Shown here piece after piece: positions 1 to 42,001 of a stretch of DNA of 42,001 bases (its first letter is position 1; every line of letters begins with the position of its first letter). Origin of the DNA: Candidatus Aphodenecus pullistercoris (GTDB taxonomy: Bacteria > Spirochaetota > Spirochaetia > Sphaerochaetales > Sphaerochaetaceae); contig JADIMU010000020.1 in NCBI GenBank assembly GCA_017694495.1, forward strand, positions 1-42,001. Reading direction: 5' to 3'. Position numbers and translations under genes: made by a program. Below the pieces are notes generated by a model that ran no database searches, was not told the origin of the DNA, and saw only the letters and a list, made by a program, of their open reading frames with translations.

Positions 1-648
1 GCGCTGGCCCCTCTGGTCGCCCAGCGGGAGACGCTCTATGGCGCCGAGGGCTTTCTGGGACGCATCCGCCGTTCACTGTACCAGATGAGGGAGGAGGGGC
101 GCTTCCGCTCCGTCTTCCACGTCCTCGAGGAGAAGGGCCTTCTGGACCTCCTTACCGGAGAGAGGGCGCAGTCCCTCGTGGCCGAGTGGAAGGCCCTCCA
201 TGCCACTGTGGGTGACAGGGAGGAGGAGATAAGGATGGCCAGCCACAGCCTGTCGGCCCAGCAGCTGACCAGTCCCGACGACTCCCGGCTCGAGCAGGAC
301 CTGGCCGCGGCCGAGGCCGACAGCCGGGAGAGCGGCATAGCCTACGGCATGCAGCTCTTCGACAGTGGCCACAAGTGGCTGGGTCCGGAAGTGGGCGACG
401 ACATCCTCGACGTCGTCCAGTCGATGCTCTCCCACCGCCAGGCGATGGACGATCTGCACCGCCAGGCGGAGAAGGAGAAGGACTGGGCCGCGATTGAGGA
501 CTTCCGCAGCATGATAGGCTTCAACAGGAGCAAGATCGACAGCCTGAGGGCCGAGATCGGACGGCTGGAAGGGGAGATCGCAGCACTGGAGGAGGCCAAC
601 CGCGGCCTCGAGAAGAAGATCGCCAACGTAGAGGAGCGCATGCGATGA
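1..648 (+). CDS. C-terminal part of a coiled-coil protein (5' end outside window)
   Basis: The frame is open from base 1, so only the last 215 residues are seen and the start lies outside the window. The visible part is highly charged and helical. Its last ~60 residues have regular leucine/isoleucine spacing among Glu, Arg and Lys, which suggests a coiled coil, and no membrane segment or signal is visible. The stop overlaps the start of mltG by four bases (ATGA), so the two genes are translationally coupled. I do not recognise the family with confidence. The first ~50 residues loosely resemble the leucine-rich, helicase-binding C-terminal region of DNA primase (DnaG), but no catalytic motif of that enzyme is in view. 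This is only a possibility. Confidence 0.7.
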   Translation, partial: ALAPLVAQRETLYGAEGFLGRIRRSLYQMREEGRFRSVFHVLEEKGLLDLLTGERAQSLVAEWKALHATVGDREEEIRMASHSLSAQQLTSPDDSRLEQDLAAAEADSRESGIAYGMQLFDSGHKWLGPEVGDDILDVVQSMLSHRQAMDDLHRQAEKEKDWAAIEDFRSMIGFNRSKIDSLRAEIGRLEGEIAALEEANRGLEKKIANVEERMR

Positions 649-2012
649 GCGAGGAGACCTTCAAGGTCCAGGCCAAGAAGCCGCCATCGACGCGGCCCAC
701 ACAGAAGACGGACTCAAAGTCGAAGCTTGAGGCGGCCCGTGTCCAGAAGACGGGGGCCCAGTCCAAGACGAAGGAGGCCTTGCCACAGGTCCATGACCTC
801 GGCTCCATGAAGCGTGACGAGCGCATAGCCGCCGTCCTGGCAAAGGAGGGCGGCAAGGCCACTGTCAGGAAGGGGCAGAGCGCCGGAAAGAAACAGACTG
901 GAACGCAGAAGGCTGGCCGCTACGATGGCATGAAGCGCCAGATCGCATTGCAGAAGAAGAGCGGGACGAAGGCCACCGCTTCGAAGGGCAAGGCGCCCTC
1001 CAGGTCCAGAGCGAAGGTCAAGGTGAGGCCCGACAACGGTGTCCTTGTGATGCGCTTGTGCCTCGTCGCGCTTGTCATCGTCCTGAGCGCGATCACGGCG
1101 ATCCTCGTCCTGCGCCGGGTAGAGGAGGGGGGCGCCCCCACCGCCGCCTTGCAGAATGTGGCCGCAGTGGAGGGAACCGTGACCATCGAGAGTGGGATGG
1201 GTGCGGGGGCTGTCGCCTCCCTCTTCGCGCCCTATACTGACAGCGGGGCCCTCCTGGACCTCATCCTCGACGAAGGGCTCGCCTCCTCGATCAGGAGCGG
1301 GAGCTACAGCGTGCACCCAGGCATGGATCCGGGTGAGGTGGTCGAGATGATAGCCATCCAGCCATCCGACGGGCGCATCCACATCTATCCGGGCTATACG
1401 ATCGACGATGTCGACCAGCTGCTCTCCAGCCGTGGCCTTGCCCAGCGGGGAGACTTCAGCAAGGCCTGTGACACTCTTGCCCGCCAGGCAGGGCTCGACT
1501 TCGCCGAAGGCTGGCTCCTGGCAGGCGACTACGTCTTCACCGATCCGGATACGCTGGCGCGTGACATGCTCTCTGCGACGCTCAGCCTCTTCAAGGCCCA
1601 CGCCCATGAGCTGGCGCTCAGCCCACTGTCGATGGAAGGCCTCGTCATTGTGGCGAGCATGGTGAACAGGGAGACTCAGGACGAGGCCCAGATGCCTGTC
1701 ATCGCGGCTGTCATCCTCAACAGGCTGGAGGCCGACATGCCGCTGGGCATAGACGCGACGACGCGCTACGAGCTGGATGACTGGACGAGCGTCCTGCCCC
1801 AGTCCGTCTTCGAGGAGCTGACCGCCTACAACACGCGCCGGCGCAAGGGCCTGCCGCCAAGCGGCATCGGCTGCCCGGGGCAAGCCGCCATCCTGGCCTG
1901 TCTTGCGCCATCGGACAGCCAGACGCTCTACTACTTCCACGACGAGGAGGGAGGTCTCCACACTTCGATGAGCTACGAGGAGCACCTGGCCTCGCTGGAG
2001 GCGCTGCGCTGA
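645..2012 (+). CDS. mltG: Endolytic murein transglycosylase MltG (YceG family)
   Basis: This inner-membrane lytic transglycosylase is thought to cut nascent glycan strands and set their length. The 455-residue protein has an unusually long Lys/Ser/Thr-rich cytoplasmic N-terminus (about 1-130), one membrane helix (about 133-156) and a periplasmic YceG domain. The signature block VASMVNRETQDEAQMP contains the expected catalytic glutamate (E343). It is followed by VILNRLEADMPLGIDATTRY, then YNTRRRKGLPPSGIGCPGQ and a C-terminal YYFHDEEGGLHTS, all in the order seen in E. coli MltG. The ATG overlaps the stop of the upstream gene (ATGA). The basic N-terminal tail is longer than in E. coli; its role is unknown. 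The next gene converges only three bases after the stop, and no terminator is visible between them. Confidence 0.93.
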   Translation: MSEETFKVQAKKPPSTRPTQKTDSKSKLEAARVQKTGAQSKTKEALPQVHDLGSMKRDERIAAVLAKEGGKATVRKGQSAGKKQTGTQKAGRYDGMKRQIALQKKSGTKATASKGKAPSRSRAKVKVRPDNGVLVMRLCLVALVIVLSAITAILVLRRVEEGGAPTAALQNVAAVEGTVTIESGMGAGAVASLFAPYTDSGALLDLILDEGLASSIRSGSYSVHPGMDPGEVVEMIAIQPSDGRIHIYPGYTIDDVDQLLSSRGLAQRGDFSKACDTLARQAGLDFAEGWLLAGDYVFTDPDTLARDMLSATLSLFKAHAHELALSPLSMEGLVIVASMVNRETQDEAQMPVIAAVILNRLEADMPLGIDATTRYELDDWTSVLPQSVFEELTAYNTRRRKGLPPSGIGCPGQAAILACLAPSDSQTLYYFHDEEGGLHTSMSYEEHLASLEALR

Positions 2013-2015
2013 GTC

Positions 2016-3245
2016 CTAGAAGGGTACTGGGGCCGTGAAGGTCATCGCCTCTCCAGTCACAGGATGCTTTATCGTGAGGCTTTCGGCATGGAGGCACAGC
2101 CTCTCGCCGGGCAGCTGCCTTCCGTAGAGCCTGTCGCCCACGATGGGGTGCAAGGCCTTCGCCGCATGGAGCCTCAGCTGGTGGGTGCGGCCCGTCAGCG
2201 GGTGGAAGGCGACGCGGGTGAGCACCCTGTCCCCCCTCATCTCGACGCCCAGACGCCGCCATTCGGTCACGGCCTTCTTGCCATTTTCCCAATCCACGAC
2301 CTGGCGGGGTCTGTCTTCCGTGTCGAGCCTCATGGGCAGGTCTATGACACCGCACTCGTCCTTTACGAGGCCTTCGAGGAGGGCGACGTAGCGCTTGTCC
2401 GTCTCTCTGTGCTCGAACTGCATCGACAGGCACCTCTTCGCCTCCTCCGTCTTGGCAAGGACGAGGACGCCGGAGGTGTCCATGTCGAGGCGGTGGACGG
2501 AGGGCAGGGTGGGGATGCTTGGGAAGGTGGCCCTCAGCCGGCTCGTCACGCAGTCGGCCTTCTCGGGCCCCTTGCCCGGGACGGAGAGCAGTCCGCTCTC
2601 CTTGTCGACGACGACGATGGCCTCGTCGCCGTAGATGAGGTCCAGGGCGAAGAAGTGCCTGAAGAGTGGTCGGCACTTCTCGTCGCATGGATTGTACACA
2701 TGGGCGCTGATGCGTCCTCCTGTGGACGCACCATACCACATCTCGCACAGGCTCACCGGTTCCCAGCCGCGGCGCAGGCAGTTGTTCAGCAGCTTGGCCG
2801 CGGCGCAGTCGCCCATTCCTGTGGGAGGATTGTCCAGTCCAGCCGAGGCGAAGGTGAACTTGCCGAAGGGGGAGTGGAAGATGTAGGTGGCGCGGATCTG
2901 GTCCAGCGCTTCGTTCGAGAGAGCGCGGCGCACAGGCTCGAGTTCCCTCTCCCCACGCTCGATGCGGTCGCTGTAGCAGTGGATCTGCTCGTCGTAGCGC
3001 TCGACGATCTTCTCGAAGGCGTGGACGGAGAAGCATGGAGGCACGAAGCCGTCGACGAGGAGGCGGCCATCAAGGGCACCTGAGAAGGCGTAGCTGACGA
3101 CCTCGCCTCCGCCCTTCGGCCGGGCGACGAGGGCGCCGAGCATGATGCCCTCCCTTCCTGGGGAGAGGATGCCTTCCTCCTCGAGCTTTCCGATGCGTTC
3201 CTCGAGGGCCTTCCTGGCCTTGGCCGAGGGGAGTATCTGGTCCAT
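2016..3245 (-). CDS. RluA-family pseudouridine synthase with N-terminal extension
   Basis: This enzyme isomerises uridine to pseudouridine in rRNA or tRNA. The catalytic domain is the C-terminal half: GDEAIVVVDKESGLLSVPGK, then HRLDMDTSGVLVLAK with the catalytic Asp near residue 252, then LTGRTHQLRLHAA and a short tail. About 195 residues precede it and carry FSGALDGRLLVDGFVPPCFS, NPPTGMGDCAAAKLLNNCL and a Cys pair in YNPCDEKCRPLF. To my knowledge the same extension occurs in the long (~550 aa) RluA-like proteins of gammaproteobacteria; here the whole protein is shorter (409 aa). The start codon shares one base with the gpsA stop (TGATG), so it is translated with gpsA. The exact RNA target cannot be told from sequence. 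Confidence 0.88.
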   Translation of the reverse strand: MDQILPSAKARKALEERIGKLEEEGILSPGREGIMLGALVARPKGGGEVVSYAFSGALDGRLLVDGFVPPCFSVHAFEKIVERYDEQIHCYSDRIERGERELEPVRRALSNEALDQIRATYIFHSPFGKFTFASAGLDNPPTGMGDCAAAKLLNNCLRRGWEPVSLCEMWYGASTGGRISAHVYNPCDEKCRPLFRHFFALDLIYGDEAIVVVDKESGLLSVPGKGPEKADCVTSRLRATFPSIPTLPSVHRLDMDTSGVLVLAKTEEAKRCLSMQFEHRETDKRYVALLEGLVKDECGVIDLPMRLDTEDRPRQVVDWENGKKAVTEWRRLGVEMRGDRVLTRVAFHPLTGRTHQLRLHAAKALHPIVGDRLYGRQLPGERLCLHAESLTIKHPVTGEAMTFTAPVPF

Positions 3246-4213
3246 CAGCTGACGACCGACATGATGTAGTCGTTCAGGCTGGAGCCTTCGTACATCAGGC
3301 GGTATAGGGCCTGTACGATGGGGAACTGGTCTGCGATGCCGCGCTCTCTCGTCGTCTCTCCGAAGAGCCTGATCGTCCTGTGGCCCTCTACCAGGGTCGC
3401 AGTGTTGCCTGTGCTGTAGTCGAAGCCCTTGCCGATCAGCATGCCAAGCGTCCTGTTCCTCGACAGGTCGTTGAGTCCGGTCAGTCCCAGGTCCCCGATC
3501 GCGCAATAGCGGAAGATCGTCTCGCTGTCGCAGCCGTAGAGGCTCAGGAAGCGCCTCATCTCGTTGACGGCCTTCGTATAGACGAGGAACTCGACGTTGG
3601 GGCTGGAGTAGCGGCCGGCGACCAGGCCGATCGCGATGGCGTACATGTTCTTCAGAATGCTCGTCAGCTCGACGCCCCTGACGTCGTGGGTGTGGTCGAG
3701 CATGAGGCTGGTTCCCGGGAAGATCCTGTCCTTCACATAGCGGTAGTCGGCCTCCTCGCCTCCGAAGGTGAAGGCGGTCGGAATGCCGTTGAGGACCTCG
3801 ATGGCGAAGCTTGGCCCCTTCATGCTTGCAGTATGGGCGAAGGGAATCTTCTCCGTGATGAAGGCTCCGTCGTCGCTCATTCCCTTGGCCAGGTTGACCA
3901 TGAGGGGCTGTCTGTCGCCGACATGGCGCCTGACCTCCTCGGAGAAGCTCACGATGGCCTTCGAGGGGATGACGAGGAAGATGCACTCGGCGTCGCGGAA
4001 GACTTCATAGTCGTCCGTGGCCGTGATGGCCCTGTTCAGGAAGCGGGTGGGGAAGTACTTCACGTTCCTGTGCTGCGCGTTTATCGTGGCGACGACATCC
4101 TTCTCGATCGAGTGGATGACGACCTGGTTGTCTGTGTTCCATGCCAGCCGTTCGGCAATCGAGGTTCCGAAGACTCCTCCGCCTGCGACGACGATCCTGT
4201 TCTCTGTGGACAT
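3245..4213 (-). CDS. gpsA: NAD(P)-dependent glycerol-3-phosphate dehydrogenase
   Basis: The enzyme reduces dihydroxyacetone phosphate to sn-glycerol 3-phosphate, the backbone for phospholipids; it is cytoplasmic. The 322-residue protein has the family's usual length. The N-terminal Rossmann fingerprint is VVAGGGVFGTSIAERL. It is followed by NLAKGMSDDG, the GPSFAIEVLNGIPTAF loop, ELTSILKNMYAIAIGLVAG with the catalytic lysine, and GDLGLTGLNDLSRNRTLG with the substrate-binding Arg. An in-frame extension upstream exists, but the ATG at 4213 is preceded by AAGGAAAGG and begins directly before the Rossmann strand, so this start was chosen. It lies 11 bases after the GH36-like gene and one base into the RluA-type gene, as the middle member of a three-gene unit. 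Confidence 0.96.
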   Translation of the reverse strand: MSTENRIVVAGGGVFGTSIAERLAWNTDNQVVIHSIEKDVVATINAQHRNVKYFPTRFLNRAITATDDYEVFRDAECIFLVIPSKAIVSFSEEVRRHVGDRQPLMVNLAKGMSDDGAFITEKIPFAHTASMKGPSFAIEVLNGIPTAFTFGGEEADYRYVKDRIFPGTSLMLDHTHDVRGVELTSILKNMYAIAIGLVAGRYSSPNVEFLVYTKAVNEMRRFLSLYGCDSETIFRYCAIGDLGLTGLNDLSRNRTLGMLIGKGFDYSTGNTATLVEGHRTIRLFGETTRERGIADQFPIVQALYRLMYEGSSLNDYIMSVVS

Positions 4214-4224
4214 ATTCCTTTCCT

Positions 4225-6426
4225 TCAGTTTTCCTTCTTGATGATGTAGAGTCTGGTCGACCTGTCGCCCATCTCCTCCATTCCCTCGTCCTCGCCGCCA
4301 AGCCAGCTCTCGGCGAGCCTGACTCCCGCCCATTTCAGGCTGTCTCCCGCGATCATGTAGGACTGGCCTCCTTCCTCACGCGGCCAGATGCGGTACAGCG
4401 AGCGCTCGTCCGCATCCGCGACCTTCAGCACGATGTCCTCTCCGTTGACGCGCATCGACCTGATGGCCAGGAGGACGAGGATGGTCGACCTGTCCGGGCT
4501 GGATGCCGTCAGCTGGACGTAGTCCCCCTTGTCGATGACGCTGCGACGGCCGAATTGCAGAACCTCCCTGTACTGCTTGTAGAAGGCGATCTGCCGGGCC
4601 AGGGCCTCCCTTCCGCCATGGCCGAGCGCCTTCAGGTCGAAGGAGCAGTCCAGACAGCCGAAGGCCGTGATGTCGAAGGCGGTCGAAAGGCTTACGCGGC
4701 GGCCAGGCAGGTAGGTCCTGCGGTCGCAGAGTCTGGTCGCCATCGCCGCCGGCGGTACGACGAGGTCGGATCCGATGATGGACTCGAGGCATTCGAATGG
4801 ATCTGTTATGGCGTTGACGCCGAGCGTCGCGGCCGAGGAGAGCAGCGAGGCCTCGAAGCGGGGGGAGGTGCTCGTGACGTTGCTTATCATGAGTCTGGGG
4901 AAGGCGACGGCAAGCGAGCGCTGGAGACGCTGCATGGCGACTGTCCACTCCTGCCTCCAGGCTGTCGCGTTGGCCTTCGAGCCCACATGGGGCGAGAAGA
5001 TCTGGGCGCCCAGCTCCCAGCGCAGCGCGTCTATGCCTGTACGCTCGATGAGCGACTTCAGACGCTCGAGCATGTCCTCCCAGGCCTCCCTGTTCGTCAG
5101 GTCGACCAGGGCCAGACCCTTCTCGTAGGCCGAATCGCCGTCGCTGTTCCTGAGCAGCCAGTCTGGATGGTCCATGGCATAGCGGCTTTTGAGCGAGACG
5201 GTCTCGGGACTGATCCAGATGCCGAAGAGCATGCCTTCCTTGTGGCAGGCCTTCGAGACCGCCGCGAGGCCCGAGGGCAGTTTGAGCGTGTTGGCGCTCC
5301 AGTCTCCCTGGCTGTCATCCTTCGTGTTCCTCACTCCGAACCAGCCGTCGCCCAGGAAGAAGAGCTCGAAGCCGAGCCTTGCGGCAAGCTGGATCTGCCC
5401 AGCCAGCCTGTCCTCCCTGACGTCGAGGCCCAGGGCTCCGTCCGTCGAGAATGATATGGGGCGCAGCCTGTCCTTCCATACACCGCGCATGATGGTGCTC
5501 TGGATGAAGCGGTGGAGCCTCTCCTTCGCCTCGTCCAAGGTGGGGGCGAAGGTGAGGAAGGCTTCCGGCGTCTCCCAGCTCTCACCTTCCTCGAGGACCA
5601 CGCGAGTCGTCTCGTCGTTCACGCCGACGAGGATGTGGGTCTTGCCATAGGGGGTGACCTCGACGCTCTCGCAGTGGTCGCCGGGGTAGAGGAGGCCTGT
5701 GGCTATGCATGCCTCCTCCTTCTCGAGGTAGATGACGGGAGATGTGCATCCAGTGGTGCCGCTGCGCGATGCGTTGACGTGGCAGCCGGCACCGAGACTG
5801 TGGCGTGTGATGCGGTTCTCCCGTCCCCAGGGGCCGCCGGCCGTCGTGAGCGCATAGCCCGAGTCGAAGAGGTCGAGCTGGAGCGAGCACATTTTCCTGA
5901 CGACGGTCCGTCCTTTTGTGTTCGTGAGGACGGTGCGGCGGACGAAGACGTCGAGGCTGGGAAAGACCGTGTAGTAGAGCGAGAGCGTGAGGCCGCGCCT
6001 GCTGTCGGTGAAGTCGAGGCGGATCCCCTGGGCCTCCTCCTCACCGGCGATGGCCTGGACCAGACCGCTGTCGCAACGCTTCACGCCGAGGTAGGTCTCG
6101 CAGTCCTGGTAGACCAGGTCGAGCTCCTCGTCTCCGTCCCCGTTCGGATCCACGATGATGAATGGGGTGCGCATGTCGCCGCGCCCCGGTGCGCTGAACT
6201 CCAGCGGCAGGTCCGTCTCGCAGACCGTCATGCGCCTTGCGCTGTAGGAGACCTCGCCGGGTCTGGGTGAGAGGCGCTTGACCCTCAGCGCCTCCACATC
6301 GTCCTCAGGATGGGCCAGACGGCGCCCGAAGTGGAGCTGCTCGGCAAGTCCTGCCCCGTCGATCATGAAGACCAGAGAGAGGGAGCGTGTGGCGAGGTGG
6401 AAAACATTGTTCTTGACTGTTATCAT
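4225..6426 (-). CDS. GH36 alpha-galactosidase-like protein with altered catalytic residues
   Basis: The 733-residue protein has the GH36 architecture: an N-terminal beta-sandwich starting MITVKNNVFHLATRSLSL, a central TIM barrel and a C-terminal beta domain. Barrel landmarks are FFLGDGWFGVRNTKDDSQGD, GIWISPETVS and HPDWLLRN. The canonical nucleophile motif KWDMN reads RWELG here (E471). The acid/base motif, normally SGGGRFD, reads TSTSPRFEAS (E525). Both catalytic aspartates are therefore glutamates and flanking residues differ, so alpha-galactosidase activity is doubtful. The protein could act on another glycoside or be non-catalytic. The ATG at 6426 was preferred over an earlier one because AAGGA precedes it and the family N-terminus starts there. 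It is the first gene of the unit with gpsA and has a good promoter. No sugar transporter lies nearby. Confidence 0.85.
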   Translation of the reverse strand: MITVKNNVFHLATRSLSLVFMIDGAGLAEQLHFGRRLAHPEDDVEALRVKRLSPRPGEVSYSARRMTVCETDLPLEFSAPGRGDMRTPFIIVDPNGDGDEELDLVYQDCETYLGVKRCDSGLVQAIAGEEEAQGIRLDFTDSRRGLTLSLYYTVFPSLDVFVRRTVLTNTKGRTVVRKMCSLQLDLFDSGYALTTAGGPWGRENRITRHSLGAGCHVNASRSGTTGCTSPVIYLEKEEACIATGLLYPGDHCESVEVTPYGKTHILVGVNDETTRVVLEEGESWETPEAFLTFAPTLDEAKERLHRFIQSTIMRGVWKDRLRPISFSTDGALGLDVREDRLAGQIQLAARLGFELFFLGDGWFGVRNTKDDSQGDWSANTLKLPSGLAAVSKACHKEGMLFGIWISPETVSLKSRYAMDHPDWLLRNSDGDSAYEKGLALVDLTNREAWEDMLERLKSLIERTGIDALRWELGAQIFSPHVGSKANATAWRQEWTVAMQRLQRSLAVAFPRLMISNVTSTSPRFEASLLSSAATLGVNAITDPFECLESIIGSDLVVPPAAMATRLCDRRTYLPGRRVSLSTAFDITAFGCLDCSFDLKALGHGGREALARQIAFYKQYREVLQFGRRSVIDKGDYVQLTASSPDRSTILVLLAIRSMRVNGEDIVLKVADADERSLYRIWPREEGGQSYMIAGDSLKWAGVRLAESWLGGEDEGMEEMGDRSTRLYIIKKEN

Positions 6427-6445
6427 AAGGGGGTCCTTGGTGACA

Positions 6446-6475
6446 ATGATACAATAGAAGCGTGAAGGCGGGCAA
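6446..6475 (-). promoter_or_regulatory. Sigma-70-type promoter of the GH36-gpsA-RluA unit
   Basis: On the minus strand TTGCCC (6470-6475) and TATCAT (6446-6451) are separated by 18 bases. The predicted start near 6439 gives a 13-base leader that includes the AAGGA ribosome-binding site of the GH36-like gene. The site lies in the 49-base gap to the divergent gene at 6476. Confidence 0.6.
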
Positions 6476-7675
6476 ATGGATATAAGGCGCATACCACTGT
6501 GGCAGTCGCGCAACGCGACCTATATGAGCAACAACCTTGTGCGTGCCGTCATCGAGGACCAGGGCGAGGTCGCCATAGAGCTGTCCGCCCGCTCGGTCCA
6601 GGGCGGCTTCGTCAACGCTCTGAGCCTGCCTTACTTCCGCGGACGTGGAGCAGGCGTCCTGGGCGACCCCAACACCGACTGGTGGAAGGGCAAGGAGAGC
6701 TTCTACCAGGCCGGAGGCAGCTACTTCACCTTCCCGTCGAAGGACGAGGAGGGCATCCTGACGACGAACACCTACTGGACGGTGCGCCGCTACGGCTCCG
6801 ACGGCAAGTGCGGCGGCCTGTGGCGGCTGAGCGAGATGAAGAGCCGCATGGAGCACATGCGCTACAGCGCGAGGAAGGTCGACCTCCTCCTGCCAGGCGA
6901 GCCCGTGCTCTACTCGCTGGTCCACATCGAGAACCGCCAGGGCGAGATGCTGGAGTACAATGCGAGCATACACTCGATGCTCACGCCTCCCTTCCTCGAG
7001 TCGGGCTGCTTCCTCGCCACCTCGGCCTCGCACTACGTGGCCTTCTCCCCCAACTTCCGGGAGGTCGCCTTCAACCGCCTCAAGAGCGGCATCCGCTTCA
7101 ACGAGCTGCGCCATGCTCCCGCGATCAACGGATCGGTCATGGACGCAGGCTACGTCCCCGGTCCGACAGGTTCGTACGACTACCTGGCCGGCCAGCTGTC
7201 CAGTGGCGACGAGCTGGGCTGGACAGTCGTCTTCAATCCCCGCCTCCAGCTGCTGTTCATGACGCTCGTGCCCGGACCCGGCAGCTCCCTGCCCGGGAAT
7301 GTCGTCAAGTGTCCCCATGTCGACATCGCATGCAACTATCTGGGGCGCATGGACACGCCCTGGGCCCTCTACGAGGGTGGCACTCCCCAGGTCTTCAGCC
7401 TGACGGTGGGCTCGGGCATGCTCGACCACCATGGCGCGCTCGACGGCCCGGAACACTACAGCCTGGCGCCCGGCGAGGGCATCGACTTCATCTCGGCCCA
7501 GGCCTATACCAGCTACGACAACCCCAGGATGTCGAACGGCTTCTACTCGCTTGAGAAGGTCGACGCAGGACTTGTCTTCAAGAGGACGAAGAGCTATGCC
7601 TTCGTCCCCTGCGACCCTTCGTTCTCGGCCTTGCGCGAACTGGCCGCCCGCCTCTTTCAGAACTCCCAGGAGTAG
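6476..7675 (+). CDS. Unrecognised 399-residue protein, possibly beta-sandwich (sugar-related by context)
   Basis: I do not recognise this family. The protein has no signal peptide or membrane helix. It is rich in aromatic residues and Gly, with many short alternating hydrophobic stretches that suggest an all-beta fold of the mutarotase or carbohydrate-binding type. Notable stretches are DPNTDWWKGKESFYQAGGSY and VKCPHVDIACNYLGRMDTPW, with several His residues. The ATG at 6476 has AAGG seven bases upstream. It is divergent from the GH36-like gene with 49 bases between, so a shared role in sugar metabolism is a reasonable guess but no more. Its last 19 bases overlap the end of the convergent Ldh2 gene. 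An aldose-1-epimerase-like fold is one alternative; no diagnostic motif confirms it. Confidence 0.85.
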   Translation: MDIRRIPLWQSRNATYMSNNLVRAVIEDQGEVAIELSARSVQGGFVNALSLPYFRGRGAGVLGDPNTDWWKGKESFYQAGGSYFTFPSKDEEGILTTNTYWTVRRYGSDGKCGGLWRLSEMKSRMEHMRYSARKVDLLLPGEPVLYSLVHIENRQGEMLEYNASIHSMLTPPFLESGCFLATSASHYVAFSPNFREVAFNRLKSGIRFNELRHAPAINGSVMDAGYVPGPTGSYDYLAGQLSSGDELGWTVVFNPRLQLLFMTLVPGPGSSLPGNVVKCPHVDIACNYLGRMDTPWALYEGGTPQVFSLTVGSGMLDHHGALDGPEHYSLAPGEGIDFISAQAYTSYDNPRMSNGFYSLEKVDAGLVFKRTKSYAFVPCDPSFSALRELAARLFQNSQE

Positions 7676-8793
7676 TCCAGACCGAAGCGGTCCGTGAGCT
7701 GACGTATCACCTTCTGCAGCGAGGGCGGCACCGGGCAGCCATGCTCCTTGCGGTACTGCCAGGCCAGGTACTCCTTCTCGCCGGGCGTGAATATCCTCTC
7801 CTCACCCGGAGCCTTCTTCGACGTCCTGAGGGCGCGGCAGATCTCTCCGGCGATGCGTCTGAAGGTCTCCCTCCCCATGAAGAAGGCGGGGTCAATGGCT
7901 ATGAAGAAGTGTCCAAGAGGATAGGGGATGGGCCTGCCATCGGCATCCTTGCCGTTCAGGGCCTTCATGAAGGCGCCATCCTGCAAGGCGGCCGACAGGA
8001 TCTCGACGACGGCGGCGTAGCCGTAGCCCTTGTAGCCTCCGTTCTCCTCTCCGATGCCTCCCAGAGGGGTCAGCGCCGCCTTGCCGCGGGTCAGGTCCTC
8101 GAGGACGGCCGCCGTGTCCGTGCGGTCCCTTCCGTTCTCGTCTATGACCCAGCCGTGGGGCAGCTCCTTTCCAGCGCGTCCGTAGACTTCGATCTTGCCC
8201 CGCTGTGTGACGCTGGTGGCGCAGTCGATGACGAAGGGGAAGTCCTCGTCCGTCGGCAGGCCGAAGGTCAGCGGGTTCGTCCCGAGCATGTTCTCTACAC
8301 CATGCGTCGGTGCGATCGATGGGCGTGCATTGGTTCCCGTGACGCCTATCATGCCCTCCTTCGTGGCCATCGTGACATAGTATCCTGCGATGCCGTAGTG
8401 GGTCGAATTGCGTACGGCCGCCATTCCCAGTCCGTACTCCTTCGCCTTCGCGATGGCCATCTCCATGGCCTTCTTCGCCACGACGTGGCCCATGCCGTTG
8501 TGCCCATCGAGCGTCACGCAGGCCTTCTCGTCCTTGAGCACCTCAATCCTGGTGACGGGATCGAGGATGCCGGCGTCGATCCGGTCGATGTAGATGGGCT
8601 TGAGCCTTCCGATGCCATGGGAGTCGATGCCACGGCGGTCGGACTCGATGAGGACCTCTCCTATGGTCTCGGCGTCCGCTTCGGGGACTCCTGAGGCGAC
8701 GAGGATATCCTTCATGAAGGCTTCGAGCTTCGCGAAGGGAATCCAGACCGAGTCGCTGTAGCGCTGTGCGTATGTGCTGTACCAGTCAGACAT
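7657..8793 (-). CDS. Malate/L-lactate dehydrogenase, Ldh2/MDH2 family
   Basis: This is an NAD(P)-dependent dehydrogenase of the family that includes Ldh2, YlbC/AllD (ureidoglycolate dehydrogenase) and sulpholactate dehydrogenases. It is unrelated to the classical Rossmann LDH/MDH. The 378-residue protein shows SDRRGIDSHGIGRLKPIYI, with the conserved Ser-His-Gly near the N-terminus. It also has GHNGMGHVVAKKAMEMAI, VRNSTHYGIAGYYV, GTNPLTFGLPTDEDFPFVID and GYKGYGYAAVVEILSAAL. The ATG at 8793 is preceded by a near-perfect AGGAGGT. The substrate cannot be assigned from sequence alone: malate, lactate, or another 2-hydroxy acid. Its 3' end overlaps the convergent gene by 19 bases, so both lack room for a private terminator. 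Confidence 0.9.
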   Translation of the reverse strand: MSDWYSTYAQRYSDSVWIPFAKLEAFMKDILVASGVPEADAETIGEVLIESDRRGIDSHGIGRLKPIYIDRIDAGILDPVTRIEVLKDEKACVTLDGHNGMGHVVAKKAMEMAIAKAKEYGLGMAAVRNSTHYGIAGYYVTMATKEGMIGVTGTNARPSIAPTHGVENMLGTNPLTFGLPTDEDFPFVIDCATSVTQRGKIEVYGRAGKELPHGWVIDENGRDRTDTAAVLEDLTRGKAALTPLGGIGEENGGYKGYGYAAVVEILSAALQDGAFMKALNGKDADGRPIPYPLGHFFIAIDPAFFMGRETFRRIAGEICRALRTSKKAPGEERIFTPGEKEYLAWQYRKEHGCPVPPSLQKVIRQLTDRFGLDYSWEF

Positions 8794-8816
8794 GCCTGAC
8801 CTCCTTTTCTGCCTAC

Positions 8817-8822
8817 ATTGTA
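8817..8822 (-). promoter_or_regulatory. Candidate -10 box upstream of the Ldh2-type gene
   Basis: TACAAT on the minus strand lies 23 bases before the ATG at 8793, giving a leader of about 17 bases that contains the AGGAGGT ribosome-binding site. No good -35 hexamer stands at the right distance, so this is a weak call. Confidence 0.4.
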
Positions 8823-8846
8823 GCAGAGATGGAGGCCTAGTGGACT

Positions 8847-8880
8847 GCTCCATCCTTCGCTGATGCTTGGAGGATGGAGC
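8847..8880. terminator. Hairpin after the beta-barrel gene pair
   Basis: GCTCCATCCT (8847-8856) pairs perfectly with AGGATGGAGC (8871-8880) across a 14-base loop. It lies just past the stop of the minus-strand beta-barrel gene and before the Ldh2 promoter. There is no clean run of T after it on the minus strand, so it may terminate inefficiently or only protect the 3' end of the message. Confidence 0.5.
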
Positions 8881-8895
8881 TCTCTTGCAGATTTC

Positions 8896-9468
8896 CTAGT
8901 AGATGATGTAGTTCTCCTGGTCCCGGCTTTCAGGGTTCCACAGGTAGCCGAAGCCCACCGAGAGGGTGCTTGTCAGCTGGAAGGGCCTCCAGTGGAAGCC
9001 GTCGAGCTGGAGGAAGTACCATGACATGTCGTAGCCGACGTGCAGGGAGAAGCTCTGCGAGACCTTCAGCGAGGCGATGGCCTCCATGAAGGCTCCAAGG
9101 TGGAAGTGGCAGTCCATGAAGATGGGAGTGCTGTCCATCCTCAGCGACAGTCCTGTGACTCCGGTGATCTGGAAGAGCGAATCGAAGTCCGTCTTCATCG
9201 CAAGTCCCAATCCTGCGGCCAGGTCGAGGCTTGGAAGGTCCCTGTCGAAGTTCGACAGGGCGCTCGCCTGGTAGCCTATGCCCAGCCAGCCGCCATCGGC
9301 GATGAGCTCGCCGACGACTCCGCCTCCGAAGACCCAGCGGCCGGAGATGGCCTCTCCGTAGGAGGCTATGCTGGTGCCGGCGCTCAGCGAGAGGTAGGTC
9401 GTGTTCTCCATCGAATGGAGGGGAAGCAGCGCCAGGGCGAGGACGAAGATGGCCAGTGTGCGTCTCAT
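8896..9468 (-). CDS. Small outer-membrane beta-barrel protein (unassigned)
   Basis: The 190-residue protein starts with a signal peptide (MRRTLAIFVLALALLPLHSM) and is otherwise made of alternating hydrophobic and polar stretches with many Gly and aromatic residues. It ends in aromatic YIIY, as outer-membrane barrels often do. It is too small for a porin and could be an 8-stranded barrel. It follows the next entry by seven bases, and the upstream stop codon overlaps its GAGGT ribosome-binding site (TGAGGTCAGGATG), so the two are co-translated. I recognise no named family. Confidence 0.8.
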   Translation of the reverse strand: MRRTLAIFVLALALLPLHSMENTTYLSLSAGTSIASYGEAISGRWVFGGGVVGELIADGGWLGIGYQASALSNFDRDLPSLDLAAGLGLAMKTDFDSLFQITGVTGLSLRMDSTPIFMDCHFHLGAFMEAIASLKVSQSFSLHVGYDMSWYFLQLDGFHWRPFQLTSTLSVGFGYLWNPESRDQENYIIY

Positions 9469-9475
9469 CCTGACC

Positions 9476-10105
9476 TCAGAAGATGATCATGTTGGCCATC
9501 GACAGTGGAATGTAGGCGTAGGGGAAGGCGCCGAAGTCCACGGCGAAGGCGATGTATGGAACCGCCGAGAGGCCATGGTAGCTGTCCGTCATGCCGAACT
9601 GTCCGTAGACGGCCATGCCCAGATCTATGCTGATGACGGTCGTTCCGGTCGGGAAGATCTTGAGGGCGAGCAGGCCTCCGGGACCCATCGTCGCGACCGA
9701 GCCGCCCTCCATCGCCTCGTCGTCGACCACGCTGACGGCGGCGCCGACCATGAAGTCCAGGCCGAAGTGGCTGCCGAGCCGTGCCATTCCCTCGAGTGCG
9801 AAGAGGCTGTCCAGACTGAAGTCGGAACTGTCGGCTCCGACTCCGAAGCGGAAGTCGGCCCTGCTGCCGAAGCCGATGGCGAAGCTGCCGTCCAAGTTGT
9901 TCGCCAGAACACCGGCCGCAAGACCGAGCGGAACGGACTGGGCCACAGTGCCTTGTGAGATCTTGAAGTTGGGCGCGTAGCCCGTAGAGATGGAGACGTA
10001 GTTGTAGAATGGAGGCACCTGCGGCTCCATGAAGGGGTCTGCCGATGCGAAGACGAATGTGGACAGCGCACAAAGAAGCGCCAGTGTTGTGAGCAATCTC
10101 TTCAT
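9476..10105 (-). CDS. Outer-membrane beta-barrel protein (unassigned), apparent leaderless start
   Basis: The 209-residue protein begins with a signal peptide (MKRLLTTLALLCALSTFVFA) and continues as Gly- and aromatic-rich alternating strands, ending MANMIIF with a C-terminal Phe typical of outer-membrane barrels. It has the same layout as the protein encoded just downstream and may be a distant paralogue. The ATG at 10105 is set by the signal peptide. No ribosome-binding site precedes it; instead a TATGAT -10 box ends exactly seven bases before the A of the ATG (see the promoter entry). An in-frame extension to 10201 exists but has no barrel or signal character. Confidence 0.82.
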   Translation of the reverse strand: MKRLLTTLALLCALSTFVFASADPFMEPQVPPFYNYVSISTGYAPNFKISQGTVAQSVPLGLAAGVLANNLDGSFAIGFGSRADFRFGVGADSSDFSLDSLFALEGMARLGSHFGLDFMVGAAVSVVDDEAMEGGSVATMGPGGLLALKIFPTGTTVISIDLGMAVYGQFGMTDSYHGLSAVPYIAFAVDFGAFPYAYIPLSMANMIIF

Positions 10106-10111
10106 GACCGA

Positions 10112-10140
10112 ATCATAGCACAAAGGATGGCAGGGGTGCA
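10112..10140 (-). promoter_or_regulatory. Promoter of the beta-barrel gene pair, start at the ATG
   Basis: On the minus strand TATGAT (10112-10117) stands 17 bases after a weak TGCACC (10135-10140). Counting seven bases from the -10 box puts the transcription start on the A of the ATG at 10105, which would make the mRNA leaderless. Confidence 0.5.
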
Positions 10141-10166
10141 CCATCATCCGGATGGATGCATACCTC

Positions 10167-10195
10167 TGGACAGCCTCCTCCAAGTCTGCTATAGT
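10167..10195 (+). promoter_or_regulatory. Promoter of tRNA-Cys
   Basis: TGGACA (10167-10172) and TATAGT (10190-10195) are 17 bases apart. The predicted start near 10202 is seven bases before the mature 5' end of the tRNA. Confidence 0.7.
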
Positions 10196-10208
10196 CGACA
10201 TCTGTCAC

Positions 10209-10282
10209 GGTGTCGTACCCAAGTGGCCTAAGGGAACGGTCTGCAAAACCGTCTTTCAGCGGTTCGAATCCGCTCGACACCT
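10209..10282 (+). tRNA. tRNA-Cys (GCA)
   Basis: A full cloverleaf can be drawn. The acceptor GGTGTCG (10209-10215) pairs with CGACACC (10275-10281). The anticodon arm is ACGGT/ACCGT with loop CTGCAAA, giving anticodon GCA at 10243-10245. The T arm AGCGG/CCGCT carries TTCGAAT in the loop. The discriminator is T10282, as expected for Cys. The 3' CCA is not encoded and must be added by a nucleotidyltransferase. Confidence 0.96.
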
Positions 10283-10283
10283 T

Positions 10284-10330
10284 AAAGGGCACAGGAGGTC
10301 GGAAACAAACGTCGCTTTCTGTGCCTTTTT
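10284..10330 (+). terminator. Intrinsic terminator of tRNA-Cys
   Basis: GGCACAG (10288-10294) pairs with CTGTGCC (10319-10325), extended by A:T pairs on the outside and followed by TTTTT (10326-10330). It starts two bases after the tRNA and ends before the pcnB-like gene, so it separates the two transcripts or makes the second depend on read-through. Confidence 0.75.
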
Positions 10331-10352
10331 CATTGTTCGGGGTTATTTGCTG

Positions 10353-11582
10353 ATGTTTACGAGGTACAAGAGCGGTGAGAAGGGCCAGCGCCAGGTCGTG
10401 TGCAAGGTCTATACCTCACGTGAACACAATATTAGGAACAGCCAGATAGACAAGGACTGTCTGTGGGCGATTCGCAAGCTCTGGGGCGCCGGACACAAGG
10501 CCTACATCGTGGGCGGCGCCGTGCGCGACCTGATCCTCGGCAAGAGGCCCAAGGACTTCGACATCGCGACGAGCGCGAGTCCCCGCCAGGTGCAGAACAT
10601 CTTCTGGAACAGCCGCGCCATCGGCAAGCGCTTCCGCATCGTCCACCTCTACTTCGCGAACAAGATAATCGAAGTGACGACCTTCCGCAGCGACGAGGAG
10701 AACTTCGAGGAGGGCAACAACAACATCTTCGGGACGATAGAGCAGGACTCGCACCGCAGGGACTTCTCGATCAACGCCCTCTACTACAACCCCCTGGACG
10801 GCCACCTGCTCGACTTCAACGACTCGATGGAGGACATGAAGCGTCATGTCATCCGCTCCCTGATTCCGCTCTCCTACACCTTCAAGGAGGATCCGGTGCG
10901 CATGGTGCGCGCCATCAAGTACGCATCGACGACAGGCTTCCGCATGAAGTGGGATGTAAGATGGGCGATCAGACGCGACTCTTCCCTGATCCAGAAGGTC
11001 TCGCTGTCCCGCCTCACTGACGAGGTCGTGAAGATCCTCAACAGCGGCAGTGCCCATGACATCCTCCTCTCCTTGCACCGCTATGGGCTGTTGGCCTACG
11101 TCATGCCCAGCTACGACATGTATCTGAAGTACGAGAGCGTGCGTGAGGCGCTTTGCCGCCTGGACAGGGATGTGGCGACAGCCAAGGCCGCTGGGAACGC
11201 CCTCGAGCTGAGCCAGCTGATCGCGACGATCGCCTCTCCCCTCATCGTGCTTGAAGGCAAGGACGAGCTCAGCAGCGAGGAGCTGCGCCACGAAGTCTTC
11301 AGGGAGATCAAGGTCTTCGTCGCTCCGATGACCCCTCCAAACTATGAGATAGACCGTGCCGTCGAGATCATCCTCCTCAGCCATGGAGTGAAGGTCGCCC
11401 CTCAGATGAGGCGCAATGCCGCTCGCAAGGGCTCTCCTGCCACGGCTCAGAACGCCGGAAAGCCACGCCGCTCCGCAGCCAGCCCATCCAAGCCTCGCCG
11501 CAGAAGGAGGGGTGGGGCCAAGCCGGCCGCACCGCAGACTCCAGCCCAGCCTGCATCCAGCGCAGAAGCCCACGACCTCTGA
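10353..11582 (+). CDS. pcnB: PcnB-type class II nucleotidyltransferase (poly(A) polymerase / CCA-adding family)
   Basis: The protein belongs to the tRNA nucleotidyltransferase/poly(A) polymerase superfamily. The catalytic block is YIVGGAVRDLILGKRPKDFD with the GG and DxD residues, followed by GKRFRIVHLYFANKIIEVTT, SHRRDFSINALYYNPLDG and FKEDPVRMVRAIKYAS. The N-terminus (SREHNI...DKDCLWAIRKLWGAGHKA) matches E. coli PcnB better than Cca. The last ~60 of its 409 residues form a low-complexity Arg/Ser/Pro/Ala-rich basic tail, probably RNA-binding. The ATG at 10353 has no strong ribosome-binding site, and an upstream in-frame stretch overlaps the tRNA gene and is rejected. Whether it adds poly(A) or CCA cannot be settled here. 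Both tRNAs in this window lack an encoded CCA, so the cell needs that activity from some member of this family. Confidence 0.88.
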   Translation: MFTRYKSGEKGQRQVVCKVYTSREHNIRNSQIDKDCLWAIRKLWGAGHKAYIVGGAVRDLILGKRPKDFDIATSASPRQVQNIFWNSRAIGKRFRIVHLYFANKIIEVTTFRSDEENFEEGNNNIFGTIEQDSHRRDFSINALYYNPLDGHLLDFNDSMEDMKRHVIRSLIPLSYTFKEDPVRMVRAIKYASTTGFRMKWDVRWAIRRDSSLIQKVSLSRLTDEVVKILNSGSAHDILLSLHRYGLLAYVMPSYDMYLKYESVREALCRLDRDVATAKAAGNALELSQLIATIASPLIVLEGKDELSSEELRHEVFREIKVFVAPMTPPNYEIDRAVEIILLSHGVKVAPQMRRNAARKGSPATAQNAGKPRRSAASPSKPRRRRRGGAKPAAPQTPAQPASSAEAHDL

Positions 11583-11800
11583 TTCCAGTCCTCTCAAAGT
11601 GGCACGTCGCCCACTGTCCCCGTGTGGTCTTTGACAATCCGACTTCTTCCATCAGATGGCGGTCTTGTCGCGACTGTCCTGAATCATAATCTGATAAATA
11701 TTCTGATTTTGGAAATCAAAGTTATATTTCATAGTTTTGATGAAGGATGGTCCAGCCTCGTGCTCCGATTCAGAATCACTGGAATCATCTCACCTTCGGC
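11583..11800. other. Convergent intergenic region with AT-rich island
   Basis: Between two converging genes lie 218 bases. The stretch from about 11690 to 11745 is conspicuously AT-rich compared with its surroundings and holds imperfect inverted sequence (CTGATTTTGGAAATCAAAG). No hairpin followed by a T-run and no convincing open frame was found. A TTGACA at 11631 has no matching -10 box. Confidence 0.5.
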
Positions 11801-12658
11801 TCAGCCCCATTCCTCGATCTCGATCGAGACCTGGTGGACCATGATGCCTCCGTACTTCTCGATGCAGTCCGCGATGTAGTCCTGAAGCTCTCCCAGCGTC
11901 TGGCCGATGTAGTGCTTGAGCGGGACCTGGAGGGTGACGGTGACGTCGTAGCTGTTGTCGCTGCCGACAGTGGCGCGGACCTTCTTCACCTTGATGACCT
12001 TGTCGTACTCGTCGATGCAATGGCGGACCATCTGGATCAGCGTCGTCTCGTTCACTGTATCCTTGTCGGGGCGGCTGAACTCCGGGCGCACGATCGTCTT
12101 CTCGAAGCCCTGCTTCTTCTGGAAGGGTTTCTTCTTGCCAAAGAAGACCTTCATGCTGTCGTAGACGATCTGGGGATAGTTGCGCGTGATCTCGATCGAG
12201 GGGACGGGGATGACGTGCTTGCCTTCCGTATAGCGGATGCGCATCGCCGTCTCGATCTCCTCCTGGCTGGCGACCTCCTCGATGTGGAAGGTCTTGCATA
12301 CGGGAGGCAGGTTCAGCTTCTTGACGATTTTGTCCACCATCTTCTCGCTGGTGCCTATGATCAGTATCTTCTTGTACTTCTCCTTGAGCAGGGCCTCCTC
12401 GACCTCCTGGCGGTGGGCCTCATCGTCGAAGACGGCCGTCTTGACCGCGACGAGGAAGTTGGGATCCCTCTTGGCGGAGTGTCCTGCGAGGATCTTGTCG
12501 CCCTTGATCAGCAGGCCGTCATCGATGATCAGGTCTATGTGGTGCTTCTGGGCGACCAGCTTGCTGTGGTAGCTCTTTCCGGTGCCGCTGCGGCCCACGA
12601 GGGCATAGACTTTGACGCCATTGATGTGGCTGAAGGCGAACTTGAATAGACGGTTCAT
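11801..12658 (-). CDS. P-loop nucleotide-binding protein with Asp23-like C-terminal domain
   Basis: Residues near 20-30 read KVYALVGRSGTGKS, a Walker A motif (GxxxxGKS) followed by SKLVAQKHHIDLIIDDGLLI. The first ~135 residues look like a small P-loop kinase or ATPase domain. The last ~85 residues, from VNETTLIQMVRHCID to the end, resemble the Asp23/Gls24 (DUF322) fold: a strand-rich segment with VKVKKVRATV, then VTVTLQVPLKHYIGQTLGEL and a helix. A Lys-rich linker joins the two. Its function is unknown to me. The ATG at 12658 was chosen over a TTG six bases upstream. A perfect-spacing promoter lies so close that the message would have almost no leader. The gene is alone on its strand, divergent from the rnf operon. 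Confidence 0.82.
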   Translation of the reverse strand: MNRLFKFAFSHINGVKVYALVGRSGTGKSYHSKLVAQKHHIDLIIDDGLLIKGDKILAGHSAKRDPNFLVAVKTAVFDDEAHRQEVEEALLKEKYKKILIIGTSEKMVDKIVKKLNLPPVCKTFHIEEVASQEEIETAMRIRYTEGKHVIPVPSIEITRNYPQIVYDSMKVFFGKKKPFQKKQGFEKTIVRPEFSRPDKDTVNETTLIQMVRHCIDEYDKVIKVKKVRATVGSDNSYDVTVTLQVPLKHYIGQTLGELQDYIADCIEKYGGIMVHQVSIEIEEWG

Positions 12659-12667
12659 CAGCAAGAC

Positions 12668-12696
12668 ATTATATGTAGCGTGTGCCCTGTAGTCAA
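12668..12696 (-). promoter_or_regulatory. Strong sigma-70-type promoter of the P-loop/Asp23-like gene
   Basis: On the minus strand TTGACT (12691-12696), a 17-base spacer and a perfect TATAAT (12668-12673). The expected transcription start (about 12661) is three bases before the ATG at 12658, leaving no room for a ribosome-binding site. Confidence 0.78.
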
Positions 12697-12780
12697 TTTT
12701 GCATTGCCATCTGCCGGCATCGAAAGTCTTTGCTTGCCCGTCAATGGCCCGCCTCGGGTCGGAATGCCGAAAAATGAGAA

Positions 12781-12808
12781 TTGTTTTTTCCCACTCCTAT
12801 GCGATAAT
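12781..12808 (+). promoter_or_regulatory. Candidate promoter of the rnf operon
   Basis: TTGTTT (12781-12786) and GATAAT (12803-12808) are 16 bases apart. Initiation near 12815 would give a leader of about 40 bases carrying AAAGGAG before rnfC. The 84 bases between this and the divergent promoter show no clear operator. Confidence 0.55.
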
Positions 12809-12855
12809 ATGGCAAATTGTCCAGCTTTTGTTCTGCTGCATCAAAAGGAGTGCAT

Positions 12856-14160
12856 ATGATAAAGACATCCACCTTCAGGCGCGGTGGGGTACATCCTGAC
12901 GACAAGAAGGCCCTGAGCAAGGACTCTCCAATAGAGGTCCTTCCGCTTCCCGGGCGCCTCGTCGTCCCGATGAGCCAGCATCTCGGTGCCCCCGCCAAGC
13001 TTGCGAAGGCCAAGGGGGACAGTGTGGCAAAGGGCGAGAAGATAGGGCTTGCCAGCTCCTTCGTCAGCGCCGACGTCCACGCCCCCGCCTCCGGCAAGAT
13101 CGTCGACATCACGACAGTCCGCCTGGCCAACGGAGCCACATGCGAGGCCGCCGTCATCGCCACGGACGGGGACCAGGAAGATCCCTTCGTCCAGAGGTAT
13201 GAATGGAAGGACCTCGAGCCCAAGGCCATCCTCGATCTGATCCGGGAGGGCGGCATCGTAGGCATGGGAGGTGCGACCTTCCCGGCCCATGTGAAGTTCT
13301 CGATCCCCGAGGGCAAGAAGGTGGAGAGCCTTGTGATAAACGGCGTCGAGTGCGAGCCCTACCTCACGAGCGACTACCGCAGCATGCTCGAGCGCACCGA
13401 CGGCACGCTGGAAGGCATAGCCATCCTCCAGCGCCTGCTGTCGCCAAGGCGGACGGTCATAGGAATCGAGGCCAACAAGCTTGACGCCGCGGCCAAGCTC
13501 GATGGGCGTGCGAAGGAGCTTGGCATCCAGGTGGACGTACAGCCCTTGAAGATGAAGTACCCGCAGGGCGACGAGAAGCAGCTTCTGAAGGCCACGACGG
13601 GACGCGAGGTCCCATCAGGCAAGCTTCCGATCGACATCGGTGCGGTCGTGTGCAACATCGGGACAGTCTATGCGATCTGGGAGGCCGTCGTCTTCCACAA
13701 GCCCCTGATCGAGCGCATCGTCACAGTCTCGGGCGAGGCCGTCGGCCGTCCGTGCAACGTCCTCGCACCGATCGGCACTTCGACCAGGGAGCTTCTGGAA
13801 AGGGCAGGGGGACTTTCCGAGGACGCCGACAAGCTCGTCAGCGGCGGTCCGATGATGGGCTTCGCCTTCGCCGACGAGGACGTGCCCGTCACGAAGGGCA
13901 CGAGTGGAGTGCTCGCCCTGAAGGCCGAGCCTCTTGACGAGGGCGTGTGCGTCTCATGCGGCAAGTGCGTCGCACACTGCCCGATGGGACTCATGCCCAA
14001 CAGGATGTTCCGCAACATCAAGAATGGACGCTACCAGGAGGCGCTCGACCTCGGACTCCTCGATTGCAAGGAGTGCGGCTGCTGCGCCTTCATCTGTCCG
14101 GCCCACCTGCCTCTGGTGCAGGGCTTCAGACTGGGCAAGAAGATGGGAAGGAGGAAATAG
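12856..14160 (+). CDS. rnfC: Rnf complex subunit C (NADH/FMN and Fe-S protein)
   Basis: RnfC is the peripheral subunit of the ion-translocating ferredoxin:NAD+ oxidoreductase that is believed to exchange electrons with NAD(H). The 434-residue protein has the N-terminal RnfC barrel (STFRRGGVHPDDKK), a Gly-rich nucleotide/FMN site (GGIVGMGGATFPAHVKF) and the SLBB region. Two [4Fe-4S] motifs follow near the C-terminus, CVSCGKCVAHCPMGLMP and CKECGCCAFICPAHLPL. It lacks the long Ala/Lys-rich C-terminal tail of the E. coli homologue. The start at 12856 is preceded by AAAGGAG, and an in-frame upstream ATG lacks family similarity. It is the first of six genes in the order C-D-G-E-A-B, the order known from Acetobacterium. 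Confidence 0.96.
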   Translation: MIKTSTFRRGGVHPDDKKALSKDSPIEVLPLPGRLVVPMSQHLGAPAKLAKAKGDSVAKGEKIGLASSFVSADVHAPASGKIVDITTVRLANGATCEAAVIATDGDQEDPFVQRYEWKDLEPKAILDLIREGGIVGMGGATFPAHVKFSIPEGKKVESLVINGVECEPYLTSDYRSMLERTDGTLEGIAILQRLLSPRRTVIGIEANKLDAAAKLDGRAKELGIQVDVQPLKMKYPQGDEKQLLKATTGREVPSGKLPIDIGAVVCNIGTVYAIWEAVVFHKPLIERIVTVSGEAVGRPCNVLAPIGTSTRELLERAGGLSEDADKLVSGGPMMGFAFADEDVPVTKGTSGVLALKAEPLDEGVCVSCGKCVAHCPMGLMPNRMFRNIKNGRYQEALDLGLLDCKECGCCAFICPAHLPLVQGFRLGKKMGRRK

Positions 14161-14161
14161 A

Positions 14162-15223
14162 ATGCTGAGAGTGTCTTCAAGCCCACATGTCCATACGTCC
14201 ATGGACATCAGGAAGAGCATGCTCTTCGTCCTCATCGCCCTGCTTCCCTCGGCCATCTGGGGCGTCTACGCCTTCGGCCTCAGGGCCCTCCTGGTCCTGG
14301 TCGTGAGCATGGCTTCTGCAGTTCTGGTCGAGTTCCTTTTGGGACGGGTCGACCACAAGAACACGACGGGCGACCTGTCGGCACTGGTCACAGGCCTGCT
14401 GGTAGGCATGAACATGCCGCCCCAGATCCCCATCTACATCCCCGTGATCGCATCCGCCTTCGCCATCTTCGTCGTGAAGTGGACCTTCGGCGGCCTGGGA
14501 TGCAACTGGATGAACCCGGCCCTCGCAGGACGTGTCTTCGTCTTCTTCTCCTTCTCCAGCCAGATGAGCGCATTCAGCGCCCCGCGCGCCCTGGCGGCCG
14601 ACACGCTTGCAAGCGCCACGCCACTGTCGGCGGTGAAGACCGCCATCTCGGGTGGCATGGGCGGACTGGACTATGAAGGTGTCCTGTCACAGCTCGGCTA
14701 TACGACGACAGGCATCGCCCAGTCGATAGGCGAGGCCTTGCACATCTCGCCGTACACAGTCGACGCCTTCCTCGGAAACATCGGAGGCTGCATTGGAGAG
14801 GTTTCTGCGCTGCTGCTGCTCGCCGGAGGCATCTTCCTGATCGCGACGCGCGTCATCACCTGGCACATCCCTGTCGTCTACCTCGCATCCTTCTCCCTCC
14901 TCAGCTGGGTCTTCGGCGGCCTCAGGGCCTCCACAGGACTCTTCAGCGGAGAGGTCCTCATGCCGCTCTTCACCGGCGGCCTCATGCTCGGCGCCTTCTT
15001 CATGGCGAGTGACTGGGTCACTACGCCGACGACGGTCAAGGGCCAGGTCATCTTCGCCCTCGGCTGCGGCTTCTTCACCTTCCTCATCCGCTACTTCGGC
15101 TCACTCGCCGAGGGCGTCTCGCTGGCCATCATCCTGATGAACATCCTGACGCCGACGATCGAGCGCTACGTCAAGCCGAAGAAGTTCGGCTACGTCAAGC
15201 CTGCAAAGGAGGCGAAAGCATGA
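14162..15223 (+). CDS. rnfD: Rnf complex subunit D (membrane flavoprotein)
   Basis: RnfD/RsxD is an integral membrane subunit that carries covalently bound FMN. The 353-residue protein has about nine hydrophobic segments. The block LASATPLSAVKT contains the threonine (T153) expected to bear the phosphodiester-linked FMN. Other family landmarks are NTTGDLSALVTGLLVGMNMP, GGLGCNWMNPALAGRVF, GNIGGCIGEVSALLLLAGG and FMASDWVTTPTTVKGQ. The ATG is one base after the rnfC stop, with GGAGG inside the rnfC end. Its last four bases overlap rnfG (ATGA). An ApbE-type flavin transferase is needed to load the FMN; none is in the window. Confidence 0.96.
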   Translation: MLRVSSSPHVHTSMDIRKSMLFVLIALLPSAIWGVYAFGLRALLVLVVSMASAVLVEFLLGRVDHKNTTGDLSALVTGLLVGMNMPPQIPIYIPVIASAFAIFVVKWTFGGLGCNWMNPALAGRVFVFFSFSSQMSAFSAPRALAADTLASATPLSAVKTAISGGMGGLDYEGVLSQLGYTTTGIAQSIGEALHISPYTVDAFLGNIGGCIGEVSALLLLAGGIFLIATRVITWHIPVVYLASFSLLSWVFGGLRASTGLFSGEVLMPLFTGGLMLGAFFMASDWVTTPTTVKGQVIFALGCGFFTFLIRYFGSLAEGVSLAIILMNILTPTIERYVKPKKFGYVKPAKEAKA

Positions 15224-15771
15224 TCAAGCACTATCTGAAAGTCGCCTTCATCCTCTTCGCGATCTGCGCCGTCGCGGCCATCCTCCTGGCCCTGGTCAAC
15301 GAGATCACGGCTCCGCGCATCGCGTACAACACCGAGCAGACGACGATTGCCACCCTCGAGGCCGTCAGTGGCGGCTACAGCCAGGGCGAGAGGCGTGAGG
15401 GCAACGGCAGCGACATCAGCTATGTCGTGCCCCTCTACGACGACTCGGGCGTCCTCGTGGGCTACATCCTCGAGATCGTGACCTCGGGCTATGGCGGCGA
15501 GATTGTCATGGCCGCAAGCTACCTGACGGACGGCTCCGTCCTCCAGAGCAAGGTCATGAGCGACAACGAGACCCCGGGCCTGGGAAAGAACGCCGAGGAG
15601 AGCTGGTACATGGACCTCTTCAAGGGACTGGGCGGCGAGAGGCCGCTTCCCGAGTCGAAGAACGACCTGGCAGATCCCTCGGTCGTCTCCGGCGCCAGCG
15701 TCACCTTTGGCGGAGTCAGCGGCGCCCTGCGTTCCGGCAGCGCCTACGTCAAGAGTCTTGGAGGTGTATGA
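15220..15771 (+). CDS. rnfG: Rnf complex subunit G (FMN-binding)
   Basis: RnfG has one N-terminal membrane helix (about residues 5-28) and a periplasmic FMN-binding domain. The 183-residue protein shows GYGGEIVMAASYLTDGSV and ETPGLGKNAEESW, and ends with the flavinylation motif SVVSGASVTFGGV. The family consensus is SGAT with FMN on the Thr; here that position is Ser (S160), which ApbE-type transferases are reported to accept in some proteins. It overlaps rnfD by four bases, and GGAGGT near its end serves as the ribosome-binding site for rnfE. Confidence 0.95.
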   Translation: MIKHYLKVAFILFAICAVAAILLALVNEITAPRIAYNTEQTTIATLEAVSGGYSQGERREGNGSDISYVVPLYDDSGVLVGYILEIVTSGYGGEIVMAASYLTDGSVLQSKVMSDNETPGLGKNAEESWYMDLFKGLGGERPLPESKNDLADPSVVSGASVTFGGVSGALRSGSAYVKSLGGV

Positions 15772-15772
15772 G

Positions 15773-16417
15773 ATGAGCCATAGAAGCGAACTTACCAAGG
15801 GCATCCTCAAGGAGAACCCGACCTTCATCATCATGCTGGGCATGTGTCCCACGCTGGGTGTCACCACCCAGGTATTCAACGCCTTCGGCATGGGGGCGAG
15901 CGTCCTCTTCGTCCTTCTGGGCAGCAACATCTTCATCTCCGCATTGCGCAAGGTGATTCCCGACTCGATCCGCATCCCGGCCTACATCGTCGTCATCGCG
16001 AGCTTCGTCACGATCGTCGAGATGGTGCTGCACGCCTTCGTGCCTGCCGTCTTCAGCGCCTTGGGCGTCTACCTGCCGCTGATCGTCGTCAACTGCATCA
16101 TCCTGGGCCGCGCCGAGGCCTTCGCCAACAAGAACACTGTCCTGGACAGCGCCCTGGACGCCATCGGCATGGGCATCGGCTTCACGCTGGCGCTGAGCCT
16201 GATTGCGGCCATCCGCGAGATCTTCGGCAACGGCACGATCACACTCTTCAACCTCAGCGAGACGCAGCGCCTGGTGATCACGCTGCCGGGCCTCAGCGAG
16301 AGCCCTATCAGGGTCCTCACCCTGGCCGCCGGCGCCCTCCTGCTGATGGGCTATCTCAAGGCCTTCTTCATCTGGAACGGTGAGAGGCTGGCCAGAAAGA
16401 GGGGAGGCAAGGCATGA
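15773..16417 (+). CDS. rnfE: Rnf complex subunit E (integral membrane)
   Basis: RnfE and RnfA are homologous six-helix membrane subunits that together hold an Fe-S centre at the membrane core. The 214-residue protein begins RSELTKGILKENPTFIIMLG and contains GMCPTLGVTT with the conserved Cys, LPLIVVNCIILGRAEAFA with the second Cys, and GMGIGFTLALSLIAAIREIF. The ATG at 15773 has GGAGGT eight bases upstream. Its stop overlaps rnfA by four bases. Confidence 0.96.
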   Translation: MSHRSELTKGILKENPTFIIMLGMCPTLGVTTQVFNAFGMGASVLFVLLGSNIFISALRKVIPDSIRIPAYIVVIASFVTIVEMVLHAFVPAVFSALGVYLPLIVVNCIILGRAEAFANKNTVLDSALDAIGMGIGFTLALSLIAAIREIFGNGTITLFNLSETQRLVITLPGLSESPIRVLTLAAGALLLMGYLKAFFIWNGERLARKRGGKA

Positions 16418-17007
16418 GCTACATCGGAATCATAATCACATACGTCTTCATCCAGAACTTCATCCTGGTCCAGTTCATGGGACTGTGCCCCTTCATCGGC
16501 GTCTCTAAAAACAGCGAGAGCGCGATCGGCATGGGCATGGCCGTCACCTTCGTCACCGCTGTCGCCAGCGTCGTGTGCTACGCCGTCTACACCTTCCTCC
16601 TCGTCCCCTTCGCTCTGGAGTACCTCGAGACGATCAGCTTCATCCTGGTCATCGCGGCCCTTGTCCAGGTCGTCGAGGCCGTCATCCGCAAGATGAGCCC
16701 CTCCCTGTACAAGGCCCTGGGCATCTACCTGCCATTGATCACGACGAACTGCGCCGTCCTGGGCATCGCCATCATCAACATCGACGAGGGCTACAACATG
16801 CTCGAGAGCTTCACGGCCGGCCTGGCTGCAGGACTCGGCTTCACGCTGGCCATCATCCTGATGTCCAACATCCGCGAGCGGATCGAGACGACACCCGTCA
16901 GGCGCGTCTTCCAGGGCGTGCCCATCGCCTTCATCAGCGCTGGCCTGATGGCCCTGGCCTTCATGGCCTTCGACAGCAGCCTGCTGACGAATCTTCATCT
17001 GGTATAG
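16414..17007 (+). CDS. rnfA: Rnf complex subunit A (integral membrane)
   Basis: The 197-residue partner of RnfE has six predicted membrane helices. Diagnostic stretches are NFILVQFMGLCPFIGVSKN with the Cys, and LPLITTNCAVLGIAIINIDE with the second Cys. It also has GLAAGLGFTLAIILMSNIRE. Start and stop fit the E. coli RsxA length (193 aa). It overlaps rnfE by four bases and is followed after 12 bases by rnfB. Confidence 0.96.
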   Translation: MSYIGIIITYVFIQNFILVQFMGLCPFIGVSKNSESAIGMGMAVTFVTAVASVVCYAVYTFLLVPFALEYLETISFILVIAALVQVVEAVIRKMSPSLYKALGIYLPLITTNCAVLGIAIINIDEGYNMLESFTAGLAAGLGFTLAIILMSNIRERIETTPVRRVFQGVPIAFISAGLMALAFMAFDSSLLTNLHLV

Positions 17008-17019
17008 GGGGAGGGAGTG

Positions 17020-17820
17020 ATGTTCACAGCCATACTTTCAGCCTTTCTCGTCATTGGTGGAATGGGCCTCGTCCTGGGCCTCTGCCTGGCAATCGCCGAC
17101 CACAAGCTGGCCGTCGTCAAGGATGAGAAGCTCGTCCAGCTGGAGGGCATCATGCCCGGCGCCAACTGCGGCGGCTGCGGTTTCGCCGGCTGCTCGGCCT
17201 ACGCCGAGGCCGTCTTCAAGGGCGAAGCCGAGATAGGCGCCTGCGCCCCCGGAGGCGCGGCCCTCGCCGAGAAGATGGGTGCCATCATGGGCAGAAGCGT
17301 CAGCCTGACCGGCGAGAAGATGGTGGCCTTCGTCCACTGCCGCGGAAACGCGGCCGACACCACTGTCGACTTCCAGTACTCCGGCATGGCGGACTGCAAC
17401 GCGGCCTACCTGCTCCAGGGAGGTCCCAACGCATGCAAGGAGGGCTGCCTCCACCTGGGAAGCTGCATGAAGGTCTGTCCCGCCGGCGCGATCGCGCGTG
17501 ACGGGGAGGGCTTCATCAAGGTCGACCCGGACAAGTGCATCGGCTGCCGCAAGTGCACCTCCGTCTGCCCGACGGGAGCCATCCGCATGATTCCTGCCAG
17601 CGCGAGCCATGTCGTGGCATGCAACAACCATGAGAGCGGAGCCAAGGTCAGGAGCAAGTGCAAGGTCGCATGCATCGGATGCAGAATCTGCGAGAACAAG
17701 TTCCCGTCCTCCGGCTGCCATGTGGAGCGCTTCCTGTCCACGATCGACTACGCCAAGGACCACAGCCAGCTGGCTGAAGCCGCCTCCGCCTGCCCCCAGA
17801 AGTGCATAGTCGAGCGCTGA
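17020..17820 (+). CDS. rnfB: Rnf complex subunit B (polyferredoxin)
   Basis: RnfB takes electrons from ferredoxin. The 266-residue protein starts with a membrane helix (about 4-26), then the [4Fe-4S] domain ANCGGCGFAGCSAYAEAV with a further Cys in GACAPGG. Two ferredoxin motifs follow, CMKVCPAGAI and CIGCRKCTSVCPTGAI, and then an additional Cys-rich C-terminus (CKVACIGCRICENKFPSSGC and ACPQKC). A GTG three bases earlier (17017) could also start it, but GGAGG is better spaced for the ATG at 17020. It closes the rnfCDGEAB set; the GH57-like gene follows after 16 bases. Confidence 0.95.
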   Translation: MFTAILSAFLVIGGMGLVLGLCLAIADHKLAVVKDEKLVQLEGIMPGANCGGCGFAGCSAYAEAVFKGEAEIGACAPGGAALAEKMGAIMGRSVSLTGEKMVAFVHCRGNAADTTVDFQYSGMADCNAAYLLQGGPNACKEGCLHLGSCMKVCPAGAIARDGEGFIKVDPDKCIGCRKCTSVCPTGAIRMIPASASHVVACNNHESGAKVRSKCKVACIGCRICENKFPSSGCHVERFLSTIDYAKDHSQLAEAASACPQKCIVER

Positions 17821-17836
17821 CATCGGAGGTCGACAG

Positions 17837-19669
17837 TTGAACTTCGTCCTCGGTTTCTACACCCAGATATCCTCAGCAAGCCCCGCCTCGGTCTCGACGC
17901 GCTCGCTCGGCTGCATCCTGAAGCCGCTGCTGACCTACATCCACGACAATAGGGACTGCCGACTCTCACTGGCCCTGGGCAGCGCCCTGACCGACTACCT
18001 GCGCCGCAGCTATCCCGAGATGAACCTCCTCATCTCGTCCCTGGCGCGCAGCGGATCGATCGAGCTGATGACCATGGCCTACAACAACACAGTGCTCCCC
18101 CTGATCCCCCACAAGGACAGGGCAGCCAGCGTCGAGAGGACGACCACGCTGATCCGCAGGACCTACGGCGTCAGGGCGACCAGCCTCTGGTGCTACGGGC
18201 AGATCTGGGCGCCGAGCGTCGTCGCCATGATGAAGACGATAGGCCTAGAGCGCCTCGTCATCTCCTCCTACGACGCCCTCAACCAGAAGAGCCTCCGTCC
18301 CTCCGCAGTCAGGATGAACGAGCTTGGAAGGAAAATCGACGTCCTTCTGTCCAACGACCGCTTCTGTCGCCTCGTGAGCACCTACGCCCAGAACGGAATG
18401 ACCCTCGACGAGCTCGTCGATGAGATGGTCGACGTCGTGCACAGGAGCGGGGAGGGGGAGGATCTGGTGTGCATGGTCAACATCGACCAGCTGTGCCAGG
18501 GTGCCAGCTACAACCGGGAGGACGACGAGAGGCTGTACACCGTCTTCACCCGCCTGTTCGAGGCGGCGGAGGAGAGGGGCATGACCCTGACTCTGGCGCG
18601 CGATCTGAGTGTGCGTGAGGTGGGCTACCTCTCCTCGGGCTGGTTCGGACGCGATGCCTATGCCGGTGGTCTCAGCTCCTTCAACGAGCTCTTCTGCCTG
18701 AACGGCAGCTTCCGCTACATGCTGGGCCGCTACCTTGCCCTCAGCGAGTTCGTCGACGGCGCCAAGAAGGACCGCGTCCTCAGGAAGCGCCTGGGCGAGC
18801 AGCTTGCCACCTTGCCATCCGGCTCCCTCTTCCTGTGCGACACCCACGCCTCATGTCTCAGCCTGGACGAGCACAGACAGTTCTTCCACACCGTCCTCGA
18901 GGTCGAGGACAGTCTGATCGAGGCGGGACTGAAGCCCACCTGCGCCGACCTGGACGAGGACGGGATGGAGGAGGAGTTCTGCTACGGACGGCTTGCCAGC
19001 GCCGTCTTCAGCCCGCTGGGCGCCTCCGTGTGCGAGTACTCCTCACGCGAGCTCAAGGTCAACGTCCTCGACACGGTGGCCCCCTGGTCCAAGGTCAGGA
19101 CCAGGAGCGAGCGCCGCCGCTCCTTCGTGGACAGCTACCAGCTCGGCGGCCAGGTCTGGGACCTCTCATGCGAGCCCTACTGTCTGGAGAGCGTCAACCG
19201 GGGCCGCAGCGACTTCGTCTTCACTCTTGCCGGCGACGACAGCAGGCCCTTCTCGGTGAGCAAGCACTACCGCCTGAGCAACCAGAACCTCTATCTGGCG
19301 CACACGATCGTCAACGAAAGCGGGGAGGTGCTTGAAGGCAGCTGGACGACGACGGTCTACCTGACGCTCCAGGGCGCCGGAGGCTACGCCTTCGAGAAGC
19401 CGCGCTCCGTGCTCGTCGGCTCGGCCCTCTCAGGCGTGAGGAACGTCCGCTTCGACGAGAACGAGACCGACATCCAGCTCTCCTTCACAAGCACGGACAG
19501 CTTCACCGTCAACGAGGAGAACCGCTACCAGAGCGAGGTGACCACGCTTGGCTCCCAGCAGTTTTATCTCTATACTAAGGTGATGCTGACCTTCCCGGTC
19601 AGCCTGGCGCCCTTGGGCACCAGCAGCGTCAACATCGTGACGCGCATCTCAAGCACGAAGGAGAAATGA
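17837..19669 (+). CDS. GH57-like protein lacking the catalytic nucleophile
   Basis: The 610-residue protein aligns with GH57 4-alpha-glucanotransferases/alpha-amylases, with the (beta/alpha)7 region first and a beta-rich C-terminal half. The second conserved region is clear (RSGSIELMTMAYNNTVLPLI; family GQIE). In the third region the family has WLTERVW with the nucleophile Glu, whereas this protein has WCYGQIW (118-124), so the Glu is a Gly (G121). The N-terminal HQP motif is also gone (FYTQIS). The region normally holding the acid/base Asp reads VNIDQLCQG. It is unlikely to cleave alpha-glucans by the usual mechanism. It starts at TTG (17837), with GGAGGT six bases upstream. The gene sits between rnfB and prfB in the long operon-like run. 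Confidence 0.82.
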   Translation: MNFVLGFYTQISSASPASVSTRSLGCILKPLLTYIHDNRDCRLSLALGSALTDYLRRSYPEMNLLISSLARSGSIELMTMAYNNTVLPLIPHKDRAASVERTTTLIRRTYGVRATSLWCYGQIWAPSVVAMMKTIGLERLVISSYDALNQKSLRPSAVRMNELGRKIDVLLSNDRFCRLVSTYAQNGMTLDELVDEMVDVVHRSGEGEDLVCMVNIDQLCQGASYNREDDERLYTVFTRLFEAAEERGMTLTLARDLSVREVGYLSSGWFGRDAYAGGLSSFNELFCLNGSFRYMLGRYLALSEFVDGAKKDRVLRKRLGEQLATLPSGSLFLCDTHASCLSLDEHRQFFHTVLEVEDSLIEAGLKPTCADLDEDGMEEEFCYGRLASAVFSPLGASVCEYSSRELKVNVLDTVAPWSKVRTRSERRRSFVDSYQLGGQVWDLSCEPYCLESVNRGRSDFVFTLAGDDSRPFSVSKHYRLSNQNLYLAHTIVNESGEVLEGSWTTTVYLTLQGAGGYAFEKPRSVLVGSALSGVRNVRFDENETDIQLSFTSTDSFTVNEENRYQSEVTTLGSQQFYLYTKVMLTFPVSLAPLGTSSVNIVTRISSTKEK

Positions 19670-19670
19670 C

Positions 19671-20769
19671 ATGTTTCTGCAGAACAGAGCCCTATTCGAC
19701 ACGATAAAAGAGGAAGCCTACAACGTATGGAGGCGTCTTTGACTCCTCTGACATCCCCAGTCAGATAAAAGCCCTCGAGGAGAAGACGGCTTCTCCCGAC
19801 TTCTGGGGCGACAAGGATGCGGCGGAGAAGACCTTCGCCGAGCTCAACGCGCTCAAGGACAGCTACTACCCCTGGCAGAAGCTCGTCAAGGACATCCAGG
19901 ACATCGACGAGCTGATCGAGATGTACTCCAGCGAGGACGACGAGTCGCTCTCGGGCGAGCTCGACGCCCAGATCCAGACTCTGGACGAGGAGTTCAGGCC
20001 GCTCAAGCTCAAGACCCTGCTGGACGGCAAGTTCGACAAGAACGACATGTTCCTCTCGATCCACGCCGGAGCTGGCGGAACGGAGGCCTGCGACTGGGCC
20101 AACATGCTGCTCAGGATGTACCTGCGCTGGTGCGAGAGGCATGGCTTCAAGAGCGAGATCCTCGACCTCCTGGAGGATGAGGGTGGCATCAAGAGCGCCA
20201 CTGTGCGCGTCAGCGGCCCCTACGCCTTCGGTTATCTGAAGGGTGAGGCCGGCGTCCATCGCCTCGTCAGGATCTCACCCTTCGACGCCAACAAGAGGAG
20301 GCACACCTCCTTCACCAGCGTCTACGCCTCGCCCGTCATCGACGACGACATCGAGATCGAGCTGAAGCCGGAGGACTACAGGCTCGACACCTACCGCGCG
20401 GGAGGTGCCGGCGGCCAGCATGTCAACAAGACGGACTCCGCCGTCCGCATCACCCACTACGCGACGGGCATCGTCGTCCAGTGCCAGAACGAGCGCAGCC
20501 AGTTCATGAACAAGGAAGTGGCCTTCAAGATGCTCCGCAGCCGCCTGTACGAGTACTACCAGCGCAAGCGGGAGGAGGAGCATCAGAAGAACGCCATCGC
20601 CAAGAAGGACATCGCCTGGGGCAGCCAGATCAGGAGCTACGTCTTCCAGCCCTACACACTGGTCAAGGACCACAGGACGAATGTCGAGAGCGGCAACATC
20701 AATGCTGTGATGGACGGCGCCATAGACCCCTTCATCGAGGCCTACCTCAACTGGGCCAAGGAGGCTTGA
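19671..20769 (+). CDS. prfB: Peptide chain release factor 2 (programmed +1 frameshift)
   Basis: RF2 ends translation at UGA and UAA. The gene is read in two frames: an ATG at 19671 gives 23 codons and then an in-frame TGA (19740-19742). A +1 slip on CTT (19737-19739) continues at GAC (19741) to the stop at 20767-20769, for about 365 residues in all. The body contains the stop-codon-recognition tripeptide in RISPFDANK and the catalytic GGQ in YRAGGAGGQHVNKTDSAVRI. The first 23 residues (start MFLQNRALFDTIKEEAYNVW) are outside the main frame, so automated callers may report a truncated gene starting at 19921. It begins two bases after the GH57-like gene and abuts the next gene. Confidence 0.96.
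19729..19743 (+). promoter_or_regulatory. prfB programmed frameshift site
   Basis: The internal Shine-Dalgarno-like GGAGG (19729-19733) stands three bases before CTT TGA C (19737-19743), the same arrangement as in E. coli prfB. When RF2 is scarce the ribosome pauses on UGA and slips +1 on CTT, which restores RF2 synthesis. This is established biology; the site here is seen directly. Confidence 0.95.
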
Positions 20770-21984
20770 TTGTCGCCACGCCGCCTGGTGGTCCTCGTCA
20801 TGGCCCTCATGCTGTCCCTGCCACTTGCGGCAGGGACGCTTCGTGTCGGCCTTCTGGCCGATGGAGGGCTGGAGGACTATGCCGGCGGCCTGCTCGACAG
20901 GCTCTTCACCCTCATGCCCCGGGTGGGCCGGCTGGAAGTGGTCAACTACAACCGCCACCAGGAGGCCGAGGCGAGGAGGCAGGCAAGCGCAGTCCATGAG
21001 GCCTATGCCGCCGAGAGGGAGGTGGGCGTGACCACACCAGCCTCCTACGTCCCATACTACGAGAGCAGTCCCGTCTACGAGATCGTGCCCCTGAGCGCCC
21101 CGGCGGACTTCATCGACTCGCTCGACGAGGCCATGCTGTCCCATCTGTCGAGGGACCTCGACCTGGTCTTCGTCTTCCTCGACAGCCCACGCGACAGTCT
21201 GGGTGGACTCGAGGTCTGGCTCTACATCGAAGGGCGGCTGAGTCCGATCTTCTCATCGCTCTACGTCCCCGGCTCGCTCGATGGGCTGAGCGGACAGGTC
21301 CTCGCGGCGATGGCATCATTCTTCGTGCCCTCGCTGTGCGTCCTGGATTCTTCTGCCTTCCCCTCGTCGCGGCTGCTGGACGGACAGGGCAATGAGATTC
21401 CCATGGCCTCGTCCTTCGCCCTCGTCGACGCTGGAGCGACCTCTTCCGTGACCGTCACGGGAGGCGGCATGGCGGATCTTGCCATCCCGGTCGACTGCCA
21501 GCCGGGCCAGGTGTGCGTCCTCTCGGGCGAGAGGCGGAGCCTCGACGAGGAGACTGTGACGCTCACGGCCCACCCGACAGGAGTGCGCGCCAGGCTCTTC
21601 GGCCTTGAGGTCCAGCTGCCGCTGACGACGAGCTTCCAGGCCGACAGCCTCGTCCTGAGCCTTTCGGCGCCCGGTTTTGACAAGGCCGAGATCCAGCTCT
21701 CAGGCCAGGGCGGCTTCCAGTCTTTCACGCTCAAGCCGCAGTGGATGGGCAACGATGGCCTCGTGATGGAGGCCAAGGACGGGATGTACCGCGCGATGCG
21801 CAACGCCCTCCTTTCCTTCGGCCTCTACGTCGTGACGAGCTCGCTTGCCACCATCTACCCCGAGACGGCCCTCTGGATGGCTCCTGTCAGCACCTTGAGC
21901 GCTGGCATCGGGGTGGTCAATCTGATAGACTTCATCCATGACATGCTCGCCTACTACGACAGGGCGAAGGATGTCTACCTCTAG
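20770..21984 (+). CDS. Exported/membrane protein of unknown function
   Basis: I do not recognise this 404-residue protein. It starts with an apparent signal peptide (MSPRRLVVLVMALMLSLPLA) from a TTG at 20770, directly after the prfB stop, with GGAGG five bases upstream; an ATG at 20800 would cut the signal short. The middle holds a Gly/Ser/Thr-rich strand-forming region whose stretch from about residue 270 (VRARLFGLEVQLPL, SAPGFDKAEIQLSGQGGF) has the feel of a PEGA-type beta domain. Near the C-terminus are one or two hydrophobic segments (about 345-390), so it may be anchored in the inner membrane. It lies between prfB and ftsY in the same transcription run. Confidence 0.8.
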   Translation: MSPRRLVVLVMALMLSLPLAAGTLRVGLLADGGLEDYAGGLLDRLFTLMPRVGRLEVVNYNRHQEAEARRQASAVHEAYAAEREVGVTTPASYVPYYESSPVYEIVPLSAPADFIDSLDEAMLSHLSRDLDLVFVFLDSPRDSLGGLEVWLYIEGRLSPIFSSLYVPGSLDGLSGQVLAAMASFFVPSLCVLDSSAFPSSRLLDGQGNEIPMASSFALVDAGATSSVTVTGGGMADLAIPVDCQPGQVCVLSGERRSLDEETVTLTAHPTGVRARLFGLEVQLPLTTSFQADSLVLSLSAPGFDKAEIQLSGQGGFQSFTLKPQWMGNDGLVMEAKDGMYRAMRNALLSFGLYVVTSSLATIYPETALWMAPVSTLSAGIGVVNLIDFIHDMLAYYDRAKDVYL

Positions 21985-21995
21985 GGAGGAAAGGA

Positions 21996-22871
21996 ATGTT
22001 CAACAAGTTCAGGGAGAAGCTCAAGGGGCTTTTCACCTCAAGGAAGATAGACGAGGCCTTCTTCGAGGAGCTGGAGGACACCCTCATCGAGGGTGACCTC
22101 GGCGCCCGGCTGACCGACGAGATCGTCGAAGTGCTGCGCAAGGAGGCCAAGGCCGAGAGGGCCAAGACGGTCGAGGACCTGCAGCAGATCATGAAGAGGC
22201 TGCTCGATCCCTATGTGAAGACGGCTTCCGTCGACCTCGCGCCCGGCGGTCTGAACGTCTTCATGATCCTCGGCGTCAATGGCGTGGGCAAGACGACGAG
22301 CATAGCCAAGATGGCATCCTGGTACCGCAAGGGTGGCAAGAAGGTCCTCCTGGCCGCGGCCGACACCTTCCGCGCGGCGGCGGTCGACCAGCTCGACATC
22401 CACGCCACGCGCCTGGGCATGAGGATAGTCAAGCAGTCCTCCGGCAGCGATCCCGGAGCCGTCGTCTACGACGCCCTGACCAGCGCGCTGGCCCAGGGTG
22501 ACGACCTGGTCCTCGCAGACACTGCCGGGCGCATGCACAACAAGGAGAACCTGATGAGGGAGCTGCAGAAGATCGACAAGATCATCGCCGGCCGTGGAAT
22601 CCCGGCAGAGCGCTACCGCAAGCTCCTGGTCATCGACGCGACGACGGGACAGAACGGCCTGAGCCAGGCCATGCTCTTCAACAGCGCCGTCCATCTTGAT
22701 GGCGTCATCCTGACCAAGTACGACTCGGCCGCGAAGGGTGGGGCCCTTGTCCAGATCGGCCAGCAGCTCGGCCTTCCGATCCTCTTCGTCGGCACTGGCG
22801 AGCGCTACGAGGACATCCACCCCTTCGACAAGGACGAGTTCCTCAACGCCCTGGTAGGTCTGGAGGCCTGA
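21996..22871 (+). CDS. ftsY: Signal recognition particle receptor FtsY
   Basis: FtsY is the SRP receptor GTPase that brings ribosomes making membrane proteins to the translocon. At 291 residues it is the NG core with almost no acidic N-terminal A domain. The N domain starts MFNKFREKLKGLF. The G domain has G1 LGVNGVGKTTSIAKMA, DTFRAAAVDQL, G3 DTAGRMHNKENLM, G4 TKYDSAAKGGA (TKxD) and the closing GTGERYEDIHPFD. The first ~20 residues form an amphipathic helix suited to lipid binding. AGGAAAGGA precedes the ATG. Confidence 0.96.
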   Translation: MFNKFREKLKGLFTSRKIDEAFFEELEDTLIEGDLGARLTDEIVEVLRKEAKAERAKTVEDLQQIMKRLLDPYVKTASVDLAPGGLNVFMILGVNGVGKTTSIAKMASWYRKGGKKVLLAAADTFRAAAVDQLDIHATRLGMRIVKQSSGSDPGAVVYDALTSALAQGDDLVLADTAGRMHNKENLMRELQKIDKIIAGRGIPAERYRKLLVIDATTGQNGLSQAMLFNSAVHLDGVILTKYDSAAKGGALVQIGQQLGLPILFVGTGERYEDIHPFDKDEFLNALVGLEA

Positions 22872-22872
22872 C

Positions 22873-23796
22873 TTGAGGCTCCTGGCCATCCTCCTGCTGG
22901 CCCTTCCCATGCCTTTGTGGGCCGCAATATGGCAGTCGAACGCCCTGATGCAGCCCCTCGCTGTGCTCGAGGGGGAGCCTGATGGTGGCTGGTGGATCGT
23001 CGAGGAGGGTTCTCAGCGCCGTCTGTACTATGAGGGACAGCTCGTCGCCACAGAGGACAGGAGCGATGGGACTCTGGTCCGCTCTGGTGTGGACACGGAG
23101 GTCACCATCACATTCAGCGGCGGCCGGCCTGTGGACGAGGTGAGGGAGGATGGCACGAGGCTCTCCTACACCTACAGGGCCGACGGGACGCTGGACTCGA
23201 TATTGACGACGCACAGCGACGGCACGTCCAGCCTGACCGTCTACGACTTCAGCCCCATCACAGGACTTTCCGCCGTCTGGAGGATCGATGGGGATGGCGT
23301 CTGGCTCTTCAGCGCGGACACTGTGGCCTGGAAGGAGGAGGACGGCTACCACAGCGTGGAGCTCACAGCGCTCCAGAACAGTGGAGACGCGCTCGCATCA
23401 GGAGAGGCCCAGGTCGGCGAGGACGGCTCGGTCAGCCTCGTCGAGGAGACGGATGAGGGCATCCTGACTTCTGTCTACAATCCATCCATGCGCCTTTCAT
23501 CACGCACCCTGAGCGGTGCTGATGGCCTTGTCATCTGGCGTGAGGACTACGAATACGACAGTTCCGGCGACCTCTTCTTCATGAGCCGCAGCGCCGATGG
23601 CCGCCGTGTCGACAGCTACTATGTCGACGGGGATCTCGTCCAGAGCGTCTCGCTCGCCTCGGGCCTTGTCGAGGAGGTGCGCATCCACCTCCAGGATGGA
23701 AGGCAGTATGTGGAATACTACCGCCAGGGCGAGCCCTACGCCCGCGTCCTGTACGACCTTGACGGCCTCAGGGTCATCTCGCTGGAGATGCTATGA
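22873..23796 (+). CDS. Exported protein with YD-like repeats, upstream of Lol-like ABC genes
   Basis: The 307-residue protein begins at TTG 22873 with a signal peptide (MRLLAILLLALPMPLWAA). The rest is soluble and strand-rich. It includes short segments such as DGTRLSYTYRADGTLDSI and DGLVIWREDYEYDSSGD that resemble YD-type repeats of secreted or periplasmic proteins. It lacks a lipobox Cys. It is four bases into the next gene (ATGA) and so coupled to the ABC permease. A role as periplasmic partner of that transporter is inferred from position only; I cannot name a family. Confidence 0.78.
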   Translation: MRLLAILLLALPMPLWAAIWQSNALMQPLAVLEGEPDGGWWIVEEGSQRRLYYEGQLVATEDRSDGTLVRSGVDTEVTITFSGGRPVDEVREDGTRLSYTYRADGTLDSILTTHSDGTSSLTVYDFSPITGLSAVWRIDGDGVWLFSADTVAWKEEDGYHSVELTALQNSGDALASGEAQVGEDGSVSLVEETDEGILTSVYNPSMRLSSRTLSGADGLVIWREDYEYDSSGDLFFMSRSADGRRVDSYYVDGDLVQSVSLASGLVEEVRIHLQDGRQYVEYYRQGEPYARVLYDLDGLRVISLEML

Positions 23797-24884
23797 CGCT
23801 GCGCCTCGTCTTCCGCTACATGTTCTCCCCGGCGAACCGCCACCGCGGACGCACGCTGCGCATCATGCTGGGCCTGGCATTGTCGACCGTGCTCATGCTG
23901 TGCGTGATCTCGATCATGGACGCCCTCCAGAACGGCCGGATGGATGCGGTGAGGGAGGTCAGGAGCTTCCCTGTGACTGTCAGCGTCCAGAGCCTCGACG
24001 AGGCCCTCTGGCTCGAGGAGCGCTACGGCGATGTGGCGAAGGTCTTCCACTACAAGGAGCAGGGTGGACTGCTGTCCACATCCACCGACAGCCGGGGCGT
24101 CGTCGTGCGCTACATCGACGGCTCCTACGACTTCTCCGGGATATACGCAGTGGGAGAGGGACTGTCCGGCGTACTGCTTCCCTATGGCCAGAGCGTGCCC
24201 ATGTCGGTCAGTCTGACGACGCTGGAGGAGGGCAATGCGGTGCGCATGGCGCCACGCAGCCGCGACTACGCCGTCTCAGGCCTCTTCCAGAGCCGCCTGG
24301 GCGACTTCAACTCCCTCTATGTCTTCGCTCCGCTGGACAGCGCTCCGGAAGGACTCGAGTACACTGTCGCCTTCAAGGACCTGAAGGTGGGTGAGGAGGA
24401 GCTTGCCTCCTCGCTCGAGGCTGATGGCTACGGATGCACCTTCTGGTGGCAGAGGGAGAGCATCCTCCACTCGGCCCTCCAGCTGGAGAAGGTCGTCATG
24501 ACGCTGCTTCTCAGCTCGCTGTACATCATCGTCTTCGTGCAGATCGTCCAGAGCGCCCTCATGCTCTCGCACACGAAGCGCCGCGAATGCGCCAGCCTCG
24601 CCCTGATGGGCATGACGAAGCGCCGCCTCTGCCTGACCTTCGGCCTGCTTGGCGCCCTGATGTGCATCATCGCGATGGTGCTTGGCCTCGTCCTGAGCGC
24701 CATTCTGCTTGCCACATTGCCACACATGCTCCCTTCCCTCTCGCTGGCAAGCTTCGCCATCGACCCCATATTCTTCCTGATCCTGTGCGTGTGCATGACG
24801 CTCCTTTCGGCCCTGGGCTATATGGTCGCCTTCGCCCTGCGGCTGAGGGAGGACGAGGTCCTGGAGGTCCTCAACGCTGTATGA
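23793..24884 (+). CDS. ABC transporter permease, LolC/E-MacB-FtsX type (first)
   Basis: The 363-residue protein has the four-helix topology of FtsX/LolCE permeases: one helix near the N-terminus (about 25-45), a long periplasmic domain, then three helices in the last ~120 residues (LLLSSLYIIVFVQIVQSALM, FGLLGALMCIIAMVLGLVLS, IFFLILCVCMTLLSALGYMV). The motif CASLALMGMTKRRLCLTFGL between helices is the coupling region typical of this superfamily. It overlaps both neighbours by four bases. Systems of this type move lipoproteins or act as mechanotransmission devices instead of channels; the substrate here is not known. Confidence 0.88.
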   Translation: MTLRLVFRYMFSPANRHRGRTLRIMLGLALSTVLMLCVISIMDALQNGRMDAVREVRSFPVTVSVQSLDEALWLEERYGDVAKVFHYKEQGGLLSTSTDSRGVVVRYIDGSYDFSGIYAVGEGLSGVLLPYGQSVPMSVSLTTLEEGNAVRMAPRSRDYAVSGLFQSRLGDFNSLYVFAPLDSAPEGLEYTVAFKDLKVGEEELASSLEADGYGCTFWWQRESILHSALQLEKVVMTLLLSSLYIIVFVQIVQSALMLSHTKRRECASLALMGMTKRRLCLTFGLLGALMCIIAMVLGLVLSAILLATLPHMLPSLSLASFAIDPIFFLILCVCMTLLSALGYMVAFALRLREDEVLEVLNAV

Positions 24885-25564
24885 ACGATGTGATACTCAG
24901 CCTTGAATCCGTCTCGAAGAGCTTCGACATGCCCTCTGGCGGCGGCAAGCTCGAGATACTGCGCTCGATCGACCTCACAGTGAGGCGGGGGGAGGGCCTG
25001 TCCATCGTCGGAAAGAGCGGCAGCGGGAAGAGCACTCTGCTGTACATCGCGGCCCTGATCGAGAAGCCGAGCTCTGGCCGTGTCCTCTACTCCGGGCTCG
25101 ACGCGACGGACATGTCCGACGCCCAGCTCGCCACCCTCAGACGCGAGCGCATGGGCTTCGTCTTCCAGAACAGCCTCCTCCTGGAGGACTTCAGCGCCCT
25201 TGAGAACGTCGCCATGCCCCTCCTCAACCAGGGGCTGCGGCCGAAGGAGGCCTTCGCCAGGGCCCAGGAGCTCCTCGAGGCCTTCTCCCTTGGACAGCGC
25301 TCAGGCCACAGGCCTTTCGAGCTGTCGGGAGGGGAGAGGCAGCGCGTCGCGATCGCACGCGCCCTGTCCACCGGACCGGAGATCATCTTCGCCGACGAGC
25401 CGACAGGCGCGCTGGACGAGGAGAGCCAGAGCATCGTCGAGGACATGCTCCTGGAGCAGGTGAGGGAGCGTGGGGTGGCCCTCATGCTCGTGACGCACAA
25501 CCTCGCCTTCGCCTCCCGTCTTGAGCGCCGCCTCACGCTGTGCGGCAAGGAGCTGAGAAGCTGA
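24881..25564 (+). CDS. ABC transporter ATP-binding protein, LolD/MacB type
   Basis: The 227-residue ATPase has Walker A VGKSGSGKSTLL, the Q-loop VFQNSLLLEDFSALENVAMP, signature LSGGERQRVAIARAL, Walker B IIFADEPTGALDEES and the switch histidine VTHNLAF. DEPTGALD and the short length place it in the LolD/MacB/FtsE group. It overlaps both permease genes (ATGA before, TGATG after), so a transporter of two different permeases and two copies of this ATPase is likely, as in LolCDE. Confidence 0.93.
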   Translation: MNDVILSLESVSKSFDMPSGGGKLEILRSIDLTVRRGEGLSIVGKSGSGKSTLLYIAALIEKPSSGRVLYSGLDATDMSDAQLATLRRERMGFVFQNSLLLEDFSALENVAMPLLNQGLRPKEAFARAQELLEAFSLGQRSGHRPFELSGGERQRVAIARALSTGPEIIFADEPTGALDEESQSIVEDMLLEQVRERGVALMLVTHNLAFASRLERRLTLCGKELRS

Positions 25565-26703
25565 TGCGCCCCTCGCTCGCCTTCTATGTCAGGCGCAAGG
25601 CCGGCCGTGGCCAGAGCCTGGGCTGGAAGCTCAGGACCTCGCTGTCGACCCTGCTTGTGGTCTTCATCATGATGGCCCTCTCCTTCAGCATGAGCTTCAT
25701 CCGCTCGATGGCCGACGGACTGGAGGACGTCCTCCAGCTCCTGGGAGGAGGATCCGTGACCTGCCTTGCCGAGCCTGAGGCCTCGATGCTGCCCGATGAG
25801 GCGATCGTATCTGCAGTGGAGTCCACTTCAGCCCTGGCATACAGCGGGGATGCCACAGCCCTCGTCAGCGTCAAGGGCGTCGACGAAGACTACTTCTTCC
25901 CCAGTCGGCGCGAGGCTCTGGACGTCCAGATCGTCGAGAACCCGACGTCGCTCCACTCTGTGGTGGTCTCGAGGCAGCTTGCCGACCAGCTGGGCGTGGA
26001 GGCCGGCGGACGCATGGCCCTCATGCTCTTCGACAGCTCGCTGGGCCGGGCCCGTCCCGTCTACCTCTTCATCGGGGGGACCTACAACACGGGCTACGGA
26101 GAGTTCGACTCCGTCCTCGTCTTCACATCCCGCGCCATCATAGACGGGCAGAGCAGCTGGGAGGTCATGACGGAAGGCGACGCCGACGCTCTGGCTTCCA
26201 GCCTCTCCTCGGCGGGCATCCCGTCCATGAGCTACAGACAGGCCAACAGGTCGATCTGGGCCAACATACAGCTGTCCGTGACCTCGCTGAGCGTCATCGT
26301 CATCCTCATCGCCTTTCTGGCGGGCTTCTTCGCCCTCTCCCTCGCCGCCGAGTACATCGAGCGCGACCGGAGGGATATCGCCTTCATGCTCCTCATGGGC
26401 ACCTCGAGCCGGGAGATGGAATCATGCTACGTGCGCATAACGCTCAAGCGCGTCGCCGTCGCAGCGACGGCAGGCACCATCCTGGGCCTCGTCCTGGCCT
26501 CCATCGCCATACCGCTGCTGTCCCACCTGGACGCTTCCGCATTTCCCGCACTGCAGAGCTATGTGACGAACTTCAGCCTGCACATCCCCGTCCTCATGCT
26601 CATCGCGATGGTCATCGCCATGCTGCTGAGCGCCTCGGTCAGCCTCCATCTCAGCCTGAGGAAGGCCCTCGGCTCTTCCTTGCGCCAGGCCTTGCTTTCC
26701 TGA
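25564..26703 (+). CDS. ABC transporter permease, LolC/E-MacB-FtsX type (second)
   Basis: The 379-residue permease repeats the topology of the first: N-terminal helix (about 23-43), periplasmic domain, three C-terminal helices (starting SVIVILIAFLAGFFALSLAA). The coupling stretch IAFMLLMGTSSREMESCY precedes the penultimate helix. Sequence between the two permeases differs enough that a heterodimer is likely. It starts on the last base of the ATPase stop codon and is followed after 14 bases by rnz. Confidence 0.88.
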   Translation: MRPSLAFYVRRKAGRGQSLGWKLRTSLSTLLVVFIMMALSFSMSFIRSMADGLEDVLQLLGGGSVTCLAEPEASMLPDEAIVSAVESTSALAYSGDATALVSVKGVDEDYFFPSRREALDVQIVENPTSLHSVVVSRQLADQLGVEAGGRMALMLFDSSLGRARPVYLFIGGTYNTGYGEFDSVLVFTSRAIIDGQSSWEVMTEGDADALASSLSSAGIPSMSYRQANRSIWANIQLSVTSLSVIVILIAFLAGFFALSLAAEYIERDRRDIAFMLLMGTSSREMESCYVRITLKRVAVAATAGTILGLVLASIAIPLLSHLDASAFPALQSYVTNFSLHIPVLMLIAMVIAMLLSASVSLHLSLRKALGSSLRQALLS

Positions 26704-26717
26704 TAGTATCGAAGGCT

Positions 26718-27641
26718 GTGAATTTCGAAGTCTTCAGCATCGGAACCAGCGGCATGATGCCATTGCCGGGCCGCTTCCTCACCAGCGCACTCGTCAGAAG
26801 GGAAGGCGAGATGTTCCTCTTCGACTGCGGGGAGGGCACACAGGTCTCCCTCAAGCTGCTCAGCCTCAGCTGGAAGCGCATCAGCCGGATCTTCATCAGC
26901 CACATGCATGCAGACCATGTGACCGGCCTGCCAGGCCTCCTCATGCTCTCGAGCCAGGTCGACCGCAGCGAGCCGCTGACCATCTACGGCCCACAGCGTC
27001 TGGGCGAGTACATCGACTCCTCGCGCCGCATCCTCGACATGTACATAAACTACCCGATCATCTTCCAGAGCGTGGAGGAGGGTGTCGTCTACGAGGATGA
27101 TGCGCTGTGCGTCAACGCCTTCATGCTGCGCCATACGAAGCTGTGCTACGGCTACTCGCTCGTGGAGAAGCCGAGGCCCGGCGAGTTCTCGGTCGAGAAG
27201 GCGCTGGCCCACAAGGTCCCCCGCGGCCCCCTGTGGTCCGCACTCCAGCATGGCCAGAGCGTCCTGAACGAGGACGGCCAGCTGGTCGAGCCCTCCATGG
27301 TCCTGGGACAGAAACGCGAAGGGCGCAAGTTCACATACATTACGGACACTCAGTACTTTCCCGAGCTGGCCGACTACGCCCACGACTCGGACATACTCTT
27401 CTGCGAGGGCATGTTCGACTCCTCCCTCGAGGCCGATGCGGCCGAGAAGAAGCACATGACGGCCGCCCAGGCCGCCATGGTCGCAAAGGATGCCCATGCC
27501 GCCAAGCTCTGCCTCCAGCACTATTCCCCACGCTACAGCGACAGGGAGCTGAGGCTCCTCCTGGAGGAGGCGAAGGCCATCTTCCCCGAGACTGTCCTGA
27601 CCCGTGACCGGATGAGCTTCGTTGTCCCCCTCAAGAACTAG
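26718..27641 (+). CDS. rnz: Ribonuclease Z
   Basis: RNase Z removes 3' trailers from tRNA precursors, most needed where CCA is not encoded, as for both tRNAs here. The 307-residue metallo-beta-lactamase protein has the usual length. Its N-terminus NFEVFSIGTSGMMPLPGRF fits the family when started at GTG 26718. Metal ligands are in ISHMHADHVTGLPGLL (HxHxDH), MLRHTKLCYGYSL, TYITDTQYFPELADYA and LCLQHYSPRYSD. A GAAGG sits only two bases before the GTG, too close to act well as a ribosome-binding site. A possible -10 box (TAGTAT, 26704-26709) lies just upstream. The last four bases overlap the convergent gene. Confidence 0.94.
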   Translation: MNFEVFSIGTSGMMPLPGRFLTSALVRREGEMFLFDCGEGTQVSLKLLSLSWKRISRIFISHMHADHVTGLPGLLMLSSQVDRSEPLTIYGPQRLGEYIDSSRRILDMYINYPIIFQSVEEGVVYEDDALCVNAFMLRHTKLCYGYSLVEKPRPGEFSVEKALAHKVPRGPLWSALQHGQSVLNEDGQLVEPSMVLGQKREGRKFTYITDTQYFPELADYAHDSDILFCEGMFDSSLEADAAEKKHMTAAQAAMVAKDAHAAKLCLQHYSPRYSDRELRLLLEEAKAIFPETVLTRDRMSFVVPLKN

Positions 27642-28714
27642 CTGTTCCCGTGGCGGCGCAGCCACTCCTCGTCATCGTCGTTGAGGGCCGTGTCCGGCTC
27701 CTTGTCCTCCAGTTCCTTCTCCTCGGCCTCGAGGCGGCGCTGGACCTCCTCGTCGACGCTCTCGAGCTCTCCTCTGTCCGCGAAGACGTAGCCGGGGTGC
27801 GCCCCGATCTCAGGCAGCCTTCCGTTGAGCAGTGGCAGGGGATCGGCATCGCAGCTCGCCATGACGTCCACAAGCTTCGTCCCATCCTCGAGCAGGCGCA
27901 CAAGCTCTTCCAGCATCGCGGCCGGTATGACCGTCACAGGACGGAACTTCACGTCGGCAAGGGCCCTTCTGATGTAGTCGAGGGCGGCCTGGCCGTCGCC
28001 GTAGTGCATCATGATCTGGGCCATGTGGAGATAGGGGTCGGCGAAGGAGAAGTGGCCGTTCTTCTCGAAGAGGGCCACGAGCATCGCACGCGCACCCTTC
28101 CAGTCGCCCTCGAGCAGCTGGTAGACGGCCTGGAGGTCGAGCATGGCGAGGCTTGTGACCGGCTTTTGCGAGAAGTCGCGCACGACGCGGCGGAAGTCCT
28201 TCACCCGGCCCAGGGCCAAAAGGTAGGTGCACATGTTGATGTAGAGGATGTTGTCGCGGTAGCTGCCTTCGTAGACTTCCTGGCAAAGCTCGAGGGCCTT
28301 CTCGTAGTCACCCTGTGAGTAGGGCACGAGGGAGAGGGCGCACTTGGCCTGGCTCCTGATCGTCTCGTCCTTGACGAAGCGCTGGCCCAGCAGCTTCTCC
28401 AGCGCGGCCTTGCCCTCATCCATCTCGCCTTCCTGGATCAGGATTGTGGCGGTGAGGACCGTGTACTTGGGGCTGATGCCCGCCTTCAGCGTCTTCTTGT
28501 AGTACTTGAAGGCCTCGTCGTAGCGAGGATAGTCGTGGGCGCTGTAGATGCGGTTGGCCTTGACGAAGTAGAGGTAGGCGCGCCGCGTGAAGAGTATGAT
28601 GGCGATGGCCACGACGGCCAGGATGAGGGTCGCGGCCGTGGAGAGTCCTCCGTACAGCAGAAGGAGGATGGCGATGATGAGCGTCAGGTAGCAGATGATC
28701 CTGTTCTTGTCCAA
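27638..28714 (-). CDS. Membrane-anchored TPR-like protein
   Basis: The 358-residue protein starts at TTG 28714, seven bases after AAGGGG. Two N-terminal membrane helices (ICYLTLIIAILLLLYGG and AATLILAVVAIAIILF) are followed by helical repeats from about residue 60 to 290. These have TPR-like spacing, for example YDEAFKYYKKTLKAGISPKY, GDYEKALELCQEVYEG and GDGQAALDYIRRALAD. The C-terminal ~60 residues are very acidic. It is probably a cytoplasmic scaffold tethered to the membrane. No partner is evident; it is divergent from queH and convergent with rnz (four-base overlap at CTAG). Confidence 0.82.
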   Translation of the reverse strand: MDKNRIICYLTLIIAILLLLYGGLSTAATLILAVVAIAIILFTRRAYLYFVKANRIYSAHDYPRYDEAFKYYKKTLKAGISPKYTVLTATILIQEGEMDEGKAALEKLLGQRFVKDETIRSQAKCALSLVPYSQGDYEKALELCQEVYEGSYRDNILYINMCTYLLALGRVKDFRRVVRDFSQKPVTSLAMLDLQAVYQLLEGDWKGARAMLVALFEKNGHFSFADPYLHMAQIMMHYGDGQAALDYIRRALADVKFRPVTVIPAAMLEELVRLLEDGTKLVDVMASCDADPLPLLNGRLPEIGAHPGYVFADRGELESVDEEVQRRLEAEEKELEDKEPDTALNDDDEEWLRRHGNS

Positions 28715-28762
28715 GATGATACCCCTTAGGAAAAAACTGAGAACTATGTTAATATTTGTCGC

Positions 28763-29305
28763 GTGGAATTTGAAGACGGCCGCATTCTTGTACATGTCTG
28801 CTGCGGACCCTGTTCGACCGCCGCGATCGAGCGCCTCCTGTCAGAGGGGCTCACTCCTGTGCTTTTCTATTCCGACAGCAACATCTATCCGGCTGAAGAG
28901 TTCGACAAGAGGTGGCAAGAGGTGGTCAAGGTCGCCCGCCACTACGGCCTCGAGGCCATAAGGGAGGAGCAGGACCACGCCGCCTGGCTCGAGGCCGTCA
29001 GGGGACATGAGGACGACAGGGAAGGGGGAGGGCGCTGCGCGCTGTGCTTCCACTACAACCTCGCCCGCGCCGCCGCCGAGGCCGAGAGGCTCGGCATTCC
29101 ACGCTTCTGCACGACGCTTACGGTCTCACGCTTCAAGTCCAGCCGAAAGATCTTCGACCAAGGGGCAGCCTTCCCATCCTTCGAAGAGTGGGACTTCAAG
29201 AAGAAGGACGGCTTCAACCGCTCCATCCAGCTGGCGAAGGAGCTGGGGCTCTACCGCCAGGACTACTGCGGATGCGAGTTCTCGCTCAGGAGTCGTGCCA
29301 AGTGA
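28763..29305 (+). CDS. queH: Epoxyqueuosine reductase QueH
   Basis: QueH performs the last step of queuosine synthesis, reducing epoxyqueuosine in tRNA; it replaces the unrelated QueG. The 180-residue protein shows the family's cysteines: LVHVCCGPCSTAAIERL near the N-terminus, GRCALCFHYNLARAA in the middle and QDYCGCEFSLRSRAK at the end. It also has FYSDSNIYPAEEFDKRW and the SRFKSSRKIFDQG block. The start is GTG at 28763, since no ATG fits the N-terminus. No ribosome-binding site precedes it, and an AT-rich -10-like box (TAATAT, 28750-28755) ends eight bases upstream. The stop overlaps cls (GTGA). Confidence 0.92.
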   Translation: MEFEDGRILVHVCCGPCSTAAIERLLSEGLTPVLFYSDSNIYPAEEFDKRWQEVVKVARHYGLEAIREEQDHAAWLEAVRGHEDDREGGGRCALCFHYNLARAAAEAERLGIPRFCTTLTVSRFKSSRKIFDQGAAFPSFEEWDFKKKDGFNRSIQLAKELGLYRQDYCGCEFSLRSRAK

Positions 29306-30807
29306 AGAAGCTCATCAGACTCCTCTCGTCGCGCCTCTTCTGGAGCGCACTGCTGATCGTCATCCAGTTCGTCGTCCTCGTCGGTGGACTCTTCATCTTC
29401 TCGAACAACCTCTACGTCCTGTGGATCAGTCTGGCGCTGACCTTCCTCACGGCCCTCTTCGTCTCGACGCGGGACGAGTCGCCCGAGTACAAGAACGCCT
29501 GGCTGCTCGTCCTCCTCGTCTTTCCCCTGGCCGGCGGCTTCCTGTACCTGATCTTCGGCAACAAGAAGATAGGACGCAAGGCGGTCAGGAAGATCATCCT
29601 GACGCGCGACATAGGACGCTACAGCGAGATGGAGGGGCAGGGTGCTGGACTTGCCGGCGAGGAGAGCCGCCAGATGTCATACATCCACTCCGTGACGGGC
29701 TTCGCCCCCTGGAAGGGCACTGCGGTGCGCTACTACCCCTTCGCGGACGAGTTCCTGCGCGACCTCGTCGAGGACATCAGGAAGGCCGAGCGCTTCATCT
29801 TCGTCGAGTACTTCATCCTGGCCCCGGGCCGCTTCTGGGACACTGTCCTCGAAGAGCTCAGACGCAAGAGGGAAGAGGGCGTCGACGTCAGGATCATCTA
29901 CGACGATCTGGGGAGCATCAACGTGCTGCCGAAGAACTATGCGCGCACACTGCGCTCCATGGGCTTCAAGGCCTACACCTTCAACCCGGTCGCCATCCAC
30001 ATGAACCCCAGGCTGAACTACCGCGACCACAGGAAGATCCTGAACATCGACGGCAACGTATGCTACTCGGGCGGACTCAATCTGGCTGACGAGTACATCA
30101 ACGGGAAAATCCGCTTCGGCTACTGGAAGGACAACGCCTTCAGACTGTCGGGTTCGGCCGTGTGGAACATGACGCTGATGTTCCTGTCCGTGTGGAAGGA
30201 GCTGGCCAAGGAGAGTGTCGACTACGAAGCCTGCAGGCCCAGCCTCGTCGAGAAGGACGACGGCTACGTCCAGCCCTTCGCCGACAGCCCCTTCGACGAC
30301 ACGGCCGCCGCACACAACGTCTACCTCCAGGCGATAACGAGCGCGCGCAGCTACTGCTGGATCGTCACGCCCTACCTCATTCTGGACAGCGAGCTGGTGA
30401 CGGCCCTCTCGATCGCGGCCCACAGCGGGGTCGATGTGAGGATAGTCTGTCCCCACATTCCGGACAAGAAGACCGTCCATGAGGTCACAAAGTCCAACTA
30501 CCAGCGCCTCGTGAGGGAAGGCGTGAAGGTCTACGAGTTCACACCGGGCTTCATCCATTCCAAGACGCTGGTCGTCGACGACCGCATCGCCATTGTCGGC
30601 ACAGCGAACCTCGACTTCCGCTCCCTCTTCCTCCACTTCGAGCTGTCTGTGCTCTTCACGGGAGGAAGCATGGTCGAGGAAGTCAGAAAGGATACACTCT
30701 ACGCGATCGCGAGGGGAGAGGAACAGGAGCTGGAGGACCTTGACCGGATCTCCATCGCCCGCCGTCTGCTGCGGGCCTTCCTGGGCTTCTTCGCTCCCGC
30801 GTTCTGA
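29302..30807 (+). CDS. cls: Cardiolipin synthase (phospholipase D family)
   Basis: Cls joins two phosphatidylglycerols, or a related pair, to make cardiolipin in the inner membrane. The 501-residue protein has three hydrophobic N-terminal segments (within residues 10-90, ending FPLAGGFLYLIFGNKKIG). Two HKD motifs follow: HRKILNID (H243) and HSKTLVVD (H419), each followed by the expected GG(L)N or GTANLD. The length matches bacterial Cls (about 480-510). It starts at GTG 29302, overlapping the queH stop. It is followed after 19 bases by the TrpR-family gene. Confidence 0.95.
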   Translation: MKKLIRLLSSRLFWSALLIVIQFVVLVGGLFIFSNNLYVLWISLALTFLTALFVSTRDESPEYKNAWLLVLLVFPLAGGFLYLIFGNKKIGRKAVRKIILTRDIGRYSEMEGQGAGLAGEESRQMSYIHSVTGFAPWKGTAVRYYPFADEFLRDLVEDIRKAERFIFVEYFILAPGRFWDTVLEELRRKREEGVDVRIIYDDLGSINVLPKNYARTLRSMGFKAYTFNPVAIHMNPRLNYRDHRKILNIDGNVCYSGGLNLADEYINGKIRFGYWKDNAFRLSGSAVWNMTLMFLSVWKELAKESVDYEACRPSLVEKDDGYVQPFADSPFDDTAAAHNVYLQAITSARSYCWIVTPYLILDSELVTALSIAAHSGVDVRIVCPHIPDKKTVHEVTKSNYQRLVREGVKVYEFTPGFIHSKTLVVDDRIAIVGTANLDFRSLFLHFELSVLFTGGSMVEEVRKDTLYAIARGEEQELEDLDRISIARRLLRAFLGFFAPAF

Positions 30808-30826
30808 TTGATAGGAGAGACAGACC

Positions 30827-31150
30827 ATGGCAAAGAAGAAGATTGCTGAACCGGAAATCGACCTGAGCGCATCATACGAGGACCTGCTTGGCGTCTTCGC
30901 CGAGGCAAGGACTCCGGAGGATGTGAAGGCCCTCTTCGAGGACATGTTCACCGAATCGGAGAGGCGGGACTTCACGATCCGGTGGAAGCTGATGAACGAC
31001 CTGTACCGGCATGTGAGCCAGAGGACGATCGCGAACGAGCTGCACATAAGCCTGTGCCGGATCACGCGCGGCAGCCGCATGCTCAAAAAGAGCGACGGCT
31101 ACGTCAGACGTCTGTTGGAGAAGCGCTACGACGACCACTACCAGATCTAG
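30827..31150 (+). CDS. TrpR-family transcriptional regulator
   Basis: The 107-residue protein matches the Trp-repressor fold: helices around YEDLLGVFAEARTPEDVKAL and FTESERRDFTIRWKLMNDLY, then the helix-turn-helix SQRTIANELHISLCRITRGS with the typical RITRGSRML. E. coli TrpR binds tryptophan and represses trp genes. No tryptophan gene is nearby and no TrpR-type operator (CTAG-centred) was seen, so the ligand and targets are unknown. The YerC group is an alternative assignment. GGAGAG precedes the ATG; it probably shares a transcript with queH and cls. Confidence 0.88.
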   Translation: MAKKKIAEPEIDLSASYEDLLGVFAEARTPEDVKALFEDMFTESERRDFTIRWKLMNDLYRHVSQRTIANELHISLCRITRGSRMLKKSDGYVRRLLEKRYDDHYQI

Positions 31151-31152
31151 TC

Positions 31153-31181
31153 TTGCCCACAGGCCAAGGCTGTGTTATACT
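31153..31181 (+). promoter_or_regulatory. Promoter of the rubredoxin gene
   Basis: TTGCCC (31153-31158), a 17-base spacer and TATACT (31176-31181). The spacer contains a short inverted repeat (CACAG/CTGTG, 31159-31175) that could bind a regulator. The leader would be about 25 bases and contains AAGGAGG. Confidence 0.65.
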
Positions 31182-31212
31182 ATCGATAACAATTCTTGAT
31201 AAGGAGGAAACT

Positions 31213-31329
31213 ATGAAGTACAGATGTGTCCTTTGCGGCTATGAATACGAAGGCGACAGCCTTCCTGAAGACTTCGTCTGCCCCGTGTGCGGTGCTGGAG
31301 TGGAGGATTTCGAAGTAGTCGAGGAGTGA
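31213..31329 (+). CDS. Very short rubredoxin
   Basis: The 38-residue protein carries two Cys pairs, CVLCG (C5, C8) and CPVCG (C23, C26), with 14 residues between them; it should bind one Fe. Ordinary rubredoxins have about 52-54 residues and about 29 between the pairs. This spacing is that of the rubredoxin-like domain at the end of rubrerythrins. It is a free-standing miniature protein, possibly an electron donor to oxidative-stress enzymes. The ATG has a strong AAGGAGG seven bases upstream, and the gene has its own promoter and a hairpin after it, so it is well supported despite its size. Confidence 0.9.
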   Translation: MKYRCVLCGYEYEGDSLPEDFVCPVCGAGVEDFEVVEE

Positions 31330-31337
31330 ATCCTTCC

Positions 31338-31359
31338 GGAGGCCCAGCGATGGGCCTCC
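31338..31359 (+). terminator. Hairpin after the rubredoxin gene
   Basis: GGAGGCCCA (31338-31346) and TGGGCCTCC (31351-31359) form a perfect 9-bp stem with the stable tetraloop GCGA. The tail is ACTTCTTG, not a clean U-run. It lies eight bases after the stop and before the tRNA-Leu promoter. Confidence 0.65.
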
Positions 31360-31364
31360 ACTTC

Positions 31365-31394
31365 TTGACGGGCAGTACGTTTTGCCCCTAGGAT
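31365..31394 (+). promoter_or_regulatory. Candidate promoter of tRNA-Leu
   Basis: TTGACG (31365-31370) and TAGGAT (31389-31394) are 18 bases apart. The predicted start near 31401 is seven bases before the mature tRNA. The spacer holds a GGGCA/TGCCC inverted repeat. Confidence 0.5.
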
Positions 31395-31407
31395 AAGCCT
31401 TGCTTTT

Positions 31408-31491
31408 GGCCGCATGGCGGAACAGGTAGACGCAGTAGACTCAAAATCTGCCGGCAGCAATGCCATCTCGGTTCGATCCCGAGTGCGGCTA
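31408..31491 (+). tRNA. tRNA-Leu (CAA)
   Basis: This is a class II tRNA of 84 bases. The acceptor GGCCGCA pairs with TGCGGCT (31484-31490; G1-U72 wobble) and A31491 is the discriminator, as usual for Leu. T8 is conserved at 31415. The D arm is GCG/CGC, the anticodon loop is CTCAAAA with anticodon CAA (31441-31443 plus flanks), and the long variable arm has GGCA/TGCC with loop GCAA. The T loop is TTCGATC. The CCA end is not encoded. Confidence 0.94.
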
Positions 31492-31505
31492 AGATTACTG
31501 TACCG

Positions 31506-31537
31506 AATACACACACTTCGACTGTGTGTATTATTTT
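31506..31537 (+). terminator. Terminator of tRNA-Leu
   Basis: AATACACACA (31506-31515) and TGTGTGTATT (31523-31532) form a perfect 10-bp stem with a seven-base loop, followed by ATTTT. It starts 14 bases after the tRNA. Confidence 0.85.
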
Positions 31538-31543
31538 GCTTCC

Positions 31544-31664
31544 GCCTGTGGCAGGCCGCCTGACCACAAGTTCCTTGTGGACGAGATCAGGGACCCGCAT
31601 TCCAGTTGCAATCGTATATTGTGGAAGAGGATGCATGTGGATCTGTCACTGGGTGCCGCCAGTG
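31544..31664 (+). other. Intergenic region with three small perfect hairpins
   Basis: Between the tRNA-Leu terminator and the patatin promoter lie GCCTG-TGG-CAGGC (from 31544), CCACAAG-TTC-CTTGTGG (31564-31580) and CACTGG-GTGCCG-CCAGTG (31647-31664). No open frame or promoter of its own was recognised. It may be a structured leader, a small RNA or chance. An in-frame extension of the patatin gene crosses this stretch but has no signal peptide and runs over the terminator, so it is not counted as coding. Confidence 0.45.
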
Positions 31665-31694
31665 TGCGCATTGTGTCATATCACCCGTTTTCAA

Positions 31695-31723
31695 TTGAAT
31701 CTTTCGCCCCTCTCCATTATAGT
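31695..31723 (+). promoter_or_regulatory. Promoter of the patatin gene
   Basis: TTGAAT (31695-31700) and TATAGT (31718-31723) are 17 bases apart. Transcription would start near 31730, giving a 42-base leader with GGAG before the ATG. Confidence 0.75.
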
Positions 31724-31771
31724 GGATGGAGCGTCCCCGCAGACGGGGCGGACAAAGCTTTGGAGAACTTA

Positions 31772-33874
31772 ATGCTCAAGAAACTGGCAAGCCTCTTTGC
31801 CCTCTGCCTTGTGGCGTCCACAATATTGTCAGCATCTCCCGCCGATGATGGAATCATCGGTCAGGCGGATGCTGCGACCAGCATCATCGTCACGGACGGA
31901 CAGCTCGCCGCAGACGACCTCGTCCTTGCCGATGTCCCCATCTCCTACGGGGAGGAGGGCTTCCGCGAGCGCATCCTCGAGCGTACCGGGGGAAAGAGGG
32001 ACCCAATCGGACTCGTACTGACGGGCGGATCGGCCAGGGCCTTCGCCCACCTTGGAGTGCTGAAGTACCTTGAGGAGCAGGGCATAGAGCCTGACTTCAT
32101 AATCTCCAACTCGATGGGCTCGATCATAGCCATGCTCTATGCGGCCGGCCTGTCGCCCGACCAGATCATCTCGATGATCACATCAGGGGACCTTTCGACC
32201 TTCTTCAAGCTCACGATCCCGCTCGAGGGCGGTCTCCTCGACCCCTCAGGCTTCAAGGGCCTTGTCGACTCCATCGTCGGCTCCGACCTCCAGATCGAGG
32301 ACCTCGACATCCCTGTCATGGTCATCGCCCAGGACCTCGTCACCAAGCGCGAGATCAGGATCATGGAGGGCTCCTTCAGCGATGTCCTGATGGCCTCCTT
32401 CGCCATTCCGGCCTACTTCCCGCCACAGGAGTACAGGGGGCACCTCCTCATCGATGGAGGCATCGTCAACCTGGCCCCGATCGACGTCGCCTACGACTAC
32501 TGCGACCAGGTCATCGTCTCGACGACCTTCTACGACAACGACGAGCTCAACCTCAGGAACATCCTGAACATCATCAACACGTCCTTCGAGATCTCGAAGA
32601 GGCAGAACGCCGCCAACCAGATCAGGACCTACGGCGACCGCATGATCTGGATCCGCTGCGCCGTCGAACAGTTCAGCTTCATGGATTTCGCCGCCGTAGA
32701 GGAGATGGCCGCCATAGGCTATGAGAGCGCTGCCGCCGAGGCCGGCAGCCTCAGCACGCTGTACAAGCACGGCCTTTCCCAGTCGGTCGCCGACAAGCGC
32801 TCCCTCTACCAGGTGAACATCGAGCATGCCATCCAGAACCAGCAGTACTTCGCCAGGGTAGAGCAGCCGACGCTGTCCAACACCTTCACGCTGGGCATAC
32901 ACAGCTTCCAGACGAACGATTATCCGTACTATCTGAGGAACACCTTCGACATCGGTATGGAGTGGCGCCTCGCGACACCCCATGTCGAGCTGTCCGTACT
33001 GGGAGGAGGGGCCTTCGACGCGACCTCGAACAGGAACGCCGAGGCCCATCCCCTGGTCTCCGTCGACTTCACCTGGTACCCAGTGCCTCCCTTCAGGCTC
33101 TCGCTGTACAGCGCGCTGACCTTCGAGTCGAGGCCCGTCTGGTATGTCCCGACGCTCTACATCCGCCAGGGCATGGACTGGAAGATCTTCTCCAACAGGC
33201 TCTTCACCGTCGAGTTCAACCAGGCCTTCGAGATCTACCAGGACTTCTACACATCCTACAACGGAGTGGACGAGGACGAGTACATGCTCACGGCCCAGTT
33301 CAAGGGCTACGTCAACATCGTCGACTATGCCAGGCTGAACCTCGCCACCGCCTACATGCTCCACAGCCCCGACTTCTCGCACTTCTACCAGTACATGCAG
33401 GTCAAGGCCGACACCAGGCTCTACCTCATCCCGGACAGTACGACCTTCTTCCTTGAGCTCGGCTTCTTCTCCCGCTTCTCGGTGGACGGCAAGGGTGGGG
33501 TTCCCCTCTTCATCTCGGACGGCTTCCTGACGAACAGCCAGGAGGCGTACAGCAGGAACCGCATCGACGACAACGGAGGCGACAAGGAAGGCGGCCAGGA
33601 ACCCTATCTGATCATACTGCCGCTCTCATTCGGCTACGCCTTCACGGCCGAGCCTTCCTTCGGCGAGCTCGTCATGGTCGACTACCTCGAGCTCTCCCTC
33701 TTCTGCGACCTCATGTTCCGCGATGGCGCGACGCCGGCCTTCACCACAGGCGTCGAGCTCCAGGGCGAGCTGTCGCTGATCGGCTTGCAGGACCTGCCGA
33801 TGACGCTGCGCGTCGGCTACGACCAGCTGAGCGAGGACATCATCGTCTCGCTGAGGTTCACAGTCACCAAGTGA
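31772..33874 (+). CDS. Patatin-like esterase with C-terminal outer-membrane barrel (type Vd-like)
   Basis: The 700-residue protein has a signal peptide (1-21), a patatin domain (about 77-290) and a long C-terminal beta-barrel region (about 390-700). This is the layout of PlpD-type (type Vd) autotransporter phospholipases. Catalytic residues are present: Ser114 in SNSMG and Asp228 in LLIDGGIVN. Two motifs deviate: the oxyanion loop reads TGGSARAFAHLGVL instead of GGGARG, and the serine motif is SxSxG, not GxSxG. The function is probably a lipid acyl hydrolase displayed at or passing through the outer membrane. The ATG at 31772 is placed by the signal peptide and GGAG. It has its own promoter and a strong terminator. 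Confidence 0.9.
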   Translation: MLKKLASLFALCLVASTILSASPADDGIIGQADAATSIIVTDGQLAADDLVLADVPISYGEEGFRERILERTGGKRDPIGLVLTGGSARAFAHLGVLKYLEEQGIEPDFIISNSMGSIIAMLYAAGLSPDQIISMITSGDLSTFFKLTIPLEGGLLDPSGFKGLVDSIVGSDLQIEDLDIPVMVIAQDLVTKREIRIMEGSFSDVLMASFAIPAYFPPQEYRGHLLIDGGIVNLAPIDVAYDYCDQVIVSTTFYDNDELNLRNILNIINTSFEISKRQNAANQIRTYGDRMIWIRCAVEQFSFMDFAAVEEMAAIGYESAAAEAGSLSTLYKHGLSQSVADKRSLYQVNIEHAIQNQQYFARVEQPTLSNTFTLGIHSFQTNDYPYYLRNTFDIGMEWRLATPHVELSVLGGGAFDATSNRNAEAHPLVSVDFTWYPVPPFRLSLYSALTFESRPVWYVPTLYIRQGMDWKIFSNRLFTVEFNQAFEIYQDFYTSYNGVDEDEYMLTAQFKGYVNIVDYARLNLATAYMLHSPDFSHFYQYMQVKADTRLYLIPDSTTFFLELGFFSRFSVDGKGGVPLFISDGFLTNSQEAYSRNRIDDNGGDKEGGQEPYLIILPLSFGYAFTAEPSFGELVMVDYLELSLFCDLMFRDGATPAFTTGVELQGELSLIGLQDLPMTLRVGYDQLSEDIIVSLRFTVTK

Positions 33875-33902
33875 GGTGCTCTTCCAGCGTCATCGCATGG
33901 TA

Positions 33903-33939
33903 AAGAGGAGGGGACAGGTCCTATGCCTGTCCCCCCTTT
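33903..33939. terminator. Bidirectional terminator between patatin and helicase genes
   Basis: GGGGACAGG (33910-33918) pairs with CCTGTCCCC (33926-33934), with AAAGAGG before and CCTTT after that extend the stem around a bulge. Located between two convergent genes, it can serve both strands. Confidence 0.8.
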
Positions 33940-33955
33940 GCATCCGTACTGGACT

Positions 33956-35752
33956 TCACTTCTTTCTGGAGTACTTGCCGTGCTCCTTCTTCCTGCCCTT
34001 GTAGCCTTCCCAGTCATCCTCGCCGTAGAAGCTCTGGCGGCTGTGGCGCTGGTCGCGCTCGTCCCAGCTCCGCTGGCGCCGCGTCGCACTGTTCGAGGGT
34101 CGCGCATGGCTTCTGGAGCGGAAGGCTCCCTCCTCAGGCTTCGCCTTGACGACGAGGGGGCGTCCATCCTCTCCCATGTCCTTGAAGGCTGTGATGATCC
34201 GGTTCGCAAGGCGGCTGGGCACGTTGACGAAGCTGAAGTTGTCCATGACCTGGATGTCGTTCAGATCGCTGTCCCTCACGCCGCACTTGGCTATGATGGC
34301 GTCGGCAAGAAGGCGCTTGGTCAGGCGGTTCTTGCGTCCACGGGCGAAGAAGAGGCGGGTCGTGCCCCCTGTATGGCGCTCATCCTCGCCACGTCTGGCC
34401 CTCTTGTCCTCCTGCATGCCTATCAGCCTGATGTCATGGTACTGTCCCGGGTCGAGCTCGTTGCCGTAGTGCAGCTTGAGCAAGGCCTTGACCAGAGTCT
34501 CGGCATCGGCCGAGGAGAGGAGGGTGGAGGCCACATCGTCGAAGTCGTCGCTGATCCTCTCGAGCTGGAAGCGGACGCTGGCTATGATCCTGTCCTTCTT
34601 TACCAGCATGAGCTCGTCGACTGTCGGGATGCGGTACTCCTGGATCTCGCTCTTGTTGACGCGCCTGATGTAGGCGAACTTGCGCTTCTCCGAGGGCGTG
34701 ACGAAGGTGATCGCGACGCCGCTGCGTCCGGCGCGTCCGGTGCGGCCGATGCGGTGGGTGTAGACCTCTGGATCGCCTGGAATCGTGTAGTTGACGACGT
34801 GGGTCAGCTCGCTGATGTCGATTCCCCTGGCTGCGACGTCCGTCGCGACGAGGATGTTGATCTTGTGCTCCCTCATCTTCTGGAGGATGATCTCCCTCTG
34901 CTTCTGGGAAAGGTCGCCGTGCAAAGCCTCGGCCTGGTAGCCTCTGGCCGAAAGGAGGCGTCCAATCTCCTCGCACTGGACCTTCGTCTTGCAGAATACG
35001 ATGCCATAGAAGCTCGTGTAGCTGTCGATGATGCGGGTGAGCACCTCGCTCTTGTCGCTCTCGCGCAGGGCGCAGTAGTACTGTTCCGTGAGGCTTGGCT
35101 CCTCCTCCTTGCGGGCGATGCGCACGAGCTCGTAGTCGCCCATGAAGCGGGTCGCGAGCTTGAGTATGGGCTCAGGCATCGTCGCCGAGAAGAAGAGCAT
35201 CCTCTTGTCGCCGTTCGTCTGCTCGAGGATCTTCTCGATGTCCTCGATGAAGCCCATGTCGAGCATCTCGTCAGCCTCGTCCAGGACTGCGAACTTCAGC
35301 TTGCTGAGGTTCAGCGTGCCCCTCTCGAGGTGGTCCTGGATGCGGCCTGGTGTGCCAACGACGATCTGGACGCCCTTGCGGAGCGCGCGCAGCTGGCCTT
35401 CGTAGCTCGTGCCGCCGTAGATGGCCTCGACGCTGATGCGCTTCTCGCCCCTGAGGGAGGCGATCTCCTTGGCGACCTGCATGGCGAGCTCCCTGGTCGG
35501 AGTCAAGACCAGGGCCTGGGTGGAGCTGTCCTCCGTGTCGAGGAGCTCGATGATAGGCAAGCCGAATGCGGCCGTCTTGCCCGTTCCGGTCTGCGCCTGC
35601 CCGATGACGTCCTTCTGGCCGTCCAGCAGCAGGGGAATGCATGCCTTCTGTATCTCTGTGGGCTCGCTGAAGCCCTTCTTCTCAAGTGCGGCGAGTGTCG
35701 CGCCGCTCAGGCCGAGGCTGCGGAAAGCCTCCAGGCCGTTCTCTTCGCTCAT
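33956..35752 (-). CDS. deaD: DEAD-box RNA helicase with DbpA-type RNA-binding domain (DeaD/CsdA group)
   Basis: This ATP-dependent RNA helicase is probably involved in ribosome assembly and cold adaptation. The 598-residue protein has the motifs in order: Q motif (GFSEPTEIQKA), I AQTGTGKT, Ia PTRELA, Ib TPGR, II DEAD, III SAT, V ATDVAARGID and VI HRIGRTGRAGRSG. A C-terminal domain (about 475-545, TRLFFARGRKNRLTKRLLAD and VMDNFSFVNVPSRLANRII) is the RRM-like DbpA domain. The last ~50 residues are an Arg/Ser/Lys-rich tail. The ATG at 35752 has AAGGA about ten bases upstream and a well-spaced promoter. The DbpA domain also fits the name dbpA; general length favours DeaD/CsdA. Confidence 0.94.
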   Translation of the reverse strand: MSEENGLEAFRSLGLSGATLAALEKKGFSEPTEIQKACIPLLLDGQKDVIGQAQTGTGKTAAFGLPIIELLDTEDSSTQALVLTPTRELAMQVAKEIASLRGEKRISVEAIYGGTSYEGQLRALRKGVQIVVGTPGRIQDHLERGTLNLSKLKFAVLDEADEMLDMGFIEDIEKILEQTNGDKRMLFFSATMPEPILKLATRFMGDYELVRIARKEEEPSLTEQYYCALRESDKSEVLTRIIDSYTSFYGIVFCKTKVQCEEIGRLLSARGYQAEALHGDLSQKQREIILQKMREHKINILVATDVAARGIDISELTHVVNYTIPGDPEVYTHRIGRTGRAGRSGVAITFVTPSEKRKFAYIRRVNKSEIQEYRIPTVDELMLVKKDRIIASVRFQLERISDDFDDVASTLLSSADAETLVKALLKLHYGNELDPGQYHDIRLIGMQEDKRARRGEDERHTGGTTRLFFARGRKNRLTKRLLADAIIAKCGVRDSDLNDIQVMDNFSFVNVPSRLANRIITAFKDMGEDGRPLVVKAKPEEGAFRSRSHARPSNSATRRQRSWDERDQRHSRQSFYGEDDWEGYKGRKKEHGKYSRKK

Positions 35753-35790
35753 GTTCTTTTTTCCTTATATGACAATGTCCAAGCGCTGTG

Positions 35791-35819
35791 ACTATATATG
35801 CTTTGCCGACATTGGGCAA
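35791..35819 (-). promoter_or_regulatory. Promoter of the DEAD-box helicase gene
   Basis: On the minus strand TTGCCC (35814-35819), a 17-base spacer and TATAGT (35791-35796). The predicted start near 35784 gives a 31-base leader. The promoter lies immediately after the stop of the DUF2804 gene, so the helicase can be expressed independently of it. Confidence 0.7.
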
Positions 35820-35821
35820 GC

Positions 35822-36874
35822 CTACCACTTGTTGTGGACGATCTCGGCGAAGCCGCACAGGCCGTCAAGGTGGACAGGTGAGCCGTCGTCGTCGATGAGC
35901 GTGCCTGAGAAGGTGCCGAAATACTGCTTCTGGTCGCTCAGGATGACGAGCACGTTGAAGCGGCTTGTGCGCGGTGTGCATGGAGTGAAGACGAGGTCGA
36001 GCCTTCCTTCGTCGTCCTTCATCCTCCAGTCCTTCATGAGGTCGCTGCCGTACTCAAAGGTGACCTGGCCGAGCTTGACGAGCCTGTCGTCGATGAAGAA
36101 GGCGTTCTCTGTGGCGCTGGAGCGGTCGCTGAAGCCGTAGCCCAGGTTGAGGCCGAGAATCTTGCCATCGCGCACTCCTGTGGCGCTTGCCCAGTACCAG
36201 GTGTTCTCGCGCGTCCAGCGGCCACGGCCCCAGTCGAGGATGGCCAGGGCGCCGTCCTGGGAGAGGTCGCTCTTGTGTCCGCCACGCCGGATGAAGCCGT
36301 CGACGGCCCTCATGCCTACGACCTTCTCGTTCAGGTAGAAGGCCTTGCGGTCCTCGGCCCAGCTTGATGCGATGTTGATGCTCTCCTTCTCTCTGTTCTG
36401 GTACAGGCTGAAGTCGCCAAGAAGACCACGTCTACCGTCCGGAAGGACAAGGTCGGGAGCGTTGAAGATGATGTGCCTCAGGTCGCCGCGCCTGATGAAG
36501 GTCAGCGTAAGCTTCCCGTCCTTGTCGCAATAGGTCGAGCTGCCGTCATCCGTGCTCGAGGTGCCAAGTCCGCTGCGGTGGCGGCTGAGGAGGCGGATCG
36601 AGTCGCATTGCACGGCCTTGCCCAGCGTGAGGTCGACATAGGCCACTGCGAAGAGTCCTGCATAGCCCAGGTCGCTGTAGGTCAGCGCGCACCAGAAGCC
36701 CGCCTTCTCGTCGAGGATGGCGTAGTAGTCCCACTCCTTTAGGCGCAGCCAGAGGGGACCTTTGACATAGTCCCTGCGGTAGGCGAAGTAGGGGTGCCGC
36801 GCCCAGCCGCATTCGGCGAGGCTTCCATCCCGCCTGAGCAGCGTCGTCTTCTGGACAATCTCGTGCTGGTTCAT
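35822..36874 (-). CDS. DUF2804 family protein
   Basis: The 350-residue protein matches the DUF2804 pattern: it opens NQHEIVQKTTLLRRDGSLAE, then GWARHPYFAYRRDYVKGPLW and RLKEWDYYAILDEKAGFWCA, and has LTYSDLGYAGLFAVAYVDL. The family is widespread and functionally uncharacterised, and the fold is likely all-beta and lipocalin-like. There is no signal peptide, so it is cytoplasmic. The ATG at 36874 was chosen because the family N-terminus begins there. No ribosome-binding site precedes it; a perfect TATAAT ends eight bases before the ATG (see promoter). Confidence 0.88.
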   Translation of the reverse strand: MNQHEIVQKTTLLRRDGSLAECGWARHPYFAYRRDYVKGPLWLRLKEWDYYAILDEKAGFWCALTYSDLGYAGLFAVAYVDLTLGKAVQCDSIRLLSRHRSGLGTSSTDDGSSTYCDKDGKLTLTFIRRGDLRHIIFNAPDLVLPDGRRGLLGDFSLYQNREKESINIASSWAEDRKAFYLNEKVVGMRAVDGFIRRGGHKSDLSQDGALAILDWGRGRWTRENTWYWASATGVRDGKILGLNLGYGFSDRSSATENAFFIDDRLVKLGQVTFEYGSDLMKDWRMKDDEGRLDLVFTPCTPRTSRFNVLVILSDQKQYFGTFSGTLIDDDGSPVHLDGLCGFAEIVHNKW

Positions 36875-36881
36875 GTCTGGG

Positions 36882-36911
36882 ATTATAGCACGGGAGGACA
36901 ACCTCTGACAG
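36882..36911 (-). promoter_or_regulatory. Promoter of the DUF2804 gene, start at the ATG
   Basis: On the minus strand CTGTCA (36906-36911), 18 bases and TATAAT (36882-36887). Transcription would begin at 36875 or 36874, at the start codon itself, making the message leaderless. Confidence 0.65.
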
Positions 36912-36966
36912 CTAGTTTTGTGTCTCACGGTGCAGAAAGAAAATATTTGAAAAAAAAGCGGGTGGC

Positions 36967-36992
36967 GACATGTCTCAAAATTGACATGTCAA
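36967..36992. promoter_or_regulatory. Tandem palindrome (candidate operator) over the -35 box
   Basis: The 8-bp palindrome GACATGTC occurs at 36967-36974 and again at 36983-36990, 16 bases apart. The second copy extends to the 12-bp perfect palindrome TTGACATGTCAA (36981-36992), which contains the -35 hexamer of the envelope operon. Binding of a dimeric regulator here would compete with RNA polymerase. Confidence 0.6.
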
Positions 36993-37010
36993 AAACCGCG
37001 GCCTTACAAT
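36981..37010 (+). promoter_or_regulatory. Promoter of the envelope lipoprotein operon
   Basis: A consensus TTGACA (36981-36986), 18-base spacer and TACAAT (37005-37010). An A-rich tract (36940-36957) upstream could act as an UP element. The leader of about 52 bases contains a GAGGGG ribosome-binding site before the ATG at 37069. Confidence 0.78.
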
Positions 37011-37068
37011 CTACTAAAAAAAGGGGGGACAGCTTCCATTGAGGGAGCCGCCCCAAGAGGGGAAGAAA

Positions 37069-37677
37069 ATGAAAAAATACGCTCTTCTTGTCGTCGCCAT
37101 CGTCCTGATGGCAATGCTGATGTCCTGTTCTTCATCAGCATCGGTCAGCCGTGTCCAGACTGGAACCGCCGCAGAGCTTTCCGGTGACTGGAACGAGAGG
37201 GATGTCGAGATCATCTGCTCGTCGATGCTCGATGAGATGTTCCACTCGCCGCGCTACATGGAGTACAGCTCAGGCATGAGCCGCCGCCCGCGCATCCGCG
37301 TCGGCAGCTTCGTCAACGAGTCGGACGAGCACATCGACACTTCGATCGTCACGAGGAAGATGCAGGACGCCATCTTCTCGAGCGGACTTGCAGACTTCGT
37401 CTCGGAGCGCAGCTTCCTGTCGGATCTGCACTATGAGCAGGACTATGGCCTGATGAACGCCAATCCTGACGAGGCCGCCAGCATAGGCAACGAGGCCGCC
37501 GCCGACCTCCTGCTCCAGGGCTCCGTGCAGACCATCGTCCAGAAGTCCGGCAGACAGGAGGTGAGGACCTACTACGTCTACGCCCAGCTCGTGGACGTCG
37601 AGACGGCGCTGACCGTCTGGACGGGCATGAACGACGAGATCAGCAAGGTCATCACAGAGCCCAGCGTCAGATGGTAG
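37069..37677 (+). CDS. LpoB-like penicillin-binding protein activator lipoprotein
   Basis: The 202-residue outer-membrane lipoprotein has its lipobox at LMSC (Cys20). Its body follows the LpoB pattern: IICSSMLDEMFHSPRY, RIRVGSFVNESDEHIDTS, MQDAIFSSGLADFVSERS, a QDYGLMN stretch, GNEAAADLLLQGSVQTIV and YAQLVDVETALTVWTG. In E. coli LpoB reaches through the peptidoglycan and activates PBP1b; a similar role is plausible but the PBP partner is not in the window. Start 37069 is preceded by GAGGGG and is where the signal peptide (MKKYALLVVAIVL) begins. It is the first gene of an operon with COG3014 and LPP20-type genes. Confidence 0.9.
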   Translation: MKKYALLVVAIVLMAMLMSCSSSASVSRVQTGTAAELSGDWNERDVEIICSSMLDEMFHSPRYMEYSSGMSRRPRIRVGSFVNESDEHIDTSIVTRKMQDAIFSSGLADFVSERSFLSDLHYEQDYGLMNANPDEAASIGNEAAADLLLQGSVQTIVQKSGRQEVRTYYVYAQLVDVETALTVWTGMNDEISKVITEPSVRW

Positions 37678-37687
37678 GAGGTGAATC

Positions 37688-39013
37688 ATGAAGAGACTTG
37701 CATACATCGCCCTGTGCCTCATCATCCTGCTGACAGGCTGCGCCACCAGCGGCCCCTCCACGAGGGAGCAGGCTTCCGTCTATACCGCCCTTAGGAGCGG
37801 GGACATCGAGCAGGCCCTCGTCGAGCTCGAGTCGATGCAGGAGGAGTACGAGGAGCCCGTCGTATACGAGGCCGACAAGGCCATCCTGACCTTCTACGCG
37901 AACAGGCCCGAGGACTCGATCAGCCTGATCGCTCCGGCCCTTGATACGATGGAGTACAACTCGATCGCCAGCTTCAGCGAGAGCATCGAGGGGCTTCTTG
38001 TCAACGACAACGTCAAGGCCTACGCCGGCTCGAACTACGAGAACCTCTATCTGAGGGGAATCAATGCGCTGAACTACTACCTCATGGGTGATGCTGAAGG
38101 TGCCGCAGTCGAGATCCGCCGCGCCAACATCATCAGCCGCGACTACCAGCTCAACATCGAGGAGCAGACGAACTGGCTGGAGAGCCTCGTGCTCGCCTTC
38201 ACTCCGAATCCCTTCCGCTACCTCACGATCCCCGAGGTCGAGGACTACACCACGAGCGCCTTCATCAACTACCTGAGCATGCTCATGTACGCTTCCATGG
38301 GCGACAGCGGCAACGCCTCAGTCGACTACAGGACCTTGCAGGAGACTGCGACGGATCCAAGCGTTGTCAGCGAGGAGGATACTGCCGCCCCGGCCGGAAA
38401 GAGCCGCGTCAACTTCATCGGCTTCACCGGTTTCGTCGCGACGAAGGAGGAAGTCAGCGTCATCGCCGAGGATGGAGGCGTCTTCCACAAGGTCGTCTGG
38501 CCCCATGTCATCGACAGACCCAACGCGGACATCCAGCGCGTCGTCGTCGAGTGTTCCGATGGCCAGAGGATCGAGCTTGGAGTCCTCGAGGACGTCAGCG
38601 AGCTTGCCAAGCGCAACATGGCGATGGACACCAGCGCGAAGTATCTTGGCAGCTACTACCGCGGCTACACGAAGATGCTCGCCGCGCAGTCGGCCGCCGA
38701 AGAGGCCTACGACCTGGCCATGGACCAGCTGTCAGGAGTCAATCCCATCCTCAGGAGTGCAGGTGAGAAAGCCGCCCGCGTCGCCTATGAGGAGGCGCTC
38801 GAGGCGGTCGACTCTACTGAGATCGCCGACACCCGCATGGCCCGCTTCCTTCCCGACAAGGTCTGGGCAGGCGGCATGAGCCTCACACCGGGCATCTACG
38901 ACTTCACGATCACATACGTCACGAGCGAAGGCAGCTTCACGGCCGTGCGCGAGGACGTCAGGGTCGCCAATGACGGCGAGCCCAATCTGGTGGTCTCGAC
39001 ATGTCTGCGCTGA
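37688..39013 (+). CDS. COG3014-family lipoprotein
   Basis: The 441-residue lipoprotein has its lipobox at LTGC (Cys18). The N-terminal half is helical and TPR-like: ALRSGDIEQALVELESMQEE, then AINALNYYLMGD-type repeats and EIRRANIISRDYQLN. The second half contains INFIGFTGF-like and FHKVVWPHVIDRPN segments and a closing strand region (LTPGIYDFTITYVTSEGSF). In gammaproteobacteria and elsewhere COG3014 proteins are encoded beside LpoB, as here, but their function is not established. AGGAGG spans the end of the preceding gene. Its last 13 bases overlap the next gene. Confidence 0.87.
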   Translation: MKRLAYIALCLIILLTGCATSGPSTREQASVYTALRSGDIEQALVELESMQEEYEEPVVYEADKAILTFYANRPEDSISLIAPALDTMEYNSIASFSESIEGLLVNDNVKAYAGSNYENLYLRGINALNYYLMGDAEGAAVEIRRANIISRDYQLNIEEQTNWLESLVLAFTPNPFRYLTIPEVEDYTTSAFINYLSMLMYASMGDSGNASVDYRTLQETATDPSVVSEEDTAAPAGKSRVNFIGFTGFVATKEEVSVIAEDGGVFHKVVWPHVIDRPNADIQRVVVECSDGQRIELGVLEDVSELAKRNMAMDTSAKYLGSYYRGYTKMLAAQSAAEEAYDLAMDQLSGVNPILRSAGEKAARVAYEEALEAVDSTEIADTRMARFLPDKVWAGGMSLTPGIYDFTITYVTSEGSFTAVREDVRVANDGEPNLVVSTCLR

Positions 39014-39984
39014 GAAGGACCATACTGGCACTCATCCTGGCATGCCTTGTCCTGCCGCTTTCGGCGGCAAGGGCGCCAGGCTGGGTGGACAGGCCTTATT
39101 CCGGTCTTGACGAGGACGAGGTCATCGCGGCCACAGGCAGCGGCTGGGACCGCTTCACGGCCCAGCAGCAGGCCCTTTCCGCATTGGGCTCAGTCTTCTC
39201 GACGAGCGTCCAGTCGTCCACATCGAGCTATTCCGGCGAGGTCGGCTACAACGGCCAGCGCTCTGTGGCTGACAGCTTCCACAGCGCGACTTCAGTTGGT
39301 GTGTCGATGGATGAGCTGGTAGGCGCTTCGGTGACGGACTACTGGCAAGGCGACGGCCAGTGGTACGCCCGTGCCGTCCTGGATAGGGATGAGGCCGAGG
39401 AGTACTACGGCTCCGTCGTCGACAGCATCATGCCATCAGTCAGGAGCGAGCTTTCGCGCCTCCAGGCGAAGAGGGGAGACCTGCCAGCCTACTTCGCTGC
39501 CTTGGCCCTCTATGAGGACATCGACCGTCTCGAGGAGGCGGCCCGTGTCCTCCAGGTGGTGTCTGGCCGCAATGCGGCTGACATCCTCCAGCTTCGAAGC
39601 CAGCTTGACTCCATCGTACGGCAGCTGGCGGACGGCCTGTCCGTCGGCGTGGAGATCACAGGCGATGTCGACGGCGCGCTGGAGAAGGCTGTCGGCAGCT
39701 GCCTGTCGGACAGGGGCATCGCAGTCTCGAGGTCGTCTGGAGCGCGCTACGTCTTCACAGGGGGCCTAACGACGAGCACGAGCGATGGCCCACGTGGAAA
39801 CGTCTATGTCGACTACGAGGTGGACCTTGAGATCGTCGACCGCCAGAGCGGACGGACTGTCAGCCGCATCAGGCTCTCCGGCCGCGAGGGCCATAGGAAC
39901 GTATCCCAGGCCATGAGCCGGGTCATCGCGACACTGGAGATGGGTCTTGCCCAGGAATTGGACAAGGTCTTCTCCGGCCAGTAG
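39001..39984 (+). CDS. LPP20-domain exported protein
   Basis: The 327-residue protein has a signal peptide (MSALRRTILALILACLVLPL) with no convincing lipobox. The mature N-terminus APGWVDRPYSGLDEDEVIAA, followed by GSGWDRFTAQQQALSALGSV, is the LPP20 domain pattern (P-x-W-V, then a GxG and an Ala-rich helix). A C-terminal region (ARYVFTGGLTTSTSDG, VYVDYEVDLEIVDRQSGR) resembles the assembly/CsgG-like beta domain found in LPP20 neighbours. It overlaps the COG3014 gene by 13 bases and belongs to the same operon. Its role is presumably outer-membrane or periplasmic. Confidence 0.84.
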   Translation: MSALRRTILALILACLVLPLSAARAPGWVDRPYSGLDEDEVIAATGSGWDRFTAQQQALSALGSVFSTSVQSSTSSYSGEVGYNGQRSVADSFHSATSVGVSMDELVGASVTDYWQGDGQWYARAVLDRDEAEEYYGSVVDSIMPSVRSELSRLQAKRGDLPAYFAALALYEDIDRLEEAARVLQVVSGRNAADILQLRSQLDSIVRQLADGLSVGVEITGDVDGALEKAVGSCLSDRGIAVSRSSGARYVFTGGLTTSTSDGPRGNVYVDYEVDLEIVDRQSGRTVSRIRLSGREGHRNVSQAMSRVIATLEMGLAQELDKVFSGQ

Positions 39985-39994
39985 GGAGGGGGAA

Positions 39995-40666
39995 ATGATC
40001 AAAAAGGCTTCCGCACTGCTTCTGTTGATTCTCGTCCTGTCACCTCTGGCCGCTACGGACCGCTACCTGGGGCTCGACATCGGCTTCGACTACACTGTCG
40101 GCTTCCTCCCGAAATCGGCAATGCTGCTGCCTATCTATGTCGATCAGGATGGAGGAAAGTCGAACCAGAGCGGCTCCTTCACGACGAGCGCCGACTACAG
40201 GGTCTACTACGGCGATCCAGGCTATTTCGGTATGGCCATACGCTTCTCGACAAACTCCATTCTCTTCTTTGCCCAGGATGATGCCTTCTACACGAGCGAC
40301 ATCAGTGCGCCCTGGCAGGAGCGCATGGAGATGAGGCTCGCCTTTGGACTGGCAGGCAGGATTCCTGCAGGAAGCGGGCTCTGGGTAGAGCTTGGAAGCG
40401 GTTTCGCTTCTTCGGGCAGTGCCTTGCCTTTCGCTGTGCAAGGTCTCCAGGCCGCTCGGTATCAGTTTGAACTCTGGGTTGATGGGGCTGTGTTATGGGA
40501 CTTCTCACGTCACTTCTCGCTCAGAGGAGGCGCCCAGCTGCGCTACGCCTTCATCGGAGGTGGCTACCTGATCGAATCGGAAGATGATGATACCAGCTTC
40601 ACGACAGGCGACTGGAACTACGACCTTGCAATAGAACCGTATATTGGAATCGCCTGGAATATCTGA
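39995..40666 (+). CDS. Outer-membrane beta-barrel-like protein
   Basis: The 223-residue protein starts with a signal peptide (MIKKASALLLLILVLSPLAA) after GGGAGGGGGA, a strong ribosome-binding site. The rest is Gly- and aromatic-rich with alternating strands and ends IGIAWNI, consistent with an 8- to 10-stranded barrel. No named family was recognised. It is the last gene of the lipoprotein operon and is followed by a strong terminator. Confidence 0.8.
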   Translation: MIKKASALLLLILVLSPLAATDRYLGLDIGFDYTVGFLPKSAMLLPIYVDQDGGKSNQSGSFTTSADYRVYYGDPGYFGMAIRFSTNSILFFAQDDAFYTSDISAPWQERMEMRLAFGLAGRIPAGSGLWVELGSGFASSGSALPFAVQGLQAARYQFELWVDGAVLWDFSRHFSLRGGAQLRYAFIGGGYLIESEDDDTSFTTGDWNYDLAIEPYIGIAWNI

Positions 40667-40688
40667 ACCAGGTGTCACATTAAGAAAA

Positions 40689-40716
40689 GCAGGTCCGGCC
40701 TTTTGGCTGGACCTGC
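40689..40716. terminator. Bidirectional terminator of the envelope operon and the LPP20 gene
   Basis: A 12-bp stem, GCAGGTCCGGCC (40689-40700) with GGCTGGACCTGC (40705-40716; one G-T pair), has loop TTTT. The minus-strand product ends in TTTTCTTA and the plus strand in TATTTCTC. It lies between convergent genes ending at 40666 and 40723. Confidence 0.88.
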
Positions 40717-40722
40717 TATTTC

Positions 40723-41388
40723 TCAGACGTAGCCGAGACTCGTCGTGTAGGCGTCGATGGCGGCGGCCAGGGCTTCGACGTCGATGCCTTCCAGCTGGCT
40801 GTCGTAGCCGCTGATCAGCTCGGAAGCTTTCTTCTCAGCGGCATCCTTCACCATCTGGCTGTCGCCTTCCTCTTCGGCGAGGGCCTCAAGAAGGGCGGCG
40901 AGCCGGTCTTCCGTCTCAGCCTTCTTCTCCTCGATCTGGTTCAGGTAGTCGTTGGCGGCCAGGGCATACTGGTCGTCGAGGCTCTTCGCCTCAAGCGAGA
41001 CGAGGGTCCAGACGGTACCGTCGGGTGCGCTCCAGCGCTGCTCCGTCTTCACTCCTTGCATGGTGAAGTTGACGACCTGCAAGGTGATCTGCTCGTAGGC
41101 GTCAAGCAGGCTGCCCTCGCTGTCGTTTGTATAGTTGGCGGTCGCCTCCTTGATCGTCGACTGGAGCTTGCGTGCCAGATCCGCCCTGGCGTTGGCGTCG
41201 GCGGAGTTGGCCGAATTTGCTTCTGTGGAGAGCTTGGCCCTGCCGACTCCATAGACGTACTTGCTGCTCTCGGGGACGATGGTCGTCCAGATTGGAGAAC
41301 CGTCGGCGTTGAGTTCGTCGATGTCGGTCTCCGTCGCACAGGAAGCGAGCAGCAGGACGGCAAGCAGGATCAGGATGGTCTTCCTCAT
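40723..41388 (-). CDS. LPP20-family lipoprotein
   Basis: The 221-residue lipoprotein has its lipobox at LASC (Cys17). The LPP20 domain follows: IWTTIVPESSKYVYGVGRAK, then an Ala/Asn-rich helix (SANSADANARADLARKLQST) and VWTLVSLEAKSLDDQYALA. The C-terminal ~70 residues form a charged helix. LPP20 proteins are secreted or surface lipoproteins of unknown function. AGGAGG stands seven bases before the ATG. An upstream in-frame ATG lacks signal character and is rejected. It is encoded after a related protein on the same strand. Confidence 0.88.
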   Translation of the reverse strand: MRKTILILLAVLLLASCATETDIDELNADGSPIWTTIVPESSKYVYGVGRAKLSTEANSANSADANARADLARKLQSTIKEATANYTNDSEGSLLDAYEQITLQVVNFTMQGVKTEQRWSAPDGTVWTLVSLEAKSLDDQYALAANDYLNQIEEKKAETEDRLAALLEALAEEEGDSQMVKDAAEKKASELISGYDSQLEGIDVEALAAAIDAYTTSLGYV

Positions 41389-41409
41389 CGCATTCCTCCT
41401 TTTGAAGGC

Positions 41410-41435
41410 AGGGGCTGGGAAAGATCCCAGCCCCT
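41410..41435 (-). terminator. Hairpin between the two LPP20-family genes
   Basis: AGGGGCTGGGA (41410-41420) and TCCCAGCCCCT (41425-41435) form a perfect 11-bp stem with a four-base loop. On the minus strand no T-run follows; instead the ribosome-binding site of the next gene begins 11 bases later. It may stabilise or partly terminate the upstream message. Confidence 0.55.
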
Positions 41436-41458
41436 TGTCCTGAAAGCGGATGGACAGG

Positions 41459-41970
41459 TCAGTCCTCGACTCCACCAAGACCGAAGTACTTCTCGATGGC
41501 GTTGTCAAGCATGGCGTTGGCCTCGGCGGAAGCCTCGTTCCTCACGAAGGTCTCGCTCTGGAAGACCTCGTCTGCGGATTCCCTGAGGGAGGTCTCGACA
41601 TTGGCCTTGGGAATGCTCATCAGGACCCAGACGGAATTGTCGGCGGGATTGATGTAGAGCTCTTCCTGGGTCACACCGGTGAGGACGGCGCTGGCGTTCT
41701 GGATGGAGAGGTTCTCGAAGGCGTCCATGGCCTGGCGGTTGGCTCCGCTGCCGGCGTCGTTGGTGTAGGTCGTGATGATCTCGTTGACTGCCGTGCTGAT
41801 GGACTCGGTGAGGACGTTCCTGGCGGCGGTCTGTGCCATCTTGATCGAGTTCTGCAGGTTGCTCAGGTTGCCGTAGCCGGCGCCGTAGATCACATCCTGG
41901 GCGACGGGTGCGTCATAGGTCCACTCGGGAAGACCTTCCATTCCGGCGGGGGCCTGAGTCGACTCGGCGG
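41459..41970 (-). CDS. LPP20-family protein, 5' end missing at contig end
   Basis: Only the C-terminal ~169 residues are present. The frame is open past an internal ATG at 41941 (preceding residues AESTQAPAG) to the last genomic base, 41970. The visible part is LPP20-like: GLPEWTYDAPVAQDVIYGAG, then NSIKMAQTAARNVLTESIST, then SVWVLMSIPKANVETSLRES. It resembles the neighbouring lipoprotein in layout (VYGVG/IYGAG, then an Ala-rich helix, then VW-LVS/VW-LMS), so the two are probably paralogues. The signal peptide and any lipobox lie in the missing part. The frame runs on into the adapter sequence, which is an artefact. Confidence 0.85.
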
Positions 41971-42001
41971 CTGTCTCTTATACACATCTGACGCTGCCGA
42001 C
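41971..42001. other. Illumina Nextera adapter sequence (assembly artefact)
   Basis: The last 31 bases match the reverse complement of the Nextera Read-1 transposase adapter. They begin with the 19-bp mosaic end CTGTCTCTTATACACATCT (41971-41989) and continue GACGCTGCCGAC. This is library-preparation sequence left at the contig end, not a natural transposon end. Confidence 0.97.

Follow-up and report, generated by a model that had tools for sequence, protein, structure and literature searches.

The right-hand part of the window, that is, the whole stretch of DNA analyzed here (42,001 nucleotides), carries a cluster of envelope-protein-like genes between positions 37688 and 41970. The cluster includes genes for a 441-aa protein that starts like a lipoprotein and matches no Pfam family and for a 327-aa protein that matches LPP20 and LpoB weakly, an ORF of 239 aa, and, on the opposite strand, genes for two LPP20-like lipoproteins, an arrangement we take to be reminiscent of LpoB/LPP20 gene groups in other bacteria. 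The first of the two lipoprotein genes (40723 to 41388, minus strand) is intact and matches the LPP20 family (Pfam PF02169, E = 2.9e-10). The second (41459 to 41970, minus strand) resembles the first and is a genuine gene truncated at its 5' end, with 53% identity to a 187-aa lipoprotein in genome G009. It is followed by 31 further bases (41971 to 42001, CTGTCTCTTATACACATCTGACGCTGCCGAC). Since the window is the entire contig C1 (G000:C1:1-42001) of a draft genome of 70 contigs (2.07 Mb, 98.6% complete), position 42001 is the final base of that contig and a true contig end.

The final 31 bases are identical at 31 of 31 positions to the reverse complement of the Nextera Read-1 transposase adapter, whose oligo we take to be TCGTCGGCAGCGTCAGATGTGTATAAGAGACAG. 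The sequence-only reading of this DNA had identified them as untrimmed Nextera Read-1 adapter, and the complete match at the contig end bears this out. Its "Read-1" label is right as to type, with the small correction that the oligo stands in reverse complement, directed outward as in read-through. The reverse complement of the Read-1 oligo is what Read 2 yields after crossing a short insert. Positions 41971 to 41989 (minus strand) hold an exact 19-bp mosaic end of Nextera/Tn5, its single exact copy in the window; in 100 shuffles of the window no match was found even when three mismatches were allowed. Positions 41990 to 42001 (minus strand) hold the part specific to the Read-1 adapter, GACGCTGCCGAC. 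Compared with the full adapter, the outermost GA and the index are absent from C1, whereas the same sequence with GA is present in contigs C22, C39, and C63.

These three contigs of the same assembly (G000) are terminated by the same adapter, each after an unrelated flank: C22 at 11696 to 11731 (inside a gltA/gltD-like gene), C39 at 51966 to 52001, and C63 at 56446 to 56486 (inside dnaK). Adapter-derived bases number 31 in C1, 36 in C22, 36 in C39, and 41 in C63. The C63 tail is 10 bases longer than that of C1, comprising the last GA of the adapter and the octamer TACGGCGT in the position of the i5 index. This layout, adapter and then an index-like 8-nt octamer, may point to ACGCCGTA or its reverse complement as a candidate i5 index. 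C22 and C39 show GATAC beyond the 31 bases present in C1 (TAC after the full 33-base adapter); their TAC and the TACGGCGT of C63 are consistent with one shared octamer at the i5-index position. A search of all 140 contig ends for adapter prefixes of at least nine bases (at least six at the very end) returned only the four full cases. The genome holds four copies of the mosaic end, all at contig ends and none internal to any contig of the assembly. As it occurs nowhere else in the genome, an adapter of the Read-2 type is likewise absent from all 140 contig ends. No copy of the mosaic end was found in 15 other genomes of the same genus. All four adapters are of the Read-1 type and all four stand at right-hand contig ends, each of which would be a 1-in-8 coincidence if random. 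The sizes of the four contigs are also all 1 modulo 5, a pattern we dismissed as coincidence, as other contigs do not follow it.

Read in the frame of the truncated lipoprotein gene (minus strand), the adapter translates as V G S V R C V stop E T, followed by a codon that is part adapter. That the gene at the contig end is corrupted by the adapter, as had been claimed, is borne out by this false in-frame TAA. The adapter does add false residues; only two are whole ones, behind the stop codon, and they are minor damage compared with the spurious "complete" ORF of 160 aa at 41459 to 41941 (minus strand). Because the adapter supplies the upstream in-frame TAA, the truncated gene passes for a complete 160-aa protein without a signal peptide. 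The LPP20 label previously given to this gene holds indirectly. A Pfam search of the truncated protein (41459 to 41968) gave no match at E ≤ 1, LPP20 (PF02169) included, so the name rests on the neighboring gene at 40723 to 41388, which matches PF02169 and with which the truncated protein shares 28% identity (E = 1.6e-12).

The missing start of the gene lies on another contig of the assembly, C55. In the relative G009, the orthologous lipoprotein starts with MKKTIIALALVLITVLAGCSSTAEV, and the preceding gene encodes 270 aa. The orthologue of this upstream gene in the draft genome lies at C55:48652-49386, 117 bases short of the right end of C55. These last 117 bases encode, after a short spacer, MKKTLLIVALVAIALLAGCSS plus two bases, and the DNA ends in ATGAAGAAG...TGCTCTTCCAC. 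The final 65 bases of C55 thus hold the missing lipoprotein start, with start codon, signal peptide, and lipobox (about 22 codons). The minus strand of C1, once the adapter is removed, begins with two codon bases and then encodes AESTQAPAGMEGLPEWTYD, for which the G009 counterpart is TAEVAPVEDANGLPQWVYQ. With the missing gene start at the end of C55 and the start of C1 matching G009, C55 and C1 are most likely neighbors, with the chromosome going on past position 41970 at the right end of C55. The frame at the junction permits an overlap of 1 base or a gap of 2, 5, 8... bases, and probably no more than a few codons separate C55 from the break in C1. Should the junction be the 1-base overlap, the true protein would gain about 31 N-terminal residues, signal peptide and lipobox included.

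A contig broken at a mobile element would offer another account of the 31 bases, namely as the real end of a Tn5/IS50-type transposon, and the 19-bp mosaic end does resemble Tn5 ends. This similarity is a general one: the mosaic end was engineered from the outside and inside ends of Tn5/IS50. It is synthetic, and what stands next to it in C1 is primer sequence and not IS50, the next 12 bases being the synthetic Read-1-specific part. The same 31-mer terminates four contigs, in one case with an index-like octamer after it, while no contig carries a copy within. Furthermore, the interrupted gene goes on in C55. We consider a transposon end vanishingly improbable, and refuted by a tail that is specific to Nextera and by the rest of the gene in C55. 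The earlier warning that the adapter should not be mistaken for a Tn5 end was therefore well placed, as the Read-1-specific tail follows and internal copies are absent. The observation is confirmed to be an ordinary sequencing artifact, without biological novelty.

Genes cut at two of the other adapter-ended contigs are also continued elsewhere in the assembly. By profile search, dnaK is split between C63, where the adapter follows ...ITVPAYFNDAQR at about profile position 149, and C49, which takes up the gene from position 173, with about 67 bases absent between them. Of the gltA/gltD-like gene, C22 holds the part up to profile position 132 and C16 the part from 141 onward, and some 20 to 30 bases are absent. 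Both gap sizes are approximate, as they derive from profile positions. When the 300-base contig ends were searched by motif for the remainder of dnaK and of gltD, nothing was returned; it was the profile searches that located both.

What the sequences show directly is that the 31 bases are adapter, that this adapter recurs at four contig ends of the assembly, and that the genome carries on in further contigs. As to their common origin, we propose that the read length exceeded the size of library fragments ending at base 41970, so that Read 2 would have passed beyond the insert and into the Read-1 adapter in reverse complement. Trimming of the reads would then have been incomplete. With local coverage presumably low, no reads would have bridged to the next genomic stretch, and the assembler would have retained the adapter as an extension leading nowhere, with the chromosome itself proceeding past 41970 at the right end of C55. 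Taken together, we are practically certain that the 31 bases are residual Illumina Nextera (Tn5 tagmentation) adapter, with the genome going onward in C55; read-through, incomplete trimming, and low local coverage would best explain how it was left there.

The ordinary graph breaks of this assembly appear as nine pairs of contig ends with overlaps of exactly 131 bases, which suggests that a de Bruijn assembler finished at k = 131. The first and the last 250 bases of contig C5 (2960 bases) are identical, so that this contig may be circular or a repeat. The overlaps at graph breaks bear on whether the adapter itself caused the break in C1, a question separate from the identity of the 31 bases. 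Many fragments cut at 41970 could have let the adapter branch outcompete the genomic branch in the assembly graph; the genomic part of C1 does break off right at the adapter, and C55, the next contig, probably takes up the gene only a few codons on. However, branch points in the graph leave 131-base overlaps, and the clipped ends of C1, C22, C39, and C63 share no stretch of at least 16 bases with other contig ends, so missing bridging k-mers fit better than a fork. The roughly 67 bases wholly absent at C63 likewise fit missing coverage better. We regard a break caused by the adapter as possible but rather unlikely. The broader idea that Tn5 cut sites shared by fragments could systematically break assemblies where coverage is thin appears very improbable to us. 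It is plausible, as stated earlier, that reads running into adapter brought the contig to its end, but too few bridging reads at this site, as in the low-coverage origin we prefer, would leave the same trace.

Scans with the 31-mer in a collection of genomes and one of viral contigs returned at least 120 stretches each. Among the matches listed in the two collections, 121 of 127 and 116 of 120, respectively, had an adapter starting no more than 100 bases from the end of the fetched stretch, and copies near stretch ends were directed outward. All tails of at least two bases among these matches (236 of 236) continued with GA, followed mostly by a recurring 8-mer from a small set and then GTGTAG. 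Adapter, then i5 index, then the P5 end is the layout that these tails match. Given this recurrence and layout, adapter-terminated contigs are a widespread and well understood artifact in public data, and C1 shares their outward direction and end position with no notable difference. A search for literature specifically on adapter-ended contigs, judged by titles and abstracts, found none. One viral scaffold (L131:2141-2186, IMGVR_UViG_3300000510_000121) carries a Nextera adapter in its middle: two N are followed by CAC, then by the index-like octamer TATCCTCT, and last by the complete Read-1 oligo. Scaffolding can thus take in contigs that end in adapter, which places the adapter inside the sequence.

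The relevance of the finding is one of data hygiene only, and nothing about it is biologically new. At the end of C1, the adapter disguises a lipoprotein gene that would otherwise be visibly truncated; at C63, it cuts the contig inside dnaK in a genome scored as 98.6% complete; and elsewhere in public data, it lies buried inside an N-joined scaffold. The draft would be improved by clipping the adapter and recording C55 ahead of C1 (minus strand).
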